Below are positions 1 through 64,000 of a DNA stretch of 64,000 nt, piece by piece (positions within the stretch are counted from its first letter, which is position 1; every line of letters starts with the position of its first letter). A model generated the notes under the pieces. The model saw only the letters and a program-made list of their open reading frames with translations. It was not told the DNA's origin and made no database searches. The DNA comes from Berberis thunbergii (lineage: Eukaryota; Streptophyta; Magnoliopsida; Ranunculales; Berberidaceae): contig QNQO01006987.1 of NCBI GenBank assembly GCA_003290165.1, forward strand, positions 682,001-746,000, given 5' to 3'. The position numbers and the translations under genes are program-made.

Positions 1-960
1 TAACTAATACTGTCTCAGAGCAAAACTAGTCCAATTTTTTCAAAAAGATATACAATTTAACATAGTATTTAAACTTACCTGAAATTTTTGTGCTGTTGTA
101 GAATCGTTTGGATTTTTATCCGAATGGACCTGCTGTGCCTACAAGCCACAACTAAAGAGTATAAGCATTACTATATAATCCATTAATTAGCCAAATAATA
201 TATGAGAATGCTCCATAACATAAGCTCAAGAAAAAAAAAGAATACAAGTTACATATAGCTTTCAATTAGGTTTTGGATACAAGTTACTACTACTCTGATA
301 TTCAAACACCCCAAACTCCCTATAGCTTCCAACACTATAGCTCCCAATCAACCCCACCAAAATTAAATTCACTATCTTTTGAGCATTTCTTCAAATACTT
401 GACAAATTTTCACAACTAAATCAACGAATCTGATGAACATACCCAAAGATTAATAAGCTGGGTGTATTACAATTTTAGGCGAGCAAGACATCTCTCTCTA
501 ACGGTTCAGATTTAGAATTAGCTCACACGATACATAACCTTGCAATTTTGTCACTTGAGAATATTTTAGAAGCTCCAAAACAACCAAGAAATTCAATTGG
601 AACTTAATAATCATTTGAACAGACGAAAATCAGTAAACACTGAGTGAGAGTCGAGCGAGAGAGACGAACCTGGTCCTTTCCCTGCGACTCCTCGGTTCCT
701 CGCCTCCTCGCCTCCTCTGGTTCCTTGCCTGAGTCGCCTCCTTCCTCGATTCCTCGCCTGAATCGCCTCCTTCCTCGCGTCCTTCCTCGGTTCCTCGCCT
801 CCTTGCCTCTGTTCCGTCCCTCCTCTCTCTGTGTTTGAAAAAATGGCAAAAGCAAAACCAAAATACATGAGGTCGAGATTTAGGTTTTTATTAGGGTTTT
901 TGATATAAACCGTCCGATCATATCAAGATCTTAAAAAACGAGATTTAATTTGATATTTGA
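1..960. other. Unassigned sequence with a CCTCCTCG-rich tract
   Basis: I see no gene here. The stretch at about 650-830 is a degenerate CCTCCTCG/TTCCTCG simple-sequence tract. It opens reading frames on both strands because of composition, not because of coding constraint. The remainder is AT-rich intergenic-type DNA. Part of it may be the interior of the CACTA element whose right end lies at 1227, but I found no matching left end in the window. Confidence 0.4.
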
Positions 961-1227
961 AGCGCTATACAAGAGGAAAGTAGCATAGCGCTCAAGCACT
1001 TTAAAAGCGCTATGGTAGTTTTGGTAACGTTTTTTCACATAGGCGTTTTTTAAAGCGCTATCTAAGACATAATTAAGATACTGCTTAACTGAAAAAAAAA
1101 TTTAAAAGCGTTTTTTTTTATTATTTTTTTTTAAAGACAAATAAGCGCTATCCTAGTGCCCACTTGGATAGCTCTTTAAAAAAGCGCTATCTAAGTGGCG
1201 TTACCTAAGCTAATATTTGTAGTAGTG
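961..1227. mobile_element. CACTA transposon right end with subterminal repeats
   Basis: The sequence ends in TTTGTAGTAGTG at 1216-1227, the reverse complement of a CACTACTACAAA terminus typical of plant CACTA (En/Spm) elements. Upstream, the short motif AGCGCTAT recurs in both orientations (about 961, 985, 1006, 1056, 1144, 1180), as expected of the subterminal repeats that bind TnpA-like proteins. No left end or transposase was found, so this is a one-ended remnant or the end of an element that starts before the window. Confidence 0.5.
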
Positions 1228-1543
1228 AGAACTTCTCTACCCCAAACCCCTCACTTTTCATCGACTAGATGATCACTTTTCCTGCCCCAATTTGAAACAA
1301 CAACTCTGACCGAAGATGCATTCATTTCTTTTGCTGCACATTTACTCCCATCTCCACACATCTCTTACTCATATTCAACTCCTGGGAACTCCAACTCACT
1401 TCTCCCAATAATAGCTCAAGCTCAATCTCAAACCCAATATCAACGATTCACTTTTTTCTCTTCTCTAGCCCAAGCCCAAACCCAACCCCCTTTTTCCAAT
1501 TTCAAACGCATTTCAATTTAACCCAATCTCAAGCCAAGCCCAA

Positions 1544-2760
1544 TTGTTTAATTCTCGGACCCATTTGCAATCGACACCCCAAACACATGGGCTTCTAATC
1601 CCAAATTCCTTTCCAGAAACTTGGGCCCAAAACACTAACCCAACTCCCAATTTTTCTACAAACCTAACCCCAATTCCACTAGCTCTTCTCCACTACCTAC
1701 GGTTCACCTCTTTTGGACTCGGGTCTTCCCTACCCTTCTGAACTGGATCTAACCCAAACCCAAATGTTCACCACCTACACCCATCAGATCCATCACCTCA
1801 ACAACCCTCTAGGGTTTCATCAAAATCCTTCTCTCCATCCTCTCAAGACTCTGGATCCGAACTCCATCCTTGTTCCTGCTCATTTTTCTTTATGAAAATC
1901 AAAGCCTATTTGCAACAAATCAACTCCTATCAGCTCCACCACCTCCTCTCTTCACAACCCAATGGTAGATCCTTCTCTTGACTTTGCTCAGGAGTTTTCG
2001 TTTCTGAATATGAGGTGACCCAACAAGAAGGTGTTGAACCCCGTAGCCCCACTGAATGTCAGTACATGTCTCCTTCTCAGATGCAACCCAGAGTTCTTGC
2101 TCTACCATTTTCATCTGGACAAACAACAAACAAAAAAGAACTACTGAAGTTCCTCTAGAAATTGATAACTTCATATCTGGAATGGAACAAGACAAGGAAT
2201 AGGGGTCAGAGCACTATCTCGCTGTTCAAAACACCATCTTAACTCTTATTCAAGCTTCAACATCAGAAAACCCAAATATCTTCTCCGATCCAGAAGCTCA
2301 ACAGTTGCTTCCTAATGATGTGACTCAGATCCCTCGACCTCTCGCCGGTGAGAAGACGAGGAGTACACTCTCAATTGCTCTGTTAAACAACAACAAAGAA
2401 GTACAAAGTGACTATGAAGAGAAAATAGGAAGTGGAGACGGTTCAATATCCAGTATTGGGAAAAAGAAAATTACAGTCTATTGTCTTCTCACACATGGCA
2501 AGAGAGTCTGGGAGATGTCTCAACTACTGGCAGAAAAAGAAAGATTGTTGGGATGATTTGTCGTGATAAACAGTTTCTGCATATCACCACACCACAGGGT
2601 CCTTCTACAATCCCGACAAATGCTCGGGCTCTTCCCCAGGGGTTATGTGATGTGCTAGATTTTAATGAGGCCCAAGAAACTCGGATTATGGTTGACTTGA
2701 ATGAGGTCCAAGAGATCACACTGTCTTATTAGAGAGAGATACAGAATAGGAAAGGGTGGC
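1544..2760 (+). pseudogene. Possible LINE ORF1 (gag-like) remnant
   Basis: This stretch precedes the endonuclease start in the LINE. It is rich in proline, asparagine and threonine codons and carries short open segments in different frames (for example 2305-2556 and 2481-2732). No zinc knuckle or RRM is visible. The assignment rests on position alone, because plant LINEs place ORF1 upstream of the endonuclease/RT ORF. Confidence 0.25.
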
Positions 2761-2788
2761 CGCCTCAGAAGAGTCACCGCCACAGTCA

Positions 2789-5700
2789 TGATCATTTCTT
2801 GGAATGCATGTGGCATAGGGTGTTTCTGTGCATTCTGAAATCTAAAGTCCATATCCCTAAAGTCCAATCCAGATGTTCTCTTTATCTCTAAAATTAAAAC
2901 ACCGATAGCCAGGATGAAAAGTATTCGCAGGAGACGGGGCTATAAGTATGGAGTCCCAATTATTGCGTCTGGTCAGTATGGGGGAATCTCTTTCTTCTAT
3001 CCATTATTTCTTTCTGTAAATATTATTTCAATTGCATTTTAGATGATTATTATACTACTGGCTCTTGGTCGACATTATTTGTATATGGTGAACCAAACCC
3101 TTCCCTCTAAACTAAATTCTGGAATGACATGTCCCTTTTATATTTCTATCAAAATCTTCCTGGACTAGTCATAGGAGATCTTAATGTCATGCTACATCCA
3201 AATGACAAAATAGGGGGTAACAAACCAACTCCTATTTCTTTAACCCATTTCCGATCTTTCATAGCAGATCACAATTTGATGGATTTTCCTCTGAATGGTT
3301 CCCAATTCACTTGGAATAATAAAAGAAAAAAAAGAAATGGTATTAAAGCCAAGCTTGATCGCATTCTTGTCTCTACGGACTGGATGCAATGTTTCCTTTC
3401 CGCCACCGCTCACACCATTCACACTTCTGCCTCGGACCATAGAGCCCCCTCCTTCAACTAGCTCCAAATTTATGTCCAAAGAGTCCCAAACCTTTTAAGT
3501 TTTTTAACATGTAGACTAGAGATCCTAGATGTCGTCACCTTGTTACTACCTCTTGATCTCCAAGATATCATGAAGCGCCCACTCGTAACTTTCATCTTAA
3601 GTCCGATCAACTTAGTTGGTCTCTCTCCCATAGGAATAAACTTGAATTCCATAATATTCAACTCAATATCTTGGAGGTTCGCGCTGCTTTGGAGCATCTG
3701 CAAACCGAACCTCCATCTAGAGATAATGCCATTGAGGTCCTGAATGACTACTTCTCAAATGTTTTCAACTCCTGTGATCCCATTTCTAACCCTGATATTT
3801 TGTCTCTCTTCTCTCGGCAATTTCTGATGATGAGAATTCGACGATTCTGGCCATTTCATCCAAACAAGATATCTAGAAAACTAACTTTGACTTCGGGAGC
3901 CGCAAAGCCTCGGGCCCTGATGATTTTCATTTTTTTTCTAATATTAATGAAAAATTGTTAAAAATGATGTCGTGGAAGCTGTTCAAAATTTTTTTGTCAC
4001 TCATGAAATGGATCCCAAGTTAAATGAAACTTATATTGCCTTGATCCCTAAAGTTGGCAATCCCATCTCTCATGACAAATTTGTACCCATTGGATTTTGC
4101 AATGTTATTTACAAGGTGATTTCTAAAACTCTTGCAAATCGCTTTAAAACCTTCCCCAAACTAGGGAGCCTTCCTTGGAGGTCGATCCATAGCTGATAAT
4201 GTCAATCTTGCCCACAAAACCTTTTTTTAGATGAAATACTTTCGCAAGAAAAAACAAGGTTTGATGGCTATCAAGATTGATATGGCTAAGGCCTATGATG
4301 AGTTGAATGGAAATTATTGCTTCAATTGCTTGGTAAACTTGGATTTTCAGCAGGCTGGTTTCAGATGATCTCCCAATGAATTTCTACGACCTCGCTCTAG
4401 GTTCTCCTTAATGGATCCTTTCTCCCCTATCTTTCCCACAAGAGGCCTTAGATAGGGTGACCCCTTTCTCCTTATCATTTCATCCTGATCGTCGAGGCTC
4501 TTTCTCGTCTCCTTGGGCTGGCGGAGTCCGACAATATCATCAAATGCATTAAGATCAGGCGTCATGCCCTTTCGATTAGTCATATTTTATATGTTGATGA
4601 TCTTATGCTCCTTTTTTGTGCCACCCTTGCTGAAACACACGCAGTCAAAGATATCATCAAGATGTACTATCTTGCCTTGGGCCAGGACATCAATTTTTCT
4701 AAATCATCTGTTTTCTATAGTTCAAATGTTCATCAACATCATGCTAAAATGATAAACAAAATTCTTGGGTCCAAATTCTACAATCCTAAAGACGGATATC
4801 TCGGACCCCCTCTCATTCTTTCTAAGCATAAAGGCAAAAACTTCCAATTTCTTGTGGATAAAGTGAAGGACAAACTTTGTGCTTGGAAGTCTAAAGTTCT
4901 TTTTCAAGCCAGGATAATGGTCGTGCTCAACTCTGTCCCAGTTTATACCATGCACACTTTTCTTCTCCCTCGATCCATTTCTAAACAACTTGATAATTTA
5001 GCCTGAAACTTTTGGTAAAATGACACCATGGAGAGTAAATCCAAACACCTTTGCACTTGGAATCGCATTTTCCAACCCCACGTCTTGGGTGGTCTTAATA
5101 TTTCTAGTTCTAGGAACAAAAACCTGGCTCTTCTCGCTAAAAGTCTGTGGCAACTCTTATCTTCTTTTAGTGATGCTAGGACTCAACAACTGAGAGCTCT
5201 TTATTTCTGCACCCTTAGCCTTTCTCAGATCACCAAAGCTCCTGCCATTGCGTCTTTTGCTTGGAAGGGTAACTTCTCTTCCCTGAAGATGATGACACAA
5301 CATTTACTCTGGCAAGTTTGCTCGGGGTCTTCCATTGATTTTTGGCTGGATTGTTGGGTTAAACCAAGTCTAATCCTTTCGGAGTGCATGCGTGACTCTT
5401 TCATTCATGATCTCCCTTCTAACATCCCTGACTTTTGGCTCATGGACCACGAGGCTAGACCTCGCTGGAATTTTGACCTTATCCTGGGTTCAATGGCCAC
5501 AGACATTCCTCATATTGTAATCCATTATTCGGATTCCCCATACTCCCTTATTTGGATTTTTAACAAACTCGGGAATTTTACGGTCAAGAGTGTGGTCAAA
5601 ACTTTCTCCAGGCCTTCATCTGTAGGTTCTACTTCTACCTCTACTCTCCATCTCATCACTTTCGAACACAAGAATTTTAATGATCTTTGGAGGATCAGGG

Positions 5701-6497
5701 CCCCTCAGAGTGCTCTTTTTTTGCTTTGGAGTATTTCCCAAAATCTTCTGCCTACCAGAGCCAACTTGGTTAGACTCCATACTCCAATCGTTGATCTTTT
5801 CCCTTTCTATAGCAACCATTTTGAAGATGTGGTCCATTTGTTCTTTCTCTGTCTGATTATTCATCATCTTTGGCGAACTTCGATGACACCCATTGACTGG
5901 CAAGCTGACTATTTCACCTCACCTAGTATCCCTTGCTTTTTTTAATTTTATGTGGAAATCAGCTAAAGCCCACCCGAGAGCTAAAAAAGAAATGTTCTCA
6001 CAATTCGTTGTCTTTCTCAACACTATTTGGTACACTAGAAACAATTGTGTGTTTAACAAACACAGTTTTAGCTCGACCAAATTTGTTGTTGATCTTCACA
6101 TACCTGGAAATCTTGGTATCACACATGGTTTTCTAGTCCACTTTGCCCGTCCTTGAAACCCATTACTATCCATAAACTGATTGAAAATGCTATCACAAAC
6201 ACTCGTCCTTGTCATCCTAGGGTTACAACAGATTTTACTGCTGATCCTTAGTTTGGACCTCTCACAAAATCTACCCATTCTTGCTTGGAGCTTATCACAG
6301 CCCAAGTCCTTTGTGCCACAAACCATACCCTGAATATAAATCTTGGCTCTCCTCATTTTCTCCCTTTCCCTCAAGACACCATTATTGTTACTTATGATGC
6401 CAGCTTATTGGCCATTTCCAAACAGGGAGCGATTGGAGTTCATGCGGTAAATCTACAAGGTGAGGTGGTAGCCATAGTGGCCAGCCCTATTATATGA
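2789..6497 (+). pseudogene. LINE ORF2: endonuclease, reverse transcriptase, RNase H
   Basis: The frame opens with MIISWNACGIG at about 2789, the typical start of the plant LINE apurinic endonuclease. Endonuclease segments follow at 3129-3461 (GDLNVMLHPNDKIGG; FTWNNKR; KLDRILVS). Reverse transcriptase pieces lie at 3990-4190 (YIALIPKVGNP; ISKTLANRFK), 4260-4310 (IKIDMAKAYDE) and 4585-4620, where the catalytic YVDDL box is intact. The zinc-binding RT-associated region occupies 5028-5945 (WRIRAPQSALFLLW). An RNase H-like segment at 6380-6490 starts VTYDASL. The pieces fall in several frames, so the gene has multiple frameshifts and stops. A C-terminal RNase H is known in a subset of plant L1 elements. 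Confidence 0.75.
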
Positions 6498-6840
6498 ATT
6501 GTTCTTGATAGAAAAATGGCCGAAGCATACACAACAGAGGCGACTTTACTTCTAATCCAGGCTAGAAGGTGGAGAACATGATTACTTCTAGGCGATTCCA
6601 GGACTTTGAATTCCATTTTGCGGGACCCTATGACACCAACCCGATGAGTTTGGTGTTCAATTATTAGTAATATCAGACTTATGTTTTCTTTTCAGTCATG
6701 TTGGTATTGTAAATTTATTGATAGATCTCTTAATATTCCTGCTCATACTTTAGCGAGCTCAGCAAACCAAAGTATTGTAACAGTAGTAGTTTTTAGTGTG
6801 AATATGTTATTTAACAAAAAAAAAGGTATAAAGTACAAAA

Positions 6841-7070
6841 AAAAATGCATGTAATGCATAATAAGGATAATGGAAAATTAAGGTTAAAATAATAGATGTG
6901 ATTGGTGGCAAAGTTGTAATATTTGGTTATAGTTAAATGGAGTGGTGTTGACTTTTCTTTAGGGGAAGGTATGTTGTTTAGGATTTGAATATCCTCTTGA
7001 CCAAACTATTAGGACTTAATAGGTATTTGAATAAAAAGTAAGTTCCAAAAGCCTACAAAAAATGAGTGAG
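6841..7070. other. Unassigned AT-rich spacer
   Basis: This is AT-rich sequence between the LINE 3' end and the first foldback element. I see no gene or terminal motif in it. Confidence 0.4.
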
Positions 7071-7234
7071 GCTAGAAAAACATGTTTTGTAAACATGTTT
7101 TGCAACCAGGATGATGTGGCATCGTTAAATGAGTTTTTTTACAACTTTGAGATACACATAAAATCTTAGGGGATTTCATCATTCTTTCCAGATCATGACA
7201 CGTCATCCTGATTGCAAAAACCTGATTTCCTAGC
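7071..7234. repeat. Foldback element (imperfect inverted repeat)
   Basis: The left arm (about 7071-7117, GCTAGAAAA then TTTTGCAACCAGGATGATG) pairs with the right arm (about 7194-7234, CATCCTGATTGCAAAAACC then TTTCCTAGC). Together they form a 164-bp inverted-repeat structure with an unpaired centre, like a MITE. I could not find a convincing target-site duplication, so the superfamily is open. Confidence 0.4.
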
Positions 7235-7326
7235 ATTTTTGACAAAAAATATTTATAAAAAAGTAGAAGTTGTAAGTCATTTTTTCCCAATAAAATGCGG
7301 AAAGAAGAATGGAGTAATTTCCTATA

Positions 7327-7467
7327 GAGCAATGCTAGCTGTCGAGGGAATGGGCGAGGAAAATAGCAAGGGGAGGGCGGTGGAGGGGGGGACCGTCCTT
7401 CCCCTCCCCTCCACCGCCCTCCCCTCGCTGTTTTCCTCGCCCATTCCCTCGACATTTAGAATTTCGC
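7327..7467. mobile_element. MULE-type MITE, copy A (141 bp foldback)
   Basis: The element is a near-perfect palindrome. Its GTCGAGGGAATGGGCGAGG arm at 7341 pairs with the complementary arm ending at 7453, around a C/G-rich loop. The 21-bp termini begin GAGCAATGCTAGCTGTCG (left) and GCGAAATTCTAAATGTCG (right, read inward). It is flanked by identical 9-bp direct repeats TTTCCTATA at 7318-7326 and 7468-7476, the duplication length diagnostic of Mutator-like insertion. The first bases resemble the TIR start of the MULE at 8166. Confidence 0.8.
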
Positions 7468-7476
7468 TTTCCTATA

Positions 7477-7936
7477 TATTATCCACCCTGAAATCTCACA
7501 AAGAGTCTCGTACGATGATGATTGATATTCACAGATTTCCATTATATTTCCCTCTCACTCTCTCTCTCCCAAGATTCTTCTATGGGATTCTGCGGACATC
7601 TTGATATATCTACCTCAAATCTCAAATTCTCAAATGCCCTTCATTTATTTTTCCAGCTTTTCTAAACATCAAGAAAACGTGCGAGGGAGAGAGAGTGAGG
7701 ATGGGTGCCCTTGAGATGCACGCTCATTAAAACAAAGATGTTTCCCACTACCAACTTTTTGTTTTGTTATTCACTCTCATAATCAATTAATAATTAAAGC
7801 GAGTGAGCCAAAAGAAGAGTGAGTCTGATAGCAGTAAATGGTAACATCAACATTGAATATGCCGAATGACTACGCTACGATGAAAGCAAAGCAAAGATAA
7901 AGGATGGCAGTCAGTTATCTGCAACGTCCAATCTCT
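7477..7936. other. Unassigned spacer between foldback elements
   Basis: Apart from short CT-rich runs near 7555-7570 and GA-rich runs near 7684-7700, I see no gene, repeat or terminal motif here. Confidence 0.4.
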
Positions 7937-7945
7937 ATCTCTTTT

Positions 7946-8103
7946 GAGCTTGGCAAACTGGCGAGGAAACCAGCGAGGAAAATAGCCAGGGAGGACCCTC
8001 CATCCCCCTCGCGATGCGTGCTTCCCATCCCTGCACGCATAGCGAGGGGGATGGAGGGTCCTCCTCCTTCCCTCGCTGTTTTCCTCGACAATTAGAATTT
8101 TTG
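7946..8103. mobile_element. MULE-type MITE, copy B (158 bp foldback)
   Basis: The arms GGCGAGGAAACCAGCGAGG and (complementary) TTTTCCTCGACAATTAGAA enclose an inner inverted pair around GATGCGTGC. The element is flanked by identical 9-bp direct repeats ATCTCTTTT at 7937-7945 and 8104-8112, again the Mutator-type length. The right terminus read inward, CAAAAATTCTAATTGTCG, matches that of copy A. The left terminus is more diverged. The element lies 53 bp outside the target duplication of the large MULE. Confidence 0.75.
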
Positions 8104-8165
8104 ATCTCTTTTTAACTTCAAAACTAATCACAAATCAAGAAAAGAAAAGAGAAACAAAAAATTAT

Positions 8166-8926
8166 GAGAAATTCTAGCTGGCCCGTCCCATGGGACGGAC
8201 GCTCCCAGGCACGTGCCTTTGGGAGGGCGTCTCGCACGTGGAGGAGGAGAAACCCACTCTTACCAAAGTTTTTTGTTCTTCAGTTCTTCACTTCAGCTTC
8301 AGTTATTCACTCTTAAGCAAAGCAAAGCAAAAATTTCAGTTCTTCATCGACTCCTCCTCGCCTCCTCGACGAGTCATCTACTCCTCATCGACTCCTCGAC
8401 TCCTCCTCCTCGACCGCTCGACTCCTCGACTCCTCCTCCTCAACCGCTCGACTCCTCGACTGCTCCTCCTCCTCACGCCTGCTCCTGCTCATGCTCCTCC
8501 TCGGGCCTGCTCGTGCTCCTCCTCCTCCTCGCATTGCTCCTCCTCCTCCTTCTTCTGGTATGTAATTTCAAACTCTTTTTGTTTAACTTGAAAATTAGGG
8601 CTAATTTTTATCAATTTTTAGTAGCATAATTTCTGATCAATTTGCTTTGAATGTCGATAAATTACAATTTTTGATCAATTTTCACCATCATCAGATAATC
8701 CTGCATATTTATACCCTGAAATTATGCTACTGAAATTTTTGTATGTTGAAATTTCTGTATGTTGAAATTATGCTATTGAAATTTTGTTCAAATTTTTGTA
8801 TGTTGAAATTTTTGTATGTTCATATTTTGTTAAATTATGCTACTGAAATTCATGATAATCCTGCATAATTTTTGTTAAAAAAATTGATTTGTTTAGATTT
8901 TGTTAAATTTATTTTTTGTATAAATC
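8166..8926. repeat. MULE left TIR (about 760 bp)
   Basis: This arm is the inverted counterpart of 14209-14937. Shared blocks are the terminal CTAGCTGGCCCGTCC, the GGCACGTGCCT palindrome, a CTCCTCGACTCCTCC-type simple tract, and an AT-rich inner part with repeated GAAATTTTTGTATGTT motifs. A splice-donor-like CTTCTG|GTATGT near 8553 is conserved in both arms, which suggests that both element genes begin with a 5' exon inside the TIR. The transcription start itself was not identified. Confidence 0.85.
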
Positions 8927-9008
8927 AATCATAATTTTAGCGTAGTTGTAAAACATTTCAAAGATTACATATCTGATGATAACTACTCCTTTAATAGGTA
9001 TATAATGG

Positions 9009-11134
9009 ATGGATAGTGTAGAAGATATTGAATTGATGGAGAATGAAAAAAATGTAGAAGAGATAAGGGATCCTACAGAAGGGATGAAATTTAGCGACAT
9101 TGATGAGTACAAACGTTATTATTATGATTATGCCTATAAAAAAAGATTTCCAGTGAAAGTAAAAAATATAGAAAAAGATGAAAATGGAAAAACTATATTC
9201 TTAATGCTTGCATGTGGTCGGTTTGGGCAGCATAGAAGTCAATCACAAAGTGTTATAAACATGCGGGGTACAGCTAAATGTGGATGTATGGCTAAAATTA
9301 GAGGTAAAATACTCTCTGATGGTGATGTGTTAGTGACAAAAGTAACAGTAGCTCACAATCATGAATTGGGCCCCGACAAATCAAAATTTTATCCGAAAAA
9401 TAGAGTTATGAGCTCATATGCGAAGAAGAAGCTAGATTATAATGATAGGGCAGGTATTAGGCCAAATAAGAATTTTACTTCATGTGTGGTTGAAGCTGGT
9501 GGTCATGATAATTTGCAATTTTCTCAGAAAGATTGTTACAATTATCTGGATAAAATGAGGAAGTTGAGACTTGGGGAGGGGGATGCGGAGGCCATTCATA
9601 ACTACTTCCAAAAAATGCAAGCTAACAATGCTAATTTCTTTTATATGATGGATTTGGACAATAAAGGGAGATTAAGAAATGTCTTTTGGGCTGATGCATG
9701 GAGCATAGCAGCTTACAAGGAGTTTGGAGATGCTGTTACCTTTGACACTACATACTTAACGAATAAGTATGACATGCCATTTGCTCCATTTGTTGGGGTG
9801 AACCATCACGGTCAGTCAATTCTTTTGGGATGTGGATTGATATGTGGTGAGACCATTGAAGAGTTTGTTTGGCTTTTCAAAACTTGGCTGGTGTGTATGA
9901 ATGACAATGCTCCGACCGCAATAATCACTGATCAAGATAGGGCAATGAAGAGAGCCGTTGAAATTGTATTTCCCAACACACGACACAGATGGTGCTTGTG
10001 GCATATTATGAAGAAGTTGCCTGAAAAATTATCTGGTTACAATCAATATGAGGCAATAAAGTTTGCAATGTAAAGAGCAGTTTACGATTCCTTGTCTCAT
10101 GAAGAGTTTGAAGTAAATTGGCATGGTTTCATTGAGAAATATTGTCTGCAAGAAAATGATTGGTTGAGAGGATTATATCTTGAAAGAATGCGTTGGGTGC
10201 CAACATATCAAAGATCTACTTTTTGGGCGGGGATGTCTTCAACTCAAAGGAGTGAAAGCATGAATGCTTTTTTTGATGGTTATGTAAATTCGAAGACCAC
10301 TTTGAAGCAATTCGTTAAACAATATGAGAATGCACTACGAAGTGAGGTTCAAAAGGAAGCTGAAGCAGACTTTAAATCGTATAACCGACTGATCCCTTGC
10401 ATTACTCCTTATACAATAGAGAAAATATTTCAAACTGCCTACGCTACAAAAAAAATTTAAGGAGTTCCAACACGAGCTAGCAGGGAATATATGTTGTACA
10501 ATAAGTAGTAAAGTTATAAATGAAAGTGGCTTTGAGGTATACGTTGTTAGACAAGACTTGGTGATAGGAGATAAATGACGTTCAGTCAATTTTATAGTAA
10601 ATTTTAACGTTGGCGACTTCAATATCAAGTGTAATTGTCAATTGTTTGAATTCAAGGGGATCTTATGCAGACATGTATTGAAAGTGATGCTTGAAAGCCA
10701 TATTCATGCTGTAGCAGATAAATATGTTCTTCGGAGGTGGAGAAAAGATGTGAAGAGGGCTCATAGAAGGGTTAAGATTGTTTATTCAGATTGGGGAATG
10801 AAGCCTGAAAGTGAAAGGTTTGACAAGATGTGCAATCACTTCTATGAAATGGCCGACTACGCCGCTGAGGATGAAAAGAAGACATGCCAAGTTCATGAAT
10901 GGATCAATTTGAAAATGGACCAACTCAAAACTGATGATGGTGATGAGGGTGTTGATTCACATGGGTTTATGGAATTTGGGTCCAACACTACTAGTTCTGG
11001 GATGCAATCCAACCTTCACAGTCCATTACCGGTTCGTAGCAAAGGCCGGCGCTCTAATTCAAGGATGCAACCCACAGATGAAAAGATTCGAAAAACATTA
11101 CAAAGGAAAAAAAAAGAAACAAGCAAAAAATGTG
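9009..11134 (+). pseudogene. FAR1/FHY3-type MULE transposase, broken
   Basis: The ATG at 9009 follows an acceptor-like AATAG|G. An out-of-frame ATG at 9005 stops after three codons. The order is a FAR1 DNA-binding domain (residues about 25-135; F-S-DIDEYKRYYYDYAYKK, ending HNHEL), the MULE DDE transposase (about 205-350; FDTTYLTNKYDMPFAPFVGV, then ITDQDRAMKRA and HRWCLWHI), and a SWIM zinc finger (about 10630-10690; CNCQLFEFKGILCRHVLKVM). The lesions are an in-frame TAA at 10071-10073, a one-base frameshift in the A-run at about 10449-10455, and a TGA at 10576-10578. A donor-like G|GTATGT follows at 11135, and a possible 3' exon with a CxxC pattern lies near 11209-11277. FAR1/FHY3 proteins in plants derive from this transposase class. 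The long TIRs and TSD favour a transposon gene over a host FRS gene. Confidence 0.85.
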
Positions 11135-11277
11135 GTATGTTCTGCAATATGTTTTATTTGAATATTTAATTACTTAAGTCTAGAATATTTGACACGTGTC
11201 ATTTGTAGGGTTGTTCCCAATGTGGATTCGAAGGATCAAAATATTTGACACCGCATTCAATAAATCCAAATACCCAG

Positions 11278-11695
11278 GTTTGTTTTTAATATATTTACTG
11301 ACGCGTAACTATCATTTATGATTGTTTACTTATGATTTGTATTTGTGGACTTCAAGGATGAAACAATTGTGTCACAATCTGGTGCATTATCAAGAATGAA
11401 TCATATTTATTCGCTCCTCTCACAGGTATTGCACTTATGATTTCCTAATATTGCAGTTATTTTGCAGTGCAATTCTTTATTATTTATTTAGTTATTTATT
11501 TTGGCAGACACCAACTTCAAACAACGACATGGAGTTGCCAGACTATAGCTGGTTGTGAATTCAAAATGTTTTCAAGTAAGGTTAGTTTCTTGTTCTTCCA
11601 AGTTATTTAGTGGCTACCTTCATTTTTATGGAAATTTCCAGATACTCTGTTATTTCTCTCCCTCCAAACTACCCAAACTATGTCATGTAATATAG
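11278..11695. other. MULE interior, non-coding or degraded 3' exons
   Basis: This is AT-rich interior sequence of the MULE. It may include short 3' exons or the 3' UTR of the transposase gene, but I could not assign any exon with confidence. Confidence 0.3.
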
Positions 11696-11854
11696 CAGAA
11701 ATTCTAAGTGTCGAGGAAATGAGCGAGGAAAGTGAGGTGGCGGGTGTGGGAGCCATTCACCCCACTCGAGATGCGTGCATTGACTTTTCGCGCACGCATC
11801 CCGAGTGGGATGAGCGGGATGCGTGCATTGGGACTTTTAGCGCACGCATCCCTT
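11696..11854. mobile_element. MULE-type MITE, copy C (incomplete), inside the MULE
   Basis: The left terminus CAGAAATTCTAAGTGTCGAG matches the inward-read right termini of copies A and B. The interior has the same GAGGAAA and GATGCGTGC hairpin motifs. The inner hairpin unit (GATGCGTGCATTG...CGCACGCATCCC) is present twice in tandem. No CCTCGAC right terminus follows, so the right end appears to be deleted or replaced, and no target duplication can be shown. Confidence 0.55.
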
Positions 11855-12838
11855 AAGCATTAGTCTTTACATGGTCATCATGATATGAAGCTCAAGTTTT
11901 GTTATGCCATAAGCCATCATGTATTGTTGGTTTGATATCATATACAAAAGCATGAATTGACAAGGGTTACAAAAGGAAAATTGACAGTGAGAAGTTGAAA
12001 TTCATGAAAGGCAGATCAAAACTGAAAATACAAAGAAGTTGCAGAAGTTGCAGAAGTGAAATGTCACCAATACAAAGAAGTTGCAGAAGTGAAAATACAA
12101 AACTGAAAATTCATAATGAAAATCTTGTGTTGCATCCAGTTACTGTCACCAATATTATTCAGTGAAATGTCAAGTTCTTGATGAAACCCCATGACATTCC
12201 ATTCAAATTCCCATTCCATGAGATCAAGTTATGTATGATGTTCATGTCTGATTTTTTTTTTTTTTTGGCAATTTCTTAGAAATACTTCAGTTCGTTATGA
12301 GCAAATTATAACCGTTTCATTTTGTTTTCTAGACTCGGGGCTCGATGTGGATGAATTGCTCGAAAGTGTAGCTATTCTGCCTCTTGTCAATGCACCTAAT
12401 TATCTTAGGCACTAATGATGGATGAAACATTTACAAAGATACAGAAAGAAGAAGAGGAGGTTTCACCGTGTAGCTTCAGCAAGGATACAAGATTAGAAGA
12501 AGAGGAAGAGGAAGAGTCCTGCTAGCTACCTTATCACTCCTCTGGAAAGAAAGGAGCGACATAATCTTTAGAGACATCAAAAAAGATCAAGAGCATCTCT
12601 TGTTTGGCATTGGGGATCAGTGAAATTGATTTCCATGCAGTACTGGACTATTTTAGTCAATCTGTAATAGGCTTTAGGTTCTTTTGTTGCTTCTTATGAC
12701 CTCCCCAGTCACTTCCTGTTTGTACTCCTTATTTTTTCTTCTCAATATATTGCCAGCTTTCGAATGATAAATGAATCTTTAAACATTAGTTCAGTGGTGA
12801 ATGATCCAGCCCTTGCCAATTTTTATTAATGTTTGATA
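11855..12838. other. MULE interior without clear coding sequence
   Basis: This is interior DNA of the MULE. Short GAAGTTGCAGAAGTGAAAAT repeats occur near 12035-12085 and a poly-T run near 12251-12266. Possible fragments of 3' exons near 12330-12410 could not be assigned. Confidence 0.3.
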
Positions 12839-12982
12839 TGTATTGACAGAGCACTAACACTAACAGAGAATACTAATACTAACAAATTTATTGACAGAGA
12901 ATACTAGCACTAACACTAACAAATTTATTGACAGAGAATACTAATACTAACACTAACAGAGCACTAACAAATTTATTGACAG
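12839..12982. repeat. Short tandem repeat (ACTAACA / TTTATTGACAGAGAATACTA)
   Basis: A unit of roughly 50 bp containing TTTATTGACAGAGAATACTA and repeated ACTAACACTAACA occurs about three times. It lies inside the MULE between its two convergent genes. Confidence 0.6.
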
Positions 12983-13242
12983 ACTCTGACATTTTGTTGC
13001 TCCTTCGCCTATCATGGTCTTTGTTCTAAGGTTCCTGGCCTTCACTGCTTCACTAGTACAATATGAAACACTAGTAATAAGGCAAAGCTTTACAAAAACT
13101 CTATACACACTAAAGAACAATATGAAACACTTGGATTGGATTACGAAATAAATTCACATAAAACATATTTATGTACATATTACATTACACATCATTATGT
13201 GCCAAAACAGTGTTAGATTAGGATAAACAGTGTACTTCAGTT

Positions 13243-13646
13243 TCAAATACCATCCAAAAGCTTAAAAAAGATAATTACAAGAATAAAAAAAACTACCACT
13301 AATACACTGTTGATTAAGTCCCTTGTAAAAGCCCAAGGACCCTCAAGAGCATTATTTGATTGGTGGACTACGTCTTCAGTGCCGTTTGTTCTTGCCGGGT
13401 GCTCTCTTCTCGCCTCTTGCTCTCTTCTCGCCTCTTGTTCTCTTTTCGCTTCATGTTCTAATCTCGCTTCGTGTTCTAATCTGTTCTCTTTTGATAGCTT
13501 CCACATTTCGTAATCTTCATAAGCTTCTTCAACTGACCCTTGTACGTAAAACCCTTGTATCCATTAACTTGTAATGCGCAACCTGGCCAAGTCACATATA
13601 CTCCAGGAACACGCCCACGATAAACAACATAAGCTTTGTATGCCAT
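13243..13646 (-). pseudogene. Antisense MULE ORF: viroplasmin/RNase H1-N-like domain, coiled coil, C-terminal membrane helix
   Basis: Reading leftwards from the ATG at 13646-13644, the N-terminal part reads AYVVYRGRVPGVYVTWPGC and continues ALQVNGYKGF. This matches the pattern of the Cauli_VI/RNase H1 N-terminal domain (YVV-GR-PGVY-TW-C--QV-GYKG), a small RNA:DNA-hybrid or RNA-binding fold. One frameshift near 13530 separates it from EEAYEDYEMWK, the usual domain end. About 30 residues of Glu/Arg/Ala-rich heptads follow (repeats of REQEAR), then a hydrophobic helix (VLVVVFFILVIIFF) close to the C-terminus, like a tail anchor. An acceptor-like CAACGCAG immediately precedes the ATG, so a 5' exon in the right TIR is possible. 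The ORF lies wholly inside the MULE, convergent with the transposase. It could be a captured host gene or a standing second gene of the family. Confidence 0.65.
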
Positions 13647-13659
13647 TCCTGCGTTGACA

Positions 13660-14208
13660 ATGAGAGAATGTTGTTGGTTTCAACTTTCAAAAGGGTTTTG
13701 TACAAAGTGAAACAAAGACCTCTTCCTAAAGTATTCTATAAGGCACTTGGTACAACTAATATATGAAAATGATACCCAAACCATTGATTGAACTATAAAT
13801 CCAACAAACCTTACTACGAATTCATTATCCTTAGGAGAGAAATTAATTAAATCAAATCATTGACACAACATTTGCTTAAAAACAAAACAACTTAAAATGC
13901 TAGGAAAAAGAAGCCCAAATTATGTAGTCATTCTTGAAAGACAACAACAATGTACAATTCACATCATCAAAACAATATCCATTCCTCTAATTGCACTACC
14001 AATCATCAAAACATAGAAAAACAAAACAAAAAACATAAAAATCAGGCTGTTCTGACTTTCTTTCAAGGGAGCAAAACAGATGAACGACATCAGAACTTGC
14101 AGAAATCAAACTAAAGGGTGATGAAATCAGAGAAAACTAAAACACCCCAAAACTAAAATACCCCAAAGCATTATTGAATCCATACATACAAAGGGTTAAT
14201 AGCAAATG
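13660..14208. other. MULE interior between antisense ORF and right TIR
   Basis: This is AT-rich, intron-like sequence with no coding signal. If the antisense ORF is transcribed from the right TIR, this would be its first intron (inference). Confidence 0.35.
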
Positions 14209-14937
14209 GATTTATACAAAAAATAAATTTAACAAAATCTAATCAAATCTATTTTTTTTAACAAAAATTATGCAGGATTATCATGAATTTCAGTAGCATA
14301 ATTTAACAAAATTCGAACATACAAAAATTTGAACAAAAATTTCAGTAGCATAATTTTAACATACAAAAATTTCAGTAGCATAATTTCAGGGTATAAATAT
14401 GCAGGATTATCTGATTTCAGGATGATCTGATGATGGTGAAAATTGATCAAAATTTGTAATTTATCGACATTCAGAGAAAATTGATAAAAATTGATAAATA
14501 TGCAGGATTAGCCCTAATTTTCAAGTTAAACAAAAATATGATGTGAAATTAGATACCAGAAGAAGGAGGAGGAGCAGTGCGAGGAGGAGGAGGAGCAGGA
14601 GCAGTCATGAGGAGGAGGAGGAGCAGGAGCAGGTGCGAGGAGGAGTAGTCGAGGAGTTGATCGGTCGAGGAGGAGGAGCAGTCGAGGAGGAGGAGTGGAG
14701 GAGTCGATGAGGAGTCGAGGAGGCGAGGAGGAGGCGATGAAGAAGAGAAATTAAGGCCAAGAAGAGAAAAGTTTACCTGTTTGTGAAGAACTCCCCCTGC
14801 GACTCTAAGGGAAGGCGAAAAATTTCTCTCATTTGGATTTCTCCTCCTCCACGTGCGAGATGCCCTCCTAAAGGCACGTGCCTGAGAGGGTTCGTCCCAT
14901 GGAACGGGCTATGAGGACGGGCCAGCTAGATTTTTCG
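14209..14937. repeat. MULE right TIR (about 729 bp)
   Basis: This is the inverted copy of 8166-8926. It holds the same AT-rich ACATACAAAAATTTCAGTAG block, the GAGGAGGAG simple tract, the GGCACGTGCCT palindrome and the terminal GGACGGGCCAGCTAG. The splice-donor-like sequence conserved with the left arm is oriented towards the antisense ORF (near 14553, - strand). It ends about 330 bp upstream of the ATG of the carboxypeptidase-like gene. Confidence 0.85.
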
Positions 14938-15069
14938 AAAAATTATCTCTATCTCTTTCTTTAAACCAAACAAAAACCAATTCCCCTTTCCTTTTGCTTT
15001 GAAGTTTTAAAGAAGATCCAGATTCACGTGCACCATCTCTCTCTATCTCAACAGAATTTTCGGGTTAAC

Positions 15070-15100
15070 TCTCTGTATATTTATATTTATACCCATCACC
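15070..15100 (+). promoter_or_regulatory. Candidate TATA region of the SCPL gene
   Basis: TATATTTATATTTATACCC lies about 170-190 bp before the ATG at 15265. A CT-rich leader (CTCTTCCTCTTTCTCTCTCTC) sits downstream, typical of plant 5' UTRs. The MULE inserted just upstream of this region. Confidence 0.4.
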
Positions 15101-15513
15101 ACCAACACCTCCCTCCATTATGCAACAACCATTTTTTTTTGTTTTTTTAATCTTTGGGCGAGTGTTTTGAGTGAGAGCTCTTCCTCTTTCTCTCTCTCAC
15201 ACTCAAAACTTAGTATTATTGATTTTATTTTTTTGAAATTATTTTGTAATTGCAATAGTGAACAATGGGTAGGTGGTGGTTTAGTGGATTTTGTGTTATG
15301 GAGTTAATGGTGTGTTTTATGATGTGTGGTGTTTATGGGCACCCAATGGAGGATCTGGTGGTGAGATTGCCTGGTCAGCCCAAAGTGGACTTCAGGCAGT
15401 TTGCTGGGTACGTTGACATTGATGAGAAGGCTAGGAGGAGTTTGTTCTATTATTATGTGGAAGCTCAAGGAGGAGATGCAAACAACAAACCCCTCACTCT
15501 CTCGTTGAATGGA

Positions 15514-16340
15514 GTTTTTTTTTTTTTTTTGTTGCTTCACTCCATTCTCTTCTATTACTCGCAATCAATCTCGCTGTTTTATAAATCGTTAATATAAAAA
15601 TAATATTAAAATTTTTTAAAATGAATTAGTGACGATATTTTGTCCACGCTAATATAAAAATAATGTTAATTTTTTTTTCAAAAAATCAATTAGCGGCAGT
15701 TTTTGCCGTCGCTAATATAAAAATAATATTAAATTAAAAAAAAATCAATTAGTTTTGCCATCGCTAAATTGCAAATCTAATTGACAAAACAGCCACGGTA
15801 TTTGCCGTGACTATTTAGAGACAACATTGTTGCAAATCATATTGACAAATGAAATTTACAAATTACAAATGATAATTCATTTTTATAATGAAATTAGCTA
15901 TTAATGATTGTCCATTCTGAAAAATAATATCAACTACCAGAACTAAACTTAATTGATCAAAATTATAACAAAAATTACAAACAATCTCTAGAATATCATA
16001 CAAAAATTACAAAGATGACAAAAATAAAAAATTCGATCTATAGAATATCTTGATCTGATCTCCGAGATCTGAGATTTTTGATCTCCAAGATCTAAGATTT
16101 CTGATCTCCGAGATCTCTTTCAACTAGGGAGGAAAGGAGTGGTGAGAGAGGCGGTTGGGATTGGTGTCGAGGGAGGCGGCGAACTTCTCCTCTGTAGGTT
16201 TCTTCTCTGCAGGTTGAGAGAAATTTTTTGTTTAAGTTGGTTTGTAGAGAAAATTTAAATTTATATAGAGAAAGATAATTGAAGGGGATTGATTGTGTTA
16301 GTTTCACGCAGATCGATGACATGGTTGAATTTAGTGCATT
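15514..16340. other. Foreign or rearranged insert replacing SCPL exons
   Basis: SCPL coding stops at a run of 16 T at about 15514-15530. At least one exon's worth of coding sequence is absent before it resumes at 16355. The insert contains repeated TTGCCGTCGCTAATATAAAAATAA-type units in both orientations (about 15590-15820), like the subterminal repeats of a CACTA or foldback element, and AGATCTCGGAGATC-type repeats at 16050-16120. No element ends or target duplication could be defined. Confidence 0.45.
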
Positions 16341-16745
16341 GGATTGAGCTAAAATTTGACGGTTGGATGGTCTTACTCATATACAACTTTGGATTATACT
16401 ATTGGGGACGCCGCAACTGGTAAGATGATTACCCATTTCATGTTTCCTAATAAAAAACTAAAATTTACATTTGAAGAATTTTACCCAAAAAAACAAAAAA
16501 AAAACTTCATAATTGATTGTCTGATTTGTTTATTACAACTAAGGATATGCATAAATTCCTTCTCAGATGGTTCCAAAAGTTTCCAGAGTTGAAGTCTAAC
16601 GACTTATTTCTTACTGGAGAGAGCTATGCGGGTATGAGAATTACTGATATTTTTAAGTCATTCGGAAGGACATTGAATAGTGTGTAGACTGTGTTTGGTT
16701 TGTTTTTTAATGCAATGAAATAATGAAAAGTTTCAGGTTCAACAT

Positions 16746-16807
16746 CATGCATAGATATATCTAGACATTTTTTGTTTTTGAATTTATACTCTTCCATCAT
16801 ATGTATA
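16746..16807. repeat. 62-bp direct repeat, left copy
   Basis: This copy is identical, base for base, to 24773-24834 (both start CATGCATAGATATATC and end CATCATATGTATA). The two copies exactly bracket the viral insert inside the SCPL intron. Confidence 0.95.
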
Positions 16808-17480
16808 CCAATTTTTACCAGGACCTAAAGTTTTCGATTTACAGGTTACAACCTTTCACAGAAGAGATAGAATAAATGGAAGAACAAAGAAGAAGATAAC
16901 TATACACAACAGAAGAATAGGAAAGAAAGATAACAACCAATGGAATAAAGGAGAAAAGAAGAACAGAATTAACATTAAATAGCACAAACATGCAAGTATA
17001 ATAAAAATTACATCCATTTGAAGATCTTAACTTTGATCACTACAATCGATCGATCTAGCTCTAAGACAGTTTCCTGCTTTACACTTAGAGAGGACCTAGA
17101 AGATCTTGTCAGAGTGTGATCTGTCTTTTAAGTTAAGTATTTTGAGAACAGAGTTTGAAGAACTCTACTTTATATTGGCCAAGAGAACACCCGATTCACT
17201 TCTTAGGGTGACTTTGATAGTTCAACCAAGTCCAATACTTTCTTTTAAGTAGAGGTTTTGTATCAGAAAAGAAATCAGAATGAGATGTATATAAGAAAAG
17301 ATGCTTATATATTGATAAGAAAATAAACTGAAAATAATTACAGAGGGAAAGTAAAGACTTACAGGTGGAATATACAAGAAGGAGATGGAGAGGAAAGCTT
17401 ACAAACGTAGATAGCTAAGGGTTACAGAGCAGGTTTGGGGTTCTAGAATCGTCTGTCTAGCTCTGGAAGAGCTTACAATT

Positions 17481-17490
17481 ATTTATAGAT
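17481..17490 (-). promoter_or_regulatory. Candidate TATA box of the viral pregenomic promoter
   Basis: On the - strand this reads ATCTATAAAT, about 320 bp downstream of the ORF2 stop in the viral intergenic region. That is where a caulimovirid pregenomic RNA promoter would be expected. There is no direct evidence of activity. Confidence 0.4.
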
Positions 17491-17806
17491 AGAGGGAGTG
17501 AAGAGATAAGACCCTTCTATGAGTGGAGGATGAGCTGGAGGCTTATCCTTTGCTTTGTCTTGTTGCATTGATTGGAGGTGAACTGTAGACACATGCTTGT
17601 CACTGTACACCTTTTGACTGTCGGCTGGTACTGTTGAAGATGCTTCAACTGTAGCTGCACTTATTGGATTGACTGTAGCTTCACGCGGAGGCTTTTGAGA
17701 AAATAAAATGATGCTTGTCGGTCTGTCTGTTGACTATGGCCGAAAGCAAATTGTCTGATTGTGGAGGTGGCAGATGCTGCCTTTGAAAATAATGGACGTG
17801 GGTCAA

Positions 17807-19003
17807 TTACATATCACGAGGATCGATGACACCATAACAGTCATCTTCATTGAGATCAACTGTTTGATCATCTTCTTCGTCTTCTTCAGCTTCATCAGAA
17901 CATATCTGTGACAAAGTTTCAATGAGCTGAGCTCTGGTTGGTTTGGTCTTGATCTTCTGTAGAATCTGCTGCTTCAACTGTTTGATGTTGGAGGATGATT
18001 CTGAAGGAGGACCTATTGGGACATTTGGTGTAGAAGACACCTCTTTTTTGGAGAAGAAGGCTGTTACACCTTCTTTGGTAACCTTAGAATGGTCAAACCT
18101 TTGCCACCATTTTACTTTGTAGCGCCGGCACAACCATGAAGGTTTTGATTTGGAAAGAGCACCTGGAGCATCGGGGTTGGAACATACATAATCCCAACAC
18201 ATAATCCAGGCAAGATTGAAACGAATAAAGAACCAGATTGACAGAACCTGTTGATCAATAGGCTCAGGAGGCTGGTAATTTTCACGAAAGATATTCCATC
18301 CTTCTCGAACTGGAGATGGAAGGATATCAAGAACTGGACCAAATGAGCTCCACCATTGATGTTGGAACCAGAATGGTAGAACTTTGGCATTGAATTTTTT
18401 ACAAAACAGGAAGAACCAAGAATGGCCTGATTGATGGGGACTTATAAGAAATGCTCGAGTCCAAGCATTCTTATAATCATAGTAGCTATAAGTTTGGGGA
18501 ACATAGCTCTGTGAGAGCCTCTTGTGGAATCGAGGGTGTTGATTCCATTCTGCTTCAGTCAGAACTTTGAAAATCTGACATTTGGAAAAAGTGATTCGAG
18601 TCTTAGTCTCATCATAGTGATGAGTAACAGAGATCGAATCAGAATCTACCAGAATGAATTCATAAAATTCTCTGGTTTTGAAGGCATCTGTTTCTTCATA
18701 TTGTTGATCTGAAGAATACAGATTCCTGGCAATTGCATAAGGATCAGAGAGAAGAACTCTGAATTGAGGTTCAACAATACCTAACAAGTCTAGGTTGGTC
18801 TTGTTGATATATTGAAGAGGTGCCTGATTAGGCTTTGAAAAACTTACCAGAGATGATAGCTCTTTGGCTTGATCAAGAGCTGAAAATTTCTGGGTTAATT
18901 GAAGGGCATAAGAAAGAGGGGCTGGCTGCAAAGAAGCAGAAGGCGTCTTTGCATAGCTTGCCTTTGATTTGGGTTTGGGAGATGAGTTAGAAGAAGAACT
19001 CAT
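17807..19003 (-). CDS. Caulimovirid ORF2, unknown function
   Basis: An intact 398-residue frame starts at the ATG at 19003. Its ATG overlaps the polyprotein stop by four bases (ATGA), which fits translation by termination-reinitiation. The N-terminus is Ser/Pro-rich and low complexity. The middle is rich in Trp, Tyr and Phe (WNQHPRFHKR, FWFQHQWWSS, WLCRRYKVKWWQRF). The C-terminus is acidic (DEAEEDEEDDQTVDLNEDD). I recognise no enzyme motif. Position and character match the second ORF of florendoviruses, whose role is unknown to me. It is notable that this frame has no stop while the polyprotein has two lesions. Confidence 0.75.
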   Translation of the reverse strand: MSSSSNSSPKPKSKASYAKTPSASLQPAPLSYALQLTQKFSALDQAKELSSLVSFSKPNQAPLQYINKTNLDLLGIVEPQFRVLLSDPYAIARNLYSSDQQYEETDAFKTREFYEFILVDSDSISVTHHYDETKTRITFSKCQIFKVLTEAEWNQHPRFHKRLSQSYVPQTYSYYDYKNAWTRAFLISPHQSGHSWFFLFCKKFNAKVLPFWFQHQWWSSFGPVLDILPSPVREGWNIFRENYQPPEPIDQQVLSIWFFIRFNLAWIMCWDYVCSNPDAPGALSKSKPSWLCRRYKVKWWQRFDHSKVTKEGVTAFFSKKEVSSTPNVPIGPPSESSSNIKQLKQQILQKIKTKPTRAQLIETLSQICSDEAEEDEEDDQTVDLNEDDCYGVIDPRDM

Positions 19004-22000
19004 CTTTGAAGGAACTCACGGGAGAGAAAGCCTGCCAGTGAGTTGTCTTGTCCCTTTATATATTTGATATCAAAATCAAATGCAGAAATCAAGCCTTGCC
19101 ATCTGGCGAAAATCTGTTTGGAAACCAAATTTAAAACATCTTTAGTTAAAATGTCTTTTGCAGATTGGCAATCAATTTGTAATAAAATTTTTTGATTAAT
19201 TAAATCATCTTGAAATTTCATGATGCACAATACGATCGATAAAACTTCTTTTTTGACCGTAGAATAATTCATCTGGGTAGAATTCCAAATACCTGAATGG
19301 TATCGGACTAATTGGATAGTATAAGACTGGGGTAGACGCTGTTTAAGAATACCACCATAACCATGATTGGATGCATCTGTTTCTACTATTTTGAAGGCAT
19401 CGGGATCAGCAATTCCTAGACAAGGAAGACTTTTGACTTGACTTTTGACTTGGCGGACTATGGAAGTATGGGCTTCAGTCCATGGACCTGGGTTTTTCTT
19501 AAGACGATTGTACAAAGGCTTAATTAAAACACGGAGGTCTTTATAAAAATCTGCTACATAATTTAAAGATCCAAGAAATCTTTGTAATTGGGTTTTTTCC
19601 CGGATTTCATCTGGAAATTTGTCAGCAAATTCAATTGTTCTTGAAATTGGGGTAATCATCCCATTGAAAATCTTATGACCTAAAAATCTTACATTTGTTT
19701 GAAACAAATTGATTTTAGTTGGAGATAAAACCAATCCATTCTTCTTAATACAATTTTCAAATTGATATAAGTGTTTCCAATGTTGGGGAACACTTTCAGA
19801 GAACACCAGTATATCATCGATATAAACAATGGTGAATTGCGAGAATTGAGAGAGAATATCATTCATGATATTCTGGAATTCACTAGGAGCATTTTTGAGA
19901 CCGAAAGGCATAACATTCCACTCGTAATGTCCAAAAGGAACATTAAAAGCGGTTTTATACCGATCTTTGGGATGAATCTGGATTTGCCAAAATCCAGATT
20001 TAAGATCAAACTTAGAGAAGACACAAGCATTGTGTAGTCTCTTAAGAAGATCTCTCTGAGAGGGAATTGGATATCTAATCCATTGAAGAACTTGATTTAA
20101 AGGTTTATAATTTATCACAAGACGAGGACTTCCTCGTTCAAGTTCAGCATTTTTATTTACATAAAAAGCAGCACAACTCCAAGGAGATTTAGAATCTCTT
20201 ATGAGTCGTTTTTCTTTTAAAGATTGAATTTCTTGTTTACAAAATTCCATAAGTTCACTATTCATTTGAATAGGACGAGCTTTAGTGGGAATTTTTCTTT
20301 CATCAAATCCTGGTTCATAAGGTAGTCGAACCACATGCTGAGATCTATACCAAAATGCATTTGGGAGATTTGAACAAATTTCATCTTGCAAATGTTTTTG
20401 ATATTGATTAATTTGTGATTGAAGTTTAGGTTCTTGGATTTGATTAGCAATCCTTTTATATTCAATTTCATGTTTCAGAAAGTTTAACTGCTGGGTTTTG
20501 CAGATTAAACGGTTTAGAAACTTCTGCTTACTAACTTGGTTAAGTTCATAAGCTGTTGATGAGAATAAAAATGGAAATTCAAGTTTGGTACCAAGAATGG
20601 TAGTTGAAATTCCTTTTCTATCAACTGAAAAGGGAGAGATTGCATTGATAAAAGGAGTACCTAATATCATTTTTTGTTCCATATTTTTGACAAGAAGAAA
20701 ATGTTGCTTAATGCAAATGTTCTTTTTGCAAATATGGGCATTGGTTAATTTAAAAGAAATTTGGAGTTTTGAATTATCTGTAGTATACAGACTTTGCGAA
20801 GTTTGTTGAAAGTACTGCGTAGGCACTACTCCTTCTTGAATACAATTCATATCAGCACCTGAGTCTATCAGTGCAATAGCTGATATGGTTGTTTGATTAT
20901 AAATGTTTAAGGTTATAGCCACATACCATTTTTGAATGGTAACCACGTGTGGTGTAACCGGTTTCTTATTTAAATTACAGAGAAAATCTGCATGTTTTTG
21001 TTTGGATGAAGAAGGTTGTGGTGAAGAGATAACAGGAGTTATTTCTTCTTCTTGTCCAGACAAAACAGGAAACTGATTTTCTTGTAACATTTGAATTTGA
21101 AGGTCAGTTAAATTTTGATGTTGTTTTAACTGATTAATTTCTTTCTTAAGATTGTTAACTTCATGTTGTAAATCAGAAAGATTAACAGGAGAAGCATTGT
21201 GTTTTGTTTGATTAAACCTGTTAATGATTCCACGATGATCATAGAATGAAGTGATAACATCAGGTGTAGGTTTAGTTTGTGAAATTGATTTTTTTATGTG
21301 TTGAAGATATTCAGTCTTCATTTGAGGGTCATCAATTTTATCAACAAAATCTAACAGTATTTGAGACTGCTTATTTTGAGATAACATATTGATTTTTGGT
21401 TTAGCAGAGAGGTGGCATAAACATGCACCTGGAGTACAATCACAAGATTGTTCAGAAGAATCAGAAGAATCAGAAGAATAATTAAGATTATGCATCTGAA
21501 AGTCTGATTCAGAAGAAGAATCAGATTCTGAGTCAATCAAACAATTAAGAAATATATGTTTTATGTTTTTGGGAAGATCAAGGGCTTGGACTTTTTGAGC
21601 CGTTCTGCACTGTTTTGCATAATGGCCGGGTTGTCCACACTTGAAGCAAACAGGCTTTGAAGTGGATCCTTTTTTAAAGGGCTTGGACTTATGTGTCCCA
21701 TGTTTCTTGGGCTTGCTAAAATACTGTTCAAGTGGTTTAGCAGGCTTTGGGCCATAAGGCTTTTTCTTTTTAAATTGTCGGGCCGGATTGGACCGATATT
21801 TTTGCTTGGATGTCCAATGGGCTTTGGAATTTAAATGGGCTGGATAATGAAAATCATCAAACCCATATTGTTGGCAAAAATCACCTAATTCTTTAGGTCC
21901 AGTAATGTGCTGTTTTCTTAATTGTTTCTTTAATTTTAAATCATTACATATTTGAAGAGCACATTTATTAATAAACGCAATTAAATCACCAAATGTTAAG

Positions 22001-22356
22001 AGCTCGTACTGTATGTCACCTCCATGCTGTTCTTGGAGTCTAGTACGAACGGTTTCAGCAAAGATTTCAGGAAGGCCTGAAATGAACTTACGTTTCCAGA
22101 ATGGATTTGCTGCATCAGTCTGAAGCATAACTCTTTTCATGAAGATATCTTTGTAATATCTAAAATGACTAAGAGTTGGACACTTATGAGACATGAGCAA
22201 ATCTTTAGCTTTACCTTGATATTCATTAGGATTTCCTAAGAAATGTCTAAGAATACTTTGAATTAAGGTAGGCACACTATCAGAAACGAAAGTTTCTTGA
22301 CCAAGATCATTCTCAACCTTGATTGGGTTTCCATCTGGACCAATTTTTTTTAGCAA
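19000..22356 (-). pseudogene. Caulimovirid polyprotein, 3' part: coat protein/zinc knuckle, protease, RT, RNase H
   Basis: This 1,118-residue open segment is continuous, with no internal stop. The coat protein C-terminal part contains a CCHC knuckle at residues about 233-246 (CFKCGQPGHYAKQC), preceded by a Lys-rich stretch and followed by an acidic Ser-rich one. The pepsin-like protease motif LIDSGAD is at about 492. The reverse transcriptase has KFDLKSGFWQIQ and the catalytic YIDDIL at about 843. RNase H begins near ETDASNHGYGG at about 988. It joins the upstream coat-protein part by a one-base frameshift in an A-run near 22349. The stop overlaps the ORF2 start. It is classed as a pseudogene because the whole polyprotein is interrupted, though this segment's catalytic residues are present. 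Confidence 0.88.
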
Positions 22357-22954
22357 ATAAGATTTCTGATTTTTCAGAAGTAGTGAGATAATTATCCCAC
22401 CATCCTTTGATTAAGCCGGAAAATCCTTGAATAATGATAGATGCAATGGTATGATCATCTTTGCCTTCTGCTCTATGAGTAGAGGCCATCATCACCATTT
22501 CTTGAGTTAATTCAAGAATTGCATCTTCACTAACGCCATCAATATTCCAAATATACAATTCTTTTGTTGAAAAAGAACCAAAGGTTTGAAGATTTCTTTC
22601 TTCAAACTGCATGTCTAGGAAAGAAGGTCTAGGGTAAAAATTCCTAGAAACTGGCATTGGATTTTTCCATTTTGGATGTTTTGATGCTGTTTTAGCATGT
22701 CTGATGGGGTTTGCCTGATATGGAATATAATTCAAACGATCCAATTCAGACATAGGATCAAAACCAGCACTGATGTCTGAATCACAGTCAGTCATGGCTG
22801 GATGAGACAGAGTATTGATACTTAATCTTGAACCCAGTTTTAGAGCATCTAATTTAGCATCAATTTCTTTTAATAAATTTGTTTTAGAAGAAAAGGTGTT
22901 TGGTGCCAAGGGTTCAGGAATTTGAAAGTAAACATTCTGTTTCTTTTGTTCCTG
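22313..22954 (-). pseudogene. Caulimovirid polyprotein, coat-protein N-terminal part
   Basis: This open segment continues in the same frame as the movement-protein segment after a single in-frame TAA (22955-22957). It contains a helix-rich region (IWNIDGVSEDAILELTQEMV, then GFSGLIKGWWDNYL) matching the start of the caulimovirid coat/gag-like domain. It ends where the frame is lost in the A-run near 22349 and continues in the neighbouring frame. Confidence 0.75.
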
Positions 22955-24574
22955 TTATTTGGTAACTTTTTCTTCTAATTGCTTCTTTTTTAACTCATTG
23001 GTGACGAGTTGGTCTTGGACCAATTTTTCACCAAGTTCAGAAAGAAGAAGGTTAGTATAATTATTTTGATGAATAATTGTACTAACATAATCTTCAGTTT
23101 GATGAGAAAAGGGTGAAGCAATATATTGTTTGTCAGAAACTTTAAATTGAAGGTCTACCATTGGAGGTAGAACGGATCTGACCGTTTTCTTTTCTGGGTG
23201 ATTAGTCCAGATTTTTGGAGTAATATTTAAAACATGAATTTGAGGAATGTAAATATTATAATACCAGTCTAAGAAAGGTATGTTTTCTTTAAGTTCCTCA
23301 CAACATGCATAAAATGGTTTATTTAGTTCTCTGCGTTCAGATTCAGAAGTCTGAGCAATGAACTTTTCTCTTCGTTCATCATTTTCTAGAGATAAGAAAT
23401 CTCTTTTAATTTTTTCTTTGTCTAATTTAAACACTTTTGATAAAGCTTGAACCCTAGGAATTCTGAATTCCATTTCAGATTGTGTAGGGGATTGGTTTGC
23501 TTCAGAAGTCTCAGGGACTTCATCTTGATTATAAACCGGTTGAGGAATTTGAGGATAATTAGGATTGTTCCTAATATTCCTTAATTGAAGATGAGGAATC
23601 ACTTCAGGAGTAGAAGCTCTTGAAGGTATTCTAGTTGGAGCTGTTCTGAATGAAGATTCAGATCTTCGTCCAGAGTCAAATTTGGAAGGGTCAAAAGTAG
23701 TGCTTCTGTCATTATTGAATCTTAGTTCAACAGATCCATCAGGGAATGATAGAATTCTGTCGATCTCACTTGGAATAAGTTTCTTAGGGTTTAAAACTCC
23801 TTCAATGATCCATGACTCAGGGAGAGTAACCTGATCCCATTTTATCGTTCTGGGAACAATAACATTAGTTTTTTGGTCATTGACCTCAAAGAGAGTAGTA
23901 TGACCTCGATCATCAATTTGTATAGCACGTGGCTTTAATTGAGTTTTCATTGCTTTATAAGTGATTTTATAAATTAAAGCAAATGGTTCAGAACCTTCAG
24001 CCATATCAAAGCCTGAAGTCTGAATATTGAGAGTGAGTGTCTCGAGGATGTGTGGATCACAAAGAGACACAGAGAAGTCAGGGTAACAGTTAAAATAAAC
24101 TGGACCCATTGAAAGTGAAGACTCTGCAATTCCAAGCAGAGAATCATTGAATTTATTGTGTCTGCAGTCGCGAAGAGCAACCAAGGCACAATTGTCAAGT
24201 CCTAACCTAGTTAAAGGTTTTAGGGCTATTTGAATTAATCCCAAGTGGAGATACTTGTATTTTTCTTTGATTAAAGACTGGATTGTTTGAAAATTGAGTA
24301 ATTGCTTTGAATCTAAGGATTTATTTATCGGTACTGTTTGTTCAACAATACTGATTAAATCCTCAGTTTTTTGAGAAAATAAAGATTTAGTAATTTCATA
24401 AATCTCTTTTTGTGGAATTACTGGTATAGACCAGTTTTGTAAATCTTGTTCAACTTCAGAAATTCTACCTTCCATTTTGGTTGGTAAACTGTTTGACCTA
24501 GAACTAGAAGTTCTGGAAAATTTTGAAAACAAAGACATCTTTTCAAAATTGCTTTGAGGATGGGTAAGGAACAC
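22955..24574 (-). pseudogene. Caulimovirid polyprotein, movement protein (30K-type) part
   Basis: A 539-residue segment starts near 24574; the next in-frame ATG (KMSLFSKF) is 12 codons in. Residues about 100-290 resemble the 30K-superfamily movement protein, which moves the virus through plasmodesmata (LGLIQIALKPLTRLGLDN, LRDCRHNKFNDSLLGI, YFNCYPDFSVSL). A Pro/Ser-rich linker and a Lys/Glu-rich C-terminus (EKLVQDQLVTNELKKKQLEE) follow, then the in-frame TAA at 22955-22957 that interrupts the polyprotein. Confidence 0.78.
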
Positions 24575-24772
24575 TGTACTCGGACCACCTACAGCTGGAC
24601 CATCTGAATGGGACCACCTAACCTAGATCTCGCTAGCGCTCACCATGGCGACTTACACTGGATCTTGGTTCCTAACGGCTGACCAACATTCTATGCGACT
24701 GACCAACGCTATCAACGGCTGACCAACAGTACCTTGGACTCACTAACCTTCCCGGGGCAAAAAAGAAAAGGA

Positions 24773-24834
24773 CATGCATAGATATATCTAGACATTTTTT
24801 GTTTTTGAATTTATACTCTTCCATCATATGTATA
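24773..24834. repeat. 62-bp direct repeat, right copy
   Basis: This copy is identical to 16746-16807. Downstream of it the SCPL intron continues to the acceptor TTACAG before the exon at about 24940. Both copies therefore look like host intron sequence duplicated around the viral insert. Confidence 0.95.
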
Positions 24835-26238
24835 AGATATTGGTATCATAAGCCTTCCTATTTCATTTAGACAGATTCGAGGAAACTAACTTTCTTCCCT
24901 ACTATCGAGTCGATTTCTTACAGATATTAATGTTACAGGGAATTATATACCACAATTGGCCACTGTTTTACTGGAGCACAACAAACGTTCAAATGATTTT
25001 AAATTCAACATCAAAGGATTAGCAGTAAGACTTTATGCGAAGCAATAAACAATTTTGATTTAATGAAACATGCACATCAATATTTCTATTAGTTAATGCT
25101 TATAGACATTTAATGGTTGTTTTTGTCTGTGTAGATTGGGAATCCACTTCTTAACCTTGCTAATGATACCCCTGCCACTTTCCAGTACTTTTGGTCCCAT
25201 GAGATGATCTCTGATGAAATTGGCCTTAAAATCATGAATGATTGTGATTTCAATGATTATGTTTATCACAATATGAGCGAGGAATGTGTGCAATATATTA
25301 ATGAAGCAAATGAAGTGGTTGGAAGCTACATATCCATCTATTGTTGAACAAGAGCTTCGATTGCGAAAGAAGGTATTCCCTTTAGCTGGTTCAAATTTGT
25401 GTTCTGTTGTATAGAACAACATTTAATTCGATGTTGGCATTGCAGGCTACTAAGATCAGTGTTGGAGTCCATGTGTGTATGACATATGAAAGAGCGTTTC
25501 TATTTCAACCTTCCTGAAGTTCAAAAGGCACTTCATGCAAATTCTACCAATTTACAGTATCCCTGGCAAATGTGCAGTAGGCAAGTATCTACTGCCAGCT
25601 TTATTTGTGGGCCTGCAAGACCATGCTTTGAAGGCAATGTTCATCATCATGTATGTTTGTTCAATGAACAGTATACTGAATTATCACGATTTGGATGAGG
25701 GCATCAACATCCTTCCCCTGCTTAAAAGGATAATTAAGAACCGGATACCTGTATGGATTTTCAGGCGAGTGTTTTCATTTCTTTGAAAGTAGTGAGGCCC
25801 ATTTTTCTACTACATTCTGCTAGTATAACGATGAATCATTTTGCTCCCATTGTTGATCAAGATTCTTTGAAATGTAGTGGTGATCAAGATTATGTTGTAC
25901 CATTGTTGGGCTCTCGTACACTTGTAAAAGAACTAGCGGATGACCTTAAATTCGGCATAACTGTACCATATGGAGCTTGGTTCACAAAGGACAGGTGCCT
26001 TTCTTTAATCTTTTGTTTCCTTTTAATTTACTTAATCAAATATCTTTTATCGTTTTTCCTAATTTCTGTTTAGGTGGGAGGTTGGGCAACAGAATACGGA
26101 AATCTATTAACCTTTGCAACAGTGAGAGGTGCAGCTCATATGATACCCTATGCACAGCCAGCAAGAGCATTGCATCTCTTCAGGTCATTTGTTTCTGGTA
26201 GAAGAATACCAAATACAACTCAGCTAATAAACGAATGA

Positions 26239-27774
26239 TTCAACAGTGTAATCAGAGTTTCGCTCAGTAATAGTAGTTATTTTAGATTGTGATAGTGTCA
26301 ACCTTTCCTTTTTTTTTTTTTTTTAATTAAAATTATTGAGGTTTTTCTTTTTTCCCTAAGAAAAAGGAGTGGAGAACATGATCTTTATTTAGCTTTATAG
26401 AAGTTGATTTATAATTAGAAATCATGTTCAGGTTTGATTTCAACATGTTATAAATCCTGTTCACGTTTGATATCAACATACACTTGTTTGCAGTATCGTA
26501 GATATTCTTTGCTCATTTTCTATGGTTGCCTTTTGAATCAATTTGGTACAACTAAATATAAGGACTAAATTATGATACCCCCAAAACAAATAGCTAAATA
26601 AAGGTTGCTCCTTATTATATATCATATTTCAGATTCTCCTTGAAGTACCGGAACTCATCCATTGACTTTTACTGCATGCACTATTTTCAAATGGGTAATG
26701 TTTTGATGCCTAAAATACTCCTACACGATCTAACGACTACGATTGAACATTGCCCAACAATTATGATCATTCACGTGGCAGCATCTGGATGCGTAAGTTT
26801 TGATCAAACGACAGATTGAAAGTAGCCATTGCGGTATGGTTGGAGGGAGGAGAAAACTCACTTGGATTCCTCTCTATTTAGTCACCAGAGGGTGATTCCA
26901 TGAAAGTTCACAAGGCAGATATGTTTAGAGTAGTCAAGGGATGAGAAGTTGTAGGTTTATGTTCATATAGAAAGAGTTGTAGGTCATCTTCAATATCTGG
27001 CAATCTACTTTGAACTCTGTCTAAACCAGGGGCATTTTTATATTTGAGTCTATTATAAGGGGTTAAGTTACTGCCCATGAATTTGTTTCAAATGATGATA
27101 TTGATACTATTTTTTTTAATATTATTATTTTTTATTTAACAAAAATCAAATCCCATGTGAACATTGTGATGAGTTCACTCATGTTGGCAAGTCTGTAAAT
27201 TTATCATAAGAGTTGCAAGTCTGTATTGGAGTGAATGGAAGTCACTGAACTCTAATTCAATCATATGCAAATACTAACAACTACATATGCATATGCAAAT
27301 GCAAACTGACAACAACAAATGTGAATGCAATTGCACATTGACAACTACATATGCAAGCCTTCTAATCTTGCTTAATGTAACAAAATGCAAAAAACATTGA
27401 CAAAAATAAATGCATCTGTGTCAAAGCTAGAGCATACAAATGCAACCAACATTCAAATACGCATGTGCCAAAGCTACATCATATTCAACAAAACATCATG
27501 TCATATAAAAATAACCATTCATTTCGTATGTGACATAAAATGGTTCCAACATCCGGTCAGGCCATTAACAAACTACCAAAAACCCAAAAACATTTGTTCC
27601 AACCACATGTCAATATTGGTATCTACCATGTTATAAACCAACATGTCCTAAACAATGTAATTAAAGTGGTTTAGCTAGGTCAAATGGTCACATGCATTCC
27701 ACTATTGCATTCAACCAAAAAAGAGTGCACTGTAAAAATAAGTCAGTCCATATTCACATTCCTGGTCACTCTTC
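26239..27774. other. 3' flank of SCPL and AT-rich spacer
   Basis: The first few hundred bases are the 3' UTR-like flank of the SCPL remnant. From about 27240 to 27490 the sequence is rich in repeated ATGCAAA/ACAACTACATATGCAA motifs. I see no gene or terminal repeat here. Confidence 0.4.
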
Positions 27775-29640
27775 CCCCTGCCCATGCCCCTGCCTCTACC
27801 CCTAATTGGAGGGGTCTCAGTCCTTGTTGATAGCTTTGACTTGTGAAGGATTCAACTGGTGCAGTATACATTGTAGACTGTGCATTGTGTTTCTCTGGAG
27901 CAGTCGGACCTCTGGTTGAGCATTGGGCCTCTTTGGAGTTGTTTCTACATTAGGTTGAACTTCAACATATTTGTCTCTAGTCCTTCCAATAGTTTTGAAA
28001 CCCTAGCCTATTGTTCTTGACCCTTCTCACACTCTTGGAACTTAGCTTTTGGGTGCACCTTCAGTTTGCTCCTTGGGAGGATTCTTGCATGTCCTCACAT
28101 TGTGTCCCTTCAACCCGCATTTCTTGCAGAATCTTGCCTCTCTCTGAGTATAAGCTTTTTCATCCTCATCTAAGTTCTAGATCTCTCTGGCCTCTTCACT
28201 TCAAGTGGTAACACCAAGTATGGTGCCTGTAAGATGCAAAACATAAAATAAAAAAATAAAACAAAAACAAACATGGAAATGGTGCTATTTCTCACATTCA
28301 ATGTTCAGAAATAACTCATCAACACCAAATATACTTATTCTCTCATGTTTGGGATGTTGGTGATGCCCCTTGTATATGCCTCCACATAGTGATATGGGCT
28401 ACAAAACGTGCAACATAAACACTTCAGATTAGAAGCATTCATGATCAAACATGATGTAAAGTTTAGTATCTCCTATGTTACTTACTCTACCCATATTGGT
28501 CCCTGATTAACCATGGTCACCACTGCATGAACACTTACGATCCATGTCAATTTCCATTGTCTGCAATCATAATATCTAGCAAATATTTTCACCCTCCACA
28601 TATCTTCATTTGATCCCTCAACTATGACAAACTCATCATTTAAACCATGGATAGCAAACTCCCCTCCTTTCCTTGTACTTGCCAATCAATTTTGTACTCT
28701 AGGTACTACCCCCTCAATACCCCACTTACTTTTTTTTCTTCTTCTATCAAACATGAGCATCATAAAAAAAAACATGTAATAATCTTCAATAAAGGTGCAT
28801 ATGGGCTTATCTCTCAACTTCAGGATCTATTTATTGAAGCTTTAACTGAAGTTGTTGGTAATGTGCTCAGAACAAATTCTAGTATCAAACTTTTCTTTAC
28901 ACCAAGTGTTTACATCCGTGTCCACCAACCACTTGTAAGGACTTTCATCTACATCTTTAATCTGATTCCGATTGTAGTTCATATCAATCTCCTTGTAAGG
29001 CCTTGCAACCTTCCAAGCTGGCCTTCATAAAAAATTTCCTCATACCCAACCTTGTTGAAGGTCTTATACAAGTGTCGACAGCAAAACCTGTGAAACGATT
29101 ATGGAAATAGTTGCTTAACTGCTTTAATCAACCCCTTTTTTTGGTTCGATATGTATCTCAACTTCCTTGCATGCATCTTCAAGTTGCTTCAACTATGCTT
29201 ATGAAAGAATGGCATGTTTGGTAACACTGTCACTGATAGATAGAAATAACCAATGAAATAGTCCATTGTTACCATCCAAAGCTATGATTGACAAACAACA
29301 CCCACCATACTCGGTCTTTAGAAGGCAACCGTCCAATCCCACGAAGGGCCTACATCCATGTAGCCATCCCATAGTGCTTGCAGAGAAGGTTAGACACAAG
29401 CCAGTGTATCACTCATCCTCATCATTCCTTGCACAAGTGGCAATACTACCATGGTTGGCTATCAACACTCCAAGCAACATGAAGGAGCAGATTTGTGGCT
29501 ATCTTTATAACTGCCAATTACCTTCTACAATAGCTTCTGTCGTGCCTTCCCTACATGATATGAAATATCCAGTGTGTGGTCTTTCCAAGTCTGCTTTCTC
29601 AGACTATCAACTGTCATAGTAATGTGGTGTGTCTTCATGA
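27775..29640 (-). pseudogene. MuDR-type MULE transposase remnant
   Basis: Read on the - strand, the MULE transposase core comes first (about 29370-29200; GCRPFVGLDGCLLKTEYGG, then IALDGNNGLF). A segment near 28910-28830 follows with WCKEKFDT and NNFSESFNK. Next is the SWIM zinc finger (about 28570-28500; CRQWKLT, VHAVVTMVN). Then come the C-terminal PYHYVEAYT (about 28395) and a CCHC knuckle, FCKKCGLKGHNVRTCKN (about 28130-28080). Stops and frameshifts are frequent and the N-terminus is not recognisable. The order is that of mudrA-like plant transposases and differs from the FAR1 type at 9009. I could not find its TIRs. Confidence 0.75.
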
Positions 29641-29904
29641 AACTTTCACACACTACACTAAAAAGGCTAATTAGTCACTAAGGCTTTGTCAAGGCTTTTG
29701 CCATGGCCTTGCAAAAAGTAGGCAGGGTTGCAAATCTTTTGGCAGGATTACAAATCCTACCTATATGAAAATTTGAGACAAATTTCTAAAATTTAATATT
29801 ATAATATGTTAACGAATTTTGTCACAAACCCCTTTGGTCAAATCACATTGACATCGTTTTTTATGGCACATGACCAGGGGTTCAAGGGTAAAACTTATTT
29901 TCCC

Positions 29905-30175
29905 CAAATTTGGGTCATTTAGAGGATCGCCTCCACCGTAATAGCCCAATTAGGGTTCGACACCAAAATGTTCAAATATTAGTGAACCCCCTCCCCCCCA
30001 CACTTTTTTGTCAACTGTGGTATTTCCATCCTGACTGGTATCTTTCGAAAATGTGACGTGCACGTATCATCCCATATATTTTCATAATGACATAACTGCC
30101 CATAGATATGCACCCCCATTGTTATTAAAAAATTAGTGTTACCCCCCAATTTCAGAAAACATATCTAAAAAATGA
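29905..30175. repeat. Inverted-repeat arm, left (old TIR element)
   Basis: This arm is the diverged inverted counterpart of 49142-49372. Matching blocks, with the right arm read on the - strand, include TTTAGAGGATC / TATAGAGGATC, GTTCGACACCAAA / GTTCGATACCAAA, and ACTGCCCATAGATATGCACC (identical). Arms of about 270 bp at roughly 70% similarity suggest an old DNA transposon, perhaps Mutator-like, with interior at 30176-30326, 39014-40492 and 49022-49141. No target duplication was found. Confidence 0.55.
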
Positions 30176-30326
30176 TCTTGAAGGCTCCAATCGAAACCTC
30201 TCATCCTTTTTCTTTAACCTTCCCTTATTTGAAAATGAACAACCATGCCCCTTTACCTTCATGATCCTCCCCCTCCACACCTTGAAATGAACCATTGTCC
30301 CATCTCACCATGACCTCCAATGTCAC

Positions 30327-30998
30327 TGATGATACACCAAACCATCATTTACTCTACACCGTACGCACGTCATGATGATCTCATCAGCGAAGCATAGCAG
30401 GCTTGATTGCCCACCAAATCTGGCAAGGCCCAAACAACATTAAGTTCAATTCGGCATAATCCAGAAGTTTGGATCCATGTTGCAGCGCCAAAGCCCACAC
30501 GTCACATGGTAAAATCCAATACCCGTAAGGCCTAATCAGGCAAGTATCTTGGGGATCACCTAATATGGGCATGCCAACAACACATTGGTTATGACTAGGA
30601 AACATACACCAGCGTATAAGTCGTGCATGGAAACTTCCTTGCATGGACAACACTCCAAAAGGGAAACCTCTTCCGCAGATCTAGAACTACAAGTCATGTA
30701 AGGAAACTCTCCTACATAGACGACTCCCAACTAGGAAATGATCTCCAGCAAGATCTCTTTCACTAAACTACACCACAAAAGGCCTAGCCGAATGAGGATT
30801 CTCACATTATAATAAGGCATAGGTTTGATGAAGAAATGTACGCTACAAAACCCAATTTATAATTTAAAGCCTTTCTCAAGCCTTGTCTGACTTTAACATC
30901 AGAGTGTCATTGGCCACCACAACGGTGGTCCTTGGCTCATGTGCATTCCCTGTGTAGGTCCCGGTCAAGGTCAATGAGAGCATGATTCGACCACGAGA
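30327..30998 (+). repeat. LTR retrotransposon 1, 5' LTR
   Basis: Begins TGATGATACACCAAACCATC and ends near GATTCGACCACGAGA. It is diverged from the 3' LTR at many sites (for example CATTTACTC versus CCTTTAATC near the start), so the insertion is old. Confidence 0.8.
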
Positions 30999-31425
30999 TA
31001 TCACCTTGCCTCACAGTACAAAGATTTGGTGACCATGAGATCTCACAACAATGGAGACATCCTTGAGCCCTCAAACGCTCATTTTGTTAGAACGCCGCCA
31101 GTTCTGACGAATTCGACAGCGTAGGAAGAACAAAACCAGACCCCCACGCCGGTGGCAATGCGACGGACCCAAGGGTGGATCTTTTGTCAACCCAAATGCA
31201 GTAGATTGCACAAGTGCTTGAGATGCTCACCTAAAAAAACCCTCCACCTGCAGAAGGATAATGGGAGTAGTGAAAATCCCCATCCCCATAAAACACGAGG
31301 GAACACGTTCAGGAGAGCCGCACTGCCCTTGCAGGCTCTCAATGGACCAGAGGTGGAGACCCAACGTCTAGGGCTGATGGACAGTTTCCCAGAACCCCAT
31401 CAAGGTAAAGACCACCAATCCTAAC

Positions 31426-33066
31426 GTGTTGTTCAACCTCATTGTCTCGCCGTTCATGGATCATATCATGAACGAGCCTTTGCCGAAGAAATTCACTCCG
31501 CCAAAGCTGGATTTCTATGATGGGATGACAGACCTGTCCGATCACCTGCGCCATTTCCAACATATAATGACGATCAAAGAAGGATTTGAAGGAATAATGT
31601 GTCATTCATTCCCTACCATCATGAAAATGTCAGTGCTAACCTGGTTCCGCAGCCTCCATCCAAGGTCCATCGACTCATTCTGGACACTGAAAAAAAGTTC
31701 CTTACATGCTTTGTCAGCAGCCAACAAATAAGGAAGGACCCGCATTATCTGTGCACCCTCAGATAGAAGCCAAGCGAGACGTTAAGGGAATATGTCACAC
31801 GCTTTAACAATGAATTGACTCTCACCGACGGCTATAGTAGCAACACCGCAGTCACAACCTTATTCAGAGGTCTAAGAAGAAACAAGTTCTATGATTTCGT
31901 CACTCTGGATCCTCCAACTGATATGGCGGACTTACTGAAAATTACCCAGAGATAAATCACTCACGATTAAATGTTTGGCTACCAAGAAGGAGGTGGAGTT
32001 CGAAAAGAAACCCTTTGGATCTAGAGACAAGGAGGGGAATAAGGAGGATGACGACGACAGAAAGAGGAAATACAATGACAACAAGCCCGACTTTGGTCCT
32101 GCAAGACAAGATAAGGCCTCTAACTACGTCTGGTCTAAATCCATCACTCCCCTCAACTCCAGCTTGTGCGACGTCTTCAACTCTATCAAGAATTGGGAAG
32201 AGCTAAAGTGGCCCGCCAAACAACGAAGAGACCTCTCCCGGCGCGATAACAGTAAATATTGCTCCATTCACAAGGATGGCAGCCACGACACTAGGGATTT
32301 CAAGAGTCTTAGAAACGACACCGTGTACTGGATTCAGAATGGGAAGCTAAAGGAGTTCCTGAGTGTGGACCAAAGGCAGGACTGGGCAAAGGAAATGGAA
32401 AATTTTGTTAGAGGATAGAGAAAGAAGTTTCAGGCCTCATATATGTGCTCCATGGAGTCGACTCCGAAGGAGAGCAATCTAACAAGTCCTGTAAGAGAAC
32501 ACTTATCGAAATGAGGACGCAACCCATCTGCTTAGACAAACAAGTGCAGTATGCACGCATTCAAGACCCCATCCCATCACCGACTTTCATGGAACAGGAC
32601 CTTCAAGGCCTTCATTATCCTCACAATGAAAACCTTGTCATCTCGGTCCTCGTGTCAAAGTGTGAAGGAAAAAGGGCCTTGGGGGATACAGAAAGCTCTT
32701 TAAAACGTCCTTCTCGATGAATATGAAACTCAAAAAGGCAGACTTAACGCCTTCCAACCATCCCATGGTCGGGTTCAGCAATAAGAGATGCTTCCCTATT
32801 GGGAGGATCAACTTAATGGTAGTGGTAGGAGAGCCAAAATTATGAAAGTACCTTGTCTAGGAGTTCATGGTGGTCGATGCTCCATTTGCCTACAACATCA
32901 TCCTGAGTAGTTTCTACTCTGTACCAATGCATCAAGTACATAACCAACCAAGCCAAAGGAACTATTTGTGGAGATCAGCCTTCAACGAGAGACTGCCACT
33001 ACGTAGCGCTGAAGCCACTAGATTGCTAGCAACTGTAGCTCGGGCCCGCGGGAATACCAAACACTG
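31426..33066 (+). pseudogene. Ty3/gypsy gag and protease remnant
   Basis: The gag core at 31426-31731 has VSPFMDHIMNEPLPKKFTPP, then LDFYDG, DHLRHF and TWFRSL, the Retrotrans_gag pattern. Further gag follows to about 31960. At 31975-32418 comes a Lys/Asp-rich linker and a degenerate nucleocapsid-type motif (YCSIHKDGSHDT; the second Cys is replaced by Phe). The protease region (about 32580-33060) has DTESS where DTGSS is expected, and later AYNIILSSF in place of the usual AYNAILGRP. Frames shift several times. Coding homology ends after the protease with no RT behind it. Confidence 0.75.
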
Positions 33067-34729
33067 AGCCTAGAATCGGGGGAGAATCACCCATGCGGAT
33101 ATAGAAAAAGCTTCGATATCTATGGATCATCTATCCAACAATACAAAATTCAGTACTGGAAACACCATCCAGTCCAGCACAAAGCTAACTAATGACACTT
33201 CAGCAAATAAGTGCCTCCAGCCGAATGCTGACAACCAGTGAGGAATGACCCACCCACGGGAAGTTTACTCATCAGTAACTTCACTAACATAGACGACACG
33301 TGACGCTCCGCCAAAAAAGCTACACAGTCTGAGCCAGGATAGTGCTCATTTCTTTCAGCGCCAAATTAGCATAGTTTCTGTTTAAAATCAAACTATCTTA
33401 TTGCTTTGATTCCTTTTGTGTGGTTTTTGTTTTTTTGTTTTTTTTTTTTTCAGTTTAGAAGAATTATTCGCACAAGACATATTCAAGGAACAAAACATAC
33501 TTTATTGATTTTGAAAGTTATTACAAAGCTTGCCCGCTCAAACGCACATCAAGATTTCACTCCGCCAATCTGTCTTCGGAAAGGTTTCAGAAGTGAAAGT
33601 AAAGTACTTAAAGAAGGCTGCAAGTATAGGCTTAATTCTTTGTTCCACCAATCTGCCTCATGAAGAGGAATAAAAGGAAGCAGAAAAAGGCAGATGAGAA
33701 TGTCCCTCGAACGAGGGATGGCTAGGGTGACCTAAAGTAAACTCCCCAGGTCAAGCTCGTTAGAGTTTCGCTTCGCCAATCTGTCTTCCAGCTGTGGCGT
33801 CACGCGTGAAGCCTAACAGATATAGCAAGAACAAACCACCAAGGTTGGCTGTGGGCGTTATCCATGAAATCAGTTAGCGCGAGACGCCATCGGAGCACCA
33901 AAAGACGAAAAGCAAACTTGACCCTGGGGGGAGTATGTAACTCTTCTTCGCAATGTAATAAGAAATGAAAATGTCCCCATGGAACCAATTGGATGCTCAC
34001 CCAAACCAGTTGGCACCACATAAAAACAGGCCTTGTCAAGAATCATCGCTGCAAATGTCAGAACATTCCAAGGCTTCAACAACGAAGATCTTTCTTTAAC
34101 CTTTGGAGAATTTTAGCCTATATATAAGGAGAAGCATTTCACGAACATTCTCTAGAGCATACATGGCAATGCTTGAAATGGTTAACTTCGGCCTATATAT
34201 AAGCGTGACGGTTCACGAAATTAAATCAATCAATAGTTAGGTCAACATTAAATGATGTACGGGAAATAGGGAGGCAACGGTTCCAATTGAAACTGCATGA
34301 ATCTATATTCACTGAATTAATGGTACTGCATGCAGCCCCATTAACTAGGAGGAGTAACCGACATTTAATCGTCTCGCAATCTATGTCATACATTTGGCAC
34401 ACTGATCTTTACAACATGTCTCGCCAACTAATAGGCCCGAGCGAGTACCCCGCCAGATCCGACCCAGTATAGTATGAAGGCCTTAAGCACCCATGCAGCG
34501 CGGAACACGCCTATAGTGATATTATCAATGAATCCAAGGTATTTGCTCTATTATCTACCATTCATTGAACCTGGATAGACTCAGTCTGATCAATTTTTAT
34601 GGCGATCCGACTCCATAATCAAATTTATTGGTCCAACCTTTGTATCAGACTACTGGGCGAATTAAGCAAGTCAGATTTACACGCCCAAGGCCAAGCAGAG
34701 GCCTAACTCTATCAAAGCTTAGTCAATTC
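33067..34729. other. LTR retrotransposon 1 interior, no coding recognised
   Basis: This lies between the protease and the tandem-repeat array, where an autonomous element would have RT and integrase. None is visible. A counterpart exists in element 2 (42600-44170), for example TCAGTTTAGAAGA near 33450 and near 42889, so the absence is ancestral to both copies. Confidence 0.5.
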
Positions 34730-35720
34730 AGCCTGCACTAACCCTAGTATGCCAAAAACAGATGATGATGGCTTAGAAAGTGGGAGCTTTGTCAATGCCC
34801 TAACATCTGACCATGATGGCTTGGCAAGGACCATTGTCCAACTACAGATAATGGTTGCTAAACCTAACCAAAGCTTAGGCAATTTCGACCAATTACAATA
34901 ACTTATAGTCCGCTCTAATGCCTACTTCACCAAAAGCAGATGACGACGACTTATAGAGTGGGGGCTTAGTCAGTAGCGCTCTAATGCCTGATTGAGAAGA
35001 CACGCCAGGGACTATTGTCCAATTATAGATAATTATCACCGAAGCTGACCAAAGCTTAGTTAGTGAAGACTGATTAAGATGGCTTCAGGTCTGCTCTAAT
35101 CCTACTCTGCCAATAGCGGATGACGACGGCTTAGAAAGTGAGAGTCTAGTCAGTGTTCTCGACGTTTGATTATGAAGGCTTGCTAGAATTCACCATCTTT
35201 TTGCAGATGATGATCGCCGAACCCGACCAAAGTTTATTTAGTAGGCCACTGATGATGATTGCTTCTAGTCTGCTCTAAGCCTAGCCCGTCTACCACATAT
35301 TATGATGGCTTAGACAGTAAGAGTCTAGTTAGTGCTCATGCAACATGACGACGATGTCTAGCCAGGGATCATCGTCTAACTGCAGACAATGAGCATCGAG
35401 CCCTATCAATCTAACACCTAATCTGCCGAGCGCGGATGACAATGGGCTAGAAAGTGGAGTCTAATTAGTGTTCATGTAGCCTGATGACGATGACTTGCCA
35501 AGGATCATCGTCCAACTACAGACAATGATCGCCGAACCCTATCACTTTAACACCTAGTCCCCTAGCACGGATGGCGATGGGTTAGAAAGTGGGAGTCTAA
35601 TCAGTGCTCATGCAACCTGATGACGATGACTTCATATGAATCGTCGTCCAACTATAGACAATGATTGCCGAACCTGACCAAAGTTTAGTTAGTTATAGCT
35701 GATGACGACAACTTCTAGTA
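34730..35720. repeat. Tandem repeats of about 180 bp inside LTR element 1
   Basis: Diverged units recur with GCTCTAAT/GCTCTAAG markers at 34912, 35093 and 35272 (spacings 181 and 179). Each unit contains AAGCTTAGTTAGT, GATGACGACGGCTTAG and a CCAACTATAGACAATG-type motif. Later units (35330-35720) are shorter and more diverged. Homologous units with the same period occur in element 2. Confidence 0.75.
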
Positions 35721-36043
35721 TCCCTTACAGCGTAGTCCGCGATCAGCGGGCGGAAGCGGTTTGAAAGCTCTATCAAATCCCAAGAAGCTCAACTCAAACA
35801 ACTCAGAAGGACCATCATCCGATTATTTACAGCAATGCACACGCATGACCACAGTTTGGCCAATTTGCTTATAGTAGCAATGAAAACTATTGTTTCGATC
35901 CATAGTCTGGGCCGCATATGGCGGAATACACAATGAATTTCAAAGACAGCGGATCAATTGTACGACTTTTTGACTCAATACAACCCTTTGTCTAAAAGCT
36001 AGTAGCACGGTAAAACAAAGCAGAAAAAAGCTAGCTGGGAAAG

Positions 36044-38060
36044 TCAAGGAACATGTAAGTACAAAATGTTGCTTAACATGTTATCTCTCATTGATAAATC
36101 AAGAGCACAAAGTTCACTCCTCATCAGGAGGAGGTTCAGATATGACAGAACCAAATTTGGAAGGAGATGCGTTCGCACGCGTTGCCGCTTGGACACCCTG
36201 GTCTTCATCACCTTCTTCTTCTTTTGATCAAACGGAGGCGTCCCCAAACTCCACGTAAGATGACTCTTTATAGTGAGAGAGGTCCCATTTGGGATGTTCC
36301 TCCTTCATCAACTGCAACAGCTCCAATCACCTATGCACGACTTTGCTGAACTCTAACGTGCCATGGGTTTTCAAAAGCTTTTCCTCGTGCACCCTCGACT
36401 CATCAAGATCTCGCTCCAGTTTCTCTAACCTGTCCGAGAATGTATTAGATCTGGACTGCTAGGAAATCAAGTTGCCTTTTGCAACACTTAGATCATTATG
36501 CATCGAAGAAGCTGCTCTTTTGCTGTCCGCACACTCTTAACATTGGAGTCAATGTCGACCTCTAGTTGCTGACATTGGGTGGTCAACTCAGACTCCTTTA
36601 CGACCCTCTTAATGTTAAGAGCTTGCACCCCAGCCTTCACTTTGTCCTCGAACCTGTACCTCGCAGACATTGCCTCTGCCTATACAGACTCAAGCGTTTC
36701 CCAGCGAATCCTCTGAGCCTCTGACCTTGTCTTCCAAACCACCTAATTGGGCATGCCTCCCTTCTTTAAGTTGCTCTTTTAGTGATTCAATTTCAAGAAA
36801 ATAACATCAGAATATGACTTTGCAAGTGAGTAAAGACTCGGTACATGGTATACATCTTTTCATGGTCAACCTCAACCTTTGTCCTAGTGACGATGACTTG
36901 GTTCAGATATGACATCCCAAGGATGAGATATTTCTGCCCCTTGTCAATATGCTCTCCCAGCGTATCACTTGTTGGCATCAGAGCAAAATTCGCCAGCCAA
37001 TCATTCCACCTACTTATATGCTCCCTCGAGGCACAAGATATAACAACCTCCTAGTGCCAGGCCTGATTGCTCATCTTCAATACATCCGGAGTGAACAAGC
37101 TGATCCACGCATCTGGATGGAGATCTTCAGGAAAAGAATCACTCCAGCACCGCCCTTCAACATCTTCACCGCATCGGAGCTCTCGTACACTGCCTTCCCT
37201 TTGCTCTCAACGATTGGTTCTATCTCACAAGTCGACTCGAAAATAGTAGATGGGGAAGAAGGAAGTGAGTCATCTCTTGGACTCGTCGCCACCACAATAT
37301 GGGGTCGAGATTGGGACGAAGGACACTACGGGTGATGTGGAGGAGACTTCTCACCGTAGGGATGACTATCAGACGATTTTTCACCCAGCTGGGATACTCG
37401 TGATCCAAAGAGAAGTTGTACTTAAAATCTTTCAATGAGAAAGAATGAGTCCGCGCCATGCCTGCCTACAACAATAGGTCACTCGTAACCTTCACCTGAT
37501 CGGTGCTCAGCTTTGTTACATCTTCAACTCCCACCATCTACAGGTATTCCTTATCCAAGCCAGGAAGATAGATAGGGGCCCTTGCCTGAGCATCTTGCCC
37601 CTCGGACACAACAACTTTCGCTCTAGTGGATGAATCAAGAACTTACCCCATAGCTTGGCGTCCCCCTGAAAGGGCCAAACGCTTACTAGCGGGCTTAGTG
37701 GCAACACGAGGCTTCTTGAAACGCGTATTAAAAGAAATCGCTTCATTAAACTCTGCTTCCTTGATGGGCTTGGAATCTTAACTTTCAGGAGCTTCCTCTT
37801 CTTTGGACTTCGGTTTTGGAACTCTAAAAATAGTGGGAGCCTCATGCCAATTGGCCCACAGTCCACTGCACTTGATGTTAGAAGACTGACCAACATCCTC
37901 TACTCGCATTCAGGGCATGTCACAAAATTTATCTAAAGCTGCTTCTCCTCCATAGAAATAAGAGTAGTCGGGAACCTCCTTACAGAAAGCACATGCAATA
38001 TTTCAATATATGATTAACACTGAAAAGTTGATTCTGGCCCACCATTGAAGAACGTACAAG
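36044..38060 (-). pseudogene. Antisense ORF of LTR element 1 (gypsy-type aORF), degenerate
   Basis: A series of - strand coding pieces runs from about 38060 to 36044 and aligns in order with the better-kept antisense region of element 2. Matching pieces are LGEHIDKGQKYLILGMSYLN (about 36955) against LGEHLDKGQKHLVMGMSYLN, and KGGAGVI (about 37150) against KGGAGVI. Several frameshifts and stops are present. It ends in Lys/Glu-rich, coiled-coil-like sequence. Confidence 0.6.
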
Positions 38061-38339
38061 CTTTCGATCACGGAAGTTGGATAAAATCAAAAGCACGAAA
38101 AGTGAAAAGACAAAGTAGAGTCTCCAAGATCGAAGAGTAAAGAAAATAAACTCTATAGAGAAGGAGATTTATATATAGAGAACGAAAATTGTGCCTTTTC
38201 TCGAGCAGATGGACGCCCATTTAATGAAGCGCGCCGCTCGAGGAGACTATTCTGACTCAAACCAATCATGACTGCTCAGGTCCTCTATGACATGACTTAA
38301 TGGACTGATGAACTGGCCCACCAACTAGGGGGAAGTAGC

Positions 38340-39008
38340 TGATGATACACCAAACCATCCTTTAATCTACATTGTACGCGTGTCATGATGATCTTGTCAG
38401 CGGAGCATAGCGAGCCTGATTGCCAACCAAATGTGGCAAGGCCCAAACTACATTAAGCCCAATTCGGCAGAATCCATAAGGTTGGATCCAAGTTATTGCA
38501 ACACCCTATAAAGGCCACACGTCACATGGTAAAGCCCAATACTCGTAAGGCCTAATCAGGCAAATATCTGGGGGATAACCTAATATGGTCAGGACAGAAA
38601 TATATTGGTTCTGACTAGTAAACAAATACTAGAATATAAGTCGTGCATGGAAACTTCTTTACATGAACAACACTCCAAAAGGGAAACCTTTCTCCATCTA
38701 GGAGCACAAGTCATGTAGGGAAACTCTCCTACATGAACGACTCCCAATTAAGAAAAGATCTCCAGCATGATTTCATTTTCTAAACTACTCCACCAAAGGC
38801 ATAGCCGAATGATGACTCTCACATTATAAATAAGACACAGGTTTGACGAAGAAATACACTACAGAACCCAATTTGTAGCTTTAAGCCTTTCTCAAGCCTT
38901 TTCTGACTTTAGCATCGGAGTATCATCGGCCACCACAACATTGGTCATTGGCTCAAGAGTGTTCCCTGTGTAGGTCCAGGTCAAGGACAGTAGAATTCGA
39001 CTACATCA
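38340..39008 (+). repeat. LTR retrotransposon 1, 3' LTR
   Basis: Begins TGATGATACACCAAACCATC right after the purine tract and ends CGACTACATCA. It is flanked on the right by GCCAC, against GTCAC before the 5' LTR. Confidence 0.8.
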
Positions 39009-39013
39009 GCCAC

Positions 39014-39231
39014 CATTACCCCCCGACCACGAACACATTTAATTAATTCAAACCCACCACTATCTCATGACTTTCCCACTACCAATTCTCTACTCATCAA
39101 ACCCACAAGTATCTTAAATGTACAATACTCAACAATACATCTTACTTTACACATTTCCAATTGCATTCCTTTTTAATCCCCGCTCTATCAAATTCAAAAT
39201 AAAACAACACACATGGTCATAAACATGGTTG

Positions 39232-39307
<76 letters not shown>

Positions 39308-40492
39308 TTAAAAAAAGTGATTTAGATCATTGATATAGAAGAAGAAAAGAAACAATTAACCAAAAAACTCAGTTGAAGCAAAACAGGGACGAAATCACAC
39401 ACCCCATTTTTCTCTCTTTCTTTGCATTTTTTAATTCCATCCATCTCTCTCTTTCTGGTATCTGCCTCAACCCCTCTATCCAAAAACTGATAAAATAAAG
39501 TTAAAAATTCACATGTCCCACCACCCCAAATCTTGTTTTCAATCCAACTCCACCAAAACCCAAATTTCATTGCTTGAAATCACTCACTTTCATGTAATTT
39601 TGTTTCAAAATCTCTCATTTTGATCCAATTTTATTAATACCTAGACACCAGGACGGAGGTCCTGAACTTCGCATCTCACTTTCCTTCTTTTCCAAGCTCT
39701 TTATCTTGTGCATCTACACCCAATGATGGCCAACCCTAGACGCTTATTACCAACAACAACCTCATTTCTTCTTCTCATGTAGAGGAGGAGGAAGAAAATG
39801 TGGGAGATAGGATACATTGTGACAAATAGGAGAAAATCATACCCCTTTAATTATTATGATTAAAATGTTTTTGTTGGGCATGAAAATAGGAGCACAAACT
39901 GGAACAACCATGATGGAATCAAATGTGGCAAAGAGACCACACCAGTGTTTAACATGACCACACCATTGGAAGTTGGCATAGACCGACGAGTCTTTGTTGT
40001 GGCTGCAAATGTAACTAAGTCCATGAAGGTTCAAGTGTACATGGTCAACATAACAAACCTCTCTGAATACAAAAAAATATGCACATACATCAGTACACAC
40101 TATTCGAGCAAGCAAAATGCTCATACCAGAACAACAAGTTGATCCTACAAATTTTATTGATTGTATCCATTGGTACTTACCTGGCTTGCCTGACATTTGG
40201 AGTGAATTCCACTACACATGAATCGTCTCTTGTACGTAACCCCATTTTCATTTTTGTTTCATAAGAAAATATCACCCCAAGGTTGTATTTCATTTTTTTC
40301 CTTTCTTTTTGTTAATTGATTTTTGTTATGTGAAAATTTTATCTTGGGCAGATAATGTGGCAGTCAAGTAAGAGCCTCTGTGAGGTAATCTGTCTACTTT
40401 AAAAAAAATAAATGTATAATGAGTTTCTAAACAGAAAATAAAAAATAAAAGGAAATAATGGGTCTGATTTTCTCAATTTTGGGTTTTCTCAG
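39014..40492. other. Interior of the old inverted-repeat element; no gene assigned
   Basis: This segment lies between the two LTR retrotransposons and should be the interior of the element bounded by the arms at 29905 and 49372. Short open frames exist on both strands (for example + 39945-40142 and - 39837-40196), but I recognise no protein. It could hold a decayed captured gene or an old host exon. Confidence 0.35.
39235..39304. repeat. (CA)n microsatellite, about 35 units
   Basis: An uninterrupted AC/CA dinucleotide run of about 70 bp. Confidence 0.98.
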
Positions 40493-40838
40493 TGATGATT
40501 TATCAAACCGTCCTCCGATCAGCACTGTACACGTGTCATGATAATCTCGCCAATAGAACAAAGCAAACCTGATTGCATACTCAATCAATGAGGCCCAAAC
40601 AACACTAAGCCCATCATTGACAGGATCCAAACAGTCGGGTCCGAGTTGTAATGAGCCATTAATCCCACATGTCACGCGGTCAGACCCAATACTCGTAAGA
40701 CCTTTTAAGGCAAGTATCAGAGAGATCTACCCAAGACTGGCAAGCCAACAACACATTGGATCTGACTAGGGAACAAATACTAAAGTATAAGTCAGGCAAG
40801 GAAAATTCCTTGCATGCAAAACACTTAGAAAGGGAGCG
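40493..40838 (+). repeat. LTR retrotransposon 2, 5' LTR (3' part deleted)
   Basis: This aligns with the first half of the 3' LTR up to AACACTTAGAAAGGGA. There the homology stops and gag-leader sequence follows. About half of the LTR is missing. Confidence 0.65.
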
Positions 40839-41124
40839 ACATATTTCCTCGAAGAAAGCAGTAGCACCACCTTTTCCAGAGAATCGAAAATATGGTGACA
40901 ACAAGGTCTCGCAATGATGGAGATGTTGCAGAACCCTCAAATGCTCAAACTGGCTGAACACCGCTCGTTCCACCACCGCCACGGGGGGGGGGAACCTCCT
41001 TAGACCCCCGTACCGGTGTTAGCCATAGCAGGGTGGACCTACTTTACACACATGCAGCAAATAGCAGAAACGCTAGAGGCACTCAAACAGTGAAATACTC
41101 CACCTGCAGAGGGAGACCTTATTC

Positions 41125-42600
41125 ATGTTCAGGAAAGTCGCGCCCCCAACAACTTCTCAATGGATAAGAGGCAGAGGAATGACCAATAGAGGCCCAATGT
41201 CAAGAGCCGACAGACACGTCTCGCACAACCCCATCCACAAAGGGGCCACAAACCCATATGTACTGTTTAGTCTCACGGTCTCTCCATTCATGGATAATAT
41301 CATGGACGAGCCGCTGCCAAAGAAATACACTCCATCAGAGTTGAAGTTTTACGATGGGGCAAGAGACCCGTTTCGATCACTTGCCCCACTTTCAGCATGT
41401 TATGGTGCCCAATAAAGGATCCAATGCGATAATGTGCTGATCATTCCTTGCAAGTCTGAAGGCGTCGGTACTGACATGGTTCTACTACCTTTCTTCAAAA
41501 TCCATCGATTCATTCCTAACGTTGGCATTGGTGTTCTTACACACTTGTGGGCAGCCTATAGATCTGGAAGGGCCCGTATTATCACCTTAAAGCAGAAATA
41601 AAATGAGATGTTTAAGGAGTATGAGAAGGCAAGTTCTATGACTTCCTTACCCTGGACCCCCCAACCAATTTGGCAGATTTTCTCAAAGATGCCCAAAAAA
41701 ACATCATTCTAGACGAAATGTTGGCGACCAATAGAAAAGCGGAGTTAGAGAAAAAACCCTCTGTTCCAAAAAATAAGAAGGAAGGGAAGAAGATAGAGGA
41801 CAATGATGATAACAGGAGGAAGCGCACAGACAATAAGACAGATTCAGGCCACACAAGGTAAGACAAATCCTTTAATTACGTCAGGTCCAGGTTTGTTACC
41901 CCTCTCAATACCAATTTGTCCGACATCCTTGATTCCATCAAGGATTGGGAGGAGCGAAAGTGGCCTCCTAAACAGCGAAGAGACCCGGCTCGGTGTGACA
42001 ACAACAAATACTGCACCTACCACAAGGAAGCCTGACATGATATTGAGGATTGCAGAAACCTCAAAGGATAAGTCGAGTACTAGATCGAGAAAGACAAGCT
42101 CAAGGAGTTCCTAAGCTTGGACATGAGGCGAGGCCGAGCAAAGAAATGAGCAGACGCTATCAACGAGATTGAAAAGGAAGCTCCTGGCGTCATTTATGTC
42201 CTCCAGAGGGTTGATTTCGAAAGGCAGCAATCAAACAATTCCCGCAAGAGGACATTGACCGAGATGCAAATGTCATCTCAGTATGAAGATCGACAAGTGC
42301 AACACGCACAAGTTCACAGCTCGATCCCATCACTAACATTTACGGAAAGGGATCTCTAAGGGGTACATTTTCCTCACAATGATGCTCTGATCATCTTCAT
42401 CCTCATCGCTAAGTGGGTGGTAAAGAGGGCCTTGGTGGACACTGGAAGCTCACTAAAATTCATGTTCTTCATTGCATTCCGCAACATGCAACTATATGAA
42501 AAATACTTTACACCCACAGCCCACCCCATGGTTGAAATTAGCGGAGAGAAGTGCTTCCAACTACAGGAGCCTCGATAAGCAAAGTGCAGCTATATGAAGA
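41125..42600 (+). pseudogene. Ty3/gypsy gag and protease remnant of element 2
   Basis: This is a degenerate copy of the element 1 gag (SPFMDNIMDEPLPKKYTP, then LKFYDGARDP at about 41280-41370). A Lys-rich linker (41670-41860) and a nucleocapsid-like YCTYHKEA...DC follow. The protease region near 42425 keeps the catalytic motif LVDTGSSLKF. Frameshifts and stops are numerous. Coding similarity ends near 42600 without RT. Confidence 0.7.
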
Positions 42601-44169
42601 TCAAGTAGTCAAAGCTAACAACACAATCTAGACTAATAAATAGCTAAGTAATGATACTTCAGCAAACATGCACCAACTTCAAGAGCTATTAATCAGCAAG
42701 GAGCTGCTTGCCAGCACGAAGTCCATTATTCTGTAACTTCGTTAGCTTTAAAAAAACTTCGCTAGAGGGACCATGCAATCCGAGCCTGGACCATTTGCGC
42801 CTCTTTCAGGGCTGGATTAGCTCAGTCTCCGCTCAAAATTAAATTATCTGTTGCTTTGATTTCGTTTCTTGTTTTTACTTTTTCATTTCAGTTTAGAAGA
42901 GTTGTTCGTACAAAACACATTCCAAAAATAAAAACTGATTTTATTGACTGCAATGAGAGTTATTAAAAGCTTGTTGACCAACTAATACATCAGTTTATAC
43001 ACTTTAAGTATCTAAGTCCGATGCAAGTATCTATCCACTGAAACAAAGGTAGAGACTCTGATCTGCTAATCCACTTCCAGTAGAGAAGGTGGTGAAAGTA
43101 AAGCGACTGCAACAGAAGGCACAGGAACACACTCAATTCATTGTTCCATCGAATCACCCCACAAAGACGATTTGAAAATGGCAAGCAAAATGCTTGAAGA
43201 AGGTTGCGAGTACTCCCTCAATTCTTAGCTTCGCCAGTCTGCCTCGTGAAAAGGAACAAAAGAAAGCGATAGAAAGCTAATGAAAACGTTCTAGAGCAAC
43301 GTGGTCATCGAGATGTCACAATGCTGCCAAACGGGGATGCCTTTGAAATGTGTAATGCCTGGGGTGACGCAGAGATACCACCCTGAGAGCGAGAGTCACA
43401 ACCTTTAACGCTTTCATCAACCATAAAATAGTTGTGAGGACCATCCCCCAACAACGGTAAATGAATGAGAGTGATCTACAGCATCGAAAGATGGAAGACA
43501 AACCTGACCCCGGAGAGGAAATTCGTAACTCTTCTTCGGAATGTAAGAAGATAATACAAGATCTCATAGGATCAATCAGATGCCCACCCAGATCAGGTGG
43601 CATCGCATAATAGCAAGTGTTATCAAGACTCATTGGTGCAAATGTAAGAACATTGGAAAACTCTAGGGAGGGAGATCTTCCTTTAGCCTTTGGAAAACCC
43701 AAAACAAACTCTTTGGTAAGATGCAATGTATTAACATGTTCTACTATTCTCATTGCAGCGGTTGAACGCAGAATAGCCAGCTTATACATAGGCAAAATGG
43801 TTTATGAAGCACCGCTAACAAGCAATTACTTCAACATTGAATGTTGTACAGGAAATCAGGAAAATGACGATTCCAATTGCAACTGCACAAGTTCACATAT
43901 TTCTAATTAATGACCATGAAAACAACCCCATAAACTTGGGAGAGTAATTGATACTAAACCATTTCGCAGACTGCGTTGTATCCTTGGCTCACTAATCCAC
44001 AAAGATTTTTTCTAATTGGGCCCCTCCACTAATGGGCCAAAGCTTATGCCTTGCGAGATCCGGCCCATCAAATGCAAAAAAAATAAACAACAAAGACGTT
44101 GAGCACCCACAGAATAAGGAGCACGCCTACAGAGTATCATCATTAAATCCAAGGCATCAACTTCACTTT
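42601..44169. other. LTR retrotransposon 2 interior, no coding recognised
   Basis: This is the counterpart of 33067-34729 in element 1, where an RT/integrase would be expected. I see none. Confidence 0.5.
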
Positions 44170-45230
44170 CATTATGGTGTTGTTCATTAAAGCCGGTCAA
44201 TATATTATTAGTTCGATCAATCGATTCGACATTAGGTTCAGACCCCAGGCAAGCTAAGTAAGTCAGGACACCCAAGTCAAACTTACACACCCAAAATCTT
44301 ATTCTGACCAAAGCTTAGTTAGCTCTGACTGATTGCAATAACTTCTGGTCCGCTCTAACACCTAGCCCGCTAAAAATGAACAATGATGGGTTAGAAAGTG
44401 GGAGCTTAGTCAATGTTCATAATACCTAACCACGATGGATTTCCACGGACCATTTTCCAACTATAGATAATGGTCGTCAAACCTAACCAAAGCGTAGTCG
44501 GTTTCGACCTATGACGATAGCTTATGGTGTGCTCTAACGCCCAATCTGTTAAATTAAACGGGGTTAACGATTTAGAAAATGGCAGCTTAGTCAGCACTTT
44601 GATGTCTGATTGAGACGGCTTGCGAAAGATCATTGTCCAAACATGGGTTAGTGACCAAACCCAACCAAAGCTTAGTCGATGACGACTGACGATGATGGCT
44701 TCTAGTCAGCTCAAAGCCTAGTCCTCAAATAATGGATTCCGACGGCCTAAAAAGTAGGAGTCTAGTCAGTGATCTCGATGTCTGATTAAGATGGCTTGCC
44801 AAGGGTCACTACTCGTATGAAGATAGTGATTGCCAAATCCCGACCAAAGCTTAGTCAGTGGTCGCTGATGACGATGGTTTTGGTTTGCTCGTAGCCTAGT
44901 TTGCTGCGCGTGGATTACAACGAACTAGAAAGTGGGAGCTTAGTTAGTGCTCATGTATCCTGGTGAAGACGACTTGCCAGAGATCATTGGCCAACTATAG
45001 ACAATGATTGTCGAACCCTGGCAAAGTTTAGTTAGAACGACTGATGATGATAACTTTTGGCTCGCTCCAATTCCTAGTTCGCTACGAACGGATAAAGATA
45101 GGTTGGAAAGTGGGAGTCTAGTCAGTACCCTTGTCGCCTGATCAAGATGGCTTGCCAAGGACCACCATGGTCGCCGAAACCTGACCCTGGTTTTCTTAAT
45201 TATAACTGGCAATGACAAACCCCGATCCAA
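44170..45230. repeat. Tandem repeats of about 178 bp inside LTR element 2
   Basis: Five marker positions of the form GCTC(T/A/G/C)AA lie at 44352, 44531, 44709, 44887 and 45064, giving spacings of 179, 178, 178 and 177. Units share AAGCTTAGT(C/T)(A/G)GT, GAAAGTGGGAGCTTAGT and CTTGCCAAGG blocks with the array of element 1. Confidence 0.82.
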
Positions 45231-45689
45231 TTAAGCCTATTTTACAAATAACAAGTAAAGACGAGTCAAAAGTCCGATCAGAGTCTTGAAAACTCGACCC
45301 AGACGACTCGCAAGGGCTATTGTTCAATCAACTACAATGGTTCATGCATTGGGACCACAGTCTGACTAATTTGCTTATAACAACAACAACAACAACTGTT
45401 GGTTCAACAACAACCAAGCCGCCAACTAGAGGGTGTATTACACTCCCCGATTTCTAAAAAGGAGTTTGACCAAAATTACACAAATTATTGTAGCACAAGA
45501 AGTCAGAGCTCCCAACAGCGGATTAATCATAAAGCTTCATAGCCTAGCAGAGCTTATCGTCTGACAATTAATGTCGAAATAAGACAAAGCAAGTAAAAGC
45601 TAGCAGAAAAAACACAGAAAGACAAACATGTGCAAAGTACTATTCATTTGTAAACTTAAAAGAAAATACAAGATTTGCCCCTCATCAAG

Positions 45690-48055
45690 AGGAGAGTCAG
45701 ATACAACAGGACTAGACTTAGTAGGGGAAGAAGCAGGAGACAATCTGTAGGTGTTGCTTCTCGATCCCCTTTATCAAGGCCTTCTTCTTCTTCAAACGAA
45801 TCGAAGGTCACACCAAAATTTGCATATGCAATCTCTTTATAATAAGAGAGATCCCATCGGGATGTACATTCTTCTTTAGATGCAACAACTCCATCCTTCC
45901 ATGCACGACTCTGCTAAATTCAAATGTTTCTTGGGACTTGAAAAGTTTCGCCTCGCGCCGTTTTGATTCATCGAGCTCCCACTTCAACTGCTTCAGCTCG
46001 CCCGACAGAATGTCAGTCTTGGACTGCTTGACATCTAGCTTAACATTGATGATATTCAACTCACTTTGTGCCAAAAGGAACTTCTTTTTAGCGGTCCGTG
46101 CACTCTTGGCATTGAATTTAACGTCGGCATCCAACTACTAACATCAGACAATCCATTTGGACTCCTTTTTGATGAACAAGGTTCAATTCATTCTCGAACC
46201 AATCCCTCGCAAATATTTCCCCCGCCAAGTCGGACTCAAGTGCCTCCAAGTGAACCTTCCGCTCTAGTATCTGAGAAAGGTTCAAGTTGCGCCTCTACGA
46301 CTCAATCTCATTGAGAGCGTTCGAGTATGACTTCTGCAGGTTTGCAAAGACTTTCTCCATAGCATACATTCTCTCACGAGCAACCTCAACTTCAATCCCA
46401 GCCATGACCACTTGATTTAGGTATGACATCCCCATCACAAGATGTTTCTGCCCTTTATCTAAATGCTCTCCTAGCGTTTCTCCTACTGGCTCCAAATTGC
46501 ATTTTGCCAGCCAGAGATTCCACCTGCTGATATGCTTCCTCGAAGCATAAGAAATGTAAACTTTTAGGTGCCATTCTTGGTTGTTCATCCTTACTACATC
46601 CGGAGCAAACAAACTTATCTGAGCATCTGGATGAAGATCATTTGGAACTGAATCACCCCAGCACCACCCTTGGTCGTCTTCACTACATCAGGGCCCTCAT
46701 CAAAAACTTTCCCTTTGCCTGTAACAATCAGTTCTTTTTCACGCATCAATTCAGAATCATTTGACGGAGAAGAGGAAAACAAATTATTCCTTGGACCAGT
46801 CGTCAACTAAATATGAGGACGGGAACGGGATGGAACACAACACGGGGGATGAGAGTGGATCCTTCACCATGGCATCGACGATCAGATGATTCTTCAACAG
46901 GTTCATGATCCAAAAAAAGGCGAAGCTCAAAGTTCTTAATTGAAAAGGGATGACCATCTGAAGCTTCCATGCTCGCCTGCAACAACATTTTATTTAGAAA
47001 CTCCGCCTGCTGGGTGCTCAGTTTGGTCACATCCTCTAAACCAACCATTTGCAGATATTCCCTCTCCAAGTCAAGAAGGGAGATAGGGGCCACGGCCTGA
47101 GTATTATGCCCCTCAGAAACAACAGTCTCATCCGGTAGTTTCCCGACAACATCACGTTCTTCGGAAGAAGCCAAGCGCATGCAAACGGATTTAGACAAAG
47201 CACGAGATCTCTTTGGATGCACAGGAGAAGGAATCATCTCATATATTTCAACTCTCTTCGAAGGGCTTGGAGCCTTGATCTTGGGAAGTTTCCCCTTCCA
47301 CGAAACAGACACACCTTCAGGTTTTGGGTTTTTTTACCCGAAAAAGATTGAAAGCCATGTGCCAATAAGCCCACAGTCTGCTACGCTCGACTGTAGAAGA
47401 CTTAAAAACATCATCTGCCTCTAGACGAGGCATTTTGCAGAACACATCCAAAGTTGTTTTATCTTCAAAAGAAAGTGGCGAAGTTGGAAATCTCCCTGCA
47501 AAAATCACAATGGGTCAATCTAAATTCACGTTCGACAAGACAACCAACAAACTCAAAGTGTGCCGAGTCCGCAGGAGCCATGAAACAACTTCTGTCATGA
47601 TTTAAAATCATTGAGCAGATTGCCGAAGCAGTCCAACAATGTAATAAGGCACACAACATGCTCGTTTATTCGAGGAGAAGTAAACAATTGCATCGCCCTC
47701 GAAGTCACCCGAATGCCAGCGTCTTTAGTCCTAATCAAAATGGCAATAACACTCCTATACCCGTTTGACACAAGTTGAGCAGGTGCAATACCGAGGTACA
47801 CTAGGAACTCCCAGATCTCCTTGATAACAGGAAAGCGGACACCCGATTGAAGCATACCTCTGTGAAGACAAATCAACCGCTCGGGCAGGGACAATGGCGT
47901 CAGATCGACACCCAGAGTGCAGAGCACTAGATCATCAAGATGTCTTACGGAGGACTTCCATATCAGATTCAGAGAGCAACCTCTCCTCAAAAAACTTATG
48001 GCTCTTAGCGAAAAGTTCATTAGGAAGCTGATTCCAACCCGCCATGAAAGAAAGT
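45690..48055 (-). pseudogene. Antisense ORF of LTR element 2 (gypsy-type aORF)
   Basis: The probable start is MAGWNQLPNE at about 48051 on the - strand. A frameshift near 47940 leads into a region reading LPERLICLHRGMLQSGVRFP and EFLVYLGIAPAQLVSNGYRS (about 47890-47750). That resembles the so-called putative gypsy-type transposon domain (Transposase_28-like) found in antisense or extra ORFs of plant Tat elements. Long open pieces follow at 46803-47312, 46615-46806 and 46295-46612, ending in a Lys/Glu-rich coiled coil (45808-46134; ELKQLKWELDESKRREAKLF). It has fewer lesions than the + strand gag. Its function is unknown. Confidence 0.65.
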
Positions 48056-48339
48056 ACAAGCTTTCGAATACGAAGGTTAAGCAAAGTCAAAAGCATAGAA
48101 GTCAATACGGTAAATCAAAATATCTAAGATTGAAATAGTCAAGGGGCTATACTCCACAAGCAGGAGATCTATATAGAAAATTGAACTCCCGCCTTTCTTT
48201 CTTTCAAGCTAGCGCACGCTTAATTAATGAAATTCTCCGCTTGAGGAAACAACTCTGACTCAACCATCATGACTGCACAGTTGCTTCATGAAATGTCCTA
48301 GTGATTGATAAGACGACCCACCAACTCGGGGGGAGTAGT

Positions 48340-49021
48340 TGATGATACATTAAACCGTCATCTGATCAGCACCATACATGTGTCATGTTAATTTAGTCAA
48401 TAGAACAAGGCAGGCCCGATTACATTCTCAATCCAACGAGACCCAAACAACACAAGCCTATCATTGATAGGATCTAGACAGTCGGGTCCAGGTTGCAATG
48501 ATCCATTAAGCCTACATGTCACGCGGTTAGGCCCAATACTTTTAAGACCTCTAAGGCAAGTAGCTGAGAGATCTACACAAAACTAGCAGGCCAGCAACAC
48601 ATTGGATCCGACTAGGAAACAAATACTAGAATATAGTTCGGGCAAGGAAACTTTCTTGAATGGACAACACTTAAAAAGGGAATCCTTTCCCGCAGATCTA
48701 GGAGCGCGAGCCATGTAGGAAAACTATCACACATGGAAAGCTCCCAATTAGGAAAGGATTTCTAGCAAAATCTATTTCCCTAAGCTATGCTACCAAAGGC
48801 CTAGCCGAACAATGACTCTCACACTATAAAAGGGAGATAAGGTCTATGAACTTAAGGTATGCTATAGAAACCCAATTTACAGCTTTAAGTATCTTCTAAG
48901 TCTTATCTAACTTAAGCATCGGAGTGTCATCAGCTGCCACATGGTAACCCTTGGCTCATGTATGCTACTTGTGTGGGTCTAGGTAAGTAGCAAGGAATGA
49001 GAGCAAGAATCAACCACATTA
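48340..49021 (+). repeat. LTR retrotransposon 2, 3' LTR
   Basis: Begins TGATGATACATTAAACCGTC after the purine tract and ends CAACCACATTA. It is full length (about 682 bp) and homologous to the LTRs of element 1. Confidence 0.78.
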
Positions 49022-49141
49022 GTTAGAAATTTGTGTTTCTTCTTCTTCTTGATGAGTTCCCATGGTGGGTTTGGTTTGGTTGGAAGAAGTTTTTAATTTT
49101 TTTGTCTATAAATTGAGATTGATGGAGAAATAAATAAGGAG

Positions 49142-49372
49142 GGTAACATTAATTTCTTAATAACAATGAGGGTGCATATCTATGGGCAGTTCTGCCATTA
49201 TAAAAAACATATAGGAAAGCATTGCAAGGCACATGTAAAAAATAATGGTCAAGATGGGAAACTAGTTCTGACCAAAAGATAGGGAGATCTGATATTTGAA
49301 CAATTTGGTATCGAACGCAAATTTAGCTATTGTGGGGATCCTCTATATGACCCCAAATATTTGGTATTCCCA
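49142..49372. repeat. Inverted-repeat arm, right (old TIR element)
   Basis: This is the inverted partner of 29905-30175. The best block is GGTGCATATCTATGGGCAGT. Its outer edge lies near GACCCCAAATATTTGG. Confidence 0.55.
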
Positions 49373-49622
49373 CTATCACTCAGATTCTTCTCTGCGAGAG
49401 GTCTCTTACCCGAGCCATTTCTCGCTCTCATTGTTCTCTCCGATCTCTCTCCCAATCAAATCAACACCGACTTCATCAAATCAATTTGAGGGGGTTTTGT
49501 TCTTGGTCAATCATCACTGGAGAAGAACGAAAGAGAAAGAGAAGAGAGAAGAGAGAAGCAATAACAAATCAACAACTGCCCACCTTTGGAGCAAGCACGA
49601 ATGGCCAGCTGGTGACAAACAT
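49373..49622. other. Unassigned sequence before TRIM array A
   Basis: CT-rich then GA-rich sequence resembling a 5' UTR/first-exon flank, but no protein is recognisable. Confidence 0.35.
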
Positions 49623-50771
49623 TGTGATACCCTTGTGCGGGCAGACCAGAAGGGGAGCGTGAATGAAAAGCCCAAGAGCCCATGGATCCCAAGGAGGTTG
49701 GCAAGCTACAAAGTGGAGATCATAGTCTCACATTGCCTGGGTGCGGGAAGGTGATATACTATATCTGTACAAGGTTGAATCTACAAAGTACTACGCATTT
49801 TAAAGCCGTGCGGACCTTAGGCCCAAAGCAAACAATATAGTGCTCTATGGATCGGGTCGTTACAGAATGGTATTAGAGCCTAACCCAGCCGAAAGTGTGC
49901 CAACGAGGACGTTGGGCCCCAAGGGAGTGGACTGTGATACCCTTGTGTGGATGAACCTGACAAGGAGGGTGAGGGAGAAGCCCAAGAGCCCATGGATCCC
50001 AAGAGGGTTGGCATGCTACAAAGGGGAGATCATAGTCTCAAATCGCCTAGGTGCAGGAAGGCGATGTACAATATATGTACGATGTTAGATCTACAAAGTA
50101 CTACGCCTTTTAAAGTTGTGCGGGCCTTGGGCCTAAAGCGAACAATAGAGTACTCTGTGAATTGGGTCGTGACAGAATGATATCAGAGACTGACCCAGCC
50201 GGAAGTGTGTCAACGAGGACGTTAGGCCCCAAGAGGAGTGGACTGTGATACCCTTGTGTGGGCGGACCTAAGGGGGAGGGTGAGGGAAAAGCCCAAGAGC
50301 CCATGAATCCCAAGAGGGTTAGCAAGCTACAAAAGGGAGATCATAGTATCACATCGCCTGGGTGCGGGAAAGTGATGTACTACATATGTATGAGGTTGAA
50401 TCTACAAAGTACTACGTGTTTTAAAGTTGTACGGGCCTTGAGCCAAAAACGGACAATGTAGTACTCTGTGGATCAAGTCATGACACAATAATATTAGAGT
50501 TTGACCCAGCCGAAAGTGTGCCAACGAGGAGGTTGGGCCCAAGGGGGTGGATTGTGATACCTTTGTGCGGGCGAACCTGAGGGGGAAGGTGAGGGAGACG
50601 CCCAAGAGCTCAGGGTTTGCAAACTATAAAGGGGAGATCATAGTTTCACATTACCTGGGTGCGTAAAGGTGATGTACTATATATATACAAGGTTAGATCT
50701 ACAAAGTACTACGTGTTTTAAAGCCGTGCAGGCCTTAGGCCCAAAGCGGACAATATTCTGTAGACTCGTAC
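49623..50771 (+). mobile_element. Tandem array A of TRIM-like mini LTR elements (4 LTRs)
   Basis: LTR copies of 242 bp lie at 49623-49864, 49933-50174 and 50244-50485, with a damaged one from 50553 to about 50771. Each starts TGTGATACC and ends in TACA/GACA. Spacers of only 67-69 bp hold a primer-binding-site-like TGGTATTAGAGCC or TGATATCAGAGAC three bases after the LTR (complementary to initiator tRNA-Met, cf. TGGTATCAGAGC) and a purine-rich GGAGTGGA before the next LTR. This is the LTR-PBS-PPT-LTR plan of a terminal-repeat retrotransposon in miniature, repeated head to tail. It has no coding capacity. Confidence 0.8.
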
Positions 50772-53143
50772 TTTTGTATTCGTGATAACCTTACGACGAT
50801 CATCAGAAACGCCAACACTGCCTGCACTCCAATTGAAGCACACCCCTTGCTGGGTCAACAAAGCACAAAGCTAGCTGGTTCAAGTGAACTAAGTACAAAT
50901 AACAAAGCAATATGCAGGAGAAATCCATGCCACACAATAATGAGTAAATGAGTAATCCTAGATATAGGATCCATAACATGGAAGAGGTGTCCCTATACAA
51001 GTTTCTAAAGTCTGAATCACACCGTGTTTCTAAGGATAATATTTCTAAGTTCAAACACCAACACAAGCATTTCATATTCAACAATAACTACAAGTTTACG
51101 AGATATGACGGTCACTACAAGTGAATCAAACATGGTAAAAATCAAGTGATGAAAGCAAAAAAATTATCGTAATCCTGCATAGCTTCCTAGGTATGGAAAT
51201 CAAATCAAAACCATTAAAAAATATCTATGTAAGTGTCTCATATTGTAGGTATCCGCATACCCTACGAATGTGTCTCACCCAGACACATCCCACAACATCC
51301 ACCAATACCATTTTGGGCTTGTTTGTATCCTAATGGGGTGTCATATGCCTAGATACATACTCAAACGACCCAAACGACTGGCCTAACACAGCCAACCTAA
51401 TACAAATCAAACTGAAGCGCACTGGGAGGGAAAACGAGTAAACTCCAAATAACGTCCTTCGGGACCAGCTCTACTGCACTTGCCTAGTGGCAAGTGTGTG
51501 CGGGAGCTCACCGCACCTCAACAAACTTGCCACATGCAATAGCATCATCAATGTCTGTAGGTGCGAGTCATCTCATGCACCACCAAATTCACGATCTGAG
51601 TAAGCTCCTAAGCATCAACACAATAGGCATTACAGCGGGGTAAAGACACTTACACTAACATCAACATGCACGTACTACTAGTCTATACAGAATCTAAAGT
51701 AACTGACGTGTAACAATAATCAACTAGGCAATTTCATAAATCCATGACTACACTAGAGTCTCAACATTACCCAATTGACAACAATAAAGTTCCTCGAGTC
51801 GAACACGCATACAAGTTCAAGACTCGGCAATTTACGGTACAACATACGAGCTGTTGACATAGGCCATATTAACTAATTCTTTTCTGAGTCAATACAATTT
51901 TGCAATAAAAATCAGGTTATTAAACAAGGACAATAATCCAACCGTGTCATACCAAGCAAACTCAAAAACACAACATATAAGCCCAATGCCATTATACAAA
52001 AGCCCCACAACCAAATTCAGTCACTATTCCATTTCATTCTTGTATATCAAGTTTTCAGAAAACTCAATACATAAATTCATTCATAAAGGAACCAACACAA
52101 CAATCGAAACCTCCAAAACTCATGAGTGTCAAATCCTGAATTGCATTCAATCATACACAATCGTCGGCATAATGTAAAAACTAAATTCAAGATTTTAAAA
52201 TAAATATTTCTCAAGGTAAATATTATAATTACACTCACCTGAGCGGAATGGGTTTTTCGAAACCCAATTCCTACCTATTGAAGCTCCCAACTTTTTAAAA
52301 TCTTGAATTTAGTGAGCAAGGGTTTTTTGGACTAAGGAAACTTTTTAAAACTGCAAAGATGAACTCAAAAGTGAGCAAACTAGCCGAAAATAGGAAAAAT
52401 AAAGAAGTAACAACCGACGCGTGACTGACAAATTACTTACCGGCAAACTAAATTCGGCGACCATTCCGACGAAGCCAAAAATCCAGCGAAAACTCATAAA
52501 AAAACTACCCTACTCATGTCTGATCATCTCCAAACAGCACAACAGGCCGAAAATAAGTCCAGGAACAACTGGAATTACAAATCGCATCTCACCCACACGA
52601 TCAAAGCTCAGATTTATGTCGGAGAACCTTCATAACGGACATGCACACTGATTTTTATTAGAAATTTCAGCCAACCCTAAAATCATCCTTGCATGTGGGG
52701 TTTACAGGTTCCATCAACACCCCAGCCACCACCTAAGAGGTTGATTAGAGCAACTTTGTTAGCACCGACAATGACAACTCCAAACAAGCCACACACCCTA
52801 ATTTCTAAGTTTTAAAGCGAAAATCTCCAGCAAGAAGGGGAGGGGAGAAAAAGGAAAAACTGACGAGGAGATGATGAGATTTGGGCGGAGAAATCGGTGA
52901 ATCACGAGATTGCACACCGGAGAAGAACGATTGTTGCAGGGTAAAAACATGCACTGAAAGGAAAAAAAAGAACCAACCCATCACTGATGAGCGATGGCCA
53001 TGCGATCAAAGCGTGATTAACGGCTGGGATTCACTCTGATGGAGTTGGGCCTACTAACCGTAGAGGATTGTTTTCAGTCACTGGATCCAACAGCTGGGGT
53101 GGTCACATGGTTATCTGACAGACTCCCCAATTCTTTTATTGAC
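50772..53143. other. Unassigned repetitive-looking spacer between TRIM arrays
   Basis: No protein is recognisable on either strand. Sequences such as CACTCACCTGAGCGG (about 52230) and repeated CATACCC/ACGAATGTGTCTC (about 51245-51290) suggest a decayed non-coding repeat, perhaps an LTR. I found no paired boundaries. Confidence 0.35.
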
Positions 53144-54483
53144 TGTGATACCTTTGTGTAGGCAGACCTGAGGGGGAGGGTGAGGGAGAAGGCCAAGAAC
53201 CTATGGATCTCAAGAGGGTTGGCAAGCTACAAAGGGGAGATCATAGTTCCACATCCCCTGGTGAGGAAGGTGATGTACTATATATGTACGAGGTTTGATC
53301 TACAAAGTACTACGCCTTTTAAAGTCGTGCGGGCCTTGGATCCAAAGTGGACATTATAGTACTCTGTGAATCGGGTCGTGACAGACTGTGATACCCTTGT
53401 GTGGGTGGACTTGAGGGCGAGGGTGAGGGAGAAGCCAAAGAACCCATGGATTCCAAAAGGGTTGGCAAGCTACAAAGGGGATATCATAGTCCCACATCGT
53501 CTGGGCGGGGAAGGTGATGTATTATATATGTACGAGGTTGGATCTACAAAATACTGTGCATTTTAAAGTCGTGAGGGCCTTGGGCCCAAAGAGGACAATA
53601 TAGTAATATGTGGATCAGATCGTAATAGGTTGTGATACCTATGTGTGGGTGAACCTGAGGGGAAGGGTGAGGGAGAAGCCCAAGAGCCCATGGATCCCAA
53701 TAGGGTTGGCATGCTACAAATGGGAGATCATAGTTCCACATCGCCTAGGTGCAGGAATATGATGTACTATATATGTACGATGTTGGATGTACAAAGTACT
53801 ACGCATTTAAAGCTGTGTGGGCCTTGAGCTCAAAGCAGAAAATATAGTGCCCTGTGGATCGGGTCGTGACAGAATGGTACCAGAGCCTGACCCAGCCAGA
53901 AGTGTGCCAACAAGGACGTTGGTCCCTAAGGAGGGGTTGACTGTGTTGTCCTTGAGTGGGCGAACCTGAGGGAGAAGCCCAAGAGCCCATGGATCCCAAA
54001 AGGGTTGGCAAGCTACAAATGGGAGATCATAGTCCCACATCGTCTGGGTGTGGTTAGGTGATGTACTATATATGTACGAGGTTGGATCTACAAAATACTA
54101 TGCATTTTAAAGCAGTGTGGGCGTTGGGCCCAAAGCGAACAATATAGTAATATGTGGATCGGGTTGTGACATAATGATATCAGAGTCCGACCCATCCGAA
54201 AGTGTGTCAACGAGAAAGTTAGGCCTCAAAGAAGGTGGACTGTGATATCATTGTATAGGCGGACCAGAGGGAGAAGGTGAGGAAGAAGCTCAAGAGCCTA
54301 TGGATCTCAAGTGGATTAGCAAGTTACAAAGGAGAGGTCATAGTCCCACGTCGCCTGGGTGTGGGAGGGTGATGTATTATATATGTATGAGGTTGGATCT
54401 GTAAAATACTACGCGTTTTAAAGTCATCCGGGCCTTGGGCCTAAAGCGGACAATATAGTACTCTGGATGTGGTCTTCGTGACA
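53144..54483 (+). mobile_element. Tandem array B of TRIM-like mini LTR elements (5 LTRs)
   Basis: LTR copies lie at 53144-53383, 53387-53627, 53631-53871, 53942-54171 and 54241-54483. The first three are separated by only 3 bp (GAC, GGT), so their internal regions are lost. The last two spacers (70 and 69 bp) keep PBS-like TGGTACCAGAGCC and TGATATCAGAGTC. It belongs to the same family as array A, and copies differ by scattered substitutions. Confidence 0.8.
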
Positions 54484-54721
54484 ACCACCCTTGAATACTC
54501 TCATCTCCCCCTCCGACTCTCACCCCTCTCTCAACGCCCCATAACTCATCTCACCTGTGGGGATGCCCATGTTATAGCCTTGACATGCTAGGATGGGAGA
54601 GTTCTTTCATGGGGAAGAGGCACAAGTGGTCAATTGGGTCATGGAGATTTTCAAAACTACTTATACCCAAAGCATGTAAAGTTTGGTGATCACCCATGTC
54701 TATGCTGGATGGAACCACTCT

Positions 54722-54884
54722 AGGTTTTAGTTGTTGGGTTGCTTGTAGCAGAGTCAAGTGTGGGTGTGTGTGCTTTGCCTCGAAGAGTTCTTTTAGTTTT
54801 AGATGTTGACACTGATGACTTCTTTGCCTTATTGTATATGTTGAAGTTGAACAAATCCGAAATCAATGTCAAGATGATCTCTAT
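54722..54884 (+). pseudogene. Inosine-uridine nucleoside hydrolase-like gene fragment (NSH3-type)
   Basis: A short open stretch begins with a hydrophobic leader (VVGLLVAESSVGVCALP), then VLLVLDVDTDDFFALLYMLK. The DVDTDD cluster is the calcium/ribose-binding motif at the N-terminus of nucleoside hydrolases, which cleave nucleosides to base and ribose. Secreted plant members carry a signal peptide before it. No ATG lies in frame after the TAG at 54721. Coding homology stops where the CACTA element inserted (TSD TAT at 54882-54884) and does not clearly resume after it. It is a fragment or dead gene. Confidence 0.6.
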
Positions 54885-56423
54885 CACTACACCAAAAGGC
54901 TTGATTAGCTACACAGAGATGGCCACAGCTCAAAATCGTTGGTTTATTTGCCACGGCTAATAAACCGTGGCTATAATGGCCAAGGGCCTAAAATCGTGGC
55001 TAAAAAAAGAAAATGTGTGGCGAGAACAATTTCGCGGTCTTGCGAAACAAATTGGCGCTCCCGCCCGCTTAATGGAATTTTCATTTTAGGGTTTCTTAAT
55101 CGCTCCATTTTCAGATCTAGTTTTGCCTGAGTTGTGTTGATTGAAATCAGAGAAGACAAGTTCCAACCTCGTGCTGTGTTGTGTTGATTACAGAAAAATC
55201 AGAAGAAGCTCGATCGAAAAATCAGAGAAAGCTCGATCGAAAACTCTAGCCATCGACCTCGACCTTGTGGTGAGAAATTAGAGGCAAGATCTTAGCATCG
55301 TGCTGACTTGCGACCTCGACTTCGAGCTAAGTTTTGACCTCGTGCTGAGTTTTGACCTCGATCCAAAACATCGACCTCGACCAGAGGTAATACACTGTCA
55401 CTTATCTTGAAATTTTTTCTTCTTTGGGTATTTGCAATCTCAATTGTTCTGTTACATTTAGGTTTCTGATGAGTGTTTGGTCCATTTTCACTAATAAATG
55501 GGGAAATTGTGAAAAATGGTGAAATATAATATGAGTTTTTCAGAAAATCAAATGGGGTTGATGGGTTTTGCAGAGAATCGAATGAGGAAGAAAATTCTAG
55601 AGATTTTTTCTTCTTGATGGGTTGATGGGGAAATTGCTATGCCTGTTAAGTATTTTTTTTCTTCTTGAATGAGGAAGAAAACTAGTTCTTGAATATTTTT
55701 TCTTCAAATGTTCATTTTCACTGATTTTTAAGAAATAGAGATTTTTATGTTTGGCTTCAGCCGGCTCTTAACTATAGTGTGTAATAAAATTTATTTATTT
55801 TTGCTAATTTTAGGGAATAGTAAATCTTTTGTGTTGCTCTCCATCATTCGAAGCTATTCTCGAACTCTTTCAATTCCATCTGGATAAAGGTTACTCTTTC
55901 AGTTTAGTAATATCTCAACATTGAAGTAATTAGAATTCAAATTATTTCAGTTAATTAGTGTAATGTTTTATTTCTATCATGTCTTGGATTATATTATGAT
56001 TGTACTAGTTTTCACCTCATGTTGAATAACTATTTAGCTTATTAATTTTCTCAAATGAATTGATGATGTTCATCTTGCTTGCTATACAATTATTTTCTGT
56101 AAATTGTGTATTTGTTTGTATTATGTTTGTTTACATGTACCTATCATGACTTAGTTCTTGGATAGTAGTGAAGTATATACTATGTGGTGGTGGTGGTAGT
56201 GGTGAAGTATATATTATTTTTTCTTTGTTTCTTATTTTGACTTTTGAGATGGGAAAGGGAAACTTTGTAGCTAAGTATTCAGATTGGCTTTTCTAATGCT
56301 TTATAAAAATCTATTTGTGGTGATATGTTGTGGAAGGAAACTATCTATAAATGTAGTGTATATAGTTGTTTCTTATTTATTTTTGTTTGATAATGGTTAA
56401 TATCTATAATTTCATTGATAGAA

Positions 56424-58002
56424 ATGGGTAGTACTCGCAACAATCTCTTCACCAATGATGTCATTACATCTACAAATGATGACAGTGAAGTTAAAAGGAC
56501 CATAAAGTTCAATGTCCATGGTTTAGCAATTGGACCTGGTGTTAGAAATTTCAATAAACGCATTGGAAAGCTTGTTGAAACACTTGTGCCCATCAAATTC
56601 AAGGGTTGGCACCATGTTACTGACAACTACAAGAGGATGTGTGGAATGCCCTCAAGGTGAGATTTTACATCATTGATTTTCATAATGTTTTATTTTATTG
56701 TCAACTTATATCTCAATGGCTTATTTGCAGCGTGAATACGACATCCCAATATGTGAAAAGGAGTGTACATTTGAAAGTGCCAGAATATTTTAGAAGGTTC
56801 AAGGCAGATCTTAGGAAGGACTATTTGGATAAGTATCCTACCATTGAGGAGCAAGAGAGGCATGTTCCAAATGGTGTAAGAGAGGAGGATTGGAAGGAGT
56901 TTGTTCACTATGAGAGTACCCCTGAAGCGAAGGCAATTAGAGTCCAAGATGCCAAAAACAAAAAGGCTTCAAAGTATGTATGGGGAGGGGGGGCTAAAAG
57001 AGTGCTGCAGAAGTGGAGTATGAAATGGTAATTGAGTTTCTAGCTACTAGTACAATAATAACCATTTAACTATATAGGCTGAGACTAATCTTTCAAGTAT
57101 ATAGGTTGAGAAGAACCCTGATGGGGAACCAGTCACACGCACTGATATATGGATTGTTTGTCACACGGGAAAGGATGGAAAACCCACGCATGGTGCTGAA
57201 CTATATATGGTATGTGCCCAATGATGTCTTTTATACACAATTCTTAATTTACTTTGTAGTTGTTTGAATATTATTTGTGTCCTGTGTTATTTTATTTTTT
57301 CATTCTTTTTAAGGAACAAGTTAAAGCAAAAAAGGCCGCCTTGCAAGAATCTTCAACCCAGGGTACCATTGACCTCAATATTGATAATGATCCTCTAAGC
57401 CAAGTGTTTGGCCAAGAATCAAGGGGACGTGTTGTGTTGGAACCACCGTCTCTAAAAGGAAGTATGATGCTTCACTTCCCGCTCGTTCATTGCTTTTGGA
57501 TAAAACATTGGAAGTAAAAAAATTGAGCCAAAAATATGATAGATTGGAAGAAAATGTTCAATGGATACGAGAGAGACTTGAAAATGGAGGAACACAAGGA
57601 GGGCCACAAAGAACTGAAGATACACCTTCATCCCATGCACAATCGACAAGGCAACCAAAAAATCCATTACCTCCATCTCCATTACCACCATCTTTTCAAG
57701 GTGTTGCGAGGTTTCCTTCTCCAAGCAATCATGTTCCTTTAGTGTCAAGGACTTACAAAGTTTGTGATTGGCATATGAATGTCATTGCGATAGCAAAAGA
57801 GGTTGTAGATCCTATCTATCGATTCTCTTGCGATTTTCATGGATCATTGAACCCTGCAACAGAGATCAGACTTTCCTTATGCTTCAAATATATGACTGAG
57901 GTGAAACTTTACAAGAGTGATCCAATAGGAGACATGATGGGGGATTTGGATGTTGGTGATTTCTTCGTATGGTGTAAAAATTATGTGGAACTTGATGATT
58001 GA
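56424..58002 (+). pseudogene. Ptta/En-Spm plant transposase (Transposase_24-type), broken
   Basis: Exon 1 (56424-56656) has IKFNVHGLAIGPGVRNF and LVPIKFKGWHHV. A frameshift near 56637 precedes the WNALK motif. Exon 2 (about 56731-57030) has YFRRFKADLRKDYL and HVPNGVREEDWKEFV. Exon 3 (about 57105-57210) has VCHTGKDGKPTHGAELY. The last exon (57315-58002) has DLNIDNDPLSQVFGQ, a coiled-coil-like LEVKKLSQKYDRLEENVQW, a Pro/Ser linker and a C-terminal domain ending DVGDFFVWCKNYVEL. Frameshifts lie near 56637, within exon 2 (about 56770) and near 57460. In CACTA elements such proteins are the TnpA-like or accessory partner, not the catalytic transposase. Confidence 0.75.
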
Positions 58003-58209
58003 TAGTTACAACCTTGAACGATATCCTTGATGCTTGCTATTTTTGTGGACTTGCATGCAATACTGTAATACTTAGTAGTGATATGTTCATTTTTGTTTTT
58101 TGACTTACACACTCCTGGCTGATTTGGTTTTGGTAGTCCCAAATCTGTAATTTTAATTTGGATTTGGTAGTCCAAAATATGTAATCTTAGAAGTGTTGTT
58201 TTCTTGTTG

Positions 58210-58240
58210 AATATATGTATATATATATATATATATACTT
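58210..58240. repeat. (TA)n microsatellite
   Basis: An AT/TA dinucleotide run inside the CACTA element, between the transposase remnant and the captured NOT2 fragment. Confidence 0.85.
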
Positions 58241-58404
58241 ACCTATGTTTTTTAAATTTATAAAACCTTTTTTTAACTCCGCCAATGTAAAGGTTCTTTT
58301 TTACATTGCTGGACCCAAGTCCGGATAAAGGAGGAGGGATGAGGGTATTCCTATTTATAAAAGCAAACCTTAAACCTAATGGGAAACAATGTTCTATATG
58401 CAGG

Positions 58405-58930
58405 TGGCAACAATGATTTTGCAATGGACATGCACCAGAAATAACAACTTCATGACAGTGTTGTATCTATGATGCAATCCCAACACTTCCCTGTGAGTCC
58501 TGGGTTTGCAATTTCTTGGTCATATATTCCATAATAATGTCTTTGGTTTTCAGTTCTCACCTATGTGTCTCTCTTAAATTATATAGATGGGGAGATCTGC
58601 TGGAATCAGTTTAGGAGGGTTATATTCATCACATCGTCGGCAACAACATGTACCATCAGTAAGTAGCACTGGCGCATCCTTTGCTCATGCCAGCAATCAA
58701 GATCTTCATTTCCATGGTTCTGATCTATTTCCCTCTTCACATGCAAGCTATCAGTCACAGGTACTGATCCCACTCGTCATTCTACTTCATAGCGCTAGTA
58801 TGGCATTTGGTGACTGTATTCGAAAGTGAACATATTGCTTAATCGCATAGGAATTTAATTTTTTTCTTCTTATATTTTAGGTTCAGAATGGTGGGCCTCC
58901 TAGCATTGGATTGAGATCTGTTTGAGGATG
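58405..58930 (+). pseudogene. Captured fragment of NOT2/VIP2 (CCR4-NOT complex subunit)
   Basis: Three exon-like segments with splice-site-like borders are visible. 58405-58491 reads NNDFAMDMHQK, stop, QLHDSVVSMMQSQHFP, between CAG and GTGAG. 58588-58760 reads MGRSAGISLGGLYSSHRRQQ and FHGSDLFPSSHASYQSQ, between ATAG and GTACTG. From about 58882 it reads VQNGGPPSIGLRS after TTTTAG. These match, by eye, the low-complexity region upstream of the NOT box in plant NOT2/VIP2, a subunit of the deadenylase complex. Introns are retained, so capture was from DNA, not cDNA. An in-frame TAA in the first exon and missing exons make it non-functional. Confidence 0.72.
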
Positions 58931-59205
58931 ATCCTTCAACCTCAGTAAGTTTTCTCACTCTATGATCTCTGTTATAGTTGATTTTCATTATTTATGAGAC
59001 TAACTAGAAAGGTTTCTAATCGAATTGATAGGTCATTTTGCACAAACATCTGTTGAAAACAACAGCTACTTCCATTGCGGATATGCTTTAGTAACATTGG
59101 TAATCATTTCACTTTTGAGTTTGTTTATGAAAACTGATGACAATTTTCGACCCTCACACTCTCAATGAGATGAAACACTTATCTGAACATGTTCATCTAT
59201 ATGTA

Positions 59206-59522
59206 GGATATGCATAACAAGTTGAAGAATGGCGTTGAAGTTGAAGACTCACAAAACCCAGAATCTTCTTCACTTACTTCTGGAGATAGAATAACTATTG
59301 TATGATATTTTCACTTCTGAATATGAATGTCATTTGGTTGCCAATTTGGAATTATTTTTTATCCTACTATTTCAAGATTTTCGTCAACATGTATGCAATT
59401 ATTCTTTTATTCAACCACTAGAAGTGAATGCAGTCAAATGCTTTTGGTTTTACAGGCAAAGAGTTTGGGGGGATCTCTGTCAGTTAAGGTTCTTGCATTG
59501 GTTGAGGCTTTGGAAGGAAAGG
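59206..59522 (+). pseudogene. Unidentified captured exon-like fragments
   Basis: Two exon-like stretches have splice-like borders. About 59207-59299 reads DMHNKLKNGVEVEDSQNPES and SGDRITI. About 59457-59520 reads AKSLGGSLSVKVLALVEALE and is followed by GGTCAG. They are in open frames but I do not recognise the protein. They lie between the NOT2 and XPO1 pieces and may come from a third host gene. Confidence 0.4.
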
Positions 59523-60445
59523 TCAGTCCATCACTATGAACAACTCTATTCATTGTCAAGATTGCAACTTCATCTTTTTAATATCCTATATACTGTCATA
59601 AATCTGATAAATACTTATTTCCCTTCTTCTCCTGAGTTTTGATATACTGCAAACCAATGTTCTTAAAATCACTAGGCGGAGGGCAAGTGGCGAGTAGGGA
59701 CTAGTGTTAGAAGCCTAGTTGGGGCCTAGATTTTTTTTTTTTTGTATGTATTATAATTTATATTACTTCCAATTCAATGGAAAGATAAATATGCAATTTT
59801 TTATTTCCTAACCAGAAATAAAAATAAATTTCTAAAACCCGCCTTGGGCGTTTCGTAGCTGCCTAGCGCCTAGGCCGATTTTTAGAATAGAGCTACAAAC
59901 ACAGTGATGTGAAGCAGACAGCTACACGATTAAAAATGTAAAGCCCTAGAGACCTTTTCCAAGGTGCTCATATTATAACTTGTAAATTGCTAGTATACTA
60001 TTTTGTGAAAAATAGCAACATAAAAGAACTAAAATTGGAATGTGTAATGCATGTACTATATTCAAAACTATTCAGTCGACAAATTCGTTGTGGATATGGA
60101 ATGCCACTTGATGAAGGACCTCTAATTTTTTCAAGTCTTTTGTATTCTTTCGACGTGTTTTACTTGTCATGCGTATCTTTAAATTATTGTTCTTTCCTTA
60201 TGTATTTGATCATATCTTTCGATGTCACAATCAATCATTTTTTCAAGAACCGAATGTTATTTTGCATCTTACTACGCTTTCACAGTTGGATTGCTTATAT
60301 TTAGCTTTAGATTGTAATTTTTCCCGGATATGCTACGTAAATGGTTTCCATTAGGTGCTATTTAAAATTTAATTATTTTTACCTACACTGGAACTCTATA
60401 GTGTATCCAAGAAGTCACTGTAGGCTCTTTTCTTGATTTTTGTAG

Positions 60446-63067
60446 ATGTTGGAGAAGTTGAGTAAGCAATTGAATGGAGAGGATTGGTCTTGGAACAAAT
60501 TAAACACTTTATGTTGGGGCATAGGATCTATATCTGGATCCATGATGGAGGAGCAGGTACTTTTTTTTTCTTGGGGATCCAGATTTTATTTATTTTTAAT
60601 GTCTGAGTAGCTTTATGCAAGGGCTTTTATCTGTGAAAAGGCGGTGATATATTTACTGCATTAGTGCCAAACCTTCAGTATATCCTCATTCCTTGCTGTT
60701 TCTAGATATGCGTGAGGGTGTCGGGTAGAAGTTTATAGCTTAAGCTAATACATGTATGAGGTATTTAGCAATCTCTTTGTCGTTAATAGAATTTCCTTGA
60801 TGTAACCTCCGTCATGACAAAAGATCTGTTGGTTAAGGCTTGAGGTATTTGAAATTTCTGATGTGTTTCTTATTAGAAATCTTAGTGTAGGATAAATCTC
60901 TCAAAATATTTGTGTTATATTGCTTGCTTGCTTCAAAGATTGCAACTTTATGACCTTTTGATGTTTAAACATAATGGATAGTGAGCTTATATCAAACAAC
61001 ATTGTAGAAGAGGGACCATTTGCCTCTAGAAGTTCCTATGTTAAACTTCTAAGGTAAGATCATCAGTTTGGACTTGCTAAAATGACATCCTATATTGTAT
61101 GAGAGTTTTCATCTCACTTTTGCTTTTCAATCCTCTATAACAAATTTGTGAAAAGAGAAACACTTAAGCTCATTGAAACTTTTCTGGACAAGGATGAAGA
61201 GCAGCCTCAAATCGGAAAACAATTCGTTCCACCGATGATGGATCATGTTCTTGGCGACTATCCTAGGAATTTGCCTGATGCTAGGGAGTCAGAGGTCCTT
61301 TCACTTTTGGCCACAATTACAAGCAAGTAAGCATATATGCCATTAAATGCTAAATGATTCACTTCCACTTTGGCACTTGATTATTCATGTGCCTTGTTAT
61401 TCTTGCGTCTTATTAGTTTAGCATTTTTGTCAGATATAGAGTGCATTTCTTATTCTTACGCCTTATTAGTTTAGCATTCATGTGGCTCTTTTATTTTTTC
61501 CCTATGGAAGTATTGGTAACAATAGTGCGTGAACGTAGTAATTACTATTTATTGCATTTCCAAGTAAGCATTAGCAAAGTTTTGCCCATCATACACTAGG
61601 ACCTAGTAGAAAAAGGATGAATGCTTATCTTTTTGACATGTCTTATGCAGGTATAAGGGGGTGATGACAGAGGATGTACCTCGTATATTTGAAGCCATTT
61701 TTGAATGCACATTGGAGGTTAGTCTAGCTGTCCAAGTAGAATATTTGTTTATATCTCAATGTGTCTTTAACCAACATCTGATATTGGCAGATGATCACAA
61801 AAAACTTCGAAGGTTATCCTGAACATCATTTGAAATTTTTTTCTTTGCTACGCGCCATTGTTACTCATTGTTTTCCAGCTTTGATAGTCTTGTCAAGTCA
61901 AGTTGGAATTCAACCCTCTTCATTTTGTCCTTGTCAGTATTGATGTTCATTTTTGCACACGTTGACCTTCATATTGTGATTTCCTTCGTTGTTTTTTCAT
62001 GCCTATTTTTTTTTTTGTTTCAATTCAGCAACTGAAGCTTGTTATGGATTCTATATTGTTTGTTACAGTTAACTATAACTTCATATATCTCTTACCTGTG
62101 GTTTACCCATTTAACAGGTTTCTGAGTTTTGCAAACAGTTCCATCGAACTTACTTTTTGACAATTGAGCAAGAGATATTTGCAGTATTGACCGACACATT
62201 TCATAAGTCTGGGTTATAGTTACATGTACTTGTGTTGCAGGGTAACGAATTTTATTCAGTACCATGTCTTATAAAAGAAATCAAAATGAATGGGATCCTT
62301 ATTGTTGCATGTTAATGCATTTCTAGGTGGATTCTGGTGCGTTGATAGAGCCTTTGTTGGATGCATCAACCGTTGCTTATCCATATCCTAACAACAAAAT
62401 GTTTGTTTAGGAGTACACCATAAAAATTTTGGGTACTTCGTTCCCTAACATGACAACAGTAGAGGTAGACATTTTTTTTTGAACTTCTTTTTCTGTCACG
62501 AGTTCATGATTTACTAAACAGTGTGATTTTGCAGGTTACTCAATTTGTAACTGGTCTTTTGGAGTTGTGAAATGATCTATCTACATTTAAAAATCACATT
62601 CGTGATTTCCTTGTGCAGTCAAAAGAATTTTCAGCTCAGGTATCATAGCTAATCAAGCTTATTTTTTTTAACATATTGGGTGGACTCGATATCCATACTA
62701 ACTGGAAACCTTTGATATCTTACATATCCTTGTAATTTTACTTTTTATTTTTATTTCTTATTTTCTGGTCATGTTAAAGATGTTTTCTATATGTAGTTTT
62801 TATCAGTGTGAACTGTTGATAAAACTCTAAGATACATTACCTCAAATATAAGGTGTCAAATGATATTTGCATTTCGGAGTTCAATATAGCTGTTATAAAC
62901 ATCATGTTACTTGTGAATCCTGCAGGACAACAAAGATCTCTATGCTGAGGAGGCGGCAGCTCAAAGAGAGAGGGAGCATCAAAGGATGCTGACTATTCTT
63001 GGGCTCATTGCACCTAGTGATCTTCTACAAGTTTCTTTTGTTACATGCTTCCATGACTTGTCAATGT
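60446..63067 (+). pseudogene. Captured fragment of XPO1/CRM1 (exportin 1), introns retained
   Basis: Exons read in order as the C-terminal half of the nuclear export receptor CRM1. 60446-60556 reads [20 protein letters not shown]. About 60977-61052 reads EGPFASRSSYVKLLR. 61148-61326 reads RETLKLIETFLDKDEEQPQI and FVPPMMDHVLGDY. 61651-61717 reads DVPRIFEAIFECTLE. 61791-61915 reads MITKNFEGYPEHHLKFF. 62029-62065 reads QLKLVMDSI. 62119-62239 reads SEFCKQFHRTYFLTIEQE. 62328-62465 reads PYPNNKMFV. 62536-62639 reads FKNHIRDFLVQSKEFSAQ. 62927-63067 reads NKDLYAEEAAAQRERE, ending near the normal C-terminus. Splice-site-like borders are kept. In-frame stops occur at about 62217, 62408 and 62568, and a block of central exons is missing between 60556 and 60977. 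It is non-functional. Confidence 0.88.
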
Positions 63068-63419
63068 AGCGCCATGCAATGTAGCGTCCATGACTTCTAC
63101 AAATTTAATAGATACTTGGCTTCATTTGAATGCAATTCCAAGGTTCCATTTTACGGTTGATTTTGTATTTATCTAGCATATAGTTTGTGGAATCCTATTC
63201 GTGCCGGAGGCATGACACGGTAGATGTGTCGTAGGCACGGGTACATGCCACATGGCAAGTGTCTGGTCGATCTTAGTAAGGACTGATTTTGCAGGTGTGG
63301 GGTTGTGATTTTGCTGCAGCAGCCAAAAATGTAATTTTTTTTCGATTATATTAATTTGCAACAGTTTCAAACCCTCGCAACAAACCAGATTTCTTTTTTT
63401 TGGAATTTTGTTTTGACTG

Positions 63420-63790
63420 GCCACGGTTTTATTACTTCATGCTTGCCACAGCTTAAAACCGTGGCCATCATGCTTGCAATGGCTTAAAACCGTGGCCATC
63501 ATGCTTGCAACGGCTTAAAACCGTGGCCATTATGCTTGCAACGGCTATGAGACCAAAGCAATTCAAAATAAGTGATATATGTTGCCACGGTTATGGGACG
63601 TGGAGAATCTAGCCATGCCGGGTAGCCGTGGCTAAACCGTGGCTAAATGCAGAAAATCATCAAGCGTCCTCGAACATAAAATCATTCCTAATATGTGTTG
63701 CCACGGTTTATAGCCGTCAATGATGATTTGGCGATGCCTCAAATGGCCAGGCCTCTAAACCGTGGCAATAGGTTACCCCATGGTCCCAAA
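63420..63790. repeat. CACTA subterminal repeats (CCGTGGC/GCCACGG)
   Basis: GCCACGGTTT, AACCGTGGCC and related motifs occur about a dozen times in both orientations within 370 bp of the right terminus. They include three near-tandem units of AACCGTGGCCATCATGCTTG type at about 63460-63545. The left end has fewer (about 54950-54985). Such repeats are binding sites for TnpA-type proteins in characterised CACTA elements. Confidence 0.8.
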
Positions 63791-64000
63791 CTGTTGCTGA
63801 TGGGTATTTTTGGTGTAGTGTATTTTCATCCTCTTTCAATTTCATACAATATAGTATAAGCTCAGTAATGTTCCCTCACTTGTATTCCCCTTTTTTGTTT
63901 GGAAGAAAGTTGGGAGAAAAGGAGTTGAATTGGAATGAGTCAACTCAGTAGTGTATTAGTTCGAGTGGTTTATCTACCAAGTTGACTCGTTTCTTACTTC

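Follow-up and report, generated by a model that had tools for sequence, protein, structure and literature searches.

The question raised by this locus is whether a FAR1-type MULE carries, on the strand opposite to its transposase, a second gene converging on the first, and, if so, where this partner gene came from and what its product may have done. The window, that is, the whole stretch of 64,000 nucleotides of DNA that was analysed, contains the element within the following boundaries.

8166-14937 (+), 6772 bp: whole FAR1-type MULE, with a TSD on each side and inverted ends
8157-8165 (no strand): left copy of the 9-bp TSD, AAAAATTAT, identical to the right copy
14938-14946 (no strand): right copy of the 9-bp TSD, a perfect match to the left copy
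8166-8925 (+): left TIR, about 760 bp, aligned with 14205-14937
14205-14937 (-): right TIR, about 733 bp, aligned with the left TIR

The first-pass annotation had described a MULE with clean ends, and the 9-bp TSD AAAAATTAT flanking 8166-14937 confirms this description. As a control, 200,000 random pairs of window positions were searched for a 9-mer that both places have in common at a distance of no more than 8 bases. Such a 9-mer arose in 517 of the 200,000 pairs, so that the TSD of the MULE is unlikely to be a product of chance. The alignment of the two TIRs has 667 ungapped columns, 609 of which agree (91.3%), with 58 mismatches, and a further 159 gapped columns. TIRs and a TSD of 8-11 bp are among the features by which FAR1/Jittery-type MULEs are recognized, and the element has both, its TSD being 9 bp long. 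No second copy of the MULE or of the partner gene is present in the 64,000-nt window. At 29152-29063 on the minus strand, a stretch weakly resembles the catalytic region of the transposase of this MULE (37% over 30 residues, E 0.004) and is perhaps another decayed MULE.

The assignment to the FAR1 type was also found to be correct, as the transposase pieces on the plus strand match the Pfam families FAR1 (PF03101, E 7.6e-12), MULE (PF10551, E 1.6e-34) and SWIM (PF04434, E 3.8e-8). Among 2722 candidates in a protein collection, 1689 relatives of the transposase were obtained at E<=1e-10; the best match listed is a Cannabis sativa protein with 58% identity over 95% of the query. Since the transposase is closest to plant proteins among the matches listed, the window is considered to be plant DNA. 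The coding region of the transposase consists of the following parts.

9009-11134 (+): main exon of the transposase, broken, starting with ATG 9009 and matching PF03101, PF10551 and PF04434
about 11209-11277, 11357-11425 and 11509-11557 (+): tentative and uncertain 3' exons of the transposase, with GT/AG borders placed by eye

Two stops, at 10071-10073 and 10576-10578, and a frameshift near 10450 interrupt the main exon. These three count as breaks because the plant relatives P0001, P0003 and P0103 run through them. When the first 3' junction was tried, the reading stayed open but left the frame that carries a CxxC motif. The first two acidic residues of the transposase are 62 apart, as are D337 and D399 in the published description of Jittery, and the third follows 108 further on, against 110 in Jittery, by hand count (PMC9569675).

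An intact small antisense ORF with a Cauli_VI/RNase H1-N-like domain had been proposed for 13243-13646, opposite to the transposase. The domain was recovered in a Pfam check, so that the lack of a PF01693 match, which the first-pass annotation had named as a refutation, did not come about. The stretch is not one open frame: at about 13536, within the domain, the reading frame shifts.

13479-13646 (-): partner frame A, 56 codons from ATG 13646; residues 4-37 correspond to positions 1-34 of the 44 of PF01693
13246-13563 (-): partner frame B, 106 aa, with the end of PF01693, a charged E/R/A repeat and a hydrophobic C-terminal stretch; stop after 13246
13536-13538 (-): frame change inside the PF01693 domain, located from frames A and B and from the read-through match
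13400-13467 (-): tandem array of 18-bp repeats, 3.8 copies, encoding charged repeats of 6 residues

Frame A matches PF01693 (RNase H1 N-terminal/Cauli_VI, 'viroplasmin') with 42.0 bits and an E-value of 1.1e-10, above the gathering cut-off of 21, and the stop-to-stop version of the same frame, taken straight from the window, reaches 41.4 bits. Reading across the frameshift with two X extended the match to 42 of the 44 positions (48.6 bits, E 9.5e-13); with one X, the match stopped at position 34 (41.3 bits). As frame B begins to fit at about 13536 and the read-through match lengthens, it is concluded that the PF01693 domain is split by a frameshift at this point. The position of ATG 13646 coincides with the natural N-terminus of the domain. 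What is found at this locus is the frameshifted remains of a partner gene, seen in one broken copy.

The length of the open frame is weak evidence for a gene, because the strand opposite to 13243-13646 also holds a stop-free frame, of 89 aa. Of 5000 dinucleotide shuffles of 13243-13646, 0.28% gave a stop-free frame as long as 106 aa. A chance open frame that never had a coding history would draw on the low-complexity 18-bp repeats, which open frames on both strands, but the PF01693 domain is more than chance by its two E-values, with and without reading across the frameshift, and this explanation is extremely improbable. It is also very improbable that the frameshift is an assembly error and that the partner is intact in the plant. 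The single frame change does adjoin simple sequence, but with the transposase interrupted at three places as well, a dead element is the simpler view.

Downstream of the domain, a Glu/Arg/Ala coiled coil and a hydrophobic C-terminal part had been proposed. The coiled coil is doubtful, as the 6-residue repeats have no heptad pattern when read by eye, and on the same reading the stretch looks more like a charged single helix. The hydrophobic C-terminal part is borne out by its composition, with a mean Kyte-Doolittle value of 2.83 over the best 19 residues.

Whether the partner could have been expressed depends on what precedes its ATG. The same splice-donor-like site was said to face inward in both TIRs, and indeed the identical 12 bases TTCTTCTGGTAT were found at 8550-8561 (+) and at 14564-14553 (-). 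As they occupy homologous positions of the TIRs, the two are one ancestral site and not two independent signs. Two introns may be proposed from reading the sequence.

8558-8997 (+): possible intron in the 5' UTR of the transposase, from donor-like TTCTTCTG/GTAT in the TIR to acceptor-like AATAG
13649-14556 (-): possible intron in the 5' UTR of the partner, from donor-like TTCTTCTG/GTAT in the right TIR to acceptor-like AACGCAG

The acceptor-like site ending at 8997 precedes ATG 9009 of the transposase, and the AACGCAG ending at 13649 lies two bases before ATG 13646 of the partner. With donor-like sites shared by the TIRs and acceptor-like sites before both ATGs, a convergent two-gene layout is plausible. 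For comparison, cDNAs of TED and Jittery are described as having a 5' UTR that starts in the TIR, with an extra upstream intron in Jittery (PMC9569675).

One break was found in the partner, in about 0.4 kb, and three in the main exon of the transposase, in about 2.1 kb. By these counts the two look about equally decayed, the numbers being too small for a test. A two-gene layout with a once-coding partner is considered probable. It is nevertheless quite possible, if on balance somewhat improbable, that part of a host gene encoding an RNase H1 N-terminal domain was captured once, in the manner of a Pack-MULE, and never functioned in the element. MULEs are described as often carrying host fragments (PMC13317346; PMC2528002), other odd pieces are present in the surrounding MULE interior, and a single copy is known, with no full-length relative in protein searches; yet an ATG opens the partner directly behind an acceptor-like site, its stop follows a tail that looks complete, and its decay does not exceed that of the transposase. 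A later nested insertion around the partner was rejected, as none of the 7 inverted-repeat pairs in 11560-14204 brackets 13246-13646 as the ends of an insert.

In a search by sequence against solved structures, three sequences match the partner at E<=0.01. The closest are the hybrid-binding domain of yeast RNase H1 (1qhk, E 6.2e-6) and its human counterpart (3bsu, E 2.4e-4). The likeness consists of the sequence match and of shared core residues, as Y6, W20 and K36 (partner numbering) are common to the partner and both structures. In human RNase H1, Y29 and K60 are reported as hybrid contacts, to the DNA backbone (PMC7657459). Y29 is kept as Y6 of the partner, and K60 is aligned to G37, located at the frameshift (human numbering counted by hand). 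In contrast to RNase H1, the partner has no catalytic domain, its place being taken by the charged repeat and the hydrophobic tail. The RNase H catalytic domain is absent, according to Pfam, from both partner frames and from the 27 of 28 MULE interior ORFs of 45 aa or more that the scan covered, 20 of which have only sub-threshold Pfam matches. Judged from its domain, an intact version of the partner would likely bind hybrids or dsRNA; hybrid-binding domains are described as binding hybrids and, more weakly, dsRNA (PMC7657459).

A cellular rather than viral source of the PF01693 domain appears rather likely. Viral P6 and cellular domains are united by Pfam in one family (PMC7102451), and a candidate for a viral donor lies 2.9 kb beyond the MULE.

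17810-24622 (-): caulimovirid-like endogenous provirus, with matches to movement protein, coat domain, zinc knuckle, protease, reverse transcriptase and RNase H

The domain might thus derive from a P6-type gene of a caulimovirid and not from a cellular RNase H1, but the six provirus pieces scanned are without PF01693 at E<=0.01, and the last ORF shows none at E<=10. This last ORF, of 402 aa, has no significant match in Pfam. Because PF01693 does not appear in the scanned pieces of the neighbouring provirus, a cellular source is favoured, not proven, and a pararetroviral source is regarded as very unlikely.

Relatives of the partner were sought in a protein collection that includes plants, the searches covering proteins of about 75-238 aa sharing exact words with the query. 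None of 401 candidates matched the read-through protein at E<=0.01, and none of 10 candidates matched residues 1-60, the domain part, at E<=10. That neither search found a relative argues mildly against a widespread, well-annotated partner gene, an outcome weakened by the frameshifted query, the length limits and the poor annotation of transposon genes. PF01693 is named as a domain in none of the 120 transposase relatives listed, the best 120 of 1689. The PF01693 domain found no relative in 55 stretches of viral contigs, a search that was not plant-targeted and says little; the transposase alignment, in a search that was likewise not plant-targeted, found none in 54 stretches of viral contigs and 61 of genome contigs.

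Among the systems to which the element can be compared, Jittery, TED and the plant FAR1-type group 36 (Jittery group) share its FAR1, MULE and SWIM domains and its 9-bp TSD. Group 36 appears in Table 1 of PMC6446971 with one ORF, TIRs of 39-292 bp and no mudrB, whereas the TIRs of the element described here are about 750 bp long and enclose a second coding region. With its PF01693 region, it departs from the single ORF of plant group 36, the listed ORF number being descriptive and not a strict definition. Antisense second ORFs (PMD) are given in the same table for MuDR-type groups (PMC6446971). The putative convergent layout of the element, in which each gene would start in a TIR, resembles that of MuDR, with mudrA and mudrB. 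The element differs from MuDR by its FAR1/Jittery-type transposase, and its partner shows PF01693.

The ULP1-carrying MULEs (KI-MULEs), too, have a further coding region on the downstream side of the transposase. A ULP1 coding region is reported at this place in Jittery-like MULEs of grapevine and melon, and ULP1 within MULEs was found in both orientations (PMC2528002). No Pfam match to ULP1 (PF02902) was obtained in the MULE interior, where the scan covered 27 of the 28 ORFs of 45 aa or more. Besides its FAR1-like gene, a mobile element of kochia contains three other predicted genes, and PF01693 is annotated in none of them in the account given (PMC6808082). Outside RNase H1, a PF01693-like domain occurs in ANKLE2, for which the authors annotate transmembrane regions (PMC11103583), but ANKLE2 is an animal scaffold protein and no transposon gene. 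Like the partner, the viroplasmin gene capE of Pleurotus ostreatus combines PF01693 with a location inside a DNA transposon, in this case a fungal Helitron (PMC4289320). Searches of the open-licence literature yielded no earlier description of a FAR1-type MULE with a PF01693 partner. The novelty claimed in the first-pass annotation is to be narrowed to this partner, since a second coding region, ULP1, is known from Jittery-like MULEs.

The best explanation of the locus as a whole, tentative but close to an even chance, is a dead FAR1-type MULE that had two converging genes at insertion, with the captured domain as an accessory. When it inserted here, the element, now dead, would have carried both genes. 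Each TIR would have supplied the promoter and an untranslated first exon for one of them, and splicing would have joined this exon to an acceptor shortly before the ATG. In the partner protein, about 136 residues long, a hybrid-binding domain of the RNase H1 type would have been followed by a charged helix and, at the C-terminus, by a membrane anchor; the PF01693 domain would have been acquired from a cellular RNase H1-type gene. The accessory gene may have been kept until about the time of insertion, and have died thereafter. Least certain is the function, in which the domain might have bound RNA:DNA hybrids or dsRNA derived from the element, for instance hairpin RNA formed by its long TIRs. 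If the bound RNA was held at the membrane, the element might have been shielded from small-RNA silencing, as other MULEs carry anti-silencing genes.

A caulimovirus protein with this domain reportedly acts on the DRB4 and RDR6 pathways, according to titles of papers cited in PMC3759858. Long TIRs have been linked with siRNAs (PMC6446971), and VANC of MULEs is described as anti-silencing (PMC6446971; PMC13317346). These observations, together with the binding properties of the domain, make a silencing shield the leading guess for the role of the partner, at low odds; that this was its role, rather than, for instance, that of a transposition co-factor or none at all, is unlikely. It is more doubtful still that there is a lineage of FAR1-type MULEs with a dedicated gene, driven by the right TIR, for a membrane-tethered hybrid/dsRNA-binding protein that shields the TIR hairpin RNA or R-loops of its own element from small-RNA silencing, as a convergent counterpart of the suppressor role of caulimovirus P6.

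Recurrence of the partner in other MULEs of the FAR1 type would make these elements two-gene systems, comparable to MuDR and VANDAL, instead of one-gene elements, and the second gene would encode an unexpected nucleic-acid-binding protein. It would also bear on the survival of long-TIR transposons under RNA silencing, and on what was lost when the domesticated FHY3/FAR1 transcription factors left the transposon. As a lone dead copy, the partner is of little importance beyond annotation.

Minor features were observed in the interior of the MULE and in its neighbourhood.

12239-12620 and 11610-11756: inside the MULE, short peptides resembling the ends of a host gene or LINE by eye, with no Pfam match at E<=10
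11691-11813, 7956-8103 and 7323-7465: small hairpin-like (MITE-like) repeats, the first inside the MULE and the others just outside its left end
4461-5942: remains of a LINE-like retrotransposon, with a weak RVT_1 match below the cut-off and a zf-RVT match above it
15262-15498: start of a serine carboxypeptidase-like gene (PF00450, E 3.2e-7), about 320 bp past the right end of the MULE
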